Source: Myxococcus stipitatus (GTDB lineage: Bacteria; Myxococcota; Myxococcia; Myxococcales; Myxococcaceae). Taken from it: a stretch of 64,000 nucleotides of DNA. The stretch is taken from contig NZ_JAKCFI010000001.1 in the NCBI RefSeq assembly GCF_021412625.1, positions 62,001 through 126,000 of the forward strand, given 5' to 3'. This document shows, in pieces, positions 1 through 64,000 of this stretch. Position numbers and translations under genes: made by a program. Position 1 is the stretch's first letter, and every line of letters begins with the position of its first letter. The notes below the pieces were generated by a model. It saw nothing but the letters and a program-made list of their open reading frames with translations. It was not told where the DNA came from and did not search any database.

Positions 1-2349
1 CGCGAGCACCGCCACGGCGCCGAGCAGCGCGGGGACCCCGACGAAGGTCACCGCGTCGAACGGGTGGATGCCATGGAGCAGGCCGGACAGGCTCCGCGCG
101 AGCAGCGCGGCCCCCAGCAGTCCCACCATGACTCCGGCGAGGGTGAGCCGTACGCCCTGGCCCAGCACCAGCTTCAGCACCTGCCGGTCCGTCGCACCCA
201 GCGCCACGCGGATGCCCAGCTCTCGTGTGCGCACGCTGACCGAATACGCGACCAGTCCATGGATGCCGACCCCCGCGAGCGTCAGGCCCAGTCCCGCCAG
301 AAGCGCCAGCAGCTTCCCCAGGATTCGCGTGGGGCCCAAGCGCGTCTCGACGACCTCGTCCATCGTGCGCACGCGCCCCAGGGGAAGGCGCTCGTCGATG
401 GAGCGGAACGTCGCCCGCAGCTCGGGCACCAGGGCCTCCAGTGTGCGTGACGTGCGCACCACGAGCACCATGTACAACGGCTCGAACTGTCCCATGGGCA
501 GGTAGACCTCCGCGGCCGGCGGTTCTCCGACGCCGTCATGGCGGGCGTCTCCCACCACGCCCACCACCTCGCGGAAGGGCTCGCCATCCAGGTTCAGCCG
601 CACCTGCTTGCCCAAGGCGTCACCGCTCGGAAAGAAGCGCCTCGCGAAGGTCTCGTTCACGACCGCCACGGGAGGCGCTCCTTCCTTGTCCGTGGCTTCG
701 AGAGGCCGCCCCTGCTTCAGCGACATGCCCAGCGTCGCGAAGAGGCCGTCGCTCGCGGTCCGGAACGTCGCCAGCGGTCGTTGCTCGGCCACTGCTTCCT
801 GTTCGCCGGGCAGCATGACCGAGGTGATGCCATTGCGACCCCAGAGGGGAACGGTGCTGGCCAGCGCCGCGGAGCTCACGCCCGGCGTCGTCCGGACCTT
901 CTCCAGAATGTCCGCGAGGACGAGGCGTTGGCTGGCGTCATCACCGCCGTGGCCATCCACCGGTGGGAGGACATCCGTGGCCACGACGCCGTGTGGCTCG
1001 AAGCCCAGGGGCGCATCGTGCAACCGGCCCAGTGTCCGGAGCATCAGCCCGGCGCCGATGAGAGGGATGAGGGCCAGGGCCACCTGCGCCACGACGAGCG
1101 CCCGCTGGACGTGTTGGGCTCCCGTGGCCGCCCGGCCTCCCCGGGCGAGCCCCAGCGCACCGCGACCCTCCGCTCGCGACATCCGCAGCGCGGGGAGCAG
1201 ACCGAACAGGAGACAGGTCGACAGGGAGACGCCCATCGCGATGAGCAGGACCTGTGTGTCGACGCGCGGGTCCTCGGTGGGCAGCAGGCCTTGTGGGATG
1301 AAGCCGCGGAGAAGGTCCCGGCCCCACATCGCCAGCAGGAGCCCGGCCGCGCCGCCCGCGACGGCCAGCAACCCGCTCTCCACGAGAAACTCCCGCGCGA
1401 GCTGTCCCCGCCTCGCCCCCAGCGCCGCGCGGATGCAGAGCTCGCGCTCCCGCGTCTTCGCTCGCGCCAGCAACAGGTTCGCCACGTTGGCGCAGGCCAC
1501 GAGCAACACCAGCACCACGACACCCGACAGGAGCCACAGCCGCGCCCGCGCATCCTCCACCACCAGTTCATGGAGGGGGACGAGCCGCGTGCCCGAGGCC
1601 TGTCCCTTCATGTGCGGCTCCTGGGCGAGGCTCGCGGTCAGCGCCTCCAGCTCACCTCGCGCCACGTCGAGTGTCGCCCCCGAGCGCAGGCGCCCCACGA
1701 CGCGCAGGGTGACATCCCCTGGATGCGGGGCTTCGCGCTCGGCGTCGAGCACGAGCGGCATCCACAGGTCCACGTCGGGCGCGAACTGGAACGAAGCGGG
1801 CATCACCCCCACCACCGTCAGCGGTCGGCCGTCCAGCATCACCGTCTGCCCCACGGCGTTGCTGGCCCCACCGAAACGCCGTTGCCACAGCCCGTGGCTC
1901 AGCCACGCCACGTCACCGTCTCCCGGCGTCTGCTCGTCCGCGCGGAGCTCGCGCCCCAGGGCTGGCTGGACGCCCAGCATCGAGAACAGCCCCGCGGTCG
2001 CGCGACCGGTGCGCAGCCGCTCCGCGCCCGCGTCCGAGCCGGTGAGGGTCCGGTCCCAGAGCGCCAGCCCCTCGAGCTGCTCGAAGGATCGCGCCCTGTT
2101 CCTCCAGGCCTCGAGCATGAGATGGCTCACCCCCAGGCGTTCCCGCTGCGCGCTGGCCTGGTACAGACGGACCAGTCGCTCCGGCTCGCGGTAGGGCAGG
2201 GGGCGCAACATGACCTGGTACACGACGCCGAAGACGGCGGTCGTCGCGCCGATGGCCAGGGCGAGTGTCGCCACCACCACGGCGGTGAAGCCGGGCTCGC
2301 GCGACAACCTGCGCGATGACAGGCGGATGTCCTGGAGGAGCGGGAGCAT
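1..2349 (-). CDS. ABC transporter permease, ADOP/MacB-FtsX family (3' end outside window)
   Basis: The minus strand reads open for 783 codons from ATG at 2349 to the left edge, so the C-terminus is missing. The N-terminus is typical of acidobacterial duplicated orphan permeases: LLQDIRLSSRRLSREPGF, then a hydrophobic helix (TAVVVATLALAIGATTAVF) and the VMLRPLPYREPERLV motif. A periplasmic MacB-like domain follows (about residues 50-260). Then come helices with the FtsX signature ANLLLARAKTRERELCIRAA, a second periplasmic domain, and the start of the final FtsX block (VRTRELGIRVALGATDRQVL). ADOP proteins are two fused FtsX/MacB modules of about 800-850 residues, so only a few dozen residues should be lost. 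I infer export or lipoprotein-related transport; no ATPase partner is visible. No clear ribosome site precedes the start, so the true N-terminus may differ slightly. Confidence 0.9.
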   Translation of the reverse strand, partial: MLPLLQDIRLSSRRLSREPGFTAVVVATLALAIGATTAVFGVVYQVMLRPLPYREPERLVRLYQASAQRERLGVSHLMLEAWRNRARSFEQLEGLALWDRTLTGSDAGAERLRTGRATAGLFSMLGVQPALGRELRADEQTPGDGDVAWLSHGLWQRRFGGASNAVGQTVMLDGRPLTVVGVMPASFQFAPDVDLWMPLVLDAEREAPHPGDVTLRVVGRLRSGATLDVARGELEALTASLAQEPHMKGQASGTRLVPLHELVVEDARARLWLLSGVVVLVLLVACANVANLLLARAKTRERELCIRAALGARRGQLAREFLVESGLLAVAGGAAGLLLAMWGRDLLRGFIPQGLLPTEDPRVDTQVLLIAMGVSLSTCLLFGLLPALRMSRAEGRGALGLARGGRAATGAQHVQRALVVAQVALALIPLIGAGLMLRTLGRLHDAPLGFEPHGVVATDVLPPVDGHGGDDASQRLVLADILEKVRTTPGVSSAALASTVPLWGRNGITSVMLPGEQEAVAEQRPLATFRTASDGLFATLGMSLKQGRPLEATDKEGAPPVAVVNETFARRFFPSGDALGKQVRLNLDGEPFREVVGVVGDARHDGVGEPPAAEVYLPMGQFEPLYMVLVVRTSRTLEALVPELRATFRSIDERLPLGRVRTMDEVVETRLGPTRILGKLLALLAGLGLTLAGVGIHGLVAYSVSVRTRELGIRVALGATDRQVLKLVLGQGVRLTLAGVMVGLLGAALLARSLSGLLHGIHPFDAVTFVGVPALLGAVAVLA

Positions 2350-2576
2350 GAGGGGACTGGCTGCAACGCGGACGCCAAGCGCCTCGAAGCAGCGATGCCG
2401 GGATGTTCCAGAATGGAGAGGAGCGCGGCGGCTTCGTTCGCCGTCGGGGTGTCCGGATGTGGCACGCGCGCATCCCGGGAACGGACACCGCGCGCAACGG
2501 GCTCTCACGTAGCCGATGCGCCCCGGGGCGGCCCGTGCATGGCGCCGCCTCCGTTCATCGGCATTCCTGGCTCGCG

Positions 2577-2813
2577 CTACTCACACTTTCGCGGGCAGCT
2601 CTCCTCGAGCAGCGCGCACCGCTGTTGCTGCTCCGGAGTGGTCGCGTTCTGCCAGCAGCGGCTGCTCTGGACGGCACAGGCCTCGAGACAGGCCTCACGA
2701 CCCGACAGCGACTGGTTCACCGCCTCGAGGCCCTCCGTGTCGAGCGGCTCCGGCCCACCACAGCCCATCAGCCCGCCCGCCACGACCACCACCGCCAGCA
2801 AGGTCCTTCGCAT
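2577..2813 (-). CDS. Small Cys-containing lipoprotein, 78 aa
   Basis: Short predicted lipoprotein of unknown function. From ATG at 2813 it reads MRRTLLAVVVVAGGLMGCGG, a signal peptide with lipobox LMGC, followed by a small domain with five further cysteines (ACLEACAVQSSRCWQ, then CALLEESCPRKCE), which probably form disulfides after export. GGAGG six bases before the ATG decides this start; a longer reading to 2930 adds a non-signal N-terminus and has no such site. The paired-cysteine spacing resembles many tiny myxobacterial lipoproteins, but I cannot name the family. It lies alone between the permease and the NIPSNAP-like gene, all on the minus strand with gaps of about 200 bases. Confidence 0.72.
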   Translation of the reverse strand: MRRTLLAVVVVAGGLMGCGGPEPLDTEGLEAVNQSLSGREACLEACAVQSSRCWQNATTPEQQQRCALLEESCPRKCE

Positions 2814-3018
2814 GTGCAGCCTCCTGTCCCGCGTGGGTGAGGCTCCCCTCGGGGAGTCGAGTCCATGAAAGGACAGGTCGGGCGCCGGCCGCCACGAGTC
2901 CGGAGCTACCCGTCCGGACGTCCGCGCCACGCAGGGGCGCCCGTGGCCGCGAGCGCGAGGACCCCCCCACGACCCATCACCTGTTTCATGGGGCGACGCC
3001 GGGCTCCGCCAACGCCGT

Positions 3019-3843
3019 TCAGCGCAGCGCCGAGCGGGCGGTGGGTTCGAGCAGCAGCGTCTCCGGCGCGGACTTCAGCTGGGCGCGCAGGGCCGGCTCG
3101 ACGTCCCTCGTCCAGTGCCGGGAGCGCGCCAGCTTCTCGACGTGCGTGAGGTAGTGCTCGCGGCTCGGGAACACGGTGAACAGCGCGAGCACGTGTTCCC
3201 CTTCGCGGACGGGCAGGGCGGGGAAGGTGTTCTGGGCGTACTCGCTCTGGAAGAGGGCGGCGGGCGGCGCGCCCGTCTGCGCGAACACGGGGAGCACCCG
3301 CCGCCGCACGAACTGGAGGAAGGCGCCGTCGACGGGCGCGCTCCGATACAACAGGGTGACGAGCACCACGGACTTCGGCGTCTCGCGGGTCCCCACCCCG
3401 GGACGGGGCTCGCGGGGGAGGGGAAGGCCCGCCCCACCAGCGCTGGGGCGCAAGAGCAGGACGTTCGACGAATCCAGCATCGTCGCGTTGGCCGCCTCCC
3501 GGTGCACCTTCCAGACCGGGCCCCCATAGAAGCGCTTCAGCATCTCCTCCCGGCCGCGCATGTCCGCGAAGCCGCGCAACCAGACGAAGCGGTCCGGTCG
3601 CTCACTGTCACGGAACTGGCCGGCGAGCGTCGCGCCCTGCTCCTCCTGGCTCTCGACGAACTCGCGGTCGAACAGCTCGATGAGGACGTCGCGCTGTCCG
3701 GGCCGCAGCGTGTACTGCCTCAGCTCGAGCACCGCGCAACAGCCCGGCCGCGAGGCCTCCTGGGCAGACGCCGCCGGCGCGAGCGCCTCCGCCTCCGACG
3801 TCAGGAGCGACAACCACGGCAACAGCAGGAAGGACACGCGCAC
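3019..3843 (-). CDS. NIPSNAP-family protein with signal peptide, 274 aa
   Basis: Secreted or periplasmic NIPSNAP-like protein, a dimeric alpha/beta-barrel fold of uncertain biochemical role. The chosen GTG at 3843 has GGAGG seven bases upstream and gives MRVSFLLLPWLSLLTSEAEALA, an export signal. Two ferredoxin-like repeats follow: one begins AVLELRQYTLRPGQRDVLIELFD (ELRxYxLxPG is a hallmark of the family) and includes FVWLRGFADM; the second contains VVLVTLLYRSAP, EHVLALFTVFPSREHYLTH and HWTRDVEPAL. Reading upstream to 4194 gives Arg/His/Pro-rich nonsense without a signal and is not accepted. Neighbours are unrelated lipoproteins, so context does not define its role. The function of the exported form is unknown to me. 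Confidence 0.75.
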   Translation of the reverse strand: MRVSFLLLPWLSLLTSEAEALAPAASAQEASRPGCCAVLELRQYTLRPGQRDVLIELFDREFVESQEEQGATLAGQFRDSERPDRFVWLRGFADMRGREEMLKRFYGGPVWKVHREAANATMLDSSNVLLLRPSAGGAGLPLPREPRPGVGTRETPKSVVLVTLLYRSAPVDGAFLQFVRRRVLPVFAQTGAPPAALFQSEYAQNTFPALPVREGEHVLALFTVFPSREHYLTHVEKLARSRHWTRDVEPALRAQLKSAPETLLLEPTARSALR

Positions 3844-3965
3844 TCCGCCTCCAGGGCTCGGGGATTGCGCGGCACCGTACGAGGCAATGCGGACACTTCC
3901 GGCCCTGATTGGGACACGATGTCCGGAGGCGGGAGCCAGAGGGGCCCCCGCCAGGGAGCGTACGA

Positions 3966-4496
3966 CTACTGGCAGTTCTCCATGTCGTAGTTGAAGTCCT
4001 TGCGCGGCGTCTGGCCGGGGTCCTGGTTGATGGCCGCGATGTTCAGCTCCTGGTAGGAGACCGTCTGGCTGCCGCCGATGACCATCTGCGTCCGCTCGAT
4101 GCGGGTGGTGGACAGCACCACCTTGCCCGTCGTGCCGTTGGGCTCGATGCGGTAGCAGTTCATGATGCGAGGATCGACCGTGGACTTGCGGCACTGGGTG
4201 TACTGCCCCAGCACGGTGCGCTGGGTGTACGTGCAGCGGCAGTCCCAGGGGTCGTTCACCTCGGCATACGACGCGGCCTCGTAGCCCGTCGCCGTCTGGA
4301 CGACCTCGACGTAGCTGCCGTCGCGCGGCTCGTCACAGCGCAGCAGCACGTCGCCCACCACGCCCTGCTTCACCTCGGTCGTCTCGGGAATGACCGCCGT
4401 CTCCGACAGCGGATCCTGGCGCGGCGCGACCTCGCAACCCAGACCGAACAGTGAACCCATGATGATGAACGCGGAGAGACGCAGGGGGGAACGCAT
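3966..4496 (-). CDS. Hypothetical lipoprotein, 176 aa
   Basis: Predicted lipoprotein of unknown function. ATG at 4496 has AGGAG five bases upstream and starts MRSPLRLSAFIIMGSLFGLGC, a signal peptide ending in a lipobox-like LGLGC. The mature part is a mixed beta-rich domain with four to five cysteines (LLRCDEPRDG, DPWDCRCTYTQ, QYTQCRKSTVDPRIMNCY) and a terminal Cys near the end (DMENCQ), suggesting disulfides outside the cytoplasm. No known family is recognised. The upstream 392 bases toward 4888 are intergenic and less GC-rich, and hold a 13-base palindrome, TGTGCA-A-TGCACA at 4565-4577, which could be regulatory. Confidence 0.75.
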   Translation of the reverse strand: MRSPLRLSAFIIMGSLFGLGCEVAPRQDPLSETAVIPETTEVKQGVVGDVLLRCDEPRDGSYVEVVQTATGYEAASYAEVNDPWDCRCTYTQRTVLGQYTQCRKSTVDPRIMNCYRIEPNGTTGKVVLSTTRIERTQMVIGGSQTVSYQELNIAAINQDPGQTPRKDFNYDMENCQ

Positions 4497-4888
4497 GAAA
4501 GCTCCTTGAAGGATGATGTCCGGGTCATCCCAGACATCCGCCATGGGAGCTTTTTCTCATCTTCTGTGCAATGCACATTTGGATGACATGACCCCGAGCG
4601 CGGCTCTGCCCGTTCCCTCCGCGAAGAAGGGAGGCGCGTCCCGAGTGCGCCGGGATACCTGACAGATGGCTGTCACACCCCGATGTCAGGGTCCGTCCTC
4701 GCAGCCGTTGAGAGATGTCGACCCCCGCGAAGGACCCATGCCCCATGTTTCCTATCTCCTTGATGTTGCTGCCCTTTCCATTCGTCTCCGCCGAGCGGAA
4801 GGTCTCCCGGGGGAAGACGGAGAAGAACCCAGGACGTCCCCTGCGCGTGGTACCCCCTCCACGCGAGGTGAAGCCGGAGGTCATGAGG
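4497..4888. other. Intergenic region between divergent genes
   Basis: This 392-base gap separates the minus-strand lipoprotein from the plus-strand AlkZ-like gene. It should contain both promoters, but I cannot assign convincing -35/-10 pairs. The only structured element I see is the perfect palindrome TGTGCA-A-TGCACA at 4565-4577, about 70 bases before the lipoprotein start. The plus-strand reading 4715-4888 is open, but its third codon positions are not GC-biased like the neighbouring genes, so I treat it as non-coding. Confidence 0.5.
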
Positions 4889-6055
4889 GTGTCACGACGC
4901 AAACGCGGCGCGCCGTCGGGCGCGACTCGACGGGCCCGAGCCGCGGGTCCGGTTCCCCTTCTCTCCCGCCGAGAATTGAATCGGGCGCTGCTGCAGCGGC
5001 AGTTCCTGACGGAGCGGACACCGCTCGGAGTGCCGGAGGTGGTGGAGCACCTCGTCGGCCTCCAGGCCCAGGCGAGCAATCCGCCCTACGTCGGCCTGTG
5101 GACGCGCATGGCGCGCTTCCAGCTCGAGGACCTGACGCGGCTGTACACGTCGCGTCGCGTGGTGCGCGCGACGTTGATGCGCGGCACGCAGCACCTGGTG
5201 ACGGCGCGCGACTTCCGAGGGCTGCGCCCCATGCTCCAGCCAGTCATGGACCGCGCCTTCAATCAGAGCCCGTACGCGCGCGCGTTGTCGGGGTTGGAGC
5301 TGGCGGAGGTCGTGGCCGAGGGACGCCGGTTGCTCGAGGTGGAGCCGTTGAGCAACGTGGAGCTGGGGCGGCGGCTCCAGGCGCGGTGGCCGGAGCGGGC
5401 CGCGCGGGCGCTGTGCTTCGCGGTGCGCAACGCCGAGTCCCTCGTCACCGTGCCTCCCTTCGGCACATGGGGCGTGGGCGGCGAGGTCGAGTTCGCGCGG
5501 GCCGAGACCTGGCTCGGGGGGCAGATGGGGCCCGCGTTCTCCGAGGACGAGGTGGTGCTGCGCTACCTGCGCGCCTTCGGTCCCGCGAGCGTGAAGGACG
5601 TGCAGACCTGGTCCGGGTTGCGGGGCGTGGCCGAAGTCGTCGCCCGGCTGGGGACGCGCTTGCGGACGTTCCGCGACGAGAGCGGCGTCGAGCTGTTCGA
5701 CGTCCCCGATGCGCCCCGTCCGGACGGAGACTCGCCCGTGCCCGTGCGCTTCCTGCCCGAGTTCGACAACGTCCTGCTGGCGTACGCGGACCGCGCGCGC
5801 ATCATCTCCGAGGAGCACCGCCGACGCGTCTTCACCATCAACGGCATCGTCCGCGCGACGGTGCTGGTCGACGGCTTCGTGCGCGGTATGTGGCGCGTGG
5901 AGCGCGAGAAGACGCGCGCCACGCTGTGCATCGAGCCCTTCGCCAGCATCTCCCGCGCGGACCGCGAGGCCCTCACGGATGAGGCGCTTCGACTGCTCGC
6001 GTGCGTGGCCTCCGCCTTTCCGACACACGACGTGCGCTTCGCTCGCGTGTCCTGA
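4889..6055 (+). CDS. Winged-helix (HTH_42) AlkZ-like DNA glycosylase candidate, 388 aa
   Basis: Member of the HTH_42 winged-helix superfamily, which includes Streptomyces AlkZ and E. coli YcaQ, DNA glycosylases that unhook interstrand crosslinks and bulky adducts. Visible signatures are the N-terminal block LNRALLQRQFL..PEVVEHLVGLQAQASNPPYVGLW, then RRVVRATLMRGTQHLVTARDF, and the C-terminal LPEFDNVLLAYADRARII and GIVRATVLVDGFVRGMWRVE. The Gln-Ala-Gln at residues 59-61 matches the catalytic Q-hydrophobic-Q motif described for the AlkZ-like branch; the YcaQ branch has Q-x-D. GTG at 4889 has GGAGG eight bases upstream; an ATG at 4883 is nearly as good, and the earlier ATG at 4715 adds an atypical leader with poor codon bias. 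Substrate is inferred from family only. It stands alone, divergent from a lipoprotein gene. Confidence 0.82.
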   Translation: MSRRKRGAPSGATRRARAAGPVPLLSRRELNRALLQRQFLTERTPLGVPEVVEHLVGLQAQASNPPYVGLWTRMARFQLEDLTRLYTSRRVVRATLMRGTQHLVTARDFRGLRPMLQPVMDRAFNQSPYARALSGLELAEVVAEGRRLLEVEPLSNVELGRRLQARWPERAARALCFAVRNAESLVTVPPFGTWGVGGEVEFARAETWLGGQMGPAFSEDEVVLRYLRAFGPASVKDVQTWSGLRGVAEVVARLGTRLRTFRDESGVELFDVPDAPRPDGDSPVPVRFLPEFDNVLLAYADRARIISEEHRRRVFTINGIVRATVLVDGFVRGMWRVEREKTRATLCIEPFASISRADREALTDEALRLLACVASAFPTHDVRFARVS

Positions 6056-6139
6056 GCGGGCAGTGGGATGCCGCTGGCGTGCCCCGGTGTCGAGATTCCC
6101 GAGGCGTGCCTCGCTCCCGAGTCCAGAGCGCGAGGGCAG

Positions 6140-6167
6140 GGAGGCGACTCACACGAGAGTCGCCTCC
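6140..6167. terminator. Bidirectional hairpin between convergent genes
   Basis: Perfect 11-bp stem GGAGGCGACTC / GAGTCGCCTCC with a six-base loop. It lies between the stop of the glycosylase-like gene (6055, plus) and the stop of the aminopeptidase gene (6176, minus). There is no T-run, so intrinsic termination is an inference from position and stem strength. Confidence 0.6.
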
Positions 6168-6175
6168 GAGGCCAC

Positions 6176-7804
6176 CTACTTGCGCTTGCCGGCCTTCTTC
6201 GCCGGGGCCTTGGCGGCCTTCGCCTTGGCCTTCGGGGCCTTGGCCTTGGCGGGGGCGGCCTTCTTCCCGCCCGCGCCCTTGTCGCCCTTCCACAGGCCGC
6301 TCATCCACGCCTCGACGTCCTTCACCGTGCGCGGGATGTTGCCCGACAGCACCTTGCAGCCTCGCGCGGTGATGACGATGTCGTCCTCGATGCGCACGCC
6401 GATGCCGCGGTAGCGCGCGGGCACCGTCAGGTCGTCCTTCTGGAAGTACAGGCCCGGCTCCACCGTGAGCACCATGCCCGCCTCGAGCTTGCCGTACTTG
6501 TACGCCTCCTGCCGCGCCTGCGCGCAGTCGTGCACGTCCAGGCCCAGCATGTGGCTGACGTTGTGCAGCGAGTAGCGCTTGTAGAACTGGTGCTCGTCCT
6601 TGAGCGCCTCCTCGGCGTCCTCGAGGATGCCCAGCTTCTCCAGGCCCTGGGCCAGCACGCGCATGGCGTGGCGGTTGGGCTCCATGAAGTCGTTGCCCGG
6701 CTTCGCCGCGGCGAAGGCCGCCTCCTGCGCGGCGTACACCAGCTCGTAGATGGCCTTCTGCTCCGGGGAGAAGCGGCCGGAGATGGGCAGCGTGCGGGTG
6801 ATGTCCGCGGTGTAGAGCGAGTGGCCCTCCACGCCCGCGTCGAGCAGCAGCAGGTCGCCGGGCACCAGCGGGCCGTCATTGCGCGTCCAGTGCAGCACGC
6901 ACGCGTGCGAGCCGCTGGCGGCGATGGTGTTGTAGCCCACGTCGTTGCCTTCCACGCGCGCGCGCAGGTTGAACACGCCCTCGACGTACCGCTCGCTCTT
7001 GGCCTGCTGCCTGAGGCTGCGGATGACGTCCTCGAAGCCGCGCTGCGTGGCGTCGATGCTCACCTGCAGCTCGCGCAGCTCCTGCGCGTCCTTGATGAGG
7101 CGCATCTCCGACAGCGTCGTCGCCAGCGCCTTGTCGCGCTCGCCACCCGCGGGCACGGCGTCGTCCACCTTGGCGGAGAAGCCGCGCAGCACGCGCGTGG
7201 ACTTCGCCGCCGCGCCCCCCAGCTTCGACAGGTAGTCCGGGAGCGTGTCCAGGCCCCGCGCCTCGTCGATGTCGTGGTGCGCGCGGCTCTCCGGCACGCC
7301 CATGCGCGGGCCGACCCACAGCTCGCCCTTCACGCGGTCCGTGAAGAACGTCGCGTTGCTCCGGCCGGGATTGGGCTCCACGAAGAGGATGTCCGTGTGG
7401 CCGCCGCCCGCCTTGGGCTCGAGCACCAGCACGCAGTCCGGCTCCAGGTTGCCGGTCAGGTAGTAGAAGTCCGTGCCCGGGCGGAAGCGGAAGTAGGTGT
7501 CGTTGGCGCGCACCTTCTCGTGGCCAGTGGGGATGACGAGCGTCTCGCCAGGGAACGCCTTCGACAGGGCCTGGCGGCGCGCCTTGAAGGCCGCGGCGAA
7601 CTTGTGCTTCGCCGGCGGCTTGCGCGTCTGCGGCTTCCACTCTTTCAGCATGAAGTCGAGCAGCGCCGGAGGCGGCGCCGAATCGTGGCTCGCGGGCTTC
7701 GCCGCGGGGGCCTGGGGCTCGGACGTGACGAGGGACTGCTGCTCACCGACAGCCGGTTGCGCGCTGTCGGAGACACCGGACGTTGAAGGGATGGACGTGG
7801 CCAT
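6176..7804 (-). CDS. pepP: Xaa-Pro aminopeptidase, M24B family, 542 aa
   Basis: Cytoplasmic metallo-aminopeptidase that removes N-terminal residues preceding proline. The AMP_N domain (about residues 65-220, with FRPGTDFYYLTGNLEPDCVLVLEP) precedes the pita-bread catalytic domain. All five expected metal ligands are present by my count: D322 (LLLDAG), D334 (YTADITRT), H418 (NVSHMLGLDVHD), E449 (TVEPGLYF) and E473 (RIEDDIVIT). Two additions are unusual: an N-terminal extension of about 45 Ser/Ala/Pro-rich residues and a C-terminal tail from about residue 510 made almost wholly of Lys, Ala and Pro, which could bind nucleic acid or another polyanion (inference). The gene converges on the upstream glycosylase-like gene, and its start at 7804 is close to the rsmE stop at 7838, so the two may be co-transcribed. 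Confidence 0.93.
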   Translation of the reverse strand: MATSIPSTSGVSDSAQPAVGEQQSLVTSEPQAPAAKPASHDSAPPPALLDFMLKEWKPQTRKPPAKHKFAAAFKARRQALSKAFPGETLVIPTGHEKVRANDTYFRFRPGTDFYYLTGNLEPDCVLVLEPKAGGGHTDILFVEPNPGRSNATFFTDRVKGELWVGPRMGVPESRAHHDIDEARGLDTLPDYLSKLGGAAAKSTRVLRGFSAKVDDAVPAGGERDKALATTLSEMRLIKDAQELRELQVSIDATQRGFEDVIRSLRQQAKSERYVEGVFNLRARVEGNDVGYNTIAASGSHACVLHWTRNDGPLVPGDLLLLDAGVEGHSLYTADITRTLPISGRFSPEQKAIYELVYAAQEAAFAAAKPGNDFMEPNRHAMRVLAQGLEKLGILEDAEEALKDEHQFYKRYSLHNVSHMLGLDVHDCAQARQEAYKYGKLEAGMVLTVEPGLYFQKDDLTVPARYRGIGVRIEDDIVITARGCKVLSGNIPRTVKDVEAWMSGLWKGDKGAGGKKAAPAKAKAPKAKAKAAKAPAKKAGKRK

Positions 7805-7837
7805 GGCCGCCCACTTTGGGCCTCACCCTGGCCCCCT

Positions 7838-8602
7838 TCAAGTGCGAGATGCACCGTGACGCGCGGCGGTGTCTTCCTTGAGAAGGGCCACTTGCCCCAC
7901 GAGCACGGGGACGGCCGTCTCCACGCGCAGGATGCGGGGCCCCAACGAGAAAGGTCGGAAGCCGTGGGATTCCAACAGTTGGGCCTCGAAGGAAACCCAG
8001 CCGCCGTCGGGGCCGATGGCGAGCACGACGCGCTCGGGCAGGTCCGCCGCCGCGTCGCGCAACGGCTGGGTCGCGGGGGGATGGGGGAGCAGGCGTCGCG
8101 CGGTGGGGGGGAAGAGGTGGTCGAGCTCGTCCTCGACGAAGGGGCGGAAGCGCTCGCGGACGAGGACTTCCGGGAGGTGGGTGTCGCGCGCCTGTTCCAG
8201 GCCCTGGAGCAGCAGGTCCCTCACGAAGTCCGCGTCGAGCACCTTGGAGTCGAAGTAGCTCTTCTCCACGCGGGCCGCGTTGATGAGCACCACCCGGTCC
8301 ACGCCGAGCGAGGCCACGGCGGGCAGGACCTTCTTGAGGGCCTTGGGGCGAGGGATGGCGAGCAGCAGGTCGATGCCGGCGCGAGGGGGAGGGGGTTCGG
8401 AGAGGCTGACGCGCAGGTGGAGGACGCCGGGGGTGTTCTCGAGCACCTCGCCGGCGCCGGTGAGACCTCCCAGCCTGCCCACACGCAGGGACTCACCGGG
8501 TTCGGCGCGCAGGACCTCGCGCGCGTGCTGGGCGCGGCGGCCGGTGAGGCGGGCGGTGCCATCCGGCAGGAAGTCCTCGTCGAAGAGCAGCAGCAGGTTC
8601 AC
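7838..8602 (-). CDS. rsmE: 16S rRNA (uracil(1498)-N3)-methyltransferase RsmE, 254 aa
   Basis: RsmE methylates U1498 of 16S rRNA using S-adenosylmethionine. The protein begins MNLLLLFDEDFLPDG and has the N-terminal PUA-like domain (ARLTGRRAQHAREVLR, EPGESLRVG), then a SPOUT domain with KALKKVLPAVASLGVDRVVLINAARVEKSY. The knotted SAM site at the C-terminus is LAIGPDGGWVSFEAQLL...FRPFSLGPRILRVETAV. Its length fits the family (about 240-255). The GTG at 8602 is the start because family homology begins there; the frame stays open upstream to 10003 but runs antisense through the DTW gene. A purine-rich AGAGG lies five bases before the GTG. It is divergent from the DTW-domain gene, another RNA-modifying protein. 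Confidence 0.93.
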   Translation of the reverse strand: MNLLLLFDEDFLPDGTARLTGRRAQHAREVLRAEPGESLRVGRLGGLTGAGEVLENTPGVLHLRVSLSEPPPPRAGIDLLLAIPRPKALKKVLPAVASLGVDRVVLINAARVEKSYFDSKVLDADFVRDLLLQGLEQARDTHLPEVLVRERFRPFVEDELDHLFPPTARRLLPHPPATQPLRDAAADLPERVVLAIGPDGGWVSFEAQLLESHGFRPFSLGPRILRVETAVPVLVGQVALLKEDTAARHGASRT

Positions 8603-8749
8603 GTCCGCCTCTGTACCCCCAAGGCGGGGGCGGGGGGGAGCCGGTTTTCCATGGGGGGCGGGCCGCGTGACGCCCGGCTCCCGGGCCGGCGTGCGGGCCT
8701 TCCACCGGGAGTGCTTGCCCGGCTCGGGGTCGTGCCGTAAAGCCGGGGC

Positions 8750-9946
8750 GTGCGTTCCCTCTGTCTCCGCTGTCAGCGCCCCGAGACCACCTGCTACTGC
8801 TCGCAACTGCCTCCCCGGCTGGACACGCGGACCCGCGTCGTCTTCCTCCAGCACCCGCGTGAGCGGCGCGTGGCCATCGGCACCGCGCGCATGGCGCACC
8901 TGGCGCTGGCCAACTCCGAGCTGCACGTGGGCGTGGACTTCACCGGGCACTCGCGGCTGGAGGCCCTGGCCGCGCGGCCGGAGTCGGTGGCGGTGCTCTT
9001 CCCCGGCGAGGACGCCATCAGCGTGGACGAGGCGCGGGCGAAGCCTCCGGAGACGCTCATCGTCGTGGACGGCACGTGGCCGCAGGCGAAGAAGGTGGTG
9101 ATGCGCAACCCGGTGCTCGCGGGGCTGCCGCGCATCGGCTTCGTGCCGCGTCGCCCGAGCAACTACCGCATCCGCGCGGAGCCGGCGGACCACTGCGTCT
9201 CCACCATCGAGGCGGTGGTGGAGATATTGGGTCTGCTGGAGGGGCAGCCGGAGAAGTTCGACACGATGCTGCGCGCGTTCGAGTACATGGTGGACACGCA
9301 GCTGGAGCGGCAGTCCACGCGCACCACGCCGCACCGGCGGCGCATCCACTTCGGGCCGTGGCGGCCGCCGCTGGAGCTGCGCACGCTGGCGGAGCGCTTC
9401 CCGCACCTGGTCGTGTTCTACGGCGAGGCGAACGCGCACCCCACGGGGACGGACATCCCCTCCGAGCTGGTGCACGTGGTGGCGTGTCGGCTGGCGACGG
9501 GGGAGCGGTTCGAGGCCGTCATCGCGCCGGAGCAGCCGCTGGCGCACAGCACGCCGCTGCACGTGGAGCTGCCCGAGGAGGTGCTGCGCGCGGGGGAGCC
9601 TCGCGTCCAGGCGATGGCGCGCTTCGAGGCCTTCCTGCGACCGGACGACGAGCTGGCGGTGTGGACGACGTTCGCGCTGGACCTGTTGTGGGAGGGCGGC
9701 GTCGCGCGAAGGACGGCGCGCAACGTGCGGCTGGCCACGGCGCGCGCGTTGGAGGGCAAGGCGGGGGGCGTGGAGCACGCGATGGAGCTGTTGAGCGGAC
9801 CCGAGCTGCCCGTGTGGGCCCCGGGGCGGGCCGGCGTGCGCATCCGCGCGCTGGAGTCCGTGGTGCGCGTGCTGGTGGAGCGGGGGTTGGCGAGTGAGCC
9901 GATGAAGCGTGTGAAGCAACCGGCACGGACCGGGACGGCGGGCTGA
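8750..9946 (+). CDS. DTW-domain protein (tRNA-uridine aminocarboxypropyltransferase-like) with C-terminal exonuclease-like domain, 398 aa
   Basis: The N-terminal half (residues 1-200) is a DTW domain, the family whose E. coli member TapT attaches an aminocarboxypropyl group to tRNA uridine. Visible are the zinc-type cysteines C5, C8, C15 and C17, then RVVFLQHPRERR, FPGEDA, the name-giving IVVDGTWPQAKK (D107-W110) and RIGFVPRRPSNYRIR. The usual family length is about 200-250, so about 170 residues are extra. Residues 218-320 read like a DnaQ/RNase T-type fold: VVFYGEANAH where the family has a DxE motif, then ELVHVVACRLATGERFEAVIAPEQPL, ELPEEVLRAGEPRVQAMARFEAFL and a FALDLL segment. The first catalytic Asp is Tyr here, so it may be inactive. 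GTG at 8750 puts the Cys motif at the N-terminus. The second domain is my manual inference. Confidence 0.85.
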   Translation: MRSLCLRCQRPETTCYCSQLPPRLDTRTRVVFLQHPRERRVAIGTARMAHLALANSELHVGVDFTGHSRLEALAARPESVAVLFPGEDAISVDEARAKPPETLIVVDGTWPQAKKVVMRNPVLAGLPRIGFVPRRPSNYRIRAEPADHCVSTIEAVVEILGLLEGQPEKFDTMLRAFEYMVDTQLERQSTRTTPHRRRIHFGPWRPPLELRTLAERFPHLVVFYGEANAHPTGTDIPSELVHVVACRLATGERFEAVIAPEQPLAHSTPLHVELPEEVLRAGEPRVQAMARFEAFLRPDDELAVWTTFALDLLWEGGVARRTARNVRLATARALEGKAGGVEHAMELLSGPELPVWAPGRAGVRIRALESVVRVLVERGLASEPMKRVKQPARTGTAG

Positions 9947-9968
9947 GGCGGGGCTCCGCCACGTCCGG

Positions 9969-12050
9969 TCAGGGCAGCAGCGCGGTGCTCGCCTCCCGCG
10001 CATAGCGTCCGCGTGGGAAGTCGTTCAGGTACTGGCGATATTCCATCTTCGCGTCGGTCGCCTGGAGCCGCTCCTCGAAGCAGCGCGCCTTCAGGTAGCG
10101 GGCCTGCTCGCGGTGGTCCGCGCGAGGGCTCTTGGCGGCGATCTCCTCCAGACCCGACAGGAAGCCCTCACAGGTCCGAGGTCCGAGCTGGAGGCGCACG
10201 TACCCGAGGAACCGCTCGTCGGCGTCCTTCGACAGCAGCTCCACGGGAATGAGCGGAGCTCGCTTCTTCTTGGGCGGTGGGCCCTCCGCCACCGTCTCCG
10301 GGAGCGGGGGCGTGCGCGCGGACTGCGAGAGTCGCTCCGTGACGGAGGGCGCGGGGTAGGGCTCGAACTCCTGTGAAGGGTCCGCTGGGCTCATTCGCTG
10401 AGGAGTCCGCGACGTGCCCGTGTTCAGCGCGAAGATGGAGCGAGGCGGGGAGGAGGGCGGCGTCGATTCGGGCCGGGGCATGGCCTCGGTGACGACCGGG
10501 GCCGTGCTCGGGGGGACGCTCGACAGCGCCGGCGCGTGCCCGGATGTGGATGGCGCCACGAGGGGCTCTGGTGGCTTCGCGGTCGTCGTCTCGGCCTTGG
10601 GGCCGTGCGCCAGGACCGTGGGTGGGGTCGCTTGCGTGGACTCCGCCGTCGCTGGCGCCGAGGGCTCGGGCTGAGTGCTTCGTCCTCCGGATGCATCTCC
10701 CGGCGACTTCGCGACGGCGTGCTGCCCGTGCGTGCCATCACCCACGGATGGAGGGGCGCCAGGGGGCGCCTCACGTGTGTCGGCCCCGAGGGATGGGGAC
10801 GTGACAGCGCGCTTCTCCCTCCTACCTGTGGTGGCAACGGACGGGGCGGCCACGGTGGCTTTCCCGCGCGTGCCAGCACCGACGGACGGAGGTGCGCTAG
10901 CCGTCTTCTCGTGTGTTCCGGTGCCCTCGGCCAGGCCGACGGTGGGCGACGTGCCGAGCCCCACGGTTCCCGCCGGTGGACTCGCCACGGAGTCCCGGCC
11001 GTCGACGGGGACGTCGTTCGGTGAAGCCATCGACCCAGCGGATCCGGGACTCGACGCTTCGGCGAGGTGCACGTCCGCGGCGGCTTCGTCTTCCGTCACC
11101 TGTGCGCTCGAGTCATCGACCACCACGGGAGCATCCAGCGCGACGACAGCCTCACGGTCGGGGGCGGACAGCGCCTCCTGCTCCAGGACATTTCCCTCCG
11201 CGCCCTCGTGCAGCTCCATCCGCTCGCCCGCGCCGACGAGGCGCGCGGGGTGCCCCGCCACCTCCACGCGGACGCGACCCTCGGACACGGCGACGGAGGC
11301 GCCGTGCGCCGTGCGCTCCACGGTGAACACCGTCCCCACCACGGAGACGCGCAGCCCCGCCACCTCCACCAGGAACGCGCGGCGCTCCGCATGCGAGGCC
11401 CGCACCGACAACCGTCCCTGATGCACGGTGAGGTGCACGTCCTTCGTCTCGGCGCGCGACAGCTCCACCTCCGAGTCCGCCGACAGCCGCACCCGGCTCG
11501 CGTCCGGAAGCCGCAGCACCGCGGAGGCCCTCGCGGGGGTCCTCACCGCCACGCCCGAACGCAGCCGCATGCCGGTCCGGAGCGGCTGTTCGCCTCCCGC
11601 CCCTTTCTTCACCATCGCCCCCGCCGTGCTCTCCGCGCGAACCGTCCCGGCCCCGTCATCCGTCGACCCCGAAGCGGGGTGCGTCCGGGCGATCGCCTCG
11701 GAGGCCGAGCGCTCGTCCACCGGTCGGCTCTGTCCCCGTGCCAGCCACAGCACGAGCAGGGCCGCGCAGGCCCCCGCGAGCGCCACGGCCCAGGGCCACC
11801 GAGCCCTCGGCGCGCGTCGCTCCAGGTGCGCGGCGGCCGCGCTCCGGAGCCGCGAGCCGACATCGTCCCAGCGGACCTGGGGCGTCGCCGCGCGAGCCTC
11901 CTGGAGCAGGGCCCGGTGGGCCTTCACGCGCTCCAGCTCCGCGACACACGCGGCGCACCCCGCCAGATGCGACTCCAGCCGCGCGCGCTCCTCGGCGGGC
12001 AGCTCGTTCGCGGCGAGCGCCCACAGGGCCCCGGCCTCAAGGTGCGCCAT
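9969..12050 (-). CDS. Anti-sigma factor: zinc-finger, transmembrane, FecR and TPR-like regions, 693 aa
   Basis: Probable membrane anti-sigma factor for the ECF sigma encoded just upstream. From ATG 12050 (GGAGG five bases before) the cytoplasmic part has H28-x3-C32-x2-C35, the zinc-binding anti-sigma motif. A single membrane helix follows (about 85-104, WPWAVALAGACAALLVLWLA), then a FecR domain outside the cytoplasm (about 145-295, GMRLRSGVAVRTPARASAVLRL... GLRVSVVGTVFTVE..GRVRVEVAG). About 250 residues of Pro/Ser/Thr-rich sequence contain four diverged repeats of roughly 16 residues (PPSVGAGTRGKATVA-type). The C-terminus is helical and TPR-like (KSPRADHREQARYLKARCFEE, MEYRQYLNDFPRGRYAREA). 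Family anti-sigmas are usually much shorter. The start overlaps the sigma gene by 14 bases, indicating coupled translation. Confidence 0.85.
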   Translation of the reverse strand: MAHLEAGALWALAANELPAEERARLESHLAGCAACVAELERVKAHRALLQEARAATPQVRWDDVGSRLRSAAAAHLERRAPRARWPWAVALAGACAALLVLWLARGQSRPVDERSASEAIARTHPASGSTDDGAGTVRAESTAGAMVKKGAGGEQPLRTGMRLRSGVAVRTPARASAVLRLPDASRVRLSADSEVELSRAETKDVHLTVHQGRLSVRASHAERRAFLVEVAGLRVSVVGTVFTVERTAHGASVAVSEGRVRVEVAGHPARLVGAGERMELHEGAEGNVLEQEALSAPDREAVVALDAPVVVDDSSAQVTEDEAAADVHLAEASSPGSAGSMASPNDVPVDGRDSVASPPAGTVGLGTSPTVGLAEGTGTHEKTASAPPSVGAGTRGKATVAAPSVATTGRREKRAVTSPSLGADTREAPPGAPPSVGDGTHGQHAVAKSPGDASGGRSTQPEPSAPATAESTQATPPTVLAHGPKAETTTAKPPEPLVAPSTSGHAPALSSVPPSTAPVVTEAMPRPESTPPSSPPRSIFALNTGTSRTPQRMSPADPSQEFEPYPAPSVTERLSQSARTPPLPETVAEGPPPKKKRAPLIPVELLSKDADERFLGYVRLQLGPRTCEGFLSGLEEIAAKSPRADHREQARYLKARCFEERLQATDAKMEYRQYLNDFPRGRYAREASTALLP

Positions 12051-12786
12051 GGGGGCCTCCGGGCCGGCGGTGGGTGAGCAGGCGCTGCATCGCGACGTTG
12101 AACTCCAGCCGCGCGTGGTGCAGGCGGCTGCGGACGGTGTTGGGCGAGCTTCCCACGGCCTCGGCGATCTCGTCCGGGCCCATGCCACACAATTCGTAGT
12201 ACACGAAGACGATGCGCTTCTTGGGCTTGAGCTTCTCCAGCGCCGCCTCCACCAGGCGCGCGGCCTGGCGTCGCTCCGCGGCGCGCTCCGGGTCCTCCGC
12301 GTGCGACTCCTGCTCCGGTGGCACCGCGAAAGGGTCCTCCGGCCGCCGCCGCTTCCAGCGCAGGTGCGACAGCGCCACGTTGGCGCAGACCCGGTAGAAG
12401 AACGTCCGGAACCGCGACTCGCCCCGGTAGTTCTTCACCGCCGTCAACAGCCGCAGATACGTCTCCTGGAGCAGGTCCTCCACGTCCACGCGGTTGCCCA
12501 CCAGGTGGCGCAGGGTGCGCGCGGCGTCCACCCGGGTCAGCTCGTAGAGTTGGTTGAAGGCGGTCGCATCGCCTTCCTGGACCCGACGCACCAAGAGGTG
12601 CAACCGGACCTCGTCCGCGGGGGGCGGCGGGGGTGAGCCCGGGCCGGTGCGCTCCTCGGGCGAGGCCGCCGACACCAGGGGCTGGGCTTCACGGAAAATC
12701 ACCGGACGCTCTCCCTCGGGGACGCGCAGAGAAGTCCCCCCCTGTGGGAACACCCCTCCGTCCGTGTGAAAGGTCCAGGTCAGCAC
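12037..12786 (-). CDS. RNA polymerase sigma factor, ECF type, 249 aa
   Basis: Sigma-70 family regulator lacking regions 1 and 3. Region 2 spans about residues 62-145 (VRRVQEGDATAFNQLYELTR, then DVEDLLQETYLRLLTAVKNYRGESRFRTFFYRVCANVALSHLR). Region 4 spans about 175-235 (LEKLKPKKRIVFVYYELCGMGPDEIAEAVGSSPNTVRSRLHHAR, a helix-turn-helix). An unusual 60-residue Pro/Gly-rich extension precedes region 2. GTG at 12786 has GGAGG four bases upstream. The anti-sigma gene overlaps its 3' end, so the two form an operon. An AT-rich perfect inverted repeat at 12827-12847 lies 41 bases upstream and may be the promoter or operator. Target genes are unknown; the divergent Cys-rich lipoprotein is a candidate. 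Confidence 0.9.
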   Translation of the reverse strand: MLTWTFHTDGGVFPQGGTSLRVPEGERPVIFREAQPLVSAASPEERTGPGSPPPPPADEVRLHLLVRRVQEGDATAFNQLYELTRVDAARTLRHLVGNRVDVEDLLQETYLRLLTAVKNYRGESRFRTFFYRVCANVALSHLRWKRRRPEDPFAVPPEQESHAEDPERAAERRQAARLVEAALEKLKPKKRIVFVYYELCGMGPDEIAEAVGSSPNTVRSRLHHARLEFNVAMQRLLTHRRPGGPHGAP

Positions 12787-12826
12787 ACTCCCTCCGTGCC
12801 CCTGGGTCGCCGCTGCGGCGCGCGGC

Positions 12827-12847
12827 GATCAAAGAATATTTTTGATC
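12827..12847. promoter_or_regulatory. AT-rich inverted repeat between divergent sigma factor and lipoprotein genes
   Basis: GATCAAA, seven bases, TTTGATC: a perfect 7-7-7 inverted repeat in a very AT-rich patch that stands out from the GC-rich surroundings. It is 41 bases upstream of the sigma-factor GTG (minus) and 91 bases upstream of the lipoprotein ATG (plus). The symmetry suits a dimeric repressor or activator site. No T-run or flanking gene end supports a terminator. Confidence 0.5.
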
Positions 12848-12937
12848 AGGCGTCAGCGCCGTGGCGACGAAGGCGGGAGAAACCGGACAACCTGCCCGGT
12901 GGCCGGACCGGTCCCTGACTTGTTGGAGCCTCCGTTC

Positions 12938-14122
12938 ATGACCTCCCCCGCACGCGGCCTGGTGTGGCCGCTCCTGGTGCTTTGCGCCTTTGCCTCGGCC
13001 TGTGTCATCCGCGAGAACGACGACGACTGGCTGGACGACGAGGACGACGCGTGCTTCTGCTCGACGAGCGCCGACTGTGGCGCGGGGCAGTACTGCCGGG
13101 GCGGACTGTGTCGCGAGCTGCCCTCGGATGCGCGCAGTTGTTCCAGGAACAGCGAATGCGCCCCCAACGAGCACTGCATCAACTCCGTGTGCAACCAGCC
13201 CTGCATCCGGGACAGTGAATGCGGTGGCGGCCGCACGTGCGAGGACTACTACTGTGTGCCGCGCTCCCGGACGGACGCGGGGACGCCTCGTCCGGACGCG
13301 GGGACGGACGGTGGCACGCGCCCGGATGGAGGCACGCGCCCGGATGGTGGGACCGATGGAGGCACGCGCCCGGATGCCGGCTCCGATGGCGGCATCCCGA
13401 TGTCGTGCCGCGTGAACGTGGACTGCGGCGCTGGCAACTACTGCATCAACAACCAGTGCTTCCAGGGCTGCGCCACGGACGCGCACTGCCCCAGCACCGA
13501 CGCGTGCGTGTTCGGCGTGTGCCGCCCGCGGCCCCCGGACCCGAACGCCTGCGAGGGCGCCACGGACTGCGCGGCGGGCAGGGACTGCGTGGACGGTCAG
13601 TGCCGCGCGCCCTGTGACTCCACCACCCAGTGCCCGGAGGACGCCACCTGCCAGATTGGCTACTGCATGCCCATCCCCCATGGCGGCCAGTGCCGGGCCA
13701 ACTGCGAGTGCCCGTCGGGCCAGGTGTGCACCAACGGCCAGTGCCGCTCCACGGAGCCGGACCCCACCCAGCGGTGCGTCGCCACCTGCGACTGCCCCTC
13801 CGGCCAGACGTGCACCGACGGCTTCTGCAAGGCGCCACCGCCGTCGCCGGACGCCGGCACGGGCGGGGGCAAGGCGTGCAGCCTCAACTGCGACTGCCCC
13901 TCCGGTCAGGTGTGCGCCAGCGGGTACTGCAAGGCGCCGCCTCCGCCGGAGGACGCCGGGACGACGCCCGCGATGTGCCGCGTCAACTGCGAGTGCCCCG
14001 CGGGGCAGCAGTGCACGGCGGGCGCGTGCAAGCCCGTCAACCAGGGCAGCGGCAAGGCCTGCGTGGCCAACTGCGAGTGCCCCGCGGGTGAGCACTGCCA
14101 GGACAACGTCTGCTGGCTGTAG
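12938..14122 (+). CDS. Cysteine-rich lipoprotein with repeated CP-G-x-C modules, 394 aa
   Basis: Predicted outer-surface or periplasmic lipoprotein. ATG 12938 begins MTSPARGLVWPLLVLCAFASAC, a signal peptide with lipobox FASAC; GGAG lies nine bases upstream. The mature protein alternates small disulfide modules such as CSTSADCGAGQYCRGGLC, CVNCEC-type NCECPSGQVC and DCPSGQTCTDGFC with flexible Asp/Gly/Thr/Pro linkers (about residues 110-150 contain RPDGGTRPDGG and DAGT motifs). About a dozen Cys modules occur and the last six share the pattern C-x3-C-x-CP-x-G-x2-C-x3-x-C. Such Cys-rich, DAGT-linked lipoproteins are common in myxobacteria, but no function is known to me. It is divergent from the ECF sigma operon and could be under its control. 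Confidence 0.8.
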   Translation: MTSPARGLVWPLLVLCAFASACVIRENDDDWLDDEDDACFCSTSADCGAGQYCRGGLCRELPSDARSCSRNSECAPNEHCINSVCNQPCIRDSECGGGRTCEDYYCVPRSRTDAGTPRPDAGTDGGTRPDGGTRPDGGTDGGTRPDAGSDGGIPMSCRVNVDCGAGNYCINNQCFQGCATDAHCPSTDACVFGVCRPRPPDPNACEGATDCAAGRDCVDGQCRAPCDSTTQCPEDATCQIGYCMPIPHGGQCRANCECPSGQVCTNGQCRSTEPDPTQRCVATCDCPSGQTCTDGFCKAPPPSPDAGTGGGKACSLNCDCPSGQVCASGYCKAPPPPEDAGTTPAMCRVNCECPAGQQCTAGACKPVNQGSGKACVANCECPAGEHCQDNVCWL

Positions 14123-14135
14123 TCCGCCCGCCCAC

Positions 14136-14162
14136 GGTGGCGCCCTCGTTCAGGGCGCCACC
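14136..14162. terminator. Bidirectional hairpin between convergent genes
   Basis: Perfect 11-bp stem GGTGGCGCCCT / AGGGCGCCACC with a five-base loop, located just after the lipoprotein stop (14122, plus) and overlapping the stop codon of the methyltransferase gene (14150, minus). No T-run; termination is inferred from position. Confidence 0.6.
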
Positions 14163-15085
14163 ATGCGCCAGCAGCGGTGGATGTCCTTGCGCTGGAAGTC
14201 CTCGGGGAGGGAGCGCGGCGTGAGCTCCTCCACGGACTTCCAGCCGCGCGTGGCGCGGGCGTCGAGCTGGAAGCCGAGGAAGTTGTTGGAGAAGTAGAGC
14301 ACGCCCCCGGGCGTCAGCAGCGTCCGGAGGGCATCCAGCAGGCGCACGTGGTCGCGCTGCACGTTGAAGGACCCGGTCATCTTCTTCGACGTGGAGAAGG
14401 AGGGCGGGTCGCAGACGATGAGGTCAAAGCGCTCGGGGCCCTCCGCCTGCGCCTCGACCCACGCCTTGGCGTCCGCGCGGACGAGCTCGTGGCGCGCGTC
14501 CGCCAGGCCGTTCAGGTCGAGGTTGTCCTCGGCCCAGTCCAGGTACGTGTTGGACAGGTCCACCGTCACCGTGCTCCGCGCGCCACCCGCCGCGGCGTAG
14601 ACGGTGAAAGCCCCCGTGTACGCGAAGAGGTTGAGGAAGCGCTTGCCCTGGGCCTCCTCTCGCACGCGCGCGCGGGTGAGGCGGTGGTCCATGAACAGGC
14701 CGGTGTCCAGGTAGTCGCCCAGGTTGACCCAGAACTTCAGGCCCTGCTCCTCCACCACGAGCCGCCCGCTGCCCTCGCCCACGCGGCCGTACTGGGCCTT
14801 GCCCCATGGCTGGGGCGTGTGCGTCTTCACGAAGATGTGTTCGGCGGGGATGCCCAGCACCTGCGTCACCGCCGCGAGCACCTCCTCGCGCTGGGCCTCG
14901 GCGGCGCCGGACTTGATGGCGCGGCGGCGCGGGTACTCGGTGACGTGGGCGCGGTCGCCGTAGAGGTCCACCGCGAAGGGGTACTCGGGGATGTCCCGGT
15001 CGTAGACGCGGAAGGCCGTCAGCCCCTGGGCGCGGGCCCACTTGCGGAAGTGCTTCGCTCCCTTGCGCAGACGGTTGGCGAACAT
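14150..15085 (-). CDS. Class I SAM-dependent rRNA methyltransferase, RlmK/RlmI-like, 311 aa
   Basis: Probable large-subunit rRNA methyltransferase related to the C-terminal (RlmK) half of E. coli RlmL and to RlmI. Residues about 1-110 form the N-terminal substrate part (ANRLRKGAKHFRKWARAQGLTAFRVYDRDIPEYPFAVDLYGD). The Rossmann domain follows, with the SAM motif FLNLFAYTGAFTVYAAAGG, the acidic motif DLSNTYLDWAEDNLDLNG and the catalytic-type DLIVCDPPSFS motif. An independent RlmK-like protein without the THUMP-RlmL half is common outside enterics. ATG at 15085 has AGGAG eight bases upstream. A longer start at 15148 would add a Gly-rich tail overlapping the divergent udgX start, so I prefer the shorter form. 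The exact modified base is not readable from sequence. Confidence 0.85.
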   Translation of the reverse strand: MFANRLRKGAKHFRKWARAQGLTAFRVYDRDIPEYPFAVDLYGDRAHVTEYPRRRAIKSGAAEAQREEVLAAVTQVLGIPAEHIFVKTHTPQPWGKAQYGRVGEGSGRLVVEEQGLKFWVNLGDYLDTGLFMDHRLTRARVREEAQGKRFLNLFAYTGAFTVYAAAGGARSTVTVDLSNTYLDWAEDNLDLNGLADARHELVRADAKAWVEAQAEGPERFDLIVCDPPSFSTSKKMTGSFNVQRDHVRLLDALRTLLTPGGVLYFSNNFLGFQLDARATRGWKSVEELTPRSLPEDFQRKDIHRCWRMVAP

Positions 15086-15146
15086 GCCGACCGCTCCTCC
15101 CTCCGCCTCGTCGCCACCACCGCCGTGCATACCTTGTGGGTCAGCC

Positions 15147-15836
15147 ATGCCCAAGCATCCCTCCGTCCAGACCACCGCGGCCCCACTCATCCCCGAGTCG
15201 CCGACGTACGACAAGCTCAGAGATGCCGCCGCCGGCTGTCGGGCCTGTCCCCTGTGGAAGACGGGCACCCAGACGGTCTTCGGCGAGCCGGTGGGGCGCC
15301 CGCACCGGGGGCCTCGGGTGATGTTGGTGGGGGAGCAGCCGGGAGACCAGGAGGACCGCGAGGGCAGGCCCTTCGTGGGGCCGTCCGGCCGGCTGCTTGA
15401 CGAGGCGCTGGATGCGGCCAGCATCGACCGCTCGCAGGTCTACGTCACGAATACCGTGAAGCACTTCAAGTGGAAGGGCGAGGAGGGGCACCGGCGCGTC
15501 CACGCCAAGCCCAGCACGACGGAGATTCGCGCGTGCCTGCCGTGGCTGGCGGCGGAGATTCGCGTCTTCCGCCCGGACATCCTCGTGTGCCTGGGGGCCA
15601 CGGCGGCGCAGGCCCTTTTGGGCAAGGACTTCCGGGTGACGAAGCAGCGCGGCGAGCCCGTGGACTCCGACTGGGCGCGCATCGTGGTGGCCACCGTGCA
15701 CCCGTCCTCCATCCTCCGCGCGCCGGACCCGGAGGCCCGTGAGCGTCAGCTCGACGCGTTCATCGACGACCTGCGCGTGGTGGCCCGGCTCATCCACGGT
15801 CTGGGCGCGGAAGAAGGGGCCCACGCCCTGCATTGA
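15147..15836 (+). CDS. udgX: UdgX family uracil-DNA binding/crosslinking protein, 229 aa
   Basis: UdgX is a family-4-like uracil-DNA glycosylase that, in the mycobacterial prototype, excises uracil and becomes covalently bound to the resulting abasic site through a histidine. The diagnostic insertion loop is here: KHFKWKGEEGHRRVHAKPS, with H119 matching the crosslinking His of the KRRIH loop. Other signatures are the iron-sulfur cysteines C31, C34, C130 and C148, motif GEQPGDQED (62-70), PFVGPSGRLLD and the late HPSSILR (185-191). Length fits the family (about 200-230). ATG 15147 gives the family-like N-terminus although its ribosome site is weak (TGGGTC). It is divergent from the rRNA methyltransferase and followed by a crotonase gene 57 bases later. 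Covalent chemistry is inferred from the loop. Confidence 0.9.
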   Translation: MPKHPSVQTTAAPLIPESPTYDKLRDAAAGCRACPLWKTGTQTVFGEPVGRPHRGPRVMLVGEQPGDQEDREGRPFVGPSGRLLDEALDAASIDRSQVYVTNTVKHFKWKGEEGHRRVHAKPSTTEIRACLPWLAAEIRVFRPDILVCLGATAAQALLGKDFRVTKQRGEPVDSDWARIVVATVHPSSILRAPDPEARERQLDAFIDDLRVVARLIHGLGAEEGAHALH

Positions 15837-15893
15837 GCGGGGCGCGAAGGTCGGCGTTGCGGCCGCGGTCCGCGCGGAGGAAGACTCCGGCCC

Positions 15894-16655
15894 ATGAGCG
15901 TGCGCGTCGAGAAGAGCGGCCCCGTCACCACCGTCATCCTCCAGCGACCGGAGGTCCGTAACGCGGTGGACGGTCCCACCGCCCGGGCCCTGGCGGACGC
16001 CTTCCGCGCCTTCGACGCGGCCCCGGACGCGCGCGTGGGCGTGCTGTCCGGCGACGGCGGCACCTTCTGCGCGGGCGCGGACCTGAAGGCCGTGTCCGAG
16101 GGCCGCATGCCCCGGCTCGAGCTCGACGGGGACGGGCCCATGGGGCCGTCGCGCATGGTGCTGGGCAAGCCCGTCATCGCCGCCATCGGTGGCCACGCGG
16201 TGGCGGGCGGGCTGGAGCTGGCGCTGTGGTGTGATTTGCGCGTGGCGGAGGAGGACGCGGTGCTGGGCGTCTTCTGCCGGCGCTGGGGCGTGCCCCTCAT
16301 CGACGGCGGGACGGTGCGCCTGCCGCGGCTCATCGGCCTGTCGCGCGCCATGGACCTCATCCTCACCGGCCGGCCGGTGTCCGCCCAGGAGGCCCTGGCC
16401 ATGGGACTGGTGAACCGGGTGGTGCCCCGGGGCCAGGCGCGCGCGGCCGCCGAGGCGCTCGCCCGGGAGGTGGCCGCCTTCCCCCAGGCCTGCATGAACG
16501 CGGACCGGGCCTCCGCCTACGCCCAGGCCGGCTTGTCCCAGGGGGAAGCGCTGCGTCAGGAGTTCGTGGGCGGCGTCAAGGTCCTGGAGTCGGAGTCCAT
16601 CGCCGGGGCCACCCGCTTCGCGAAGGGGGCGGGACGCCACGGCTCGTTCGAATAG
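15894..16655 (+). CDS. Crotonase-family enzyme (enoyl-CoA hydratase/isomerase type), 253 aa
   Basis: Acyl-CoA enzyme of the crotonase fold. The oxyanion-hole motifs are clear: FCAGADLKAVSE and GHAVAGGLELALWCDLRVA, whose Glu corresponds to the first catalytic acid of crotonase. The second acid normally sits in a QPE-x-LG motif. By hand alignment this segment reads VFCRRWGVPLIDGGTVRLPRLIG, with Cys where the Glu would be, so hydration may be weak and isomerase or other chemistry is possible. Length (253) is normal and the ATG at 15894 is intact. It lies between udgX and the transsulfuration gene in the same direction with 57- and 60-base gaps, but no metabolic link is evident. Substrate unknown. 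Confidence 0.88.
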   Translation: MSVRVEKSGPVTTVILQRPEVRNAVDGPTARALADAFRAFDAAPDARVGVLSGDGGTFCAGADLKAVSEGRMPRLELDGDGPMGPSRMVLGKPVIAAIGGHAVAGGLELALWCDLRVAEEDAVLGVFCRRWGVPLIDGGTVRLPRLIGLSRAMDLILTGRPVSAQEALAMGLVNRVVPRGQARAAAEALAREVAAFPQACMNADRASAYAQAGLSQGEALRQEFVGGVKVLESESIAGATRFAKGAGRHGSFE

Positions 16656-16715
16656 GGGCGGGTGGGGGCGGCCGGGCTGATGCGCGGCCGGGGGGGCTGT
16701 GTTAGTCCCACGCCC

Positions 16716-17864
16716 ATGCGCTTCGACACCCTCGCCATCCACGCCGGCCAGGAGCCGGACCCCACGACGGGCGCCATCATGACCCCCGTCTACCTGACCT
16801 CCACCTACGTCCAGGACGGGCCCGGGGAGCACAAGGGCTACGAGTACAGCCGGACGCAGAACCCCACCCGCAAGGCGCTCCAGGACTGCCTGGCCGCCCT
16901 CGAGGGCGCGAAGTACGGCGCCGCCTTCGCGTCGGGCCTCGCGGGCACGGACATGCTGATGCACATGCTGGAGCACGGCGACCACGTCGTCGTCTCCGAC
17001 GACGTGTACGGCGGCACCTTCCGCATCTTCGACAAGGTCTTCAAGCGCAGCGGCCTGAGCTACTCCTTCGTCGACCTGTCCCAGCCGGGGGCCTTCGAGG
17101 CGGCCATCACCCCGAAGACGAAGATGGTCTGGGTGGAGACGCCCACCAACCCGATGCTCAAGCTCATCGACCTGGCGCGCATCGCCGAGGTCGCCAAGAA
17201 GCACCACATCCTGTCCGTCGCGGACAACACCTTCATGACGCCGTACTTCCAGCGCCCGCTGGACCTCGGCTTCGACGTGGTGGCGCACTCCACCACCAAG
17301 TACCTCAACGGCCACAGCGACGTGGTGGGCGGCTTCGTCTGCACCAGCCGCGATGACGTCGCCGAGCGCATGTACTTCCTCCAGAACGCGGTGGGCGGCG
17401 TGTCCGGCGCGTTCGACAGCTTCCTCGTGCTGCGTGGCGTGAAGACGCTGCACGTGCGCATGGACCGCCACGCGCAGAACGCGATGAAGGTGGCCCAGTT
17501 CCTCGCCACGCACCCGAAGGTGAAGAAGGTCACCTACCCGGGCCTGGAGACCCACCCGCAGCACCAGCTCGCGCGCCAGCAGATGAAGGGCTTCGGCGGC
17601 ATGCTGACCTTCGACATCCACGGCGGACTGGAGGCGGCGCGCACCTTCCTCAAGACGGTGAAGGTGTTCGCCTGCGCCGAGTCGCTCGGCGGCGTCGAGT
17701 CCCTCATCGAGCACCCGGCCATCATGACCCACGCCTCCGTCCCCAGGGAGACGCGCGAGAAGCTGGGCATCGCGGACGGCTTCATCCGCCTGTCGGTGGG
17801 CATCGAGGACGCGCAGGACCTCATCGACGACCTCGCCCAGGCGCTCGAGGTCGTGAAGAAGTAG
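16716..17864 (+). CDS. Cystathionine gamma-lyase / gamma-synthase family PLP enzyme, 382 aa
   Basis: Cys/Met-metabolism PLP enzyme. The start MRFDTLAIHAGQEPDPTTGAIMTPVYLTSTY is typical, followed by GYEYSRTQNPTR, the PLP-stacking region FASGLAGTDM and the Schiff-base lysine K195 in VAHSTTKYLNGHSDVVGG. The substrate-binding SLGGVESLIEHPAIMTHAS is conserved. These features do not separate lyase from synthase. Because a cystathionine beta-synthase is encoded about 10 kb away (26743-28113), a gamma-lyase completing reverse transsulfuration (cystathionine to cysteine, 2-oxobutanoate and ammonia) is the more economical reading; this is inference. ATG 16716 is the family start; the open frame back to 16662 is untypical. 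A strong hairpin follows the stop. Confidence 0.93.
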   Translation: MRFDTLAIHAGQEPDPTTGAIMTPVYLTSTYVQDGPGEHKGYEYSRTQNPTRKALQDCLAALEGAKYGAAFASGLAGTDMLMHMLEHGDHVVVSDDVYGGTFRIFDKVFKRSGLSYSFVDLSQPGAFEAAITPKTKMVWVETPTNPMLKLIDLARIAEVAKKHHILSVADNTFMTPYFQRPLDLGFDVVAHSTTKYLNGHSDVVGGFVCTSRDDVAERMYFLQNAVGGVSGAFDSFLVLRGVKTLHVRMDRHAQNAMKVAQFLATHPKVKKVTYPGLETHPQHQLARQQMKGFGGMLTFDIHGGLEAARTFLKTVKVFACAESLGGVESLIEHPAIMTHASVPRETREKLGIADGFIRLSVGIEDAQDLIDDLAQALEVVKK

Positions 17865-17893
17865 CGGCCGTCGTTTCCTCCTCCCGGGTGGAA

Positions 17894-17945
17894 ACGAGAA
17901 GGGCCTCCCGCTCCCGGGTTCCCGGGGTGCGAGGAGGCCCTCGTC
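17894..17945. terminator. Bidirectional terminator hairpin
   Basis: AGGGCCTCC (17900-17908) pairs with GGAGGCCCT (17933-17941), and the stem extends outward imperfectly through CGAG/CTCG. It lies between the convergent transsulfuration gene (stop 17864) and the S74 lipoprotein gene (stop 17981). No T-run. Confidence 0.6.
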
Positions 17946-17980
17946 ATGTCCAGGGCCACCCGAGGCGGGGGCGCTGGCGC

Positions 17981-19507
17981 TCAGGGGCGCTGTGCCTTCG
18001 CCCCCATGGCCTCGCGCAGCTGCGACAGGCCGCGGCGCAGCTCGGCCATCTCCGCCTTGAGGGCGTCCACCTCGGCCGTCTTCGCCGCCAGCTCGCGCGT
18101 GCGAAGCTCCAGCGCCTGGATGGCGGCCATGTTCACGCCGTTGATGTCGAGCATGCCGATGCTCTTGTCGCTGGAGCCCAGGCCGAAGGCCGCGTGGAAG
18201 TCCTGCGCGACGGGACCCAGGTGGCGCCCGTCGCCCGTCGCCCCCTTGTAGCGCCAGGTCTCGATGGGAATCCGCGCCACCTTCTCCAGCAGGGCCTCGC
18301 GGTCGACGGGATGGAAGTCCTCCTTGACGTCCCGGTCGGAGGTGCAATCCATCGAGCCCGAGCCGGGCTTGATTTCGCACCCGACGGTCATCGCGGCGTT
18401 GGTCTTCAGCCGGATTCCTCCCAAGGCGCGCACGGTGAACTGGTTGTCCGCGGTGGCCGCTGTCGGCGCGGTGACCGTGCTTCCATCACCCCAGATGAAG
18501 GAGCCGATGAAGCCATCCGTGGAGACCAACCGTCCCATCGCGATGCTGAAGTCTCCGGCCGCGCTGACCTGGCTGCCGATGGCCACCGCATTGCGTCCCG
18601 TCGCGTTGGCCCCGGTGCCCACCGCCAGCGAGGACGACCCCGCGGCGGAGTTCGCGGTGCCCATGCACATCGCGTTGACGCCACTGGCCACGCAGCCATT
18701 GCCGAACGCGGCGGAGCCTGTCCCATTGGCGATACTCAAGTTGCCGGCCGCGAACGAGTTGATGCCGCTGGCCACGCAGCTCTCGCCGAACGCGGCGGAG
18801 CCCTTGCCGCTGGCGGTGGTCGAGGTGCCAGCGGCGAAGGAGAACGCCCCGATGTTGCCCTCGGTCCACTGGGTCTCCGCGCCACCCGCGCGGAACGCGC
18901 CCAGGTGCGGCAGCCACATCATCTTCATCGTCTTGGTCGTCGTGGGGACCTTGCCGACACCTTGCTCACCCTGCGCCAGGATGCCGCCCGCGGCATCCAC
19001 CGTGAGCAGCGGGAGACCGGTCCACTTGGGCGTGTCAGACGTCGCGAGGACCTGGAGCAGGGGGCCGGGCTTGCTCGTGTCCACGGCCGCGTCCACGAGC
19101 AGGTCGGACTTCGTCGTCAGCCGCCCCCCTGTCTGCCCCGTGCCGGACAGCGCGAACGAGCCGGGCTGCGGTGTCGTCCCGTTCTGGATGTAGTCGTCGC
19201 TGCCGGGCAGCGGGATGCGCGCGTCGGCGAGCCGGGGGTCTCCGCTCGCGACCGCGGAGGTCGCTCCGTCGCCGTACTGGATGCTCAGGACATTGTCCTG
19301 GAGGACCAGTCCCGTGCCCACCTCCCAGGAGGGGCCGACGGGCCCCTGCGGACCCTGTGGGCCCTGCGGACCCTGTGGGCCCGGGACACCCTGGGCGCCC
19401 TGAGCGCCTTGCCGCCCATCGACTCCGTTCGCGCCATCGGAGCCGCTGCATCCGGCGCCTCCCAGGGTGACGAGTCCCAGCGTGGCCAGCAGTGCCCTGA
19501 CCTTCAT
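17981..19507 (-). CDS. Lipoprotein with collagen-like repeats, YadA-like head and C-terminal S74 chaperone domain, 508 aa
   Basis: Surface-type trimeric protein candidate. It has a signal peptide with lipobox GGAGC (C20) and GGAGG six bases before the ATG. Residues 26-59 are collagen-like Gly-X-Y, ending GPQGPQGPQGPVGP. Residues about 220-330 repeat SAAFGESCVASG / SAAFGNGCVASG / SLAVGTGANATG / AVAIGSQVSAAG, the pattern of YadA/trimeric-autotransporter heads. Residues about 388-450 match the intramolecular chaperone domain Peptidase_S74: S390-D-R-D-V-K395 gives the Ser-Lys dyad with the expected spacing, then WRYKG and HLGPVAQDFHAAFGLG. A coiled coil (about 465-500) closes the protein. S74 domains trimerise and then cleave themselves off phage tailspikes. 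I infer a lipid-anchored trimeric fibre. TAGAAT at 19542-19537 could be the -10 box. Confidence 0.85.
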   Translation of the reverse strand: MKVRALLATLGLVTLGGAGCSGSDGANGVDGRQGAQGAQGVPGPQGPQGPQGPQGPVGPSWEVGTGLVLQDNVLSIQYGDGATSAVASGDPRLADARIPLPGSDDYIQNGTTPQPGSFALSGTGQTGGRLTTKSDLLVDAAVDTSKPGPLLQVLATSDTPKWTGLPLLTVDAAGGILAQGEQGVGKVPTTTKTMKMMWLPHLGAFRAGGAETQWTEGNIGAFSFAAGTSTTASGKGSAAFGESCVASGINSFAAGNLSIANGTGSAAFGNGCVASGVNAMCMGTANSAAGSSSLAVGTGANATGRNAVAIGSQVSAAGDFSIAMGRLVSTDGFIGSFIWGDGSTVTAPTAATADNQFTVRALGGIRLKTNAAMTVGCEIKPGSGSMDCTSDRDVKEDFHPVDREALLEKVARIPIETWRYKGATGDGRHLGPVAQDFHAAFGLGSSDKSIGMLDINGVNMAAIQALELRTRELAAKTAEVDALKAEMAELRRGLSQLREAMGAKAQRP

Positions 19508-20103
19508 GCGAATCCTCCAGGTGGAAAGTGGGGCGAATTCTAGCGGCCTACGCGCCAGGTCGGCTGCGATACCGACAGATTCGTCGGGGAGTCGAGAGCC
19601 GTCTCGCCGCGAGTGTCCTCCACGGGGACGTCATGCCGGACGTCGGTCGAAGGGGGGCGGAGGCTCCATCCTCGCACCTCCGTCGCCGCGCGCCCGCCTG
19701 CCCAGGAGGTCGTCCGGAGTGCGCCAGCCCCACGGCGGATGGGGCTCCGCGCGGTCGTGGTGGTGCTGCGTGACCCCATGAGGGCGACGCGCCCGAGGCG
19801 TTGGAGATCCGGCGTCACGTCGCCGCTCGTGCTCGGTGCCGGCGTCTCGACGGTGCCCGCGCTGCGGCAGGTCTCCGTGACGAAGACACTCCAGGATGGC
19901 TCCACCCAGGACACCATCGACGAGCGCAGCGCCTTCCGCATCTCCGTCTTCCTGTCGATGGACCTCACGCTGCTGTCACTCCGAGTGGCTCCGGCGCGAC
20001 GGTGGCGCGCCGATTCACCCGCGGGCAACCCGGGCACGGTCGCGAGCGCCGAGCGCATCAATGCATTGCGAGGAGCCCGCGCCCGCCCTATGGAGGTCGG
20101 ACC
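19508..20103. other. Intergenic stretch with no assignable gene
   Basis: About 600 bases between the divergent S74 lipoprotein and MaoC genes. Both strands have open frames with fairly high GC at third positions, for example plus 19778-20164 and minus 19540-19984. Neither has a convincing ribosome site, domain or signal peptide, and both read as low-complexity Arg/Ser/Thr-rich peptides. The first 40 bases hold the probable lipoprotein promoter (TAGAAT on the minus strand). A decayed gene is possible but not demonstrable. Confidence 0.4.
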
Positions 20104-20562
20104 ATGCGCTATTTCGATGACTTCCAACCGGGTGAATCGAGCGAGGCCGGGCCGTATGTGGTGAGTCGCGAGGAGATCATTGCCTTCGCGAAGCAGTTCG
20201 ACCCGCAGCCCTTCCATCTGAGCGACGAGGGAGGGCGTGAAGGCATCTTCGGGGGGCTCGTCGCCAGCGGTTGGCACACCGCCTCCATCTGCCACAAGCT
20301 GGCGGTGGAGCACCTCTTGAGCAAGACGGCGAGCCTGGGCTCGCCGGGCTTGGACGAGCTGCGCTGGCTCAAGCCGGTGCGTCCGGGCGACGCGCTCACC
20401 GCGCGCTTCGAGGTGCTCTCCACCACGCCGTCCAAGAGCAAGCCGGACCGGGGCGCCATCAAGTTCCGCTTCGAGGTGCGCAACCAGAAGGGCGAGGTCG
20501 TGATGTCGGAGGTGGCCAACGCCCTGTTCGCTCGCAAGCCCCAGGACGGGACCGCGAGCTGA
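20104..20562 (+). CDS. MaoC-family hot-dog dehydratase, 152 aa
   Basis: Single hot-dog-fold protein of the MaoC-like (R-specific enoyl-CoA hydratase type) family. It begins MRYFDDFQPGESSEAGPYVVSREEIIAFAKQFDPQPFHLSDEGG. The D-x2-PFH segment corresponds to the family's hydratase motif, in which Asp and His are catalytic. It continues FGGLVASGWHTASICHKL and LDELRWLKPVRPGDALTARFEVL. Length fits (about 150). ATG 20104 has GGAGG seven bases upstream. Likely acyl-CoA chemistry in the cytoplasm; substrate unknown. No clear operon partner: the gene on its right is convergent and a hairpin lies between them. Confidence 0.88.
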   Translation: MRYFDDFQPGESSEAGPYVVSREEIIAFAKQFDPQPFHLSDEGGREGIFGGLVASGWHTASICHKLAVEHLLSKTASLGSPGLDELRWLKPVRPGDALTARFEVLSTTPSKSKPDRGAIKFRFEVRNQKGEVVMSEVANALFARKPQDGTAS

Positions 20563-20584
20563 GTCCTCCGAGGCCGGTGGCGAG

Positions 20585-20614
20585 GACGGAGTCCCCGGGA
20601 TGCGGGACTCCGTC
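20585..20614. terminator. Bidirectional hairpin between convergent genes
   Basis: GACGGAGTCCC / GGGACTCCGTC, a perfect 11-bp stem with an eight-base loop, extended by CGA/TCG after a one-base bulge. It lies just after the MaoC stop (20562, plus) and before the PEP-mutase-family stop (20701, minus). No T-run. Confidence 0.6.
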
Positions 20615-20700
20615 TCGCTGAATGAACAGCGGTGCTACGCGCGCGGACTCACGGGGACTCGGGCGCATCCGAAGCGGTCGGGAAGCGTCGAGGCGGGCCT

Positions 20701-21534
20701 TCAGGAGAGCGCGGCGTCTGAAGTGGGGAGCATCAGCGCGTTGAGGGTGGGGTAGGCCATCGCGCCGGTGACGAGCGGCGCCGCGCTGCCGTCCTTCAAG
20801 AAGTCGGAGGCCAGCGAGGCGACGCGCCCGAAGATGGCCTTGGCGAGCGTGGCTCCCGCGCTCAGTCGGCGGACGCCCAGGGCCTGGAGGTCCGCGAGCG
20901 GAGGAAGCCTCGGGTCCGCCATGAGGTTCAGCGGCAGCCCCACGGACGCGGCGAGGGTCCGGATGTCGTTCGCCGCCACGAGCCCGGGGACGAACAGGCC
21001 GTCCGCGCCGGCCGCGCGGTAGCGCTCCGCTCGCGCCAGGGTCTCCTCGAGCCGACGGGGCTCGGGGACGAGCCCCTGGAGATACACGTCCGTGCGCGCG
21101 TTCACGAAGACGTCGAGCCCCAGGCGCTTGGAGGCGCTCCGGGCGGCTTGAATCTTCGCGGCCAGCAGCTCCACCGGCCCGGTGCCGTCCTCCAGGTTGA
21201 TGCCCACGGCGCCCGCGCGCAGGACACCGGCCACCACCTCGCCCACGGCCTCCGGGTCGTTCGAGTAGCCCCCTTCGATGTCCGCGGTGAGCGGGGCCTT
21301 GGCCACGCGGTTGATGGAGGCGATGACGTCCAGGAGGACCTTCACGGGCAGCGCGTCGCCATCCGGATAGCCCTGGGCCCACGCCACACCCGCGCTGGTG
21401 GTGGCGAGCGCCGGGGCGCCCAGGCTCTCCACGACGCGGGCGGTCCCCGCGTCCCAGGTGTTGGCCAGGAGCAGGAGCCCGCTGGCGTGGAGTTGGCGGA
21501 AGGTCTGGGCACGCGTGGCGTGAGGGGCGGACAT
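20701..21534 (-). CDS. Isocitrate lyase / PEP mutase family protein, 277 aa
   Basis: TIM-barrel enzyme of the PEP mutase/isocitrate lyase superfamily (PEP_mutase type). Motifs include LLLANTWDAGTARVVESLGAPALATTSAGVAWAQGYPDG near the N-terminus, the metal-site region LTADIEGGYSND, INLEDG, and FVNARTDVYLQG. The KKCGH loop of true isocitrate lyases is absent, so it is more likely a C-C or P-C bond lyase of unknown substrate. ATG 21534 is preferred over the in-frame GTG at 21543 because AAAGG lies at a workable distance. It lies downstream of ogt on the same strand with a 33-base gap, but the shared function, if any, is not obvious. Confidence 0.87.
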   Translation of the reverse strand: MSAPHATRAQTFRQLHASGLLLLANTWDAGTARVVESLGAPALATTSAGVAWAQGYPDGDALPVKVLLDVIASINRVAKAPLTADIEGGYSNDPEAVGEVVAGVLRAGAVGINLEDGTGPVELLAAKIQAARSASKRLGLDVFVNARTDVYLQGLVPEPRRLEETLARAERYRAAGADGLFVPGLVAANDIRTLAASVGLPLNLMADPRLPPLADLQALGVRRLSAGATLAKAIFGRVASLASDFLKDGSAAPLVTGAMAYPTLNALMLPTSDAALS

Positions 21535-21567
21535 GAGGGGCACCTTTCTTCGGGGGAGGGGCGTGGG

Positions 21568-22116
21568 TCAGCGAGCGGAGGACAGGAGCGGACCGAGGCT
21601 CGCGCGGGATTCGTGGGCGAGCAGCCATCGCTTCCGCTCGATGCCGCCACCGTAGCCCGTCAGCGAGCCGTTGGCCCCCACCACGCGGTGACAGGGGACG
21701 ACGATGCCCACGGGGTTCGCGCCATTGGCGAGCCCCACGGCGCGCACGGCGGCGGGGCGACCGATGCGCCGCGCCAGCTCCGAGTAGGTGATGGTCGCGC
21801 CGCAGGGGATGCCACGCAGCGCCGCCCAGACCTCGCGCTGGAACGCCGTGCCGGCGGTGCGCGTGGGGAGCGTGTCGATGACGTCGAGCCGTCCCTCGAA
21901 GTAGGACCTCATCGTCCCGGTGAGGCCGCCTGGGTCGCGCGAGGGCTCGAGCGTGAAGCCGCCCTCGCCATAGTGCAGCCGGAGCAGCTGCCGCATCCGC
22001 GCCTCGTGCTCCGTCCAGTCGACGGCGCGCAAGTGGCCGTCCGCGTCGGCCACGACGATGAGCTCGCCGATGGGCGTGTCCGTCCTGTCGATGAGCAGTC
22101 TCGGGGTGTCAGCCAT
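21568..22116 (-). CDS. ogt: Methylated-DNA-[protein]-cysteine S-methyltransferase (Ogt/MGMT), 182 aa
   Basis: Suicide repair protein that transfers alkyl groups from O6-alkylguanine (and O4-alkylthymine) to its own cysteine. The active-site motif VGIVVPCHRVVG and the helix-turn-helix ITYSELARRIGRPAAVRAVGLANGANP are intact, and the N-terminal ribonuclease-like domain (PIGELIVVADADGHLRAVDW) is present. Length is typical. ATG 22116 has GGAGG six bases upstream and overlaps the stop of the Ada-AlkA gene (22109) by eight bases, so the pair is translationally coupled. The two genes repair complementary alkylation products and form a compact adaptive-response-like operon. Confidence 0.95.
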   Translation of the reverse strand: MADTPRLLIDRTDTPIGELIVVADADGHLRAVDWTEHEARMRQLLRLHYGEGGFTLEPSRDPGGLTGTMRSYFEGRLDVIDTLPTRTAGTAFQREVWAALRGIPCGATITYSELARRIGRPAAVRAVGLANGANPVGIVVPCHRVVGANGSLTGYGGGIERKRWLLAHESRASLGPLLSSAR

Positions 22117-23650
22117 GGCGGGCCTCCAGGAGTCGTGGGCCGGGGTCCGCGGCCCAGAGATGTTGTGCGGCGTAGGCGCGCCAGGGACGCCAGGGCTCCG
22201 AGCGTACCAACAGGGCCTCGGGTGTCGGGCGCGCGCCATCGTCGTCGGCCGCGCTGCGCAGCAGGGCCACGTCACTGGCGGGGAACGCGTCGGTCTCCCG
22301 GAGCGCGCGCAGGGCGATGTACTGCGCCGTCCATTCGCCCACGCCGCGAATGGCGCGCAGCCGGGAGATGCCCTCCTCGACGGTGCCGAAGGGGTGGAAC
22401 AACAGCGGGTCCGCGAGCGCCGCCTCCGCGAGCGCCTTGAGCGCCGCCTTCCTCGCGGAGGGCATGCCCAGGGGCCCGAGGTCCGCCGCCGCGACCCGGG
22501 CGGCCGAGGGGAAGACGCAGGACAGGGGGCGCCCCGTCGGCCGGGTCTCCGAGCACAGCGCCACCAGCTTCCCGGCGAGACGGCGCGCCGCCTCCACCGT
22601 CACCTGCTGGCCGAGGATGGCGCGCACCGCCAGTTCGAAGCCATCCCAGGCCCCGGGCGCGCGGAGGCCAGGGCGCAGCGCCACCAGCGGCGCGAGGAAC
22701 GGGTCCCGGGACAGGTGCGCGCCAATCGTCTCGATGTCCGCGCCCACGTCGAAGACGCGGCGCACGCGCGCGACGAGGGTGGGGAGCGCCTCGACGCGGG
22801 AGACCTGGACCGTCACCACCAGGTTGTCGCGAGCGGGCTCGTGGGTGACCTCCACCGTGCCCACGCCGTCCTCCTGGGCCACCGTGCGGCGATAGCGTGT
22901 GTCGGAGACTTCCTCCACGCCGTCGATGGCACGCGCGGACAGGTAGTCGAGCATCGCCCGCCAGTCGTAGGGAGGACGGTAGCGCAGCCGCAGCGTCACC
23001 CCCGCGTCCGCCGCCTGGGGCGCGGAGGTGGCCTGCTTGCGGCGCAGCTCCCCGGGAGGGCGCGCGTAGAGGGCCTGGAACGTCTCGTTGAAGCGACGGA
23101 TGCTGCCGAAGCCCGACGCGAGCGCCACCTGCGCCAACGGCATCCGCGTCTCCTGGATGAGCTGCTTGGCGAAGAGCACGCGCCGCGTCTGGGCGACGGC
23201 GACCGGCGTGGCGCCCAGGTGCTGGCGGAACAGGCGGCGAAGCTGGCGGTCGCCCACGCCCAGCCGTTCGGCGAGCGCCTCCACGCCCGCCTCGCCGCCG
23301 TCCAGCGCGCCCTCCGCGATGAGCGCCAGGGCGCGTGAGACGGTGTTGGACGTGCCGCGCCACGAGGCCAGGTCCGGCGCCGTCTCCGGACGGCAGCGCA
23401 GACACGGGCGGAAGCCCGCCTCCTGGGCGGAGGCCGCCGAGGCGTGGAACTGGCAGTTCTCCCGCTTCGGCGTGCGCGCGGGGCACACCGGGCGGCAGTA
23501 GATGCCGGTGGACGTCACCGCCACGAACAGGCGCCCGTCGAAGCGGGGGTCGCGCGTCGTCAAGGCGCGGTAGCAGACATCGGGGTCGAGCGGCTCCATG
23601 CGCCGGACAGTGTCATCCCACCACTCCGTTCGCTCGCGGTTTTCGGACAT
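22109..23650 (-). CDS. alkA: Ada-type regulator fused to AlkA 3-methyladenine DNA glycosylase, 513 aa
   Basis: Three modules are fused. Residues about 20-95 are the Ada metal-binding domain with zinc-type cysteines C52, C56, C83 and C86 (TGIYCRPVCPARTPKRENC, GFRPCLRCRPE); C52 should be the methyl-phosphotriester acceptor. Residues about 105-205 are an AraC-type helix-turn-helix pair (LAERLGVGDRQLRRLFRQHLG; QVALASGFGSIRRFNETF). The rest is AlkA: an N-terminal domain, then helix-hairpin-helix LRAIRGVGEWTAQYIALRAL and catalytic D460 in FPASDVALL. It therefore combines damage sensing, transcriptional control and base excision. ATG 23650 is the likely start; MEPLDPD at 23599 is an alternative. It overlaps ogt. 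The same fusion is known in actinobacteria and other groups. Confidence 0.93.
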   Translation of the reverse strand: MSENRERTEWWDDTVRRMEPLDPDVCYRALTTRDPRFDGRLFVAVTSTGIYCRPVCPARTPKRENCQFHASAASAQEAGFRPCLRCRPETAPDLASWRGTSNTVSRALALIAEGALDGGEAGVEALAERLGVGDRQLRRLFRQHLGATPVAVAQTRRVLFAKQLIQETRMPLAQVALASGFGSIRRFNETFQALYARPPGELRRKQATSAPQAADAGVTLRLRYRPPYDWRAMLDYLSARAIDGVEEVSDTRYRRTVAQEDGVGTVEVTHEPARDNLVVTVQVSRVEALPTLVARVRRVFDVGADIETIGAHLSRDPFLAPLVALRPGLRAPGAWDGFELAVRAILGQQVTVEAARRLAGKLVALCSETRPTGRPLSCVFPSAARVAAADLGPLGMPSARKAALKALAEAALADPLLFHPFGTVEEGISRLRAIRGVGEWTAQYIALRALRETDAFPASDVALLRSAADDDGARPTPEALLVRSEPWRPWRAYAAQHLWAADPGPRLLEARHG

Positions 23651-23703
23651 CCACCCCGACACCCCACTCGGGCGGGGTTGCCAGGGGAGGGGGCGTTGGA
23701 CCG

Positions 23704-25143
23704 TCAGCCGGAAAGTTCCTCCCCCAGTGCGCGCAGATGCGCGAGCAGTCCCTGGGTGTGAGCCTCCGTGGCGCGGTGGTTGACGAGGCAGGCCCGCAGC
23801 GTGGTGCGTCCCTTCAGCTTCGTCCCGGTCAGGAAGTAGGTCCCGCGTCGCTCGCTCTCCTCGAGGAGCCGGTCGTTCAACGCGTCCACCGCGTCCTCGC
23901 CCCGGGCACGCAGCCACGCCGGGGCGTACCGGAAGCAAACGATGGAGAGCGGCGCCGGGGCCATCCGCTCGAAGTCGGGGGATTGGTCGATGTCCCGGGC
24001 GAGCGCGTGCATGAGCCGCACGTTCTCCTCGATGACCGCCGCGAGCTTGCGGCTTCCGTAGACCTGGAACTGCATCCACACCTTCAGCGCCCGGAAGCTG
24101 CGCGACAGCTGGAAGGTGTGGCCCATCCAGTCCCAGCGCTCGGCGCTGTCGCTCTTCGCCTGCAGGTAGGGCGTGGCGTAGCCGAACGCGTTCCGGAGGC
24201 TGGACCAGTCGCGCACCAGGGCGCAGCCCGCCTCGAAGGGCACCTGGAGCCACTTGTGCGGATCCAGGGCGATGGAGTCCGCCCGTCGCAGGCCCTGGAA
24301 CAGGTCCCGGGTGAGGTCCACGGACGCGGCGGCGGCCCCATAGGCGCCGTCCACGTGGAACCAGAGCCCATGGCGCGCCGCCACGTCCGCCAGCGCGTCG
24401 AGGTCATCCACGCTCCCGGTGTTGACGGTGCCGGCGTTGCCCACCACGCAGAACGGTCGCAGGCCCGCCTCCACGTCCTGGACGAGCTGCGCCTCCAGCT
24501 TCGCCACGTCGACGCGGAACCGGGCGTCGACCGGAATCTTCCGCAGGTGACGGCTCCCGATGCCGAGCATCTCCACGGACTTCATGACGCACGAGTGGGT
24601 CTCCGCCGAGGCGTAGAGCGTCAGGGGGCGCTCGGAGCGGCAGCCCTCCTCGCGCGTGCCCGGCGCCTGGGCGTCCCTGGCGACGCGCAGGCAGTACAGG
24701 TTCGCCTCGCTGCCCCCGCTCACCAGCGCGCCGCCCGCGTCGGCCCGGTAGCCGATGAACTCCGACAGCCAGCGGATGGACGTGCGCTCGATTTCAGCCG
24801 CCGCCGAGGCGAGGTGCCACTTCGCGTGGTTCACGTTCAGCGCCGCGCAGAGCAGCTCGGCGAGGATGCCCACCTGGCTGCCCCCGGACATCACGTAGGC
24901 GAAGAACCTGGGGCTGATGTTGAGGGTGGAGTGCTCGAGGATGAAGGGGAGGTCGCGGGCGAGCACGTCCTCGGGCGCGCGACCGTCGGTGGGCAGGGGC
25001 CCGGTGAACCGGTCCTCGACGAGCCGCGGCGGACTCGCGTGGGTGACCCGCTTCTCCTCCAGGCCCTCGTACAGCGAGAGCACGTGTTCGCACGCGCGCT
25101 CCAGCAGTTGGCGGAAGCGCGGCAGGTCCAGGTCGAGCGTCAT
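23704..25143 (-). CDS. PLP-dependent decarboxylase, group II (aromatic-L-amino-acid/glutamate type), 479 aa
   Basis: Type-I-fold decarboxylase. Visible are HPRFFAY-like SPRFFAYVMSGG near residue 80, the substrate and PLP region LVSGGSEANLYCLRVAR, TLYASAETHSCVMKSVEMLG, the PLP-pyridine Asp region WFHVDGAYGAAAA and the Schiff-base lysine in SIALDPHKWLQVPFEAG. Length (479) matches tyrosine/DOPA and diaminobutyrate decarboxylases. I cannot choose the substrate. GGAG lies seven bases before the ATG at 25143. The gene is divergent from a MocR-type regulator, and both probably share the 97-base control region, so the regulator may sense the substrate or product of this enzyme. Confidence 0.88.
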   Translation of the reverse strand: MTLDLDLPRFRQLLERACEHVLSLYEGLEEKRVTHASPPRLVEDRFTGPLPTDGRAPEDVLARDLPFILEHSTLNISPRFFAYVMSGGSQVGILAELLCAALNVNHAKWHLASAAAEIERTSIRWLSEFIGYRADAGGALVSGGSEANLYCLRVARDAQAPGTREEGCRSERPLTLYASAETHSCVMKSVEMLGIGSRHLRKIPVDARFRVDVAKLEAQLVQDVEAGLRPFCVVGNAGTVNTGSVDDLDALADVAARHGLWFHVDGAYGAAAASVDLTRDLFQGLRRADSIALDPHKWLQVPFEAGCALVRDWSSLRNAFGYATPYLQAKSDSAERWDWMGHTFQLSRSFRALKVWMQFQVYGSRKLAAVIEENVRLMHALARDIDQSPDFERMAPAPLSIVCFRYAPAWLRARGEDAVDALNDRLLEESERRGTYFLTGTKLKGRTTLRACLVNHRATEAHTQGLLAHLRALGEELSG

Positions 25144-25196
25144 GGTGTGTCTCCGGGATGCATGAGGCACGGCCAAGGTAGGGGCAATCGCTCGAT

Positions 25197-25234
25197 GGAT
25201 ACAGATGCAGAAAATGGAATCCCGTGGGATACAG
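25197..25234. promoter_or_regulatory. Two direct repeats GGATACAG, 30 bp apart, upstream of mocR-type gene
   Basis: GGATACAG occurs at 25197-25204 and 25227-25234, exactly 30 bases apart (close to three helical turns), in the gap between the decarboxylase ATG (25143, minus) and the MocR start (25241, plus). Extended agreement is TGGATACAGA versus GGGATACAGT. MocR/GntR regulators often bind direct repeats on one face of the helix, so this is a candidate operator; binding is not shown. Confidence 0.5.
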
Positions 25235-25240
25235 TTCGGG

Positions 25241-26677
25241 ATGCCCATGGCCCAGAAGAAGTACGAGCGGCTGGCCGCCGAGCTCGAGCGGCAGATTGCC
25301 AGCAACCTGGTGAAGCCCGGCGAGCGGCTGAGCTCCGTGCGAGAGCTGAGCCGCGTCAAGCGGGTGGGGCTGAACACGGTGGTCCGCGCGCTGGGGTTGC
25401 TGGAGGACCGGGGACTCATCGTGTCGAGGCCGCAGTCGGGCTTCTATGTGTTGGGGCCCCGGGCGTCCTCCGGCGTCACCGCGCCCGCCATGCGCCTGAC
25501 GCTCCCCAAGGAGGTCCAGGTTCCGGACCTGGTCTCCACGCTCTTCGAGTCCGCGAAGGACCGGCAGGTCCTCCCGTTGGGCGCGGCCTGCCTCGACGCG
25601 GAGCTCTATCCGCTCGCGGCCATCAACCGGGCGACGCGCCGGGTGGTCCGCGAGCAGCCTCGCCTGGTGGGCGGCTATGCGTTGCCGCCGGGGGACTTCG
25701 AGTACCGCCGGCAGGTGTCGAGGCGGCTGGAGAAGTTCGGCACGTTCGTGGCGCCCGCGGAGCTGGTCGCCACCGGGGGCGCCATGGAGTCGCTCGGGCT
25801 GGCGCTGCGCGCGACGTGCTCCCCGGGCGACACGGTGCTCATCGAGTCACCCCAGTACTTCGGCATCCTCCAGGCGCTTCAGCACCTGCGGCTCAAGGTG
25901 GTGGAGGTCCCCTCGCATCCCGTCGAGGGCGTCCAACTGGAGCAGGTCGAGGAGGCGCTGCGGCGCGGTGGCGTGTCCGCGGGCCTCTTCACGCCCAACT
26001 TCAGCAACCCCCTGGGCACGTTGATGAGCGATGAGAAGAAGGCCGCGCTCGTCGCGCTCTTCGCGCGCCACGGCGTCCCGCTCATCGAGGACGACATCTA
26101 CGCGGAGCTGTCCTTCCAGGGGTTGAGGCCCCGGCCGCTGAAGGCCTTCGATACCCGGGGCGGTGTCCTGACGTGCGCCTCGTTCTCCAAGACGGTCTCC
26201 CCGGGGCTGAAGGTGGGCTGGCTCGCGCCGGGGCGATATCTCCCGCGCGTGCAGGCGCTCCAGCTCGCCTCGACGATGGGCGGCAGCCCCCTGTCCCAGC
26301 GGGTGATGGCCAGCTACCTGGCGTCGAGGGAGTACGAGCGCAACCTGCGCGAGCTGCGCCTGCATTGCTCGGTGCAGGTGGAGCGCTTCTCCCGGTTCAT
26401 CCTGGAGCGCTTCCCGGAGGGCACGCGGACCTCGCGGCCACAGGGCGGCTTCGTGCTCTGGGTGGAGCTGCCCCGGCAGGTGGACTCCGTGGAGCTGTTC
26501 CGTCGGGCGCTGGAGGAGGGGCTCTCCTTCTCGCCCGGGACGCTCTTCTCCACGCGGGAGCTGTACCGCAACTACCTGCGGCTCAACTGCGGCAACCGCT
26601 GGAGCCCTCGGCTCGAACAGGGGCTGGCGCGGCTGGCCCGGCTGGTGGCGACGATGGCGAAGGCCCGCCCGTCCTAG
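25241..26677 (+). CDS. MocR/GntR-family transcriptional regulator with aminotransferase domain, 478 aa
   Basis: N-terminal winged helix of the GntR type (about residues 1-75: YERLAAELERQIASNLVKPGERLSSVRELSRVKRVGLNTVVRALGLLEDRGLI) fused to a fold-type-I aminotransferase domain (about 110-475). PLP-site features are GGAMESLGLAL, ESPQYFGILQALQ, FTPNFSNPLG and the lysine motif CASFSKTVSPGLKVGW. MocR proteins use this domain to sense PLP or amino-acid ligands rather than for catalysis. ATG 25241 or 25247 fits the domain start; upstream codons run into the presumed operator. Divergent from the PLP decarboxylase, which is its most likely target. A hairpin follows its stop. Confidence 0.9.
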   Translation: MPMAQKKYERLAAELERQIASNLVKPGERLSSVRELSRVKRVGLNTVVRALGLLEDRGLIVSRPQSGFYVLGPRASSGVTAPAMRLTLPKEVQVPDLVSTLFESAKDRQVLPLGAACLDAELYPLAAINRATRRVVREQPRLVGGYALPPGDFEYRRQVSRRLEKFGTFVAPAELVATGGAMESLGLALRATCSPGDTVLIESPQYFGILQALQHLRLKVVEVPSHPVEGVQLEQVEEALRRGGVSAGLFTPNFSNPLGTLMSDEKKAALVALFARHGVPLIEDDIYAELSFQGLRPRPLKAFDTRGGVLTCASFSKTVSPGLKVGWLAPGRYLPRVQALQLASTMGGSPLSQRVMASYLASREYERNLRELRLHCSVQVERFSRFILERFPEGTRTSRPQGGFVLWVELPRQVDSVELFRRALEEGLSFSPGTLFSTRELYRNYLRLNCGNRWSPRLEQGLARLARLVATMAKARPS

Positions 26678-26699
26678 GGGGCCCTGGGCCGACGGGCAG

Positions 26700-26723
26700 G
26701 GGCGCGCTCGTCCTGGCGCGCCC
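26700..26723. terminator. Bidirectional hairpin between convergent genes
   Basis: GGGCGCGC (26700-26707) and GCGCGCCC (26716-26723) form an 8-bp stem with an eight-base loop between the MocR stop (26677, plus) and the cystathionine beta-synthase stop (26743, minus). No T-run. Confidence 0.5.
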
Positions 26724-26742
26724 GGCCCGCGGAACTGCCCGC

Positions 26743-28113
26743 CTACTTCGAGGCGGTGCGGTGCAGGAAGTCGATGAGGTCGATCTTCGTGACGATGGCG
26801 ACGACCTTCTCGCCCTCCTTCACGACGGCCACGTTGTCCTGCGCGAAGACCTCCCGCAGGCGGGCGATGCTCGTGTCCAGCGACAGCGCGCCCTGCAGGG
26901 GGGCGACGATGGCGTCGATGGTGTCCGCGAACTTCACCTTCCCGGCGACCAGGGCGTTGAGCAGGTCGTACTCGTGCACCATGCCCACCGCGCGGCCGTC
27001 CTCGGAGACCACGGGCATCTGGCTGATGCCGTGGCCGCGCATCGTCTCCACCACCTTGTCGACGCGGTCACCCTTGCGCGCCGTCTTCACCTCGCCGCGC
27101 TTGTTGCCGACGATGTCGCGCACGGTGCCGGTGCCCTTGTCCTCCAGGAAGCCGTTGTCGCGCATCCACTCGTCGGAGTGGAACTTGCTGATGTAGCTGC
27201 TGCCGGAGTCGGGGAGCACGACGACGATGGTCTTGCCCTTGCCCACTTCCTTCGCCAACTGGAGGGCCACGTGCACCGCCGCGCCGGAGGAGCCACCCGC
27301 GAAGATGCCCTCCTCGCGCGCCAGCCGCCGCGCCGCCACGAAGCACTGGCGGTCATCCACCTGCCGCACGTCGTCCACGACCTTGAAGTCCATGGCGCCG
27401 CACAGCATGTCCTCGCCGATGCCCTCGACCTTGTAGACGTGCGGCTCGGTCAGCTTGCCCGTCTTGAAGTAGCCCTCGTAGACGGAGCCCTCCGGGTCCA
27501 CGCCGACGTTCTTCAGGCCCGGAATCTTCTCCTTGAGGAACTTGCCCGCGCCGCTCATCGTGCCGCCGGTGCCCAGGCCGGAGACGAAGTAGTCGATCTT
27601 CCCCTCCGTCTGCGCGTAGATCTCCGGCCCGGTGAGGGCGTAGTGCGCCTCGATGTTGTCCGGGTTGTGGTACTGGTTGAGCATGAACGCGCCGGGCGTC
27701 TCACGGTGCAGGCGCTTGGCCGTCTCGTAGTAGCTGCGCGGGTCCTCCGCGGCGACGTTGGTCGGCGTCACCACCACCTGGGCGCCCAGCGCCTTCAGTC
27801 GGTTGATCTTCTCCAGGGACATCTTGTCCGGCATGGTGAAGATGCACTTGTAGCCCTTCACCGCCGCGGCCAGCGCCACGCCCATGCCGGTGTTGCCGGA
27901 CGTGTTCTCGATGATGGTGCCGCCCGGCTTGAGCTTCCCCTCCCGCTCGGCCTTCTCGATGATGTACAGCGCCATGCGGTCCTTGATGGACGCGCCCGGG
28001 TTCATGAACTCGCACTTGACCAGCACGGTCGCGTCGTTCGGCCCGACGAGCTTGTTGAGCTTGACCAGCGGCGTGTCGCCAATGGCGGTGAGGATGTTGT
28101 CGTGGATGTCCAT
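26743..28113 (-). CDS. cbs: Cystathionine beta-synthase with C-terminal CBS domain pair, 456 aa
   Basis: PLP enzyme condensing homocysteine with serine (or related beta-replacement). The Schiff-base lysine is K44 in MNPGASIKDRMA. ENTSGNTGMGVALAA binds substrate, and GLGTGGTMSGAGKFLKE and GIFAGGSSGAAVHVALQLAKE form the PLP phosphate and ring sites. Residues about 335-450 are two CBS modules (VVETMRGHGISQMPVVSEDGRAVGMVHEYDLL; SLDTSIARLREVFAQDNVAVVKEGEKVVAIVTKIDLIDFL), which in relatives bind adenosyl ligands. There is no N-terminal haem-binding extension. ATG 28113 has GGAAG five bases upstream and a good sigma70-like promoter (28148-28176). With the gamma-lyase family gene at 16716-17864 it could complete reverse transsulfuration. 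Confidence 0.94.
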   Translation of the reverse strand: MDIHDNILTAIGDTPLVKLNKLVGPNDATVLVKCEFMNPGASIKDRMALYIIEKAEREGKLKPGGTIIENTSGNTGMGVALAAAVKGYKCIFTMPDKMSLEKINRLKALGAQVVVTPTNVAAEDPRSYYETAKRLHRETPGAFMLNQYHNPDNIEAHYALTGPEIYAQTEGKIDYFVSGLGTGGTMSGAGKFLKEKIPGLKNVGVDPEGSVYEGYFKTGKLTEPHVYKVEGIGEDMLCGAMDFKVVDDVRQVDDRQCFVAARRLAREEGIFAGGSSGAAVHVALQLAKEVGKGKTIVVVLPDSGSSYISKFHSDEWMRDNGFLEDKGTGTVRDIVGNKRGEVKTARKGDRVDKVVETMRGHGISQMPVVSEDGRAVGMVHEYDLLNALVAGKVKFADTIDAIVAPLQGALSLDTSIARLREVFAQDNVAVVKEGEKVVAIVTKIDLIDFLHRTASK

Positions 28114-28147
28114 CGCGGCTTCCAGATAAAGGGGGTTCGCGGCGCGT

Positions 28148-28176
28148 CTTATATGTCGCCGCCGGGGCCCGGTCAC
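28148..28176 (-). promoter_or_regulatory. sigma70-like promoter for cystathionine beta-synthase
   Basis: On the minus strand, GTGACC (28176-28171) and TATAAG (28153-28148) are separated by 17 bases, placing transcription start about 28 bases before the ATG at 28113. Five of the six bases after the first agree well with TTGACA/TATAAT-like boxes. Not experimentally supported. Confidence 0.55.
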
Positions 28177-28410
28177 CAGCGCCTCGCGTCCGGACCGCGG
28201 GTCCATGGTGGGCAACAGCCTCCGCCGCCCGACCCATCCTCTCCTGGGACGTCCGGCACCCGCCGGGCGCGTCCGACGGGGGTGGGGCTTGTCGGGAAGG
28301 GAGGGGGGCGCCCGTTTCGACGCGCCGCGCCCAGGGCCGGAATCCCGTGAAGTCCTCCGTCGCTTGAACGACAGCCCGACGGGCCAGGGGGCATGGGAGG
28401 CGTGTGACCT

Positions 28411-28439
28411 TTGACGCGGGATGACGCGCCTCCCATACT
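28411..28439 (+). promoter_or_regulatory. sigma70-like promoter for the amgK-murU pair
   Basis: TTGACG (28411-28416), a 17-base spacer and CATACT (28434-28439) form a good sigma70-type promoter. Its predicted start near 28446 lies downstream of the in-frame ATG at 28421, which decides against that longer start for the kinase gene. Confidence 0.6.
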
Positions 28440-28480
28440 CGGGGCCTCTCCTCACAACCCCTTTGGAGAACCCCGTCGAT

Positions 28481-29521
28481 ATGGAACTCGAGGCCGCCCT
28501 GCGCGACCAGGTGGGACAGGCCATTGGCCGTCCCGTTCCCCAGGCCCTCATCAAGAAGCTGAAGGGCGACGCGAGCAACCGCTCGTACTACCGCGTCGGC
28601 GCGCCCCCGGAGAGCTGGGTGGTGATGGTGATGCCGCTCGACGCGACGAAGAAGAGCGAGGAGGCCACCAAGGGCGAGCCGCCGAAGGAGCTGCCCTTCG
28701 TCAACGTCCACCGCTACCTGCACAAGCTGGGCGTGCGCGTGCCCGCCATCCTCCGCTACGACGAGCCGGCGGGGATGATGGTGCTGGAGGACCTGAGCGA
28801 CATCACCTTCGAGTCCGCGCTGGAGGGCGGCAAGCACAACCACGCGCTGTACACCCGCGCGGTGGACCTGCTGGCCCGGCTGCGCGCGCAGGCGGAGAAG
28901 CACCAGGACCCGGACTGCCTGGCCTTCACGCGCGCCTTCGACGAGGACCTCTACGACTGGGAGCTGCACCACTTCCGCGAGTGGGGCCTGGAGGCGTGGA
29001 GCGGGAAGAAGCCCACCGACGCCGAGCGCGCGGAGCTGGACCAGACCTTCCGGGACATCGCGAGGCAGCTGGCCGCCGCGCCCCGGGGCTTCACCCACCG
29101 CGACTACCAGAGCCGCAACATCATGGTGAAGGAGGGCGAGCTGGTCGTCATCGACTTCCAGGACGCGCTCCAGGGTCCCCGACAGTACGACCTGGTCGCG
29201 CTGCTGCGCGACAGCTACGTGGAGCTGGACCGCGAGTTCGTGGACGCGATGCTCGACCGCTACATCGCCACGTTCCAGGAGGCGAGCGGCGAGCGCATCG
29301 ACGCGGTGGAGTTCAAGGCGTTCTTCGACCTGCTCACCGTGCAGCGCAAGCTGAAGGACGCGGGCCGCTTCGAGTTCATCCACCGCGTCAAGGGCAACCC
29401 GGGCTTCCTCGTCTCCATCCCCGCGTCGCTGCGGTACGTGCGCGAGGCGTTCCGGCGCCGTCCGGAGCTGAAGTCGCTCCAGGCGCTGGTGGCGAAGTAC
29501 GTCCCCGAACTGGCCCCCTGA
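28481..29521 (+). CDS. amgK: AmgK-like cell-wall amino-sugar kinase (APH fold), 346 aa
   Basis: Aminoglycoside-phosphotransferase-fold kinase. Visible are the nucleotide region GDASNRSYYRV, MVLEDLSDITFESAL, the catalytic loop GFTHRDYQSRNIMV (Asp as base) and the metal-binding VIDFQDALQGPRQYDLVALLRD. This RDYQSRNI/DFQDA pattern and length fit AmgK, the anomeric kinase that phosphorylates N-acetylmuramate and N-acetylglucosamine during peptidoglycan recycling. The next gene, 37 bases downstream, is a nucleotidyltransferase of the kind (MurU) that acts on AmgK's product, and the pair bypasses de novo UDP-MurNAc synthesis in Pseudomonas. ATG 28481 is chosen because the promoter at 28411-28439 overlaps the earlier ATG at 28421. 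Confidence 0.85.
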   Translation: MELEAALRDQVGQAIGRPVPQALIKKLKGDASNRSYYRVGAPPESWVVMVMPLDATKKSEEATKGEPPKELPFVNVHRYLHKLGVRVPAILRYDEPAGMMVLEDLSDITFESALEGGKHNHALYTRAVDLLARLRAQAEKHQDPDCLAFTRAFDEDLYDWELHHFREWGLEAWSGKKPTDAERAELDQTFRDIARQLAAAPRGFTHRDYQSRNIMVKEGELVVIDFQDALQGPRQYDLVALLRDSYVELDREFVDAMLDRYIATFQEASGERIDAVEFKAFFDLLTVQRKLKDAGRFEFIHRVKGNPGFLVSIPASLRYVREAFRRRPELKSLQALVAKYVPELAP

Positions 29522-29558
29522 GCCCCGTCCCGCGCACGCCACGAGAGGGGAGACGACG

Positions 29559-30590
29559 ATGAAGGCGATGGTGCTCTGCGCGGGGTTGGGAACCCGCCTG
29601 CGTCCGCTCACCGAGCGCTGGCCCAAGCCGGCGCTGCCGCTGTTGGGCCAACCGCTGTTGCGCTACCACCTGGCGGTGCTGAGGGCGGCGGGCGTCATCC
29701 AGGTGGGCATCAACACCCACCACCTGCCGGACACCATGGCGGACGTGGCGCGGGCCGAGTGCGAGCGCGCGGGGCTGCCGCTGCACGTCGTCCACGAGCC
29801 CGTCATCCAGGGCACGGGCGGCGGCATCCGCGGGCTGCGCGCGTTCCTCGGCGACGGCGACTTCATCGTCTTCAACGGGGACATCCTCTACCCGGTGGAC
29901 CTGCGGCCGGTGGTGGCCATGCACCAGGCCTCCGGCGCGTTGGCCACGATGGTGCTCCAGCCCATGCCGGAGGCGGAGAAGTACGCCGCGGTGGAGCTGG
30001 ACGGCGCCGGGCGCGTGCGGCGCATCGCCGGCCATGGTCCGGGGGGCGAGGGCCTGTCCCCGTGGCATTTCACCGGGGTGCACGTGATGTCGCCGCGCAT
30101 CTTCGACTTCATGCGCGACGAGGGGCCCGAGGACATCAACCGCGAGGTCTACGTGCGCGCGCTCACCCAAGGGCAGGTGGTGCGCGGGGTCCGGGTGGAC
30201 GGGTACTGGTCCGACCTGGGCACGCCGTCGCGCTACCTGGCCACGGTGCAGGACGTGCTCGCCGGCCGGGTGCGGCTGGAATGGCTGGGCGCGGCCTCGC
30301 CGCTGGCGGGGCTGTCGCGCGGGCCGGGCGTGTCGTGGGTCCATCCCGAGGCGCGGCTGGAGGGCGCGCGGGTGGAGGGGCCGGCGTACCTGGGCCGTGG
30401 AGCCCGCGTGGCCGAGGGCGCCTTCGTGGGCCCGTCGGTGGCGGTGGAGGCGGGGGTGGAGGTGGGGGCGGGGGCCCGGCTGGAGCGCGCCGTCGTCTTC
30501 GAGGGCACCGCGGTGGCTCCGGGCGAGGCGCTCACGGAGGTGCTCGCCTGGGGCGCGCACCGGGTGCCCGCGCCGCTCGCGGGGCACTGA
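29559..30590 (+). CDS. murU: MurU-like sugar-1-phosphate nucleotidyltransferase with left-handed beta-helix tail, 343 aa
   Basis: The nucleotidyltransferase domain (about residues 1-230) starts MKAMVLCAGLGTRLRPLTERWPKPALPLLGQPLL, the Rossmann-like pyrophosphorylase signature with the Lys of WPKP. It continues GTGGGIRGLRAFL, the metal-binding FIVFNGDILYPVDL and GYWSDLGTPSRYL. After about residue 255 comes a hexapeptide-repeat tail (VHPEARLEGARVEGPAYLGRGARVAEGAFVGPSVAVEAGVEVGAGARLERAV) forming a left-handed beta-helix. Pseudomonas MurU lacks this tail (about 220 residues), so the protein also resembles mannose-1-phosphate guanylyltransferases. The AmgK neighbour favours uridylylation of MurNAc-1-phosphate. 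GGGGAG six bases before the ATG at 29559 sets the start. Confidence 0.82.
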   Translation: MKAMVLCAGLGTRLRPLTERWPKPALPLLGQPLLRYHLAVLRAAGVIQVGINTHHLPDTMADVARAECERAGLPLHVVHEPVIQGTGGGIRGLRAFLGDGDFIVFNGDILYPVDLRPVVAMHQASGALATMVLQPMPEAEKYAAVELDGAGRVRRIAGHGPGGEGLSPWHFTGVHVMSPRIFDFMRDEGPEDINREVYVRALTQGQVVRGVRVDGYWSDLGTPSRYLATVQDVLAGRVRLEWLGAASPLAGLSRGPGVSWVHPEARLEGARVEGPAYLGRGARVAEGAFVGPSVAVEAGVEVGAGARLERAVVFEGTAVAPGEALTEVLAWGAHRVPAPLAGH

Positions 30591-30611
30591 GGCGCCCACG
30601 TCGGGAGCGGG

Positions 30612-30645
30612 CGCGCGACGCGGTCGGCTGGACTCGCGTCGCGCG
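30612..30645. terminator. Bidirectional hairpin between convergent genes
   Basis: CGCGCGACGCG (30612-30622) and CGCGTCGCGCG (30635-30645) make a perfect 11-bp stem with a 12-base loop, between the MurU stop (30590, plus) and the PP2C stop (30651, minus). No T-run. Confidence 0.55.
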
Positions 30646-30650
30646 AGGCT

Positions 30651-31415
30651 TCAGTTGGCGTGGTAGCGAGCCAGGATGCAGGTGACGTTGTCGTTGCCGC
30701 CGGCGGCGTTGGCCATGTCGATGAGCTGCGAGCAGGCCTTGTCCAGCTCCGGGGTGCGCGCGAGGATCTCCTGCATCTGCGCGTCCGTCACCATGCCGCT
30801 CAGGCCGTCCGAGCACAGCAGGAAGATGTCGCCCACCTGCGGCTCGACCTTCGCCACGTCGACCTGGACGGACTCCTTCATGCCCAGGGCGCGGACGATG
30901 ACGTTCTTGTGGGGGAAGTTCTCGACCTCCTCCGGCGAGAGCTTCTTCGCCTTGAGGTAGTCGTTGAGCAGGGAGTGGTCCTCGGTGATCTGCTTCAAGG
31001 CGCCGGCGCGGAAGAAGTACACGCGGCTGTCGCCCACGTGCCCCACGTAGGCCACGTCCGAGGTGAAGTGCACGCTGACGATGGTCGTCCCCATGCCCTT
31101 GTACTTCGACTCGCTGCTGGCCCGCTCGAAGATGCGCGCGTTGGCGAGCTTGATGCCGGTGGCCAGCCGGTTCTCGTCGTAGTTGCGCTGCTTGTCCATC
31201 TTGAAGGGCCAGGTGCTGTCCTGGTCCTTGGACGTCATCTTGTAGAACTCACCCAGCTCGTCCACGGCGATGCGGCTGGCAATCTCTCCCGAGGAGTGGC
31301 CACCCATCCCGTCCGCGACGATGAAGAGGTGCTCCTCGGGCAGCATGAGGAAGTTGTCCTCGTTGTGATTCCGCTTCATCCCGACGTGGGTGCTGCCGGC
31401 TACCTCGATGCGCAT
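30651..31415 (-). CDS. PP2C-family serine/threonine protein phosphatase, 254 aa
   Basis: Metal-dependent phosphatase of the PP2C/PrpC type. Core motifs are present: GMKRNHNEDNFLM, FIVADGMGGHSSGEIASRIA, GMGTTIVSVHF, VAYVGHVGDSRVYFFRAGAL, ITEDHSLL, FLLCSDGLSGMV and AAGGNDNVTCILARY, whose Asp residues bind the two metals. It is soluble and cytoplasmic, counteracting the many eukaryotic-type kinases of myxobacteria; one such kinase is encoded at 47032-48819 but no direct link is shown. Length is close to that of small stand-alone bacterial PP2Cs. ATG 31415 follows a plausible promoter, TTGACC with a 17-base spacer (31457-31485). Confidence 0.93.
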   Translation of the reverse strand: MRIEVAGSTHVGMKRNHNEDNFLMLPEEHLFIVADGMGGHSSGEIASRIAVDELGEFYKMTSKDQDSTWPFKMDKQRNYDENRLATGIKLANARIFERASSESKYKGMGTTIVSVHFTSDVAYVGHVGDSRVYFFRAGALKQITEDHSLLNDYLKAKKLSPEEVENFPHKNVIVRALGMKESVQVDVAKVEPQVGDIFLLCSDGLSGMVTDAQMQEILARTPELDKACSQLIDMANAAGGNDNVTCILARYHAN

Positions 31416-31456
31416 GCGTGGGGACTCTTCGAAAGGGGCGGGAAACTGGGGGCGGA

Positions 31457-31485
31457 AGTTACCAAAGCGCTTGGAAATCGGTCAA
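31457..31485 (-). promoter_or_regulatory. Possible promoter for the PP2C gene
   Basis: On the minus strand TTGACC (31485-31480) is followed after 17 bases by GTAACT (31462-31457), leaving about 40 bases to the ATG at 31415. The -35 is strong and the -10 weak. Confidence 0.4.
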
Positions 31486-31504
31486 AAGTCGTGCGGGCCG
31501 GGGC

Positions 31505-31882
31505 TCAGGTCGGAGTTCCGGTGGGCGGGGAGGCGGGCTCGAAGCTCAGCCGGTCGCCTTCCTGGGTGCCGCTGGCGGCGAGCACCCCGGCGGGCAGCTC
31601 CAGGACGGAGCGTGCCTGGAAGTACACGGAGGTCGTCCGCCACGGGGGCAGCGCCAGCATCTGCTTGACGATGCGCCCCTGGGCGTCCAGGAAGGCCACG
31701 TCGATGGGGATCCGCATGAAGAAGGTATGGATGGAGTTGCAGGGCTGGATGTGGAGGCCCTGGCCCACGGCGAGCTGCGTCACCCCCATCAGTCCCTTGA
31801 AGCGGCGGGCGAACGTGGTGGCCCGTTCGGCCTGGTCCGCCAGCGGCTTCTGCCGCGTCTCGTTGATCACCTTCCAGCGCAT
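31505..31882 (-). CDS. DUF192-family protein, 125 aa
   Basis: Small DUF192 protein of unknown biochemical role. Family motifs are ATTFARRFKGLMGV near the N-terminus, then GLHIQPCNSIHTFFMRIPIDVAFLDAQGRIVKQMLALPPWR (the CNSIHTFFMRIPIDVAFLD block is diagnostic) and SVLELPAGVLAASGTQEGDRL. Many DUF192 proteins have a signal peptide; this one does not, so it should be cytoplasmic. ATG 31882 is divergent from trmL with only 17 bases between starts, so promoters must overlap the coding regions or lie further out. Confidence 0.88.
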   Translation of the reverse strand: MRWKVINETRQKPLADQAERATTFARRFKGLMGVTQLAVGQGLHIQPCNSIHTFFMRIPIDVAFLDAQGRIVKQMLALPPWRTTSVYFQARSVLELPAGVLAASGTQEGDRLSFEPASPPTGTPT

Positions 31883-31899
31883 GTAGCGCGTTCTACCCC

Positions 31900-32373
31900 A
31901 TGCTCGAATCCCTGGCGCGTCCTCTGCATCTGGTCCTGGTCTCCCCCCAGATTCCCCCCAACACCGGCAACGTGGCCCGGCTGTGCGCGGTGACGGGGTG
32001 TCGGCTCATCCTGGTGGAGCCGTTGGGCTTCTCCATCGATGACCGGCACCTGAAGCGCGCGGGGTTGGACTATTGGGACAAGGTGTTCCTGCGGCTGTAT
32101 CCCACCTACTCGGCGTATGTGGCGGCGTACCCGGAGGCGCGGCGGTGGCTGTTCTCCGCCCGGGCGTCGACGTCGCTGTTCGAGGCGCGCTTCCAGGCGG
32201 GGGACCACCTGGTGTTCGGTTCGGAGGTGACGGGGCTCCTGCCGGAGGTGATGGAGGGGGGCACGGGGACGGCGGTGACGATTCCGATGTTGGAGGACCG
32301 GCGGAGCCTGAACCTGTCCACGGCGGTGGGTATCGGGACGTACGAGGCCCTGCGACAGGTCTGTTTCACGTAG
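31900..32373 (+). CDS. trmL: tRNA (cytidine/uridine(34)-2'-O)-methyltransferase TrmL, 157 aa
   Basis: SPOUT methyltransferase that modifies the wobble ribose of tRNA-Leu. It begins MLESLARPLHLVLVSPQIPPNTGNVARLCAVTGCRLILVEPLGF, with the conserved PxNTGNxxR motif, followed by DRHLKRAGLDYWD, FGSEVTGLLPEVM and the C-terminal knot IPMLEDRRSLNLSTAVGIGTYEALRQ. Length (157) is that of E. coli TrmL, a single minimal SPOUT domain. It is followed 66 bases later by the giant J-domain gene, which has its own promoter. Start at ATG 31900. Confidence 0.94.
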   Translation: MLESLARPLHLVLVSPQIPPNTGNVARLCAVTGCRLILVEPLGFSIDDRHLKRAGLDYWDKVFLRLYPTYSAYVAAYPEARRWLFSARASTSLFEARFQAGDHLVFGSEVTGLLPEVMEGGTGTAVTIPMLEDRRSLNLSTAVGIGTYEALRQVCFT

Positions 32374-32401
32374 GGCAGGCGGGCAGGTCCCCCTCGGCAA
32401 G

Positions 32402-32429
32402 TTGAGGGGCGGTCGGGAGGGACTAGACT
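32402..32429 (+). promoter_or_regulatory. sigma70-like promoter of the giant J-domain gene
   Basis: TTGAGG (32402-32407), 16-base spacer, TAGACT (32424-32429). The expected transcription start, six to eight bases after the -10 box, falls at about 32436-32438, only two to four bases before the ATG at 32440, implying a nearly leaderless mRNA. Confidence 0.5.
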
Positions 32430-32439
32430 GCGCGCCAGG

Positions 32440-35400
32440 ATGACCCCGTCGCAGGCCGCCGAAGCGCTGTATGCCGCCCACAAGTCCCGAGCCACCGGGT
32501 GGTTGACGTTGTCCGCCGGGGGGCGGCAATCGCGGCTGACGCTGCGTGGCGGCGACCTGGTGGGGACGCGGCTGGGGTTCGGCTACCAGAGTCCGGCGCA
32601 GGCCCTGCTGCAGAGCGGGTTGTTGGGGCCGGAGGCGCTGGACGCGCTGTGGGCGAGGGGTGGGGCGGGGGCTCCGGACGAGGAGCTGTTGGAGTCGCAC
32701 GGGCTCGCGCCGGACACGGTGGCAGAGCAGCAGGTGTTGGCCCACGTGCGGCGGTTGAGCGAGCTGGCGGAAGCGGCCGCGTTCGAGCCGGGGAGCGTGG
32801 AGGAGGAGTTCCGTCCCATCGCGGGCTCGCGGGTGGTGCGCGCGGCGCTGGAGCGCCCGGTGGGGGGCTCGGGCGCGCGGGTGTATCGCTGCGTCGACGT
32901 GGAGGCGTGCGCGCCGTGGCTGACGGATGCGTCGGAGCGGGAGCTGCTGAAGTCGCTGGAGACGTTCCGGGAGCCCGAGGCGCTGACTCCGGCGCGAGAG
33001 GCCTTGCTGAGGGTTCTCGAGCGCGAGGGCTGCGTCGAGTCGCTGACGGTGGATGCGTGGGAGGCGCGGGAGCGGACCCGGCGGGAGGAGGAGGCTCGGC
33101 TTCGCGCGGAGGAAGAGGCTCGGCTTCGCGCGGAGGAAGAGGCTCGGCTGGCGGAGGAGGCGCGCCGCGCGGAAGAAGCGCGGTTGGCGGAGGAGGCGCG
33201 GCTCGCGCTGGAGCGCTGGCTCGCGGAAGAGGCGCGAATCGCGGAGGAGCGCCGGCTGGCGGAAGAGGCGCGAATCGCGGAGGAGCGTCGGCTCGCGGAA
33301 GAGGCTCGACTTCGCGCCGAGGAAGAGGCGCGTCGCGCAGAAGAGGCGCGACTGGCGGAGGAGGCGCGCCTCGCCGAGGAGGCGCGACTGGCGGAGGAGC
33401 GTCGGCTGGCGGAAGAGGCTCAACTTCGCGCCGAGGAAGAGGCGCGCCTCGCGGAAGAGGCTCGGCTGGCGGAGGAGCGTCGGCTCGCGGAAGAGGCCCG
33501 TCTCGCGGAAGAGGCCCGTCTGGCCGAGGAAGCTCGCCTCCGCGCTGAGGAAGAGGCCCGTCTCGCGGAAGAGGCCCGTCTGGCCGAGGAAGCTCGCCTC
33601 CGCGCTGAGGAGGAGGCTCGCCTCGCAGAAGAGGCGCGGTTGGCGGAAGAGGCCCGACTTCGTGCTGAGGAGGAGGCTCGCCTCGCAGAAGAGGCGCGGT
33701 TGGCGGAAGAGGCCCGACTTCGCGCGGAGGAGGAGGCTCGCCTCGCCGAAGAGGCTCGCCTAGCGGAAGAAGCTCGCCTCGCCGAGGAGGCTCGTCTCGC
33801 TGAGGAGGCCCGTCTCGCGGAAGAGCGTCGACTTGCGGAAGAAGCTCGCCTCCGCGCGGAGGAAGAGGCTCGTCTTGCGGAAGAGGCTCGCCTCGCGGAA
33901 GAGGCGCGGCTTCGTGCTGAAGAGGAGGCACGACTTCGTGTTGAGGAAGAAGCACGTCTGGCCGAGGAGCGCCGCCTAGCGGAAGAGGCGCGGCTGGCGG
34001 AAGAGCGTCGCCTTGCGGAGGAGGCTCGTCTCGCTGAGGAGGCGCGGCTTCGCGCCGAGGAGGAAGCTCGCCTCGCGGAGGAGGCACGTCTTGCTGAGGA
34101 GCATCGTCTCGCCGAAGAGGCGCGACTTCGCGCGGAAGAAGAAGCCCGCATCGAGGAAGAGCGTCGGTTGGCGGAGGAAGCCCGCCTTGCGGAAGAAGCT
34201 CGCCTCCGCGCGGAGGAAGCGGCCCGGCTCGCCGAAGAGGCGCGGCTGGCGGAAGAGGCACGGCTTCGCGCAGAAGAAGCTCGCCTCGCAGAGGAGGCCC
34301 GCCTAGCGGAGGAGGCGCGTCTCGCGGAAGAGCGCCGTCTCGCAGAGGAAGCCCGCCTCGCGGAAGAGCGCCGTCTCGCAGAGGAAGCCCGCCTCGCGGA
34401 AGAGCGCCGTCGCGCAGAGGAAGCCCGCCTCGCCGAAGAGCGCCGACTCGCAGAGGAGGCCCGCCTCGCGGAAGAGGCGCGTCTCCGTGCCGAAGAGGAG
34501 GCCCGTCTCGCGGAAGAGGCCCGCCTCGCGGAAGAGGCTCGCCTTGCGGAAGAGGCTCGGCTGGCGGAAGAGGCCCGACTTCGTGCTGAGGAGGAGGCCC
34601 GTCTCGCGGAAGAGGCTCGGCTGGCGGAGGAAGCTCGACTTCGTGCCGAGGAAGAGGCGCGTCTGGCCGAGGAGCGCCGCCTAGCGGAAGAGGCTCGGCT
34701 TCGTGCTGAAGAGGAGGCTCGCCTCGCGGAAGAGGCTCGACTCCGCGCCGAGGAAGAGGCTCGTCTTGCTGAGGAGGCCCGCGTCGCGGAAGAGCGTCGT
34801 CTCGCGGAAGAGGCCCGACTCCGTGCCGAGGAAGAGGCCCGTCTTGCGGAAGAGGCTCGAGTCGCGGAGGAGACTCGACTCCGCGCCGAGGAAGAGGCTC
34901 GTCGCGCAGAAGAGGACCGGTTGGCGGAGGAGGCACGGCTTCGCGCCGAGGAGGAAGCTCGCCTCGCGGAAGAGGCACGTCTTGCTGAGGAGCGTCGTCT
35001 CGCCGAGGAGGCACGGCTTCGCGCCGAGGAGGAAGCTCGCCTCGCGGAAGAGGCACGTCTTGCTGAGGAGCGTCGTCTCGCCGAGGAGGCACGGCTTCGC
35101 GCGGAGGAGGCTCGCCTTGCTGAGGAGCGTCGTCTTGCCGAGGAGGCACGGCTTCGCGCGGAGGAGGAGGCCAGACTCGCGGAGGAGGCTCGACTCCGTG
35201 CCGAGGAAGAGGCTCGTCTCGCCGAAGAGGCTCGCCTCGCGGAGGAGGCCCGCCTAGCGGAAGAGGCTCGCCTCTCTGAAGAGCGCCGCCTCGCAGAGGA
35301 AGCCCGCCTAGCGGAAGAGGCTCGTCTCGCGGAAGAGGTTCGCCTCGCTGAAGAGCGCCGCCTCGCGGAGGAAGCCCGCCTAGCGGAGGAGGCTCGTCTC

Positions 35401-37764
35401 GCGGAAGAGGTTCGCCTCGCTGAAGAGCGCCGCCTCGCGGAGGAAGCCCGCCTAGCGGAGGAGGCTCGTCTCGCGGAAGAGCGCCGCCTAGCGGAGGAGG
35501 CCCGCCTAGCGGAGGAGGCTCGTCTCGCGGAAGAGGTTCGCCTCGCTGAAGAGCGCCGTCTCGCGGAAGAGCGCCGTCTGGCGGAGGAGGCTCGCCTCGC
35601 GGAGGAGGCCCGTCTCGCCGAAGAGCATCGTCTCGCGGAGGAAGCCCGCCTCGCCGAGGAGCACCGTCGCGCGGAGGAGATTCGCCTCGAGGTCGAGCGT
35701 CGCCGCGCGGAGGCGGTGCGTCGAGCAAAGGAGGCCCGCGTCGCGGAGCAGGCCCGTCAGGCGGAGGAGGCGCGGTTGGCGGAGGAGGCGCGTCAGGCCG
35801 AGGCCGCCCGCCTCGCGGAGGAGGCCCTTCAGGCTCCAGCGCCCATCGGCCCTGTCAGCGACGACGCCGAGGCCCTCACGCTCGACGTGGGCGACATCAT
35901 CCCCGAGGACGATGCGCTCCCCGTCTCCCCTGGCCGCGCCACGAATGTCCCGCCGCTCGCGTCCTCCTCGCAGTCGAGCGGGCTCTCCTTCCACGCCGAG
36001 AGCCAGGATGCGCTGCGCTCCGCGCGCGAGCGCGCCCAGGCGGAACTCGCCCACGACCTGGAGGAAGCTCGTCGTCGTTCGCGAGTGCAGCCGCTGGAGC
36101 CCTGGCTCGCCGACGAGCCGCCGCGCACCACGCCCCCTGTCCGGACCCGGGACCAGGTCCCGGTGCAGATCGAATCCTGGCGGGCGAAGGACACCGAACT
36201 CACGCCTCCCTCCGACGCGGAGGCGGAGCTCCCCCTGCTGGAGGCGGAGCCCGAGCCCGAACTCTGGGCCGACGCGATGCCCGAGTCGGAGCCGCTGCCG
36301 ACGCCTCCCCCCCTTCCTCCGCGCGCCCCCTCGGGGCCGCCGATGCTCACGCCCGTGGCCGCCCCGCCCGCCGCCAGCCGGGGAGGGCCGCCGGTGCTCA
36401 CGCCCGTGGCCGCCGCGCCGCGCGCGGAGCCGCCTCGCCTGGAGTCCTCCGACAGCCTCTGGACCCCCAAGCCCGCGCCCGTCGCCGCGCCGCCGCCGCT
36501 GCGGCTGGGGCCCGCCGCTCCCCGGGCCAGCGACGAAGACCTGTGGCGCATCGTCTCCTTCGACAAGGACGAGGCCGCCGAGAACCTGACCGCCTCCTTC
36601 GAGGCGGCGCTCCAGCAGGTGGACGCCCACCTGGAAACGCTCGTCCGCTCGGATGTCAATCAGGCGAACGTCGGCGGCGACGAGCCGCCCGTCGAGGCCA
36701 TCGTCGAGGCGACGATCGAACCGACCTTCGGGCCCTTCCCCGGTGACAACGGGGAGCCAACTGGAGACACTGAGTGGGCCGAGCCGTCCGGAGACCTGGA
36801 CGACTGGGACTTCGACGAGGACGACGTGGCGGCAGATCCCTCCAATCCCGACGAGGCAGCCAAGCTCCGGCGACAGCGCCTGCTGCGCCGTGCGATGGAG
36901 AACATGGGCGTGTTGGGCACCCGCGCCGCTCCGGCCTCGGCCCCGGTGGGCGCCGTGGCGTCCTCCCCCGGCGATGCTCCCGCGCCCGCCGCCCCCACGG
37001 AGCCCCCCAAGCCGGACGAGGCGCGCCACGCCCAGCAGATCGAACAGCGCTACGCCGACGTCCAGGCCCGCCGCGACCACTTCTACGTGCTGGGCGTGTC
37101 CCAGGACGCCACGCGCGAGCAGGTCAAGGCGGCCTTCCTCGGCCTCGCCAAGGTGTTCCACCCGGATCGCCTCCCGCCCACGCTGCCGCACCTGTCGCAG
37201 AAGATCACCTCCGTCTTCGAGGCCATCCGCGAGGCGTACGAGGTCCTCTACGACGACGCCCGGCGCAAGGCGTACATCCAGTCCCTCCAGGCCCAGCAGG
37301 TCGCGCCCAAGGCCCCCGCGGCCACCGCCTCGCCCGGGGCGCGCCCGGCCCCCGGTCGCCCGGAGAGCAGCGCGGACGACCTGTACAAGATGGGCGAGGT
37401 CTATTTCCGCAAGCGCGACTTCCAGACCGCCTCGGAGCACTACGAGCGCGCCCACTCCCTGGACCCCAAGGCCACCTATCTGGCCGCCCGCGCCTGGGCC
37501 ATCTACATGGATCCGGCCCGCAAGGCGGACATGGCCAAGGCCAAGCAGATGATGCTCGACGCAGTGCGGGGGGACCCCAACTGCGACCGGGCGCACTACC
37601 AGCTGGGCGTCATCGCCCGTGTCGAGGGGGACATGGACCGGGCGGAGAAGCACTTCCGGGAGGCGGTGCGCGCCAACTCCAAGCACCTGGAGGCGAACCA
37701 GGAGCTGCGGCTGATCGACATGCGGAAGAAGAACCCACCCAAGAAGGGGGGCTTCTTCCGCTGA
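32440..37764 (+). CDS. Giant protein: DUF4388-like N-terminus, ~900-residue Glu/Ala/Arg/Leu helical repeat, J-domain and TPRs, 1774 aa
   Basis: Residues about 1-100 resemble a DUF4388/PATAN module ([33 protein letters not shown]). Residues about 214-1130 are an almost unbroken repeat of LAEEAR hexads mixed with LRAEEEAR octads, strongly helical. The strict hexads do not give a coiled-coil heptad, so a single alpha-helix rod is likely; if continuous it would be about 135 nm (0.15 nm per residue). A Pro-rich acidic linker follows (about 1130-1540). A J-domain (about 1543-1618, [21 protein letters not shown] with HPD near 1574) should stimulate a DnaK ATPase. TPRs (about 1640-1760) close the protein. 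No signal peptide, so cytoplasmic. A near-leaderless promoter precedes it. Function unknown; its neighbour shares the DUF4388 and TPR elements. Confidence 0.85.
33081..35830 (+). repeat. 2.75 kb coding tandem-repeat tract (18- and 24-bp units)
   Basis: DNA encoding the [14 protein letters not shown] rod. Superimposed higher-order tandem copies are visible: 33491-33540 equals 33551-33600 (period 60); 33601-33660 and 33661-33720 differ at a single base (period 60); a 72-base unit recurs around 35341/35413; a 78-base unit recurs around 34933/35011. All periods are multiples of three. Synonymous codons vary between distant copies, so expansion was repeated over time. Confidence 0.9.
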
Positions 37765-37966
37765 GGGCCGCCCCCGCTCCGCGCGTCAGGCCCCAGGCTC
37801 GGCGCGCGGTGGGAGCCGCCCCTGGGGCGCCCTTGGACCTCCCGGCTGGCGGGAGGGCAGCCTGCCCCACCCGCGCTCCAACCCATTGACATGCCTGGAA
37901 AGCGGGCAGGATGCTCCCCGCGCCGGGCTCTTCGCGAGTCGTCTTCCGTGATGAAAGGCAAGTAAC

Positions 37967-40786
37967 GTGGCCAAGCAGCACCTGCTCCTGGTGGATGGAG
38001 ACGCGAAGAGCCTCCGCGTCATGGAGGTCAGCCTGAAGAAGGCTGGCTTCTCCGTGACGACGGCCATTCACGGCAAGGATGCGATCGAGAAGGTGCAGAT
38101 CAGCCCTCCGGACCTGGTGCTCGCGGACACCAAGATGCCGGAGATGGACGGCTTCGAGCTGTGCAAGGCGCTCAAGTCGGATGAACGCTTCAAGTTCATC
38201 CCGTTCGTCTTCCTCACGAGCCAGAAGTCCGTCGAGTTCAAGGTGCGCGGCCTGGAGCTCGGTGGCGACGACTACCTGACGAAGCCGATCTACATCAAAG
38301 AGATCGTCACCCGCGTGAAGATGATCCTCCAGAAGGCGGAGAAGGAGAGGATCGAGAAGCGGGAGACGACCAAGGGCGGCTTCGGCGGCAGCCTCGCGGA
38401 CATGGGCGTGGTGGACCTGGTCCAGACGTTCGAGATCGGCCGCAAGACGGGCGTCATCTCCATCCAGGGCGAGCGCACCGGCACCGTCTACTTCAAGGAG
38501 GGCCGCGTCATCGACGCGGAGCTGGGCCGGCTCAAGGGCGAGAACGCCTTCTACCGCCTGCTGAACACCTTCGAGGGGCAGTTCGACGTCCAGTTCACCT
38601 CGCTGGACCGCCCCGAGCGAATCGAAATCTCCACGCAGGGCCTGCTGATGGAGGGCATGCGCCGGCTCGACGAGTGGGGCCGCATGCTCGAGCAGCTGCC
38701 TCCGCTGGAGACGGTGTTCGAGATCGACTACCACCAGCTCGCCGACCGCCTCTCCGAGATTCCGGACGAGGTGAACGGCCTGTTGCGCCTGTTCGACGGC
38801 AAGCGCGCGCTCAGCCGCGTGGTGGAGGACTCGGACTTCGAGGACCTGGCCGCGCTGGGCATCATCAGCAAGCTGTACTTCGAGGGCCTCATCCGCGAGC
38901 TGGGCAATGCCCCGCTGGAGCCGGTGCAGAGCAGCAAGCCGGGCATCGAGCAGTGGCTCAACGCCGCGCCGCCGCCGAGCGCTCCCGCGGAGCCCGCGCC
39001 CGTCGCGCCGCCGCCCGCCGCCGCGCTGGAGCCGCCGCCGGCCGCCGCCGTGGTCGAGACTCCCGCCGCCGCGGTCGAGGCGCCCGTCGCCGCGCGCGCC
39101 ATGCCCCCCAGCGTGCTGGCGCCGCCCGCGGGCGTGGAGGAGGAGCCGGTCCAGGCGCCTCCCGAATCCGTGGAGCCGCGTTCGGGCCCCGTGGCCCCCG
39201 CCGCCGTGGTCGTCTTCCCGGCCCGCCCCAAGCGCTTCCTCGGCGGGGCCAGCGGGGACGTGGACACGGAGGCCCCCACGCTGCCGCCCGCCGTGGCGGA
39301 AGGGTCGTCCTTCCTCGTCGAGCCGCCCCCGGCCCACCGCGTGGTGGAGCACGCCCGGCGCAGCCTGCTGCTCGACTGGAGCCGGGTGGACACCGAGGGC
39401 ATCAGCGCGCCCACGACCTGGGGGCCCGCGTCCGGCTGGGCTCCCGGGCCTCGCGCCTTCACGTCGTCCGGCGCGCCGTCCGCGGTGGCTTCCGCCACCA
39501 GCGCGCCTGCGCCCGAGCCCTCCGCTCCTCCCCGCGCGCCCATCTTCGGCGGCGCCGCCGTGGGGCCCAATCCGTTCCCCCCCGTGCCGCCCCCGACTCC
39601 GGCGCCGCCCTCGTCCGAGGTGACGCTGGTGAGCGGCGAGGAGGGCGCGGGCGTGGACATCGATCCGGTGGCGGAGGTCGAGGAGGTCCCCGTCCCCGCG
39701 CCGCAGCAGCTCGCGCTGCCGCCCTATCCGGGGCACGGCGCCCCCGAGCGGCCCGCCCCGACCGTCAGCGAGGAGCCGCCGACGCCGACGGCCCTCCCTC
39801 CCACCCCCATCGCTCCGGCGCCCAGCGTCGCCGCGCCCGTCGTGGCTCCCACGCCCGTGAGCGCCGCGCCCATCACCCGGCCCGTCGAGCCTCCCGCGCC
39901 CGTCGCGTCCCGGCCCGTCGAGCCTCCCGCGCCCGTCGCGTCCCGGCCCTCTTCCTCGGAGGACGTGGCCGTCGCGCCGCCCAAGCGGACGGGGCTCTAT
40001 GTGGGCGTGGGGCTCGCGCTCATCGCCGTGGTCGCCGCGGTCGTGGTCATGGGCCAGGGCGACAAGCCACCGGCGCCTCCGGAGAAGGCGGCGGTCCAGA
40101 CGTCGAACGTCGCGGCGCCCGGGAAGGATGAGCACCCCACGGCTCGGGATTCGTCGCCAGCCCCCGTGAAGGCGGAGGACGCCGGGACGGCGGTGGCCCA
40201 GACGCCCGTGCCCACGACGGGCGCGGACTCCGGTACGTCGGTCGTCGGGACGCCGGCGCCCGCGACGGGAGCGGACTCGGGGACGGCGGTCGTCGAGACG
40301 CCCGCGCCCCAGGGCGCGGACTCGGGGACGGCGGTGGGCCAGGCGCCCGTGAGCCCGACGGCGGCGGACGCCGGCACGGCGGTCGTCGAGGCGCCGCCCC
40401 AGGTCAATCCGGAGGAGCGCTTCGCGCAGGTCATGAAGCTGGCGCGCGGCGCCACGGTGTCCAGCCGCTACAAGGCGGCCGCCACCAACTTCCGCGAGGC
40501 GCTCAAGCTCAAGCCGGGCTCGCTCGAGGCGAAGGCCGGCCTGGGCATCGCGCTGGTCAACGGCTTCGAGTCGGAGGGCGCGTTCCGGGAGGCCACCAAG
40601 CTGTTGGGCGAGGTGGTCGAGGAGGACGAGAAGAACGCCCGCGCCTGGCTGTCGCTGGGCATGGCCCTCCAGTCCATCGGGCGGAATTCCCAGGCGGTGA
40701 CGGCCTACAAGAAGTATCTGTTGCTGGAACCCACGGGGGCTTCCGCCAAGGAGGTCCGCTCGATTCTGGATACCATCGGAAAGTGA
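37967..40786 (+). CDS. Receiver-DUF4388 protein with transmembrane helix and C-terminal TPRs, 939 aa
   Basis: Residues 1-125 form a response-regulator receiver ([11 protein letters not shown]; phospho-acceptor D54 in [30 protein letters not shown]). Residues about 133-330 are DUF4388/PATAN ([48 protein letters not shown]). A 340-residue Pro/Ala-rich linker follows, then a single membrane helix at about 676-698 ([19 protein letters not shown]). A second linker has four repeats of about 17 residues ([15 protein letters not shown] type), and TPRs run from about 812 to 939. The receiver should be cytoplasmic and the TPRs outside the cytoplasm, an odd layout for a response regulator. GTG 37967 has AAAGG upstream. 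It follows the giant J-domain gene by 202 bases and shares its DUF4388/TPR theme. No histidine kinase is in the window. Confidence 0.88.
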
Positions 40787-40836
40787 GCAGGCGGCGGAGC
40801 GGTCCGCCCCCGTTTCTGGAAGTGAAGTGAGTCGCC

Positions 40837-41832
40837 TTGCTCGTCCTCGGTCTGGAAACCTCTTGTGATGAGACCGCCGCCGCCGTCGTGGAGGACGGTC
40901 GTCGCGCGCTGTCGGACGTCGTCTCCACCCAGGTGGACATCCACCGTCGCTGGGGCGGAGTGGTGCCGGAGCTGGCCTCCCGCAACCACATCGTCCAGGT
41001 GATGCCGGTCGTCCACGAGGCCCTGTCCCGGGCGGGCAAGACGCTCGACGACATCGACCTCATCGCCGTCACGTCCGGCCCCGGTCTCATCGGCGCGTTG
41101 CTCGTGGGGCTGCAGGTGGCCAAGGGGCTGAGCCTCGCCACCGGCAAGCCCTTCGTCGGCGCCAACCACCTGGAGGGCCACCTGCTGGCCATCCGGCTGC
41201 TCGAGGACGCCCCGGAGCCACCGTTCCTCGGGCTCGTCGTCTCCGGGGGACATACCAGCCTCTACGAGGTGAAGGCGTTCGGCCAGTACCGGCTGGTGGG
41301 CAGCACCCGCGACGACGCGGCGGGCGAGGCCTATGACAAGACGGCCCGCATCCTCGGGCTGCCGTACCCGGGCGGGCTGCCCATCGATCAGCTGGCGCGG
41401 CAGGGGAACCCGGAGGCCATCCGCTTCCCGCGCGCGCTGCCGGGCGACAGCTTCGACGTGTCCTTCTCCGGCTTGAAGACGGCGGTGTTGCACCACGTGC
41501 GGAAGCACGGCGTGCCGGAGGGCCAGGCCCTGTCGGACCTGTGCGCGTCGTTCCAGGAGGCGGTGGCGGACGTGCTGTCGAAGAAGCTCGTGGCCGCCGC
41601 GCGCCGGCTGGGCCACCAGCAGCTGGTGCTGTGCGGAGGCGTGGCGGCCAACTCCCGCCTGCGGGCGCTGTGCAAGCAGCGCGCGGAGGAGCGGGGGCTG
41701 CGCATGTTCCTGCCGCCGGTGCGGTTGTGCACGGACAATGGCGCGATGATCGCCGTCGCGGGGTATGAGGCGTGGCGTCGGGGCCTGCGTGGGGATTTCC
41801 GCCTGGCGGCGGACCCCGCGTGGCGCATGTGA
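40837..41832 (+). CDS. tsaD: tRNA N6-adenosine threonylcarbamoyltransferase TsaD, 331 aa
   Basis: Catalytic subunit for t6A37 formation in ANN-decoding tRNAs. The ASKHA fold is complete: VLGLETSCDETAAAVVEDG, VVPELASRNHI, VTSGPGLIGALLVGLQVAKGL, the metal-binding NHLEGHLLA (HxxxH), LVVSGGHTSLYEV, DDAAGEAYDKTARILGLPYPGG and the late CGGVAANSRLR and CTDNGAMIAVAG. Length is normal. The best homology start is TTG at 40837; the ribosome site is only a weak GAAG/GTGA run. The stop (TGA, 41830-41832) overlaps a possible GTG of rsmA, so the two are probably co-transcribed. Confidence 0.94.
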   Translation: MLVLGLETSCDETAAAVVEDGRRALSDVVSTQVDIHRRWGGVVPELASRNHIVQVMPVVHEALSRAGKTLDDIDLIAVTSGPGLIGALLVGLQVAKGLSLATGKPFVGANHLEGHLLAIRLLEDAPEPPFLGLVVSGGHTSLYEVKAFGQYRLVGSTRDDAAGEAYDKTARILGLPYPGGLPIDQLARQGNPEAIRFPRALPGDSFDVSFSGLKTAVLHHVRKHGVPEGQALSDLCASFQEAVADVLSKKLVAAARRLGHQQLVLCGGVAANSRLRALCKQRAEERGLRMFLPPVRLCTDNGAMIAVAGYEAWRRGLRGDFRLAADPAWRM

Positions 41833-41846
41833 GCGAGGGACATCCG

Positions 41847-42719
41847 GTGGAATCACCCAGAGACATCCTCAAGCGGCATGGCCTGCGCGCCAAGTACAGC
41901 TGGGGCCAGAACTTCCTCGGGGACGAGGACGCCCTGGAGGCCATCGCGGACGCGCTGCACCTGCGCGAGGGCGAGCACGTGGTGGAGCTGGGCCCCGGCC
42001 TGGGCCACCTGACGCGCTTCCTCGCCGCGACCGGCGCTCGCGTCACCGCGGTGGAGCGGGACCGGGACATGGTGACGGTGCTGGAGAAGGAGGCCATCCC
42101 CGGCGTGCGCGTGGTGGCTGGCAACGCGGCCACGGTGGACTTCGCCCAGGTGGCTGGCGCGCCCGAGGTCGCCGTCGCGGGCAACCTGCCGTATCACCTG
42201 ACCAGCCCCATCCTCTTCCGGGTGCTGGAGCAGCGATCGCACGTCACGCGCGCCGTCTTCACCCTCCAGAAGGAGGTGGTGGAGCGGCTGGCCGCGGAGC
42301 CGGGCTCGCGCGACTACGGCCTGCTCACGGTGCTGCTCGGCCTGCACTTCGACGCGGAGAACGTCCTCACGCTGGAGGCGTGGCGTTTCCACCCGCCGCC
42401 GAAGGTGGACTCCGCGGTGCTGTCGCTCACCCGCCGCGCCGCGCCGCGCGCGCCCATCGTCGACGAGGCTCGCTTCACCCGCGTGGTGAAGGCGTCCTTC
42501 GCCCAGCGTCGCAAGACGTTGATCAACTCCCTCAAGTCCGACAAGACGCTGGCGCCCCCGGACGTGCTGCTCCAGGCGCTGGAGACGGCGGGCGTCGACC
42601 CGCAGCGTCGCGCGGAGACGCTCGCGCCGGAGGAGTTCGCCGCCATCGAGCGCGCGCTCGGTCCGGTGAAGCCGGGTGCTCCCGCGCCCGAGGCCCTGGA
42701 CGCGGACACCGAGGAGTAG
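41847..42719 (+). CDS. rsmA: 16S rRNA (adenine(1518)-N6/adenine(1519)-N6)-dimethyltransferase RsmA (KsgA), 290 aa
   Basis: Dimethylates the two adjacent adenines of helix 45 in 16S rRNA. Motifs are RDILKRHGLRAKYSWGQNFLGDEDALEAIADAL, the SAM site VVELGPGLGHLTRFLA, AVERDRDM, the catalytic NLPYHLTSPILF (NLPY) and VFTLQKEVVERLAAEPGSRDYGLLTVLL. The C-terminal domain includes FHPPPKVDSAVL and FAQRRKTLINSL. GTG 41847 has AGGGA six bases upstream and gives the family N-terminus MESPRDIL; a GTG at 41829 that overlaps the tsaD stop is the alternative. A short acidic C-terminal tail is extra. Converges on the small gene at 42738. Confidence 0.95.
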   Translation: MESPRDILKRHGLRAKYSWGQNFLGDEDALEAIADALHLREGEHVVELGPGLGHLTRFLAATGARVTAVERDRDMVTVLEKEAIPGVRVVAGNAATVDFAQVAGAPEVAVAGNLPYHLTSPILFRVLEQRSHVTRAVFTLQKEVVERLAAEPGSRDYGLLTVLLGLHFDAENVLTLEAWRFHPPPKVDSAVLSLTRRAAPRAPIVDEARFTRVVKASFAQRRKTLINSLKSDKTLAPPDVLLQALETAGVDPQRRAETLAPEEFAAIERALGPVKPGAPAPEALDADTEE

Positions 42720-42737
42720 GGAAGGGGCGCGCGTCCG

Positions 42738-43016
42738 CTACCGGCCGCGCTGCCCGAGCGCCTGGAGCAGGCCGCCCTGCTGCTCCAGGTAGGCGCGGAA
42801 CTCCGCCTCCGGGATTCGCATCCGCGCGAGCACGCCGCGCAGGATGTCGTCCACGGTGCCGTCCTTGCGCCGCTTGAGCTCCAGGGCCGTCTTCAGGAGG
42901 ACCACGCCATAGAGCGGATCCGCCTCCACGGTGGGTGGGGCTGGCGCCTTGGGCGCGGTGCTCTGGCGGACTTCCTCCAGTCGCACCACCGTCTTCGCCC
43001 GCTGCCTGCCGCTCAT
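42738..43016 (-). CDS. Hypothetical protein, 92 aa
   Basis: Small, mostly helical protein of unknown function. From ATG 43016 it reads MSGRQRAKTVVRLEEVRQS, a Pro/Ala stretch, then DPLYGVVLLKTALELKRRKDGTVDDILRGVLARMRIPEAEFRAYLEQQGG. No signal peptide, metal motif or known domain. Third-position GC bias matches its neighbours, which supports coding. It lies between convergent rsmA (19 bases from its stop) and the divergent deoxynucleoside kinase. I could not match it to a family. Confidence 0.6.
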   Translation of the reverse strand: MSGRQRAKTVVRLEEVRQSTAPKAPAPPTVEADPLYGVVLLKTALELKRRKDGTVDDILRGVLARMRIPEAEFRAYLEQQGGLLQALGQRGR

Positions 43017-43236
43017 GTCCGGAGACCACCCCGCGCACACGCCATGGAATCGCGCGGACCGTAGGGGATGCCCTCCACAGCGTCAAGCGAGCCCTGGGGT
43101 TTCCGGTCCACCCACGGCCGCCGAAATTTGCCGGACGCGGGCGGGCCATGTTGTGTTATCCGCGCGTCCGCGTGGCCGCGAGCAGGACGAGCGCGGCGGG
43201 TCGCACTGTGCATTCCGGGTCGGGAGGCCTCGGCGG

Positions 43237-43881
43237 ATGGACCAGCGTTACATCGTGGTCGAGGGGCCCATCGGCGTGGGCAAGACGTCTCTCTCCAACA
43301 TCCTCTCCGAGCGCCTGAGCGCCCGGCGCGTCCTGGAGGTGGTGGAGGAGAACCCGTTCCTCTCCAACTTCTACACGGACCGGCAGAAGTTCGCGTTCCA
43401 GACGCAGATCTTCTTCCTGCTGTCGCGCTTCCGTCAGCAGCAGGAGCTGTTCCAGCAGGACCTCTTCCGCTCCGTCACGGTCAGCGACTACCTGTTCGCC
43501 AAGGACCGCATCTTCGCCCACCTGAACCTGGACGCCCACGAGCTGGCGCTCTACGAGCGCGTGTTCGAGGCGCTCGGTCCCCGCGTCACCAAGCCCGACG
43601 TCGTCGTCTATCTCCAGGCCCGCCTCGACGTGCTCCTGGCGCGCATCAAGAAGCGCGGCCGCGAGTTCGAGCGCAAGTTCGACTCCGGATACCTGGAGGG
43701 GCTCGTCCACGCGTACAACAACTTCTTCTTCCACTACACGGAGACCCCGCTCCTGGTCGTGGATACCTCCGATATCGACTTCGTGAACAACGAGGCAGAT
43801 CGGGAAGACTTGCTGGCGGCCATCCGGAAGGCGAAGCCAGGCACCCAGCACTACGTCCCGAAGGCGTCCCGGCGACCCTGA
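43237..43881 (+). CDS. Deoxynucleoside kinase (dAdo/dGuo kinase family), 214 aa
   Basis: Salvage kinase phosphorylating deoxynucleosides. The start MDQRYIVVEGPIGVGKTSLSNILSERL carries the P-loop. Then come LEVVEENPFLSNFYTDRQKFAFQTQIFFLLSRFRQQ, VTVSDYLFAKDRIFAHLNLD (the DRx-type catalytic segment of this family), VVVYLQARLDVLLARIKKRGREFERKF (LID region) and LLVVDTSDIDFV. Length and motifs fit bacterial stand-alone dNKs; base specificity cannot be read off. ATG 43237 is preceded by GGGAGG at a nine-base distance. Frames extending to 42931 overlap the divergent gene and are not accepted. Confidence 0.92.
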   Translation: MDQRYIVVEGPIGVGKTSLSNILSERLSARRVLEVVEENPFLSNFYTDRQKFAFQTQIFFLLSRFRQQQELFQQDLFRSVTVSDYLFAKDRIFAHLNLDAHELALYERVFEALGPRVTKPDVVVYLQARLDVLLARIKKRGREFERKFDSGYLEGLVHAYNNFFFHYTETPLLVVDTSDIDFVNNEADREDLLAAIRKAKPGTQHYVPKASRRP

Positions 43882-44044
43882 TTCCGGGCTCCTGGCGGGT
43901 CGACCGCTCGAAGTCGCCCCATGCGCGGCGCGAGGGCGTTAGAGTGCGGCTGTCGGTCGTACGGCCTCCGGCGATCCCCTCTGGGGACGGCGAGGGGCGT
44001 GGGACCGGCGAGGCTGTTCCACCCTTACCCTCAGGAGGTGAACC

Positions 44045-44962
44045 GTGAAGGACAAGGTCACCATCCACACGCTGAAGCGCTTCAAGCAGATCGGTCAGAA
44101 GATCTGCATGGTTACCGCCTACGACGCCACGTTCGCCCACATCCTCGACCAGTCGGGCGCGGACGTGCTGCTCGTGGGTGACTCGCTGGGCATGGTCATC
44201 CAGGGGCACGAGTCGACGCTCCCGGTGACGATGGACCAGATGGTCTACCACACGGCCATGGTGACGCGCGGCGCGCGCCGGGCCCATGTCGTCGCCGACC
44301 TGCCGTTCATGAGCTACCAGGTCTCCGTCCAGGACGCGGTGCGCAACGCGGGCCGCCTGGTGAGCGAGGGTGGCGCGGGCAGCGTGAAGATGGAGGGTGG
44401 CGCCGAGTTCGCCGACGCCGTGCGGGCCATCGTCCGCGCGAGCATCCCCGTGATGGGGCACCTGGGCCTGACGCCCCAGTCGGTGCACAAGATGGGCGGC
44501 TATGTCGTCCAGGGGCGCGACGAGGAGCAGGCGCGCAGGATTCTCGACGACGCGCTCGCGCTGGAGGCCGCGGGGGCCTACGCGCTGGTGCTCGAGGGCG
44601 TGCCGTTGGAGCTGGCGCGCACGATTACCCAGAGCCTGAGCATCCCCACCATCGGCATCGGCGCGGGACGTCACTGCGACGGGCAGGTGCTGGTCTGCTA
44701 CGACCTGCTGGGCATGAACCCGGACTTCAAGCCGAAGTTCGTCAAGCGCTTCGCCAACCTGCACGGCGCGATCACCGACGCGGCGGGCGCGTACTTCTCG
44801 GAGGTCCGCGACGGGATGTTCCCGGACGAGGAGCACTCGTTCAAGGCGACCAAGGGCGTGCGCCTGCTGGCGCCCGCGCCGGAGAAGGGCGCGGCGGCGG
44901 AGGTCCAGCCGGCGTCGGAGGCGGGTGAGAAGGTCGGCCCCATCTACGGGATTCCGGTCTGA
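44045..44962 (+). CDS. panB: 3-methyl-2-oxobutanoate hydroxymethyltransferase PanB, 305 aa
   Basis: First committed step of pantothenate synthesis: adds a hydroxymethyl group from methylenetetrahydrofolate to 2-oxoisovalerate. Motifs are [44 protein letters not shown], the metal-binding [66 protein letters not shown] and FVKRFANL. The last 35 residues (Ala/Pro/Glu-rich) extend past the usual end. GTG 44045 has a perfect AGGAGG six bases upstream. The PanC start follows the stop by a single base, so the two are coupled. Confidence 0.96.
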
Positions 44963-44963
44963 C

Positions 44964-45818
44964 ATGGCGCCCGTCGTCCTGAGGACCGTGGAGGAAGTGA
45001 AGGCCTGGGCGACGGGCTTGCGCCGTGAGGGGCGCCGGCTCGCGCTGGTGCCCACCATGGGGTACCTGCACGACGGCCACCTCTCGCTCATCCGCGAGGG
45101 GGGCCGTCGCGCGGACGTGGTGGCCGCTTCCATCTTCGTCAACCCCACCCAGTTCGGTCCCCGTGAGGACCTGTCGCGCTACCCGCGCGACTTCGAGGGG
45201 GACCTGGCCAAGTGCGCCTCCGCGGGCGCCGTGGCCGTCTTCGCTCCCACGCCGGAGGTGATGTACCCCCCCGGCTACCAGACCTACGTCGAGGTGACCG
45301 ACGTGAGCCAGGGGCTGTGCGGCGCCCGGCGCCCTGGCCACTTCCGGGGCGTGGCCACCATCGTCACCCAGCTGCTGTCCCTCTTCCGGCCCGACGTGGC
45401 GCTCTTCGGGGAGAAGGACTACCAGCAGCTCCAGGTCATCCGCGCCCTCAACCGCGACCTGCACCTGGGCGCGGAAATCGTCGGGATGCCGACGATTCGC
45501 GAGGCCGACGGGCTGGCGATGAGCAGTCGAAATGCCTACCTGTCCGCCGAGGAGCGGCAGCGGGCGCTCTCGCTCTCACGGGGATTGCGCGCCGCGGCGA
45601 TGCTGCTCCAAGGAGGGACCCGGGACGCGCGGGCCCTGGTGGGCGCCGTCCGACACGAGCTGGAGCTGGCGGGGCTTCGCGAGGACTACGTGGAGCTGGT
45701 GGACGCGGAGCGGCTCACACCGCTCGGCTCCGTGGCCCCAGGGCAGGCGGCGCGCCTGCTGGTGGCCGCCTTCAGTGGCGCGACACGCCTCATCGACAAC
45801 ATGCCGCTCGGCGGTTAG
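44964..45818 (+). CDS. panC: Pantothenate synthetase PanC, 284 aa
   Basis: ATP-dependent condensation of pantoate with beta-alanine. The nucleotidyltransferase fold is clear: LALVPTMGYLHDGHLSLIREG (HxGH-type motif, here HDGH), SIFVNPTQFGPREDLSRYPRDFEGDL, GLCGARRPGHFRGVATIVTQL, DVALFGEKDYQQLQVIR and EADGLAMSSRNAYLS (KMSKS-like loop). Length is normal. ATG 44964 lies one base after the panB stop. Downstream smpB starts 16 bases after the panC stop, so panB-panC-smpB-sspB may be one transcript. Confidence 0.96.
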   Translation: MAPVVLRTVEEVKAWATGLRREGRRLALVPTMGYLHDGHLSLIREGGRRADVVAASIFVNPTQFGPREDLSRYPRDFEGDLAKCASAGAVAVFAPTPEVMYPPGYQTYVEVTDVSQGLCGARRPGHFRGVATIVTQLLSLFRPDVALFGEKDYQQLQVIRALNRDLHLGAEIVGMPTIREADGLAMSSRNAYLSAEERQRALSLSRGLRAAAMLLQGGTRDARALVGAVRHELELAGLREDYVELVDAERLTPLGSVAPGQAARLLVAAFSGATRLIDNMPLGG

Positions 45819-45834
45819 GAGACCCAGGACACGT

Positions 45835-46323
45835 ATGGCATCAGGTGGAAAGTCGAAGGGGCCGGGGGGCGAATCCGGAGTGAAGGTCATCGCCGAGAAC
45901 CGGCGTGCGCGCTTCGACTACACCGTCGATGAGAAGCTGGAGGCCGGTCTGGAGCTCACGGGAAGCGAGGTGAAGTCGCTGCGAGAAGGGGTGGCCAACC
46001 TCTCGGACGCCTACGCGCTTCCCAAGGGCAGCGAGCTGTTCCTGCTCAATGCCCACATCGGCTCCTACCGGGCCGCCAGCGTGTTCGACCACCTGCCCAC
46101 CCGGGGCCGGAAGCTGCTGATGCACCGGGCGGAAATCGACCGCTGGACCACCAAGGTGCGGGAACGAGGGTATTCCATCATCCCGCTGCTGCTGTATTTC
46201 AAGAAGGGGCGCGCGAAGGTGGAGCTCGGGCTCTGCCGGGGCAAGACACACGAAGACCGGCGCCACGACATCAAGGAGCGGGAGACGAAGCGGGAGATGG
46301 ACCGGGCCATGCGCCGCCGTTGA
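45835..46323 (+). CDS. smpB: SsrA-binding protein SmpB, 162 aa
   Basis: Partner of tmRNA in ribosome rescue; brings tmRNA to stalled ribosomes so that nascent chains receive the ssrA degradation tag. Motifs are KVIAENRRARFDYTVDEKLEAGLELTGSEVKSLREG, NLSDAYALPKGSELFLLNAHIG, RKLLMHRAEIDRWTTKVRERGYSIIPLLLYFKKGRAKVELGL and the basic C-terminal tail THEDRRHDIKERETKREMDRAMRRR that enters the decoding site. Length is standard. The tmRNA gene (ssrA) itself is not in this window. The next gene encodes an SspB-like adaptor that handles ssrA-tagged proteins. Confidence 0.96.
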   Translation: MASGGKSKGPGGESGVKVIAENRRARFDYTVDEKLEAGLELTGSEVKSLREGVANLSDAYALPKGSELFLLNAHIGSYRAASVFDHLPTRGRKLLMHRAEIDRWTTKVRERGYSIIPLLLYFKKGRAKVELGLCRGKTHEDRRHDIKERETKREMDRAMRRR

Positions 46324-46358
46324 GCGGAGCAGGCCTGGCGCTCCTCGCGGGAACGCGG

Positions 46359-46892
46359 ATGGACGACAAGAAGGATCTCGACAAGAAGGAGCGGCTCTTG
46401 GCCGCGCTGGACCAGGGGATGGTGATGATCCACCTGGATGCGCGCCGGCCCGGTGTGCTCGTTCCCGCCTCCCTCCGGAACGAGGCGCACCTGCGCCTCA
46501 ACCTCTCCTATCGCTTCGACCCGCCGGACCTCACGGTGGGCGAGTGGGGCGTGCGCAGCACGCTGAGCTTCTCCGGTTCCCGCTTCAAGGTCGCGGTGCC
46601 GTGGTCGGCGCTGTTCGCCATCGCCAGCCACGTGACGAAGGAGTCGTGGATGTACCTGGAGGACATGCCGCCGGAGCTGCTCCAGCAGGCTCCGGGCGCG
46701 CGGCCTCCTCCGCAGCCGGTGCCCGCGTCGGCACCCGCCGCCAGCACCAGCGAGCGTCCGCGCACGCTGCTGCGCGAGGTCCCCTGCGAGCCGCGCGACG
46801 AGACCCCGGCGCCTCCGCCGGAGGTGTCGGCCGAGGGGCCGAAGGATGATTCTCCGCCGCCGCGCCGCGGGCACCTGCGCCTGGTGAAGTGA
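46359..46892 (+). CDS. sspB: SspB-like ClpXP proteolysis adaptor, 177 aa
   Basis: Probable adaptor delivering ssrA-tagged proteins to ClpXP. The core (about residues 8-100) fits the SspB fold: KERLLAALDQGMVMIHLDARRPGVLVPASL, then HLRLNLSYRFDPPDLTVGEWGVRSTLSFSGSRFKVAVPWSALFAIAS, matching the tag-binding beta-sandwich. A Pro-rich flexible linker follows (about 115-165). The last residues GHLRLVK match the ClpX-binding XB peptide of E. coli SspB, which ends in LRVVK. This domain, linker and tail layout is that of characterised SspBs. ATG 46359 lies 35 bases after smpB. Placing the tagging factor and the tag reader side by side makes functional sense; I infer joint expression. Confidence 0.88.
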   Translation: MDDKKDLDKKERLLAALDQGMVMIHLDARRPGVLVPASLRNEAHLRLNLSYRFDPPDLTVGEWGVRSTLSFSGSRFKVAVPWSALFAIASHVTKESWMYLEDMPPELLQQAPGARPPPQPVPASAPAASTSERPRTLLREVPCEPRDETPAPPPEVSAEGPKDDSPPPRRGHLRLVK

Positions 46893-46940
46893 GCCGCGGT
46901 TCCGATGTCCGAGGTGGGGGCCGCCGCTCGGCGTCGGGAC

Positions 46941-47012
46941 TTCACCTCGAGCCGCGCGGGCACTCCGCCCGCGAATGCCGCCGCCACGCGCGGTCGACCT
47001 TGAGCCGCACCG
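46941..47012. repeat. Decayed duplicate of the kinase gene's 3' end
   Basis: About 70 bases here resemble 47045-47117 (offset 104): both start TTCACCTCGAGCCGCGCGGGC and share CACGCGCGGT and TTGAGC-GCACC blocks. The right copy encodes the C-terminal PEGA tail of the kinase; the left copy lies beyond its stop and would read a relic similar to FAGGVPARLEVKS on the minus strand. It appears to be a tandem duplication that has lost its function. Confidence 0.65.
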
Positions 47013-47031
47013 GCCGAGGCGGGACCGCCTT

Positions 47032-48819
47032 TCAGCGCTGGAGCTTCACCTCGAGCCGCGCGGGCGCTCCGCCCGGGAAGGTCCCCTGCCACGCGCGGTA
47101 GCCCTTGAGCTGCACCTGCACGGAGACGGGCCCCTCCGGGTAGAGGTTGTCGAGCGCGAGCGGCGTCGTGCCCACGGCCTTGCCATCCACCAGCACCGTC
47201 GCGCCGGAGGGCTCGCTCATCAACATGAGCACGGGGGCGGCCATGGGCCGGTTCGCGCTGGCCATCAACCGCTGCGTCACGACGTGGCGGTGCGGCCAGA
47301 GCCACACGCCCCCGCCCACGGCCAGCGCTCCCACGAGCAGCGTGACGGCGAGCCGTCCCCAACGACGTCGGCGTGTCGCGGTGTCGGGCGCGTCCCAATC
47401 GCTCTCCGGGCGGGGGGCGCGCTCCTCCAACTGGAGGTCGTCCGCCCGGGCCTGAGTGACGCTGGGGCCTCGGCTGTCCGTGGCCAGCTCCGCCACGCTG
47501 TCGGCGAGGGACAACATGGGGGAAGCCGGAGGGCCGTGTGGCGCCCGCCCACTCTCGGTCCGAGGCGCGGCGCCGGAGGCGGCCCGCTCCGAGGCTGGCT
47601 CGCGTGGGCCGAAGGTGGCGAAGCGCTCCGTGTTCCAGGCTCGCGGCTCCCGAGGGGCACTCTGAGGGCCCGTGCCGGAGGCCGCGTCATGGGCGCCCGG
47701 GTGCGTGCCGCAGGCCAGGCAGGGGCCGTGGGGCGTGGAGAGGGGCGTGCCACACCGGGCGCAACGTTGGATGAGGCGTCCACTGGCGCTCAGCGCGAGG
47801 CCCGGTGTCGCGAAGGGCTCGTCCGCGTCGTGCTCGGGGACGTGTGAGCGGCTGGACGTGGCGCCGCCCGTCGCGGGGGCCGCTGGCGCGTCACCGACGC
47901 CGTCGCTCACGTCCTTGAACGTGGGTGGCAGGCCGAGGCTGTCGAGGAACGCCGCGAGGGAGTGGGCGCTCGCGGGCTGACCGGACTGGGCGAGCCAGCG
48001 CGCCAGCGCCTCGGCGAGCACCTCCGGCGAGGGGAAGCGCTGCTCCGGGGCCCGCGCGAGCATGCGCCGGAGGATGGAGGCCAGCGGCGGTGGGACCTCT
48101 GGTGGCAGGGGCGACGGGGCCTTCGAGAGGATGGCGAAGGTGACGGCGCTCGCGTCCTCCGCGGCGGCGAAGGGGTGCTGTCCCGCGAGCAGCTCGTGGA
48201 AGACGATGCCCAGGGAGAACTGGTCGCTCAGCGCGGTGGCGGGGGCGCCTTGGAGCACCTCGGGCGCGCTGTAGGCCTCCTTGCCCTTGAAGAGGCCCGG
48301 CGCCGTCAGGGACAGGCCGTTGAGCCGCGCGATGCCGAAGTCCGTCACCTTCACCTCGCCCTCGCGTGACACGAGGATGTTGGAAGGGGACACGTCCCGG
48401 TGCGCCGCCAGCAGCGGCTGGCCGTCGACGAGCTTGCGGTAGGCATGGTGCAGCCCCGCGAGGGACTGGAGGACGACGAAGGCCGCCAGGTGGGGCGGGA
48501 ACCGTCGGCCCCGGCGCGCGACGGCACGCAGCAGCACGCCCAGGTCCCACCCGTCCACCAGCTCCATCACCAGGAAGAGGCCCTCCGGCCCCTGGCCCAC
48601 GTCGTAGACCGTCGCGATGTTCTGGTGCTGCAGCTGCGTGGACAGCCGGGCCTCGGCCACGAACATGCGCGCGATGTCCGGCTCCCGGGCCAGCTGGGGC
48701 AGCACGCGTTTGATGGCGACGACCCGCTCCAGGCCCTCGGCGGCGCGGGCGACGCCGAGGAACAGCTCCGCCATTCCGCCGGTGGCCAGGGGCCGGACGA
48801 GCCGATAACGAGGGGTCAC
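47032..48819 (-). CDS. Serine/threonine protein kinase with zinc-ribbon, transmembrane and PEGA regions, 595 aa
   Basis: Eukaryotic-type kinase. Domain (about residues 5-275): glycine loop LATGGMAELFLG, K37 in VAIKRV, E56, catalytic loop H140-R-D-V-S-P-S-N, D160-F-G and APE in YSAPEVLQG. A Cys-x2-Cys pair plus a second (CARCGTPL...CLACGTH, about 365-390) looks like an inserted zinc ribbon. After a low-complexity linker there is a membrane helix (about 505-525, LAVTLLVGALAVGGGVWLWP) and a PEGA domain (SEPSGATVLVDGKAVGTTPLALDNLYPEGPVSVQVQLKGYRAW). Kinase and zinc ribbon should be cytoplasmic, PEGA outside. GTG 48819 has GGAGG six bases upstream. It lies 26 bases after the DUF971 gene. A PP2C phosphatase is encoded 16 kb away; no proven pairing. 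Confidence 0.92.
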   Translation of the reverse strand: MTPRYRLVRPLATGGMAELFLGVARAAEGLERVVAIKRVLPQLAREPDIARMFVAEARLSTQLQHQNIATVYDVGQGPEGLFLVMELVDGWDLGVLLRAVARRGRRFPPHLAAFVVLQSLAGLHHAYRKLVDGQPLLAAHRDVSPSNILVSREGEVKVTDFGIARLNGLSLTAPGLFKGKEAYSAPEVLQGAPATALSDQFSLGIVFHELLAGQHPFAAAEDASAVTFAILSKAPSPLPPEVPPPLASILRRMLARAPEQRFPSPEVLAEALARWLAQSGQPASAHSLAAFLDSLGLPPTFKDVSDGVGDAPAAPATGGATSSRSHVPEHDADEPFATPGLALSASGRLIQRCARCGTPLSTPHGPCLACGTHPGAHDAASGTGPQSAPREPRAWNTERFATFGPREPASERAASGAAPRTESGRAPHGPPASPMLSLADSVAELATDSRGPSVTQARADDLQLEERAPRPESDWDAPDTATRRRRWGRLAVTLLVGALAVGGGVWLWPHRHVVTQRLMASANRPMAAPVLMLMSEPSGATVLVDGKAVGTTPLALDNLYPEGPVSVQVQLKGYRAWQGTFPGGAPARLEVKLQR

Positions 48820-48845
48820 GTCGGGCCTCCGGGGGCGGTGCTCGC

Positions 48846-49184
48846 TCAGGTGAGCGGCTGGGTGATTTCGCGCAGCAGCTTCCAGGGGTAGATGCCGGTG
48901 GTATGGCCGTCGCCGAAGGCGAACGTCAGCGCGTAGTTGCCCACCGGGTGGACCTGCCGCACGCGCAGGTCCGCGGGCACCTGGGTCTGGTCGAGCGTGC
49001 GCTTGTTCGTCCACTCGTCCACGCACCCGGCGCAGGGGCACTGCTGACGCAGCACCTGGGCGGTGGCCCCCGTGCGCGTGCCGTCGTCCCATGACAGCTC
49101 CAGGCGCGAGCCGTCCGGGGACAGGCGCACGTCCGTCGCGGTGGGGGCAGGGGAGGAGGGCTTGATACGGTCCCAGAAACTCAA
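48846..49184 (-). CDS. DUF971 domain protein, 112 aa
   Basis: Small DUF971 protein, the domain also found at the N-terminus of gamma-butyrobetaine hydroxylases and in proteins near iron-sulfur scaffold genes. Visible: LSPDGSRLELSWDDGTRTGATAQVLRQQCPCAGCVDEWTNKR, with the conserved CPCAGCVDE cysteines, and HPVGNYALTFAFGDGHTTGIYPWKLLRE (the GHxTGIYPW motif is diagnostic). The likely start is TTG at 49184, with GGAAGG upstream at seven bases and a reading MSFWDRIKPS. Molecular function unknown, although a metal or cluster role is often proposed. It precedes the kinase gene on the same strand. Confidence 0.87.
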   Translation of the reverse strand: MSFWDRIKPSSPAPTATDVRLSPDGSRLELSWDDGTRTGATAQVLRQQCPCAGCVDEWTNKRTLDQTQVPADLRVRQVHPVGNYALTFAFGDGHTTGIYPWKLLREITQPLT

Positions 49185-49256
49185 CGTGTCACCTTCCGAG
49201 GTCTCGACTGTACCGCGCCTCCTATCATCGTTCGCACGAGGTGGCGCGGGGACACG

Positions 49257-50960
49257 TCACGAGGCGAGCTTGACGGGCTGTCGGTGGCCCTCCAGGCGGA
49301 CCCCCTTCTTGGCGACCACGCTGCGCAGCGCCATCACCACCCGCGGGTCGAGCTGCGCGCCGCTGAGGCTGTCGAGGATCTCCATCGCCTTCTCCAGGGG
49401 CATGGCCTTCTGGTACGGCCGGGTGGAGGTGCAGGCGTCGAACGTGTCGGCGCAGGCGACGATGCGCGCGAGCAGGGGGATGCCCTCGCCCTGGAGCTTG
49501 TCCGGATAGCCCGTGCCATCCCAGCGCTCGTGGTGGTGGCGCACGCACGCGCGCACCGCGCCCAGGAACGACACCGGCCCGATGATGGCGTCGCCGATGG
49601 CCGGGTGCTCGCGCATGATGGCCATCTCCTGGTCCGTCAGCCGCGACTGCTTGCAGAGGATGGACTCCACGATGCCGATCTTCCCGATGTCGTGGAGGAT
49701 GCCGCCGTACTGGAGCTGCCGCAGCTCGCGCTCCGTGAGGTTCAGCTCCCGGCCAATCTCCACGGACAGGTCGCCCACGCGCTGGCTGTGGCCCCGCGTG
49801 TACGCGTCCTTCGAGTCGATGGAGTTGGCCAGCGCGACGATGGTCTCCAGGTAGCCCTTCTCCAGGCTCTCGTAGAGGCCCCGGTTCTCCATGTCGTACG
49901 CGAGCAGCTGCTTGCTCATGTAGTTGAACGTCAGCGCCAGCTCGCCCAGCTCGTTCTTCTGGGGGATGTTCACCTCCACCCCGAACTTCCCGCGCGCCAG
50001 CTCCATGGCCCCGTCGGTGAAGACCTTGAGGGGGCGGGTCAGGGTCTTCGAGAAGAGCGCGGCCAGCACCAGCGCGACGAGGATGGCCGCGCCCAGGCCC
50101 ACGAGGATGCGGCGCTCCATCGTCTCCACCTGGCGGTAGGCGTGCTCCACCGGCTGTTCGGAGACGATGGCCCAGCCCGTCTCCGGCAGCACCGTGTACG
50201 CGGCCACCACCGCGTCCCGGCCGTCGCCGAAGTTGCCCACGTGGAACGTCTCCGTGCCCGGGGGACTGGCGCGCTGACGCAGCAGGTGCGCCATGGGGCT
50301 CCGCCCGGAGACGTCCTCCCCCAGCGTGGCCATGCCACCGCCGCCGACGATGAGGTGGCCCCGGTGGTCCGCGAGGTACGCGAAGCCCGTGCTGCCCACG
50401 CGCTCCTGCTCCAGCATCTGCCGCAGGCCCGCGAGCGACAGGTCCGCCGCGATGAAGCCCTGGACGGGCTCGCCCACGGGGAACGCCAGCGTCACCACCG
50501 GCTCGCCCCCGCCTTCCGCCACCGCGTCCGAGTAGCGCGGCCCCTCCATGCCCGACAGCAGCGCCTGGGCCCGGGACTCGTGCGCCGCCAACGCGGAGGG
50601 CGACACGTCGTGGCGCGAGAAGGCCTGCAATCCGGGCAGGCGCCGACCCTCCGCTCCGAAGACGGTGAGGGCCAGCACCTCGCGCCGCTGCGACAGCACC
50701 GACGCCAGGTGTGTCTGCTGCGCCTCGGTGGGCAGCGAGAAGAAGTCCGGCACCCGCGCCAGCCCCATCACCGCCTCGGTGGGCTCGCCCAGGAAGATCT
50801 CCACCTTCAATCGCAGCTGCTTCACCCGCTCCTGCGCCAGCTCCTGCGCGTCGCGCACCAGCAGCTCTCGCGTGTCGGAGACCGACAGCCACCCCACCAT
50901 CAGTGTGGGCACGATGCTGACCACCAGCATCAACAGCAGGATGGCCTTGAACAGACGCAC
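49257..50960 (-). CDS. HD-GYP domain protein with double Cache-like sensor and HAMP, 567 aa
   Basis: Membrane-bound sensor with a cyclic-di-GMP phosphodiesterase-type output. An N-terminal membrane helix (about 5-25) and a second one (about 286-305) flank a periplasmic Cache-like sensor (about 30-280; VTLAFPVGEPVQGFIAADLSL, TGFAYLADHRGHLIVGG, TVLPETGWAIVSEQP). HAMP follows (about 306-360). The HD-GYP domain contains H391, H423-D424 (HDIGKIG) and HHHERWDGTGYPDKL (475-489), so the metal residues and the GYP motif are intact and it is probably active. GTG 50960 has GGAGG nine bases before. Upstream on the same strand are the LysM-like and FecR lipoprotein genes, with only 19 bases between stop and start, suggesting an operon linking envelope state to c-di-GMP. 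Confidence 0.93.
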   Translation of the reverse strand: MRLFKAILLLMLVVSIVPTLMVGWLSVSDTRELLVRDAQELAQERVKQLRLKVEIFLGEPTEAVMGLARVPDFFSLPTEAQQTHLASVLSQRREVLALTVFGAEGRRLPGLQAFSRHDVSPSALAAHESRAQALLSGMEGPRYSDAVAEGGGEPVVTLAFPVGEPVQGFIAADLSLAGLRQMLEQERVGSTGFAYLADHRGHLIVGGGGMATLGEDVSGRSPMAHLLRQRASPPGTETFHVGNFGDGRDAVVAAYTVLPETGWAIVSEQPVEHAYRQVETMERRILVGLGAAILVALVLAALFSKTLTRPLKVFTDGAMELARGKFGVEVNIPQKNELGELALTFNYMSKQLLAYDMENRGLYESLEKGYLETIVALANSIDSKDAYTRGHSQRVGDLSVEIGRELNLTERELRQLQYGGILHDIGKIGIVESILCKQSRLTDQEMAIMREHPAIGDAIIGPVSFLGAVRACVRHHHERWDGTGYPDKLQGEGIPLLARIVACADTFDACTSTRPYQKAMPLEKAMEILDSLSGAQLDPRVVMALRSVVAKKGVRLEGHRQPVKLAS

Positions 50961-50979
50961 GGCGGGACACCTCCAGGGA

Positions 50980-51882
50980 TTACTGCCACTGGCCCTTTTG
51001 CACCTCGAGTTTGAGCTTGTCCGGCGCCAGCTCGAACCAGCGCGGCGGCGAACCCTCCGACCGGCCCGCGCTCCCCACCGCGCGCACCGTCCACCGGTAG
51101 CGCCCGGCCGGCAGCGGCGGCAGCTTCACCTCCGGCGCCGTCGCCGCCTGGGTGAAGACGGGGGTGGCCTGTTGCTCGCGCAGCACCTCCACCTCGTAAC
51201 GCTCCGCCCCCGTTACCGCCGCCCAGACCAGCTTCACCGGGCCCAGCCGCCCCTTCGCGTCCGCCCGGCGCTTCAAGAGCGCGCCCTCCTCGGGCTGCTC
51301 CGGTCGGGGGATGCCTGGCGGGACGGGGGGCGCGGTGGGTGGGTGGCCCTTCTCCACGGACACCGTCTCACCTGGGCCGACGGGGCGGGTGACGCCCTCG
51401 GCCTCCACGCGCACCGGAGGCCCCCGGGTGACGGTGACGATGGTGGTGCCCGCGTCCGGGTGGACCTGCACGGTGAAGGCCGAGGGCTGCGGGGCTCCCG
51501 GGGCGGCCACCTGCGCGCCCGCGGCGTTGGCCGCCGCCGACGCCTGGGTGTAGCGCGCGGCGCGGAAGTGCTCCTCGGCCACCTTGAGCCGGGCCGCCGC
51601 CTCCCGCAGGCCCGTGTCGTCCCGGGCCTGCGCCATCAACGTGCGCGCCGTCTCCAGCGCCTTGAGGGCCAGCACCCGCTCCTGGCCCGGCAGCCGGAGC
51701 CGCGTGCCCGCCGCGACGCTGTCCGACGACAGGTTGTTGAGCGCGCGCAGCTCCGCCGCCGCCGCCGCGTCGCCGAGCACGCGCTCGGCCACCTCCCGCA
51801 GCGACTCGTTGGCGCCCACCACGGTGGACTCCTGCGAAGGAGCCAGTCCCAGCCACGCGACCAGGAGCAGTGCCGTCCTCAT
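50980..51882 (-). CDS. Exported LysM-like protein with C-terminal Fn3-like domain, 300 aa
   Basis: Starts MRTALLLVAWLGLAPSQES, a plausible export signal. Residues about 20-70 look like a LysM-type module (VVGANESLREVAERVLGDAAAAAELRALNNLSSDSVAAGTRLRLP). A helical stretch (about 72-125) and a Pro-rich linker follow, then a beta-sandwich fibronectin-like domain near the C-terminus (LGPVKLVWAAVTGAERYEVEVLREQQ...LPAGRYRWTVRAVGSAGRSEGSPPRWFEL). ATG 51882 and the TGA stop of the FecR gene overlap as ATGA, so translation is coupled. Peptidoglycan or polysaccharide contact is inferred from LysM; no enzyme domain is visible. Confidence 0.8.
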   Translation of the reverse strand: MRTALLLVAWLGLAPSQESTVVGANESLREVAERVLGDAAAAAELRALNNLSSDSVAAGTRLRLPGQERVLALKALETARTLMAQARDDTGLREAAARLKVAEEHFRAARYTQASAAANAAGAQVAAPGAPQPSAFTVQVHPDAGTTIVTVTRGPPVRVEAEGVTRPVGPGETVSVEKGHPPTAPPVPPGIPRPEQPEEGALLKRRADAKGRLGPVKLVWAAVTGAERYEVEVLREQQATPVFTQAATAPEVKLPPLPAGRYRWTVRAVGSAGRSEGSPPRWFELAPDKLKLEVQKGQWQ

Positions 51883-52352
51883 TGGAAGACAATCTCCCTT
51901 CCGGCCTGGATGGTGGCCGCCGGCGTGGTGACGGAAAGCGACTGGGTGGCGGGCCGCTCGACCTCCGCGTCGATGCGCCCTCGCAGCACGGTGAGGTCCG
52001 TGCGCGGGCGCCCCGGCCGGGGCCGCGTCTCCGCGATGCCGATGAGCGAGTCCCCGCCCAGGTGCACCGTGCTGCCATTGCCGGCGAACACGAGGTCCGC
52101 GCCCGCGCCCGCCTCCGTGCGCACCTTGTCGTTCTCGTACAAGGGGACGCCGTCGCTGGCGGTGCTCCACTCGTCCGCCGTGGCGCGCTTGATCTGCACG
52201 TTGCCCTTGAGCCCCCGCAGGTGCGCCCGGGGCGCGGGCTGCGTCGCGGTGGCCGGCGCCAACGACTCCGGCTTGTCCTCGGAGTCGCAGCCGAGTGGCG
52301 AAGCCGTGAGTGCGAGCGCGAGCAGCATGGAGAGCCAGCGTCGTCCAGTCAC
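51879..52352 (-). CDS. FecR-domain lipoprotein, 157 aa
   Basis: Lipoprotein with a FecR-type beta domain. The signal peptide RRWLSMLLALALTASPLGC gives lipobox SPLGC at residue 22. The FecR region (about 42-157) reads HLRGLKGNVQIKRATADEWSTASDGVPLYENDKVRTEAGAGADLVFAGNGSTVHLGGDSLIGIAET...LRGRIDAEVER. FecR domains often relay envelope signals, but there is no neighbouring sigma factor here; stand-alone FecR lipoproteins adjacent to LysM proteins are known in myxobacteria. The GTG at 52352 has no good ribosome site, so the exact start is uncertain. Its stop overlaps the next gene's ATG by four bases. Confidence 0.83.
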   Translation of the reverse strand: MTGRRWLSMLLALALTASPLGCDSEDKPESLAPATATQPAPRAHLRGLKGNVQIKRATADEWSTASDGVPLYENDKVRTEAGAGADLVFAGNGSTVHLGGDSLIGIAETRPRPGRPRTDLTVLRGRIDAEVERPATQSLSVTTPAATIQAGREIVFQ

Positions 52353-52394
52353 GAGAGGGGGTCCGTCCGGGAGGAGATCCAGGAAGACCCTACG

Positions 52395-53198
52395 CTAATC
52401 CAATCGGCGGTGCTGGAGGCAGGGGAGGTTGCGGCGCACGCGCGCTTGCATCTCCGGGTCCACTGGCGCCACCGCCAGCCCCTCCCCCTCGGACGCCCGC
52501 GCCGTGACGAGCCCCCAGGGGTCCACCACCATGGAGTGGCCATACGTCTGCCGGTTGGCCGAATGCCTGCCTCCCTGCGCGGGCGCCAGCACGTACGCCT
52601 GGTTCTCGATGGCCCGGGCCCGCAGCAGCACCTCCCAGTGGTCCTTGCCGGTCATCAGGGTGAAGGCCGCCGGGACCGCCAGCAGCGTCGCCCCGTCCCG
52701 CGACAGCCGCCGGTACAGCTCCGGGAAGCGCACGTCGTAGCAGACCGACAGGCCCAACCGTCCCACCTCCGTCTGCGCCGCCACCACCTCCGTCCCCGGC
52801 GCCACCGCAGCGGACTCCTGGTAGGTCGCTCCATCACCTACATCCACGTCGAACAGGTGCATCTTCCGGTAGGTGGCCAGCCGCGCGCCGTCCGGGCCGA
52901 ACAGGACGCTGGTGTTGTACAGCCGCCCACCCGGGGCCCCGGCCTCCAGCACGCTGCCGGCGAGCAGGGTGACGCGCAGCTCGCGGGCCAGCTGGGCCAT
53001 GCGTGACAGGGTGGGGCCCTCCAGCGTCTCCGCGGCCGCCGGGCGCTCGGGCTCCGGCCCCATCCACGAGAAGTTCTCCGGGAGCCCCACCAGGCGGGCG
53101 CCCAGCTCGGCGGCGCGCCGGACGAGCCGGGTAGCGGCTTCCACGTTGTGGGCCTTGTCCGCGGTGGACACCATCTGGGCGGCGGCGATGAGGTGCAT
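52395..53198 (-). CDS. Carbon-nitrogen hydrolase (nitrilase superfamily, Nit1/omega-amidase-like), 267 aa
   Basis: Amidase of the nitrilase superfamily. The catalytic triad is visible: Glu in LGARLVGLPENFSW, Lys in TYRKMHLFDVDV and Cys in LGLSVCYDVRFPELYRRL. The second Glu and the C-terminal part (QAYVLAPAQGGRHSANRQTYGHSMVVDPWGLV) are typical of the Nit/omega-amidase branch, whose members repair deaminated glutathione or hydrolyse alpha-ketoglutaramate. Length fits. ATG 53198 lies about 210 bases from rimP, which is divergent. A perfect repeat CCTGGAC-5-GTCCAGG (53244-53262) sits in this gap. Confidence 0.92.
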   Translation of the reverse strand: MHLIAAAQMVSTADKAHNVEAATRLVRRAAELGARLVGLPENFSWMGPEPERPAAAETLEGPTLSRMAQLARELRVTLLAGSVLEAGAPGGRLYNTSVLFGPDGARLATYRKMHLFDVDVGDGATYQESAAVAPGTEVVAAQTEVGRLGLSVCYDVRFPELYRRLSRDGATLLAVPAAFTLMTGKDHWEVLLRARAIENQAYVLAPAQGGRHSANRQTYGHSMVVDPWGLVTARASEGEGLAVAPVDPEMQARVRRNLPCLQHRRLD

Positions 53199-53243
53199 GG
53201 GCCCGTTATAACGCCCGCTCGACGCGCGGAACCCCTGGGAATT

Positions 53244-53262
53244 CCTGGACCTGTTGTCCAGG
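53244..53262. promoter_or_regulatory. Perfect inverted repeat between nitrilase and rimP genes
   Basis: CCTGGAC (53244-53250), CTGTT, GTCCAGG (53256-53262): a 7-bp dyad 46 bases upstream of the nitrilase ATG. Position in a divergent gap fits an operator; a short RNA hairpin is an alternative. Confidence 0.35.
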
Positions 53263-53335
53263 TTTCACGGGGCGCTAGAGGGAGCGTCCTTCCTTTACAC
53301 TCCGCTGGGGCGTGTGTTACGGACGCGCCCGACAT

Positions 53336-53388
53336 TTTTCGATGTGCATCTCGAAAAGTGGGCCGCCGTGCCCGCTTTTCGCGTTTTT
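53336..53388 (+). terminator. Attenuator-like exclusive hairpins in the rimP operon leader
   Basis: A 12-bp stem CGAAAAGTGGGC (53352-53363) / GCCCGCTTTTCG (53370-53381), with one G-T pair and a six-base loop, is followed two bases later by TTTTT (53384-53388): a classic intrinsic terminator located 20 bases before the rimP ATG at 53408. Its left arm also pairs upstream: TTTTCGA (53336-53342) with TCGAAAA (53351-53357), forming an alternative hairpin that would block the terminator. This geometry is that of an attenuator controlling the rimP-nusA-infB operon. Confidence 0.65.
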
Positions 53389-53407
53389 GGAGACTGGTTT
53401 CCCGGTT

Positions 53408-53893
53408 ATGTCGGAGAAGAACCTCAAGCAGACGGTGGAGGAGCGGGCGAGCGCGGTGCTCGACCCCATCGTCGCGGGTGAAGGCCTGGAGCTCGTGGAC
53501 CTGGAGTTCGTCCGGGAGCGCGAGGGTTGGGTGCTTCGCCTCTTCATCGACAAGCCGGGAGGACGGGTGGGACTGGACGAGTGCAGTCAGGTCTCCCGCG
53601 CGGTGGACCCGGTGCTGGACGTGGAGGACATCATCCCCCACGAGTACAGCCTGGAGGTCTCCAGCCCCGGGGTGGACCGGCCGCTGAAGAAGCCGGCGCA
53701 CTTCGCGAAGGTGCAGGGTCAGAAGGTGAAGGTGAAGACGTTCGGCCCGGTGGGTGAGCCGCCGCGCAAGAACTTCACCGGCACCCTGACCGGGGTGGCG
53801 GGCGACGGCATCTCGGTGGAGGTGGAGGGTGCCGGTACCTTCCACATCCACTTCAAGGACATCGCCAAGGCGAACCTGGAGTTCGAGTTCTAG
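53408..53893 (+). CDS. rimP: Ribosome maturation factor RimP, 161 aa
   Basis: Assists 30S maturation. It begins MSEKNLKQTVEERASAVLDPIVAGEGLELVDLEFVREREGWVLRLFIDKPGGRVGLDECSQVSRAVDPVLDVEDIIPHEYSLEVSSPGVDRPLKKPAHFAKVQGQ; the SSPGVDRPL motif is diagnostic. The C-terminal SH3-like part ends near LEFEF. Length is typical (about 150-160). It is the first gene of the conserved rimP-nusA-infB cluster and directly follows the attenuator-like hairpins at 53336-53388. Frame readings starting at 53312 run through that hairpin and are not accepted. Confidence 0.95.
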   Translation: MSEKNLKQTVEERASAVLDPIVAGEGLELVDLEFVREREGWVLRLFIDKPGGRVGLDECSQVSRAVDPVLDVEDIIPHEYSLEVSSPGVDRPLKKPAHFAKVQGQKVKVKTFGPVGEPPRKNFTGTLTGVAGDGISVEVEGAGTFHIHFKDIAKANLEFEF

Positions 53894-53956
53894 ACGTCGA
53901 CATACAGGGCCCCCCTCCGCGCGGGGGCGGCCCGTGGACCCATTCAGGAGAACACC

Positions 53957-55657
<1,701 letters not shown>

Positions 55658-55680
55658 GCTAGGACGAGAGGAGCGTGGAC

Positions 55681-55989
55681 GTGGGGCGCCCGACCGGCCG
55701 CTCGGAGCCGGGTGAGCAGAGCGCGTGGTCAGGCCCGGTCCGGACGTGCGTCGGATGCGGGTCCAAGCGACCGCAGGCGGAGCTCACCCGGTTCGTGGTA
55801 GGGCCCGGTGGTGCGGTGGTGGTGGACAGGGAGCGGCGGCTGCCCGGACGGGGCGCCTACCTGTGCGGTGTCGGTTGTCTGACGGCAGCGCTGAAGCGGA
55901 AGGCCTTTGGAAGGTGCTTTCGCGGGAAGGCGGGGTTGGTAGACCCGTCGCAGCTCGGGCAAGCATGGGTGCTTGCGCCAGCGCCATGA
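55681..55989 (+). CDS. ylxR: YlxR-family RNA-binding protein (DUF448), 102 aa
   Basis: Small RNA-binding protein always found between nusA and infB; B. subtilis YlxR (RnpM) modulates RNase P. Motifs are RTCVGCGSKRPQAELTRFVVGPGGAVVVDRERRLPGRGAYLCGVGCLTAALKRKAFGRCFRG: the RTCxGCxxKR and GRGAYLC blocks are diagnostic. GTG 55681 has AGGAG seven bases upstream, while the GTG at 55675 is too close to it. An unusually basic, Pro-rich C-terminus (LAPAP) ends the protein. Between ylxR and infB there are about 115 bases. Confidence 0.92.
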   Translation: MGRPTGRSEPGEQSAWSGPVRTCVGCGSKRPQAELTRFVVGPGGAVVVDRERRLPGRGAYLCGVGCLTAALKRKAFGRCFRGKAGLVDPSQLGQAWVLAPAP

Positions 55990-56105
55990 GGGCGAAGGGG
56001 TGTTGGGGGGGAGTGGGTGTTAAGGACCACTCGCACACATTTTCGGGTTTGAGCTAGGGTGCTGCGCCCCGGAGTCGGCGGGTGCAGCAGGCCAACAAGG
56101 GCAAT

Positions 56106-59100
56106 ATGTCGAAGAAGCGCGTCCACGAAATCGCCAAGGAGCTCAAGGGCCACGGCATTGAGCTCGACAACAAGGAGGTCGTAAACGAGCTGTCCGCGCT
56201 CGGGTACGACGTCAAGAGCCATTCGTCCTCCCTCGATGACGACCAGGCGACCGCCGCGGTCCAGAAGATCCTGGACAAGCGCAAGCCGAAGCAGGCCGCT
56301 CCGCCCGTCACGGCGAAGGGGTTCGTGGTGCGCCGCAAGGTCGGCCCGCCCTCCGGTGGTGCTTCCTCGGAGGCTGGCCAGGAGTCCATGAGCGCCGACC
56401 AGGTCGAGGCCGCGGCGCCCGAGCAGGCCCCGGTCGAGCCGCCTCAGGCCGCCGCCGCGGAGGCCCCGCCGTCCGCCCCGCCGCCGGTGGAGGCCGCCCC
56501 GCGCGCGCCCGAGCCGCCGCCGGTCGCCGAGCCGCCCGCCGCGGTCGAGGCCCCCGTGGCCGTCACCGCGCCCGTGGCGCCGCCGTCCCCCCAGCCTGCC
56601 GCCGAGGCGCCCAAGGCGCCCGTCGAGCCCCAGCCCCAGGTCGCCGCCGAGGCGCCCAAGGCTCCGGTCGAGCCCCAGCGCCCGGCCACGCCCGTCCCCC
56701 CCGCTGCCGCCGCGCAGCCACGTCCCCCCTCTCAGGAGAGCACCCACTTGCCCCAACCCCCTCCGCGCTCGCCGGTCCCGCCGACAGTCCGGACGTCTTC
56801 TTCTCAGCCTTCGTCCGCGACCGTCGTCTCCCGAGGACCCGCGCCGGGTTACGGAAACCGGGGTGGCCCGGGTGGTCGCCCCGGTGGTCCGGGCGGCCCG
56901 GGTGGTCGTCCCGGTGGTCCGGGTGGCCCGGGTGGTCGTCCCGGTGGTCCGGGCGGCCCGGGTGGTCGTCCCGGTGGTCCGGGCGGCCCGGGTGGTCGTC
57001 CCGGTGGTCCGGGGCAGGGTGGTCGTCCCGGGTATTCCTCGCAGTACCAGGCCAGCGGCCGGCCCGGGCAGGCGCCCGTGCGTCCGAGCACGTCGCCCGC
57101 GCAGGGGTCCGCCTCCGCTCCGGCGGCCCAGGGCCCCACCATCATGGTGGGCGGCGTGCCCCATGCGCAGGTCGCCCCGACGGGTGGCCAGGCGCGTCCC
57201 ACGGCCACGCAGGCCGTGGTCATCTCGCGTCCGCTCATCCAGGTCCGCCGCGTCACGCCCACGGCCGGTCAGGCCAAGCAGTACCCCATGGCGCCGGGCC
57301 GCGCGGGCATCCCCGAGCGGCGTGAGTACAAGGTCGTCCCGGACCACCTGGGCCGGGGCCGCGAACTGGTCGACGTCTCCAAGAACAAGGAGCGGGGCCA
57401 GCGCAAGCGCACCAGCGGCGATACGCAGAGCGTGTCCAAGCAGGAACTGACGGACATGGTCTGGGGCCGCGTCACCATCCCGGTGCGTGGCAAGAAGAAG
57501 AAGCCCACGAAGAAGGGCGCCAAGACGCAGATCACCCAGATGGCCGAGGAGAAGAAGGTCATCAAGCTCCAGGAGGGCATCACCGTCTCCGATCTGGGCC
57601 AGCGCATGGGTGTGCGCAGCGCGGAGCTCATCAAGAAGCTGATGGGCCTGGGGAAGATGGCCACGGCGAACCAGATGGTGGACGCCGACACCGCGGAGAT
57701 GATCGCCACCGACTACGGCTGGAAGATCGACCGCGTGGGCTTCGAGGTGGAGGACTACCTGCCGGAGGTCGACGCCCGTCCCGAGGACGAGCGTCCGCGT
57801 CCGCCGGTGGTCACCATCATGGGCCACGTCGACCACGGCAAGACGAGCCTGCTCGACGCCATCCGCAGCGCCAACGTGGCCGCGGGCGAGGCCGGTGGCA
57901 TCACGCAGCACATCGGCGCGTACAGCATCTCCACGGCGCGCGGTGACGTGACGTTCCTGGACACCCCGGGTCACGAGGCGTTCACGTCCATGCGCGCCCG
58001 CGGCGCCAACGTGACGGACATCGTGGTGCTGGTGGTGGCCGCCGACGACGGCGTGATGCCGCAGACCATCGAGGCCATCAAGCACGCCAAGGCGGCGGAG
58101 GTGCCCATCGTCGTCGCCATCAACAAGATGGACGTGCCGGGCGCCAACCCCGACCGCGTGAAGAAGGACCTGGCCAACCACGAGCTCGTCCCCGAGGAGT
58201 GGGGCGGCGACACCATCATGGTGCCCGTCTCCGCCAAGACGAAGCAGAACCTGGACCTGCTGCTGGAGAACCTGGCGCTGCAGGCCGAGGTGCTCGAGCT
58301 GACGGCCAACCCGGCCCGTCCGGCCGTGGGCGCCATCATCGAGGCCAAGCTGGACCGCGGCCGTGGCCCGGTGGCCACGGTGCTGGTGCAGGAGGGCACG
58401 CTCAAGCTGGGTGACGCCATCGTCACCGGCTCGCACTACGGCCGCGTCCGCGCGATGAACAACAGCCGTGGCGAGCAGGTGAAGGAGGTCAAGCCCGGCT
58501 ACTGCGCGGAGGTCATCGGCCTGTCGGGTGTCCCGAGCGCCGGCGACACCATCAACATGGTGGCGGACGAGAAGGCGGCCAAGCAGATCGCCGAGCACCG
58601 CGGCATGAAGGAGCGCCAGACGGAGCTCAGCAAGGTCAGCCGCGAGTCCCTGGAGCAGCTGTTCGCCAAGACGAAGGCGGGCGGCGGTCCCAAGGAGCTG
58701 CGCGTCGTCATCAAGGCGGACGTGCAGGGCTCGGCCGAGGCCGTCAAGCAGGCGGTGCTCAAGCTCTCCACGCACAAGGTCAAGGTGGAGGCCGTCCACA
58801 CGGGCGTGGGCGCCATCACCGAGGGCGACGTGATGCGGGCGGCGGCCTCCAAGGGCCTCGTCGTCGGCTTCAACGTGCAGCCGGAGTCCGGCGCGGAGGC
58901 CGCGGCCAAGGCGCAGGAGGTCACCCTCCAGAGCTACTCCATCATCTACGAGCTCATCGACGGGGTTCGCACGGCGATGGAGGGCCTGCTGGAGCCCATC
59001 CGCACGGAGAAGAAGCTGGGCCGCGCGGAGGTGCGCAACACCTTCAACGTCCCGCGCCTGGGCACCATCGCCGGCGCGGCGGTGCTGGACGGCGTGATGA

Positions 59101-59306
59101 AGCGCGGCGCGTTCGTCCGCCTCATGCGCGAGAACAAGCAGCTGTTCGCGGGCAAGATGGCGTCGCTGCGTCGCTTCAAGGACGACGTCAAGGAGGTCGC
59201 GCAGGGCTTCGAGTGCGGTATCGGCATCGAGAACTTCAACGACCTCAAGGCCGGCGACATCATCGAGGCCTACGAGATCGAAGAGACCCGGCAGAGCCTG
59301 ACCTAG
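56106..59306 (+). CDS. infB: Translation initiation factor IF-2, 1066 aa
   Basis: GTPase that places initiator tRNA on the ribosome. N-terminus [48 protein letters not shown] (IF2_N). Then a Pro/Ala-rich region (about 60-245) and a Gly/Pro/Arg repeat (about 250-308). A second IF2_N-like module is at about 480-535 ([27 protein letters not shown]). The G domain has GHVDHGKT (about 573), DTPGHE (about 618) and NKMD (about 671). Domains II-IV follow with the fMet-tRNA-binding C2 region. At 1066 residues it is long for the family, as in other myxobacteria. ATG 56106 gives the family start; the longer GTG reading at 56082 is less likely. A hairpin follows the stop. Confidence 0.96.
56855..57027 (+). 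repeat. 30-bp Gly-Pro-Arg coding repeat in infB
   Basis: Tandem copies of a 30-bp unit encoding [10 protein letters not shown], about five times in succession, inside the linker of IF-2 (about residues 250-308). Copies are nearly identical in DNA sequence (for example at 56921-57010), so recent expansion by slippage or unequal exchange is likely. The peptide is low-complexity, basic and flexible and is not needed for the GTPase core. Confidence 0.85.
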
Positions 59307-59331
59307 GCCCGCGCCGCGCGTCGCTTCGCGC

Positions 59332-59358
59332 CCCCGGGAAGGCCCCACCTTCCCGGGG
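59332..59358 (+). terminator. Hairpin after infB
   Basis: CCCCGGGAAGG (59332-59342) / CCTTCCCGGGG (59348-59358), an 11-bp perfect stem with a five-base loop in the 112-base gap between infB and the DUF503 gene. It is followed by AGGTTTCG rather than a T-run, so it may be a partial terminator or an mRNA-stability element within the operon. Confidence 0.45.
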
Positions 59359-59418
59359 AGGTTTCGCCCCAGGGGCGCCGGCGGACCCGCCCGGTGCTCC
59401 CGGGGTCGGGGGATTCAC

Positions 59419-60018
59419 ATGTTCGTGGGTGTCGCACGCCTCACCCTCCAGATTCCGGACAGCGGTTCGCTGAAGTCGAAGCGACAGGTGCTCCGCCGGG
59501 TGATGGACCGGGTGAAGGCCCGCTTCAACGTGGCCGTCGCGGAGGTGGAGGACCAGGACCTCTGGCAGAAGGCCTCGATCGCCCTCTCGGTGGTGGGCAA
59601 CGAGCGCCGCCACGTGGAGGAGCAGCTCGGGAAGGTCATCCACTTCGTCGAGGAGATGTACGTCGCCCCGCTGCTGGCGCGGGAGTCAGAAATCCTGGCC
59701 TTCGGAGACCAGTTGTTCTCCGGAAGCGGCGCCGCCCCGGGGGAGGGGGATGGAGCCACGGGCGAGGATGACGACCTCTCACCCGAGCAGGCGGCGGCGC
59801 ATTCGGAGGCCGCCATCGCCCGGTTCATGCGGGGGGAGAAGGCCTCGCTGGCGGAGGCGGAGGGGCTGGGGGAGTGGGAGCGCCGTCATGACGGCGACAA
59901 CGGCGGCGGCCCCGGTATGGGTCGCCCGTCTCCGTCGGGCGGTGGACGGATGACGCTGGACGAGGCACGGGCCCGCGCCCGCGCCCTGCGCAACCCGCGA
60001 GACTGGGAGAAGAAATGA
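59419..60018 (+). CDS. DUF503 (YlxP-like) protein with C-terminal extension, 199 aa
   Basis: YlxP-type protein found beside infB-rbfA in many bacteria, function unknown. Residues 1-93 are DUF503: [80 protein letters not shown]. Family members are about 90-95 residues long; here about 100 residues follow, including an acidic stretch ([22 protein letters not shown]), a Gly/Pro/Arg-rich linker and a basic helix at the end ([22 protein letters not shown]). The stop TGA overlaps the rbfA ATG (ATGA), so translation is coupled. Confidence 0.88.
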
Positions 60019-60374
60019 CGACGCATTCCCGACCCGAGCGAGTGGGGCAGGAGATCCAGGCGGCCATCGCCGACCTGCTCACCCGGGGTGAGCTGAGGGA
60101 CCCGCGCATCGGTTACATCACCATCACTGGCGTGAAGGTCTCCCCGGACCTGCGGGTCGCCCGTGTCTTCTATTCGATGATGGGCTCCGAGCAGGAGCGC
60201 ATGGATACCCAGAAGGGCCTGGACGCGGCCAAGGGCTTCGTGCGCCGCGCCGTGACGGCGGCCGTCAACCTGCGGGTGTCGCCTGAAATCTTCTTCTCCT
60301 TCGACGAATCCATCGGGGAGGGGGACAAGATCGACCGTCTGCTGCGCGAGGTCCGGGGCAAGGAAGGCTGGTAG
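60015..60374 (+). CDS. rbfA: Ribosome-binding factor A RbfA, 119 aa
   Basis: 30S assembly factor with a KH-like fold. It begins [60 protein letters not shown], where the LRDPRIG and [14 protein letters not shown] blocks are diagnostic, and ends with [28 protein letters not shown]. Length is typical (about 115-130). The ATG overlaps the stop of the DUF503 gene by four bases. truB follows after 32 bases. Confidence 0.95.
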
Positions 60375-60406
60375 TTCTGGCCGCGTCCCCCCAATATTGA
60401 GTCGAC

Positions 60407-61279
60407 ATGGACGGCGTCCTCGTCATCGACAAGCCCTCGGGGCCCACGTCCTTCGACGTGGTGCGGCAGGTGCGCTCGCTCCTGCGGCTCAAGAAGGTGG
60501 GCCACACGGGGACGTTGGACCCCCTGGCCACCGGTGTGCTCCCCCTGTGCCTGGGCGAGGCCACCAAGGTGGCGGGCTTCATCACCGAGGGCGACAAGGC
60601 CTATGACGCCACCGTGCGGCTGGGCGCGGAGACGGACACCCAGGACGCCCAGGGGCAGGTGACGGCGCGCGCGCCGGTGCCCCCGCTGACGCCCGCGCTG
60701 CTGGAGGGCGCGCTCGCGCGCTTCCGGGGCTCCTTCGAGCAGGTGCCGCCCATGTATTCGGCGGTCAAGGTGGACGGCAAGCGCCTGTACGAGCTGGCCC
60801 GCGCCGGCGAGGAGGTGGAGCGCGCCGCCCGCCACGTCACCGTGTACGACCTGGTGCTGCGCGACTTCTCCGCGGACCGGCTGCACCTGTCCGTGCGCTG
60901 CTCGAAGGGCTTCTTCGTCCGCACGCTCGCCTTCGACCTGGGGCGCGCGTTGGGTTGTGGCGCGCACCTGGAGGCGCTGCGGCGCACGGCCAGCGGCCCC
61001 TTCACCCTGGCGCGGGCGCTGCCCCTGGCGGAGGTGCCGGCGCTCGCGAAGGACGGCACCCTGGCCGCCCGCCTCGTCTCCATGGGAGACGCGCTGGTGG
61101 ACCTGCCGGAGGTCCGCCTGGGGGCCGAGGACGCCCGCCGCGTCTCGCATGGCGTCCCCGTGGAGGTGCCCGCCTCGCTGCGCCCGGGCAGGGTCCGGGT
61201 GCTCGGGCCCGCCGGCGAGCTGCTCGCCGTGGCCGAGGGGGTGGCCGGCCGGCTGCGCTACCTGCGGGTCCTGGTCTAG
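60407..61279 (+). CDS. truB: tRNA pseudouridine(55) synthase TruB, 290 aa
   Basis: Makes pseudouridine 55 in the T-loop of tRNAs. Motifs are [54 protein letters not shown], where the GTLDP aspartate is the catalytic nucleophile, then [46 protein letters not shown] and [36 protein letters not shown]. Length is typical (about 290-310) and a C-terminal PUA-like tail is present (about 240-290). It completes the rimP-to-truB stretch; ribF is not next, and rpsO follows with its own promoter. Confidence 0.96.
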
Positions 61280-61346
61280 GCACGGGCGGGCCTGTGCGTC
61301 CGCGCACGCTCCGCTCCTGGTGGGGCTCACGGGCAGGCGTCCAAGG

Positions 61347-61375
61347 TTGACCCTGCGTAGGGCGAAGCTTATAAG
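61347..61375 (+). promoter_or_regulatory. sigma70 promoter for rpsO
   Basis: TTGACC (61347-61352), exactly 17 bases, TATAAG (61370-61375): an excellent housekeeping promoter, with the predicted start near 61382 and a leader of about 95 bases to the rpsO ATG at 61478. Confidence 0.72.
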
Positions 61376-61477
61376 CCCCCCGCTCGTTAGAAGCATGAGA
61401 CCCGGTCTGTACCCCTCCGCGGACCTGGGCGACTCAAGCGGTACTCACCACCGGAGCGGGACAGAAGGACGAATCAC

Positions 61478-61747
61478 ATGTCGCTGCATCAGGAGCGCAA
61501 GTCGGAGCTGGTGACGAAGTTCCGGACCCACGAGTCGGACACGGGGTCCCCGGAGGTGCAGGTGGCGCTGCTGTCCGAGCGCATCAACATGCTCACCGAG
61601 CACTTCAAGACGCACAAGAAGGACCACCACTCCCGGCGCGGTCTGCTGAAGCTGGTCGGCCAGCGCCGCCGGCTGCTGGACTACCTGAAGTCGAAGGACG
61701 TGACGCGGTACAAGAAGCTCATCGAGGGCCTCGGCATCCGCAAGTAG
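61478..61747 (+). CDS. rpsO: 30S ribosomal protein S15, 89 aa
   Basis: Primary 16S rRNA binding protein. [89 protein letters not shown] is full length, with the DTGSPEVQ and [25 protein letters not shown] blocks conserved. The usual rpsO-pnp neighbour arrangement is kept. It has its own promoter at 61347-61375 and a 12-bp-stem hairpin right after its stop, separating it from pnp. Confidence 0.97.
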
Positions 61748-61762
61748 GCACCTCGTAGAACC

Positions 61763-61797
61763 CGGGGCGCTGGTACCACCAGCGCCCCGCGCGTTTT
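61763..61797 (+). terminator. Hairpin with T-run after rpsO
   Basis: GGGGCGCTGGT (61764-61774) / ACCAGCGCCCC (61778-61788), extended by C61763-G61789 to a 12-bp stem with a three-base loop, followed by TTTT at 61794-61797. It lies 16 bases after the rpsO stop and is the best intrinsic terminator in the window; partial read-through into pnp is possible. Confidence 0.75.
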
Positions 61798-62124
61798 GGC
61801 GGGACGTTGTCGCAGTGAAGCAGTGAGAAGCGTGGTGGACGGAGGCGGGCGAGGGAGTGGTGCCGTCGGAGGTTTTGGTTTCCGTTCGGACCGGCTGACC
61901 CCATGGGGTGGGCCGGTGCGATCAGGGATCAAAAGTTCCGAGCATCCCTCCGGCGCTCCGCAAGCGCCCACCGCGGTACAGGCTGGCGGTTGCCTGACGT
62001 GTGCCTCTCCCAGGCCCTGGCGACCGCTCTTACACCCCGAGGGCCCTCCCGGGGTGCCCGGTCCCTTTTGCGTGCCGGGTGCGCGCGGTGGGGTCCTCGC
62101 CCGAAGGACTACAGAGGCAAGGAC
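61798..62124. other. Leader region upstream of pnp
   Basis: This 327-base leader holds no supported gene. It contains a perfect 12-base palindrome, ACCCCATGGGGT at 61898-61909, flanked by CCGG on both sides (61891-61894 and near 61912), which could form a hairpin, and CCCGG...CCGGG pairing near 62057-62084. In E. coli the pnp leader is an RNase III and PNPase autoregulation site; a similar role here is a guess. I see no clear sigma70 boxes. Confidence 0.4.
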
Positions 62125-64000
62125 ATGCTGAAGAAGAGCGTCAAGATTGGCGAGAGCGAGCTGAGCATCGAGACGGGCCGTCTGGCCAAGCAGGCCGACG
62201 GCGCCGTGGTGGTTCGCTATGGCGACACCATGCTGCTCGTCACGGCGGTGAGCGCGAAGGAGAAGAAGGACGTCGACTTCCTGCCGCTGACGGTGGAGTA
62301 CCAGGAGAAGCTGTATTCGGCGGGCCGCATCCCCGGCAGCTACTTCAAGCGCGAGGGCCGGCTGACGGAAAAGGAGACGCTGGCCAGCCGCCTGGTGGAC
62401 CGCTCCGCGCGTCCGCTGTTCCCGGAAGGCTACGCGTACGAGACGCAGATCATCGCCAGCGTCATCTCCGCGGATCCGGAGAACGAGGGTGACGTGCACG
62501 GCATCACCGGCGCGTCCGCGGCGCTGTGGGTGTCGGACATCCCGTTCGACGGCCCCATCGCCGGCATCCGCGTGGGCCGCGTCGGCGGTCAGCTGGTGGC
62601 CAACCCCACCGCGAAGCAGCGCGAGCAGAGCGACCTGGACCTGGTCATGGCGGTCAGCCGCAAGGCCATCGTCATGGTCGAGGGTGGCGCCGAGGAGGTC
62701 TCCGAGGCCGACATGGTGGCCGCGCTGGACTTCGGCTTCGCGTCCGCGCAGCCCGCGCTGGACATCCAGGACGAGCTGCGCCGCGAGCTGAACAAGCAGG
62801 TGCGCGCGTACGACAAGGCCCCGGCGGTGGATGACGCCCTGCGCGCCAAGGTGCGCGAGCTGGCCATGGACGGCATCAAGGCGGGCTACTCCATCAAGGA
62901 GAAGGGCGCCCGTTACGACGCGCTCTCCAAGGCGAAGAAGGAGGCCCTGGCGAAGCTCAAGGAGCAGCTGGGCGAGGCCTTCACGCCGCTGACGGAGAAG
63001 CACGCCAAGCAGGTGGTGGAGGACCTGAAGTACGAGCACATGCGCGAGATGACGGTCAACGGTGGCCGCATCGGCGGGCGTGGGCACGACGTGGTCCGCG
63101 CCATCACCTGCGAGGTGGGCGCGCTCCCGCGCACGCACGGCAGCGCCATCTTCACCCGTGGCGAGACGCAGGCGCTCGTGGTGGCCACGCTGGGCACCAG
63201 CGAGGACGAGCAGCGCCTGGAGATGCTGGGCGGCATGTCCTTCAAGCGCTTCATGCTGCACTACAACTTCCCCCCGTTCAGCGTGAACGAGACCAAGCCG
63301 CTGCGCGGCCCGGGCCGCCGTGAAATCGGCCACGGCGCGCTGGCGGAGCGCGCGCTGCGCAACATGGTGCCCAAGAGCGAGTCCTTCCCGTACACGGTCC
63401 GCCTGGTGTCGGACATCCTCGAGTCCAACGGCTCCTCGTCCATGGCCTCCGTGTGCGGTGGCACGCTGGCGCTGATGGACGCGGGCGTCCCCATCAAGGC
63501 GCCGGTGGCCGGCATCGCCATGGGCCTGGTGAAGGAGGGCGACAAGGTCGCCATCCTGTCGGACATCCTCGGTGACGAGGACCACCTGGGCGACATGGAC
63601 TTCAAGGTGTGCGGCACCTCGAAGGGCATCACCTCCATCCAGATGGACATCAAGATCACCGGCCTCACCACGGAGATCATGAGCCGCGCGCTGGAGCAGG
63701 CGCGTCAGGGCCGCATCCACATCCTGGGGGAGATGCTCAAGACGCTGGCGCAGCCGCGCAAGGAGATCAGCCAGTACGCGCCGCGCATCACGACCATCCA
63801 GATCCGTCCCGAGTTCATCAAGAACGTCATCGGGCCGGGCGGCAAGGTCATCAAGGACATCATCGCCCGCACCGGCGCCGCGATTAACATCGAGGACTCC
63901 GGCCGCGTGGACATCGCCAGCGCGAACGGCGAGGCGGTGAAGGCCGCCATCGCGATGATCCAGGCCCTCACCCGCGAGGCGGAGATCGGCAAGATCTACA
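62125..64000 (+). CDS. pnp: Polyribonucleotide nucleotidyltransferase (PNPase), partial at the right edge
   Basis: 3'-5' phosphorolytic exoribonuclease of the degradosome. The frame from ATG 62125 stays open for 625 codons to the window edge. Both RNase PH domains are present: [77 protein letters not shown], the helical linker, then [86 protein letters not shown] and [13 protein letters not shown], which carries the catalytic Asp. The KH domain begins [25 protein letters not shown]. The S1 domain is missing because the window ends. GGCAAGGAC precedes the start. Confidence 0.97.

Follow-up and report, generated by a model that had tools for sequence, protein, structure and literature searches.

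We found that an open reading frame in the analysed stretch of Myxococcus stipitatus DNA (64,000 nucleotides, hereafter the window) encodes a 1774-residue protein, open throughout in sequence and translation, whose DUF4388-like N-terminal domain is separated from a C-terminal J-domain and TPRs by a 925-residue charged tract (Table 1). Weighing the sequence evidence, we put at roughly even chances the proposal that this protein is a docked J-domain co-chaperone whose J-TPR end is held on a semi-flexible charged-helix leash. The DUF4388-like N-terminus would dock the co-chaperone at a fixed site and, judging from their families, the J-domain would switch an Hsp70 while the TPRs select a client or partner. 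An array of LAEEAR hexads, expanded by repeat gain in Myxococcaceae, would separate the docking end from the J-TPR end and, as sequence statistics suggest, form one very long charged helix with no leucine seam. Such a helix would act as a semi-flexible leash with an rms reach of roughly 40–75 nm, allowing one docked molecule to bring its J-domain to clients across a large volume. The layout given in a preliminary description of this DNA holds; the rigidity and the register alternation proposed there do not.

Table 1. Features of the gene and its surroundings (window positions)
Feature	Position	Strand	Remarks
Whole CDS	32440..37764	+	DUF4388-like / charged helix / linker / J-domain / TPR, 1774 aa
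N-terminal domain, residues 1-207	32440..33060	+	divergent DUF4388 with helical insertion; Pfam, AF2
Charged helical tract, residues 208-1132	33061..35835	+	LAEEAR hexads, LRAEEEAR octads interspersed
Pro/Ala/acidic linker	35836..37074	+	sequence
Basic motif [14 protein letters not shown], residues 1477-1490, in linker	36868..36909	+	conserved
J-domain	37075..37275	+	HPD at 37159-37167; Pfam DnaJ 8.6e-13; AF2 model
TPR domain	37375..37686	+	Pfam TPR_1 4.3e-12; fold matches to TPR structures
C-terminal tail KKGGFFR	37741..37761	+	pattern counts
Response regulator	37967..40786	+	receiver + DUF4388 + predicted membrane helix + TPR; syntenic, partner candidate
Predicted membrane helix of response regulator, residues 677-695	39995..40051	+	mean hydropathy 2.75
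SpoU-family methylase	31900..32373	+	syntenic
PP2C phosphatase	30651..31415	-	syntenic
TsaD	40837..41832	+	syntenic
Nucleotidyl transferase	29559-30590		two genes upstream

We looked for the N-terminus across the family and found it in 86 of the 96 genomes searched, with 53 copies of full length, 31 cut by contig ends and two frameshifted. The layout is conserved among these orthologues. A chance or wrong reading frame is ruled out, because the 53 orthologues encode the N- and C-terminal parts in one open frame and synonymous changes in the window greatly exceed non-synonymous ones. The HPD-bearing J-domain of the preliminary description was confirmed: the DnaJ profile (PF00226) scores 48.6 bits, above its curated cut-off of 27.8, and the HPD tripeptide is invariant in all 40 aligned orthologues. 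The linker before it is probably mostly disordered, judging from its composition, and the RRQRLL..AM.NMG pattern of its basic motif also appears, by eye, in 7 of 10 full tract-free outgroup ORFs. A scan of positions 31400-41900 gave no promoter-like sites and two terminator-like ones, versus 4.1 expected.

At the N-terminus, the DUF4388 profile (PF14332) reaches 17.1 bits (E 0.006), below the Pfam cut-off of 25, and we therefore call the domain DUF4388-like. The DUF4388-like assignment made in the preliminary description is better supported through orthologues, with DUF4388 detected at E<=0.01 in 33 of 40 family members (best 7.3e-7) and above cut-off in all 10 outgroup proteins scanned. The domain is modelled by AF2 at a mean pLDDT of 90.2; Foldseek returned no match for it at E<=0.001, and a VIA fold search ranked unrelated chains first (Z 4.6-4.5), mitoribosomal ones among them. 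Counting against the proposal, a direct comparison of the family N-domain with the DUF4388 of the neighbouring response regulator aligned 31 columns (E 0.0084, probability 4.8). In the literature searched, DUF4388 occurred by name only in work on a Chloroflexi nitrite reductase.

That response regulator is present at all 53 family loci that reach far enough, is 95-100% identical within the genus and, from synteny, is the first candidate partner. The PP2C phosphatase and the SpoU-family methylase, which we take from its name to be TrmL-like, are present at 60 of 60 family loci. We treat DUF4388 and PATAN as one family. As a further explanation, the protein could belong specifically to a type IV pilus/exopolysaccharide circuit, in which the DUF4388 (PATAN) domain would dock on either a pilus motor or a regulator while the J-domain would serve SglK or StkA. 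In cyanobacteria, PATAN domains are described as binding PilB, the motor of the pilus (PMC10519157, PMC7690835), and SglK is reported as needed for S-motility and StkA as restraining EPS (PMC8265645, PMC4319316). The upstream nucleotidyl transferase could serve polysaccharide precursors, and residues 49-104 bear a weak fold likeness to PilF/MshE N-terminal domains, although at Z 3.7-3.2 the match is under the tool's meaningful level. Pfam, however, recognised no pilus gene when 34 ORFs or parts of ORFs from the window were scanned, and tract-free orthologues exist in other families of the order. We regard this explanation as improbable.

To turn to the tract itself, its 925 residues are 34% Glu, 27% Ala, 22% Arg and 14% Leu, with Pro and Gly absent and a single Lys beside 204 Arg. 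Exact LAEEAR and LRAEEEAR units account for 616 of the 925 residues (67%), rising to 756 (82%) when [12 protein letters not shown] and LRAEEAR are added. The preliminary description had read an alternation between single helix and coiled coil into the pairing of hexads with octads. We found instead that hexads come in blocks and that octads are common in some lineages only: among the 97 hexads and 23 octads of the window tract, 70 adjacent pairs are 6-6 and 39 are 6-8 or 8-6, only 2 of 97 hexads have octads on both sides, and, as family medians, spacings of six residues make up 60%, those of seven 2% and those of eight 1%. The tract is far from chance, since like charges at i+3/i+4 make up 0.4% of pairs versus 16% in shuffles and pN/pS among the window's hexads is 0.118 (pS 0.68). 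DNA-level selection against identical neighbouring repeats was not seen in 1921 pairs of adjacent LAEEAR units from 46 tracts (same-codon fraction 0.538 versus 0.502 expected). Within its own genome, with 150 of 695 candidates scored, all 11 LAEEAR-like matches fell in this gene.

To compare a single helix with a coiled coil, we used 49 family tracts; these are related sequences, and the hexad repeat itself brings some of the charge and register numbers. Opposite charges at i+3/i+4 averaged 27.9% versus 13.3% in shuffled sequences and were above them in 49 of 49 tracts, while like charges averaged 1.3% versus 14.8% and were below in 49 of 49. Amphipathic power of the leucine type was under shuffled in 48 of 49 tracts (near shuffled in L079-L083 and L098), and the fraction of a/d occupancy was 0.50 versus 0.61, lower in every tract. 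Two SMC coil stretches from the same genome went in the opposite direction (0.75-0.76 versus 0.52-0.54). With these controls, the register statistics rule out a canonical heptad coiled coil, consistent with the preliminary description. The two short-tract proteins and the later-found L157 and L154 lie outside these statistics (the latter two are counted in the tree, tail and tract-start results), and A1 and A2 contributed 40 of the 51 full-length proteins available at that stage. At 0.30, the tract's density of opposite pairs falls between that of the SMC coils (0.08-0.09) and that of the repeat in a proven SAH design (0.71). The charge and register statistics are the sequence signature of a charged helix that is not a coiled coil, which falls short of proving a monomer.

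The tract might instead self-associate, either as a helical bundle based on Ala and Leu or as a coiled coil of unusual kind such as the hexad alpha/beta type, which would make the protein an oligomeric, stiffer scaffold. Ala and Leu make up 41% of the tract, the Leu and both Ala of one LAEEAR fall on one face by arithmetic, and when Ala is treated as apolar only 37 of the 49 tracts have amphipathic power under that of shuffled sequences, leaving 12 that do not. One published design, richer in Ala, apparently formed dimers through that residue, and a high Arg content promoted aggregation, as described in PMC5347031. Against this, arithmetic for an ideal helix has each hexad rotate the apolar patch by about -120 degrees, more quickly than a normal supercoil would allow, leucine power and a/d occupancy are under shuffled, and spacings vary between lineages. 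The hexad alpha/beta coiled coil is described as a trimer with a beta-layer motif, e.g. [aliphatic]-A-T-K-[polar]-[DE] (PMC4786415), and by eye LAEEAR lacks the T-K. Taken together, we think self-association distinctly unlikely.

If the tract is a single helix, the contour of its 925 residues would be 139 nm, and a worm-like chain of that length whose persistence length is the published ~15 nm (PMC5347031) would reach ~61 nm (rms). These figures do not bear out the 135 nm rigid rod first envisaged; they argue for a leash, and the helix probably works as a flexible one, with a rigid rod disfavoured. Precise positioning of the J-domain, also suggested earlier, fares no better, because tract length drifts too fast for a precise ruler: two species with N-termini 97% identical have tracts of 1104 and 626 residues. 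Selection is shown to keep composition and charge pattern, while exact length and register drift.

Such drift raises the possibility that the tract is a length-neutral array produced by slippage, from which selection removes only breakers of the helix or of solubility, with no leash function. Tracts of 457-1314 residues occur in 50 of the 53 full-length proteins and differ even between sister species, the 25 closest pairs contain 466 alignment gaps (155 of 5-8 and 68 of 9-14 residues), and J-TPR orthologues elsewhere manage without a tract. On the other side, the J+TPR tree shows no loss inside a clade of 50 whose tracts are all at least 457 residues, purifying selection acts on the residues of the window's tract, and the tract starts at residue 205-214 in 53 of 53 proteins, although none of these shows that length matters. 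We consider this explanation unlikely, if a little less so than self-association. Tract length did not correlate with genome size (Spearman 0.12, p 0.42, n 51).

Returning to the leash proposal, we compared the family with related loci in other families of the order, which encode DUF4388-J-TPR proteins without a tract (L173-L179, L181, L183, L184). Outside the family, 25 genomes matched and 12 were retrieved, with Pfam run on 10 (all except L180 and L183). The tract-free orthologues share the domain order of the window protein but have 11-19 residues at the place of the tract and no K-G(1-4)-[FLI]-F-[RGS] tail. Homologues with frameshifts or without the repeat, which the preliminary description had counted against itself, exist in part: they are tract-free outside the family, three full-length members carry only 62-178 tract residues, and two draft genomes have N- and C-parts in different frames. 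L150, cut by a contig end and in no full-length count, shows only 58 tract residues. In a J+TPR tree, rooted at the midpoint and with a very long L181 branch beside L154 that we do not trust, the proteins whose tracts have 62-63 or 178 residues fall outside the group of 50 with long tracts (support 95/86). This suggests growth from none through ~60 and ~180 to over 450 residues. All 50 full-length proteins with a long tract carry the KKGGFFR tail pattern, and the three with a short tract lack it. Somewhat more tentatively than the leash itself, we propose that this is the longest natural bacterial single-helix leash known to us (~140 nm contour, ~60 nm reach), and that it arose in steps that can still be seen (none, ~60, ~180, 450-1300 residues) from an ancestor that lacked the tract, as proteins of sister families still do, a new K-G-[FLI]-F tail being gained along with it. 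A possible independent second tract is found in L182 (family f7, a single genome), an ORF cut by a contig end, where a charged helix at the same place is more amphipathic.

Among known J-domain proteins with TPRs, DNAJC3 (PDB 2y4t, a sequence match) also joins the two in one chain, but its domain order differs; here the J-domain precedes the TPRs, and the DUF4388-like domain and long tract precede both. The closest parallel to the leash is the single alpha-helix "dog leash" of INCENP, in which a predicted coiled coil is described as a charged single helix that lets a catalytic partner reach distant targets (PMC4571873). The INCENP helix is eukaryotic and experimentally shown, with a length of about 213 residues for the chicken fragment (PMC4571873), whereas ours is bacterial and predicted, with 925 residues of Glu/Ala/Arg/Leu hexads. 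Cyanobacterial PixE and PixG share a DUF4388/PATAN-type docking module but carry receivers and no J-domain (PMC7690835); the window protein has no receiver, and its neighbour has one. Should the proposal prove true, bacteria would apply the dog-leash device of eukaryotes to an Hsp70 co-chaperone, at several-fold the length of typical SAHs, given as 40 to ~200 residues (PMC5347031). The family is also a natural series, with the tract present or absent and of many lengths, in a genetically tractable organism, making the role of leash length directly testable.

Our literature search recognised no paper on this protein, although mentions by locus tag only would escape it. MXAN_0503, which may or may not be this gene, is listed as a "DnaJ domain protein, authentic frameshift" (PMC3986340); for M. 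xanthus, the relevant section of PMC8265645 gives 15 predicted Hsp70s and names no J-domain partner. DUF4388 and a J-domain also meet twice more in the same genome. L139 (631 aa, C13) has a receiver in front and no tract reported. L135 (a 2038-aa open frame, C4:323453-329566) has a 762-residue helical stretch, but this is an ordinary amphipathic helix that lies before the DUF4388, which is below cut-off, and HPL replaces HPD.

By those membership tests open to computation, the product of the 1774-residue reading frame is a J-domain protein, and its layout was correctly described at the outset, with a DUF4388-like N-terminus, a charged tract, an HPD-containing J-domain and TPRs. Pfam similarity of the N-terminal domain to DUF4388 is weak, and this putative assignment draws on orthologues, not on the window sequence alone. 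No membrane helix was apparent outside the tract (best 19-residue mean hydropathy 0.98).

Features of the J-gene and of other genes in the window
Feature	Window position (strand)	Residues	Description
J-protein ORF	32440-37764 (+)	1774 aa	
N-terminal domain		first 215	compact in AF2 model (mean pLDDT 90.2, pTM 0.87)
Charged tract	33061-35835	208-1132	mainly LAEEAR hexads and LRAEEEAR octads
Linker			Pro/Ala/acidic; after tract, before J-domain
J-domain		HPD at 1574	
TPRs			C-terminal to J-domain, ahead of tail
Tail	37741-37761	C-terminus	KKGGFFR
Response regulator	37967-40786 (+)		receiver, DUF4388, one predicted membrane helix (677-695), TPRs at far end
TsaD	40837-41832 (+)		
Myxobacterial protein	17981-19507 (-)		YadA head repeats and Peptidase_S74 (chaperone of endosialidase) domain

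The protein is genuine and family-wide, and its architecture is unusual. Its N-terminal 214 residues have one matching place in their own genome and, searched separately, match 86 of the 96 Myxococcaceae genomes searched, among them Myxococcus dinghuensis (N-terminus 89%) and M. xanthus AM003. We fetched all 86 family loci (60 in a first set, 26 in a second). The preliminary description had counted frameshifted homologues against its reading; two loci (L061 and L084) have their N- and C-terminal parts in different frames and 53 (51 + 2) have them in one frame, while a contig end cuts the ORF in 31 (7 + 24), as expected because assemblies meet a repeat there. One record with a Myxococcus-type gene is named Comamonas sp. 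KCTC 72670 and is probably mislabelled. PP2C and SpoU methylase genes are present in 60/60 loci of the first set, and the response regulator in all 53 family loci that reach far enough; TsaD accompanies it in 51, the remaining two loci being cut. Sequence identity within the genus is 95–100% over residues 1–244 of the response regulator, higher than the 76–89% of the J-protein N-terminus. Because 202 bases separate the two genes, we do not claim co-transcription. A 631-residue protein elsewhere in the genome (L139, contig C13) has a receiver-DUF4388-J-TPR order, joining in one chain domains of both neighbours.

The tract starts at residue 205–214 in 53/53 full-length proteins and spans 457–1314 residues (median 935) in 49 of the first 51; L157 has 624 residues, and three orthologues have short tracts (L095, 63; L096, 62; L154, 178). 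Among the 25 closest species pairs, tract lengths differ by up to 478 residues, the extreme being L057 and L059, whose N-termini are 97% identical, and the 466 alignment gaps in these pairs comprise 162 of 1–4 residues, 155 of 5–8, 68 of 9–14 and 81 longer. Six-residue spacing is commonest, with a family median of 60%, against 2% for seven and 1% for eight residues. Octads are an extra unit in the window protein, L045, L079–L083 and L085–L087 and the majority unit in L098; other lineages add five-residue steps (L057), seven (L092) or 4+2 (L069 and L070). Since extra units are lineage-specific, register is not what selection holds, and the proposed hexad-plus-octad alternation of register was an over-reading. 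The 97 hexads of the window occur in 70 distinct DNA versions, with pS 0.68, pN 0.08 and a ratio of 0.118. In 49/49 cases the tract has a lower GC content at third codon positions than the remainder of its gene (mean 0.65 vs 0.89; window gene 0.66 vs 0.92), and CTT, GCT, CGT and GAA are far commoner in the window tract than elsewhere in the gene.

Opposite charges at i+3/i+4 are about twice as frequent as in shuffled sequence in 49/49 tracts (mean 27.9% vs 13.3%), like charges are rare (mean 1.3% vs 14.8%), and both Leu-pattern power at periods 3.4–3.8 (48/49) and a/d occupancy (49/49) fall under shuffled values, figures that are partly inherent in a hexad repeat and come from 49 related tracts, not 49 independent tests. 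Two 300-residue SMC stretches of the same genome behaved in reverse (power 5.2 and 4.2 vs 1.9; a/d occupancy 0.75–0.76 vs 0.52–0.54). Leu power is near shuffled in the exception, L083, in its relatives L079–L082 and in L098. With Ala counted as apolar, 37/49 tracts remain under shuffled, a weaker case against a seam. Opposite-pair density is 0.30 in the tract, 0.08–0.09 in SMC and 0.71 in a proven single-alpha-helix (SAH) design repeat. Because this density is intermediate, the Ala count weakens the case and the statistics are non-independent, we describe the tract as SAH-like and do not regard it as a proven SAH. PMC5347031 gives a usual SAH length of 40 to about 200 residues and a persistence length near 15 nm. 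At about that persistence length, the 925-residue tract, whose contour is 139 nm, would span 61 nm rms from end to end, contrary to a rigid rod of about 135 nm, the length first given for a continuous helix, and computed rms reach runs from 49 to 68 nm for 626 to 1137 residues, a 40% shift on near doubling of length. Such a shift fits a leash tolerant of drift, not a ruler.

An N-terminal-domain profile matches 111/195 phylum genomes: 86 belong to the family, and the other 25 come from the 99 genomes outside it. We fetched 12 of these 25, all from the same order. Tract-free homologues, also counted against the original reading, do occur: ten of the 12 loci encode a full ORF with HPD and without the tract, and the other two are cut. 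Pfam, run on ten of the 12 proteins, found DUF4388 in all ten and DnaJ in nine, the exception being a cut ORF. Their neighbours (n = 12) include SpoU methylase (9), PP2C (8), response regulator (8) and TsaD (10); in L173, the methylase and J-gene pair is inverted. In a 63-row J+TPR tree, 50 long tracts form one group (support 95/86) and the 62–63- and 178-residue tracts branch outside it, which suggests stepwise growth; L181, a long outgroup branch, sits oddly beside L154. A K-G(1-4)-[FLI]-F-[RGS] tail ends 50/50 long-tract proteins, 0/3 short-tract proteins and 0/10 full outgroup ORFs, and the basic LF sequences ending L176 and L184 are loosely like it. L182, a DUF4388 orthologue from another family (f7) with its ORF cut by a contig end, has a different charged helix at the tract position, perhaps an independent gain.

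Alongside the observed composition, charge pattern, conservation, drift, tract-free orthologues and synteny, we propose that the protein would dock through its DUF4388-like domain, with the tract as leash, Hsp70 as J-domain partner and the TPRs choosing the client. A connection with the type IV pilus is suggested only as a lead: residues 49–104 weakly resemble PilF/MshE N-terminal domains in fold comparison (Z 3.7–3.2), cyanobacterial PilB is bound by PATAN domains (PMC10519157 and PMC7690835), and SglK and StkA have roles in S-motility and EPS (PMC8265645 and PMC4319316). Counted as matching places and not as genes, the genome has 13 hits to the J-domain and 19 to Hsp70, the closest Hsp70 match on the same contig lying ~690 kb off. 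It also encodes a second giant (L135, C4:323453-329566; open frame 2038 aa) with an amphipathic helical stretch of 762 residues, a DUF4388 match below cut-off (E 0.00036) and a DnaJ match reading HPL where HPD is expected.
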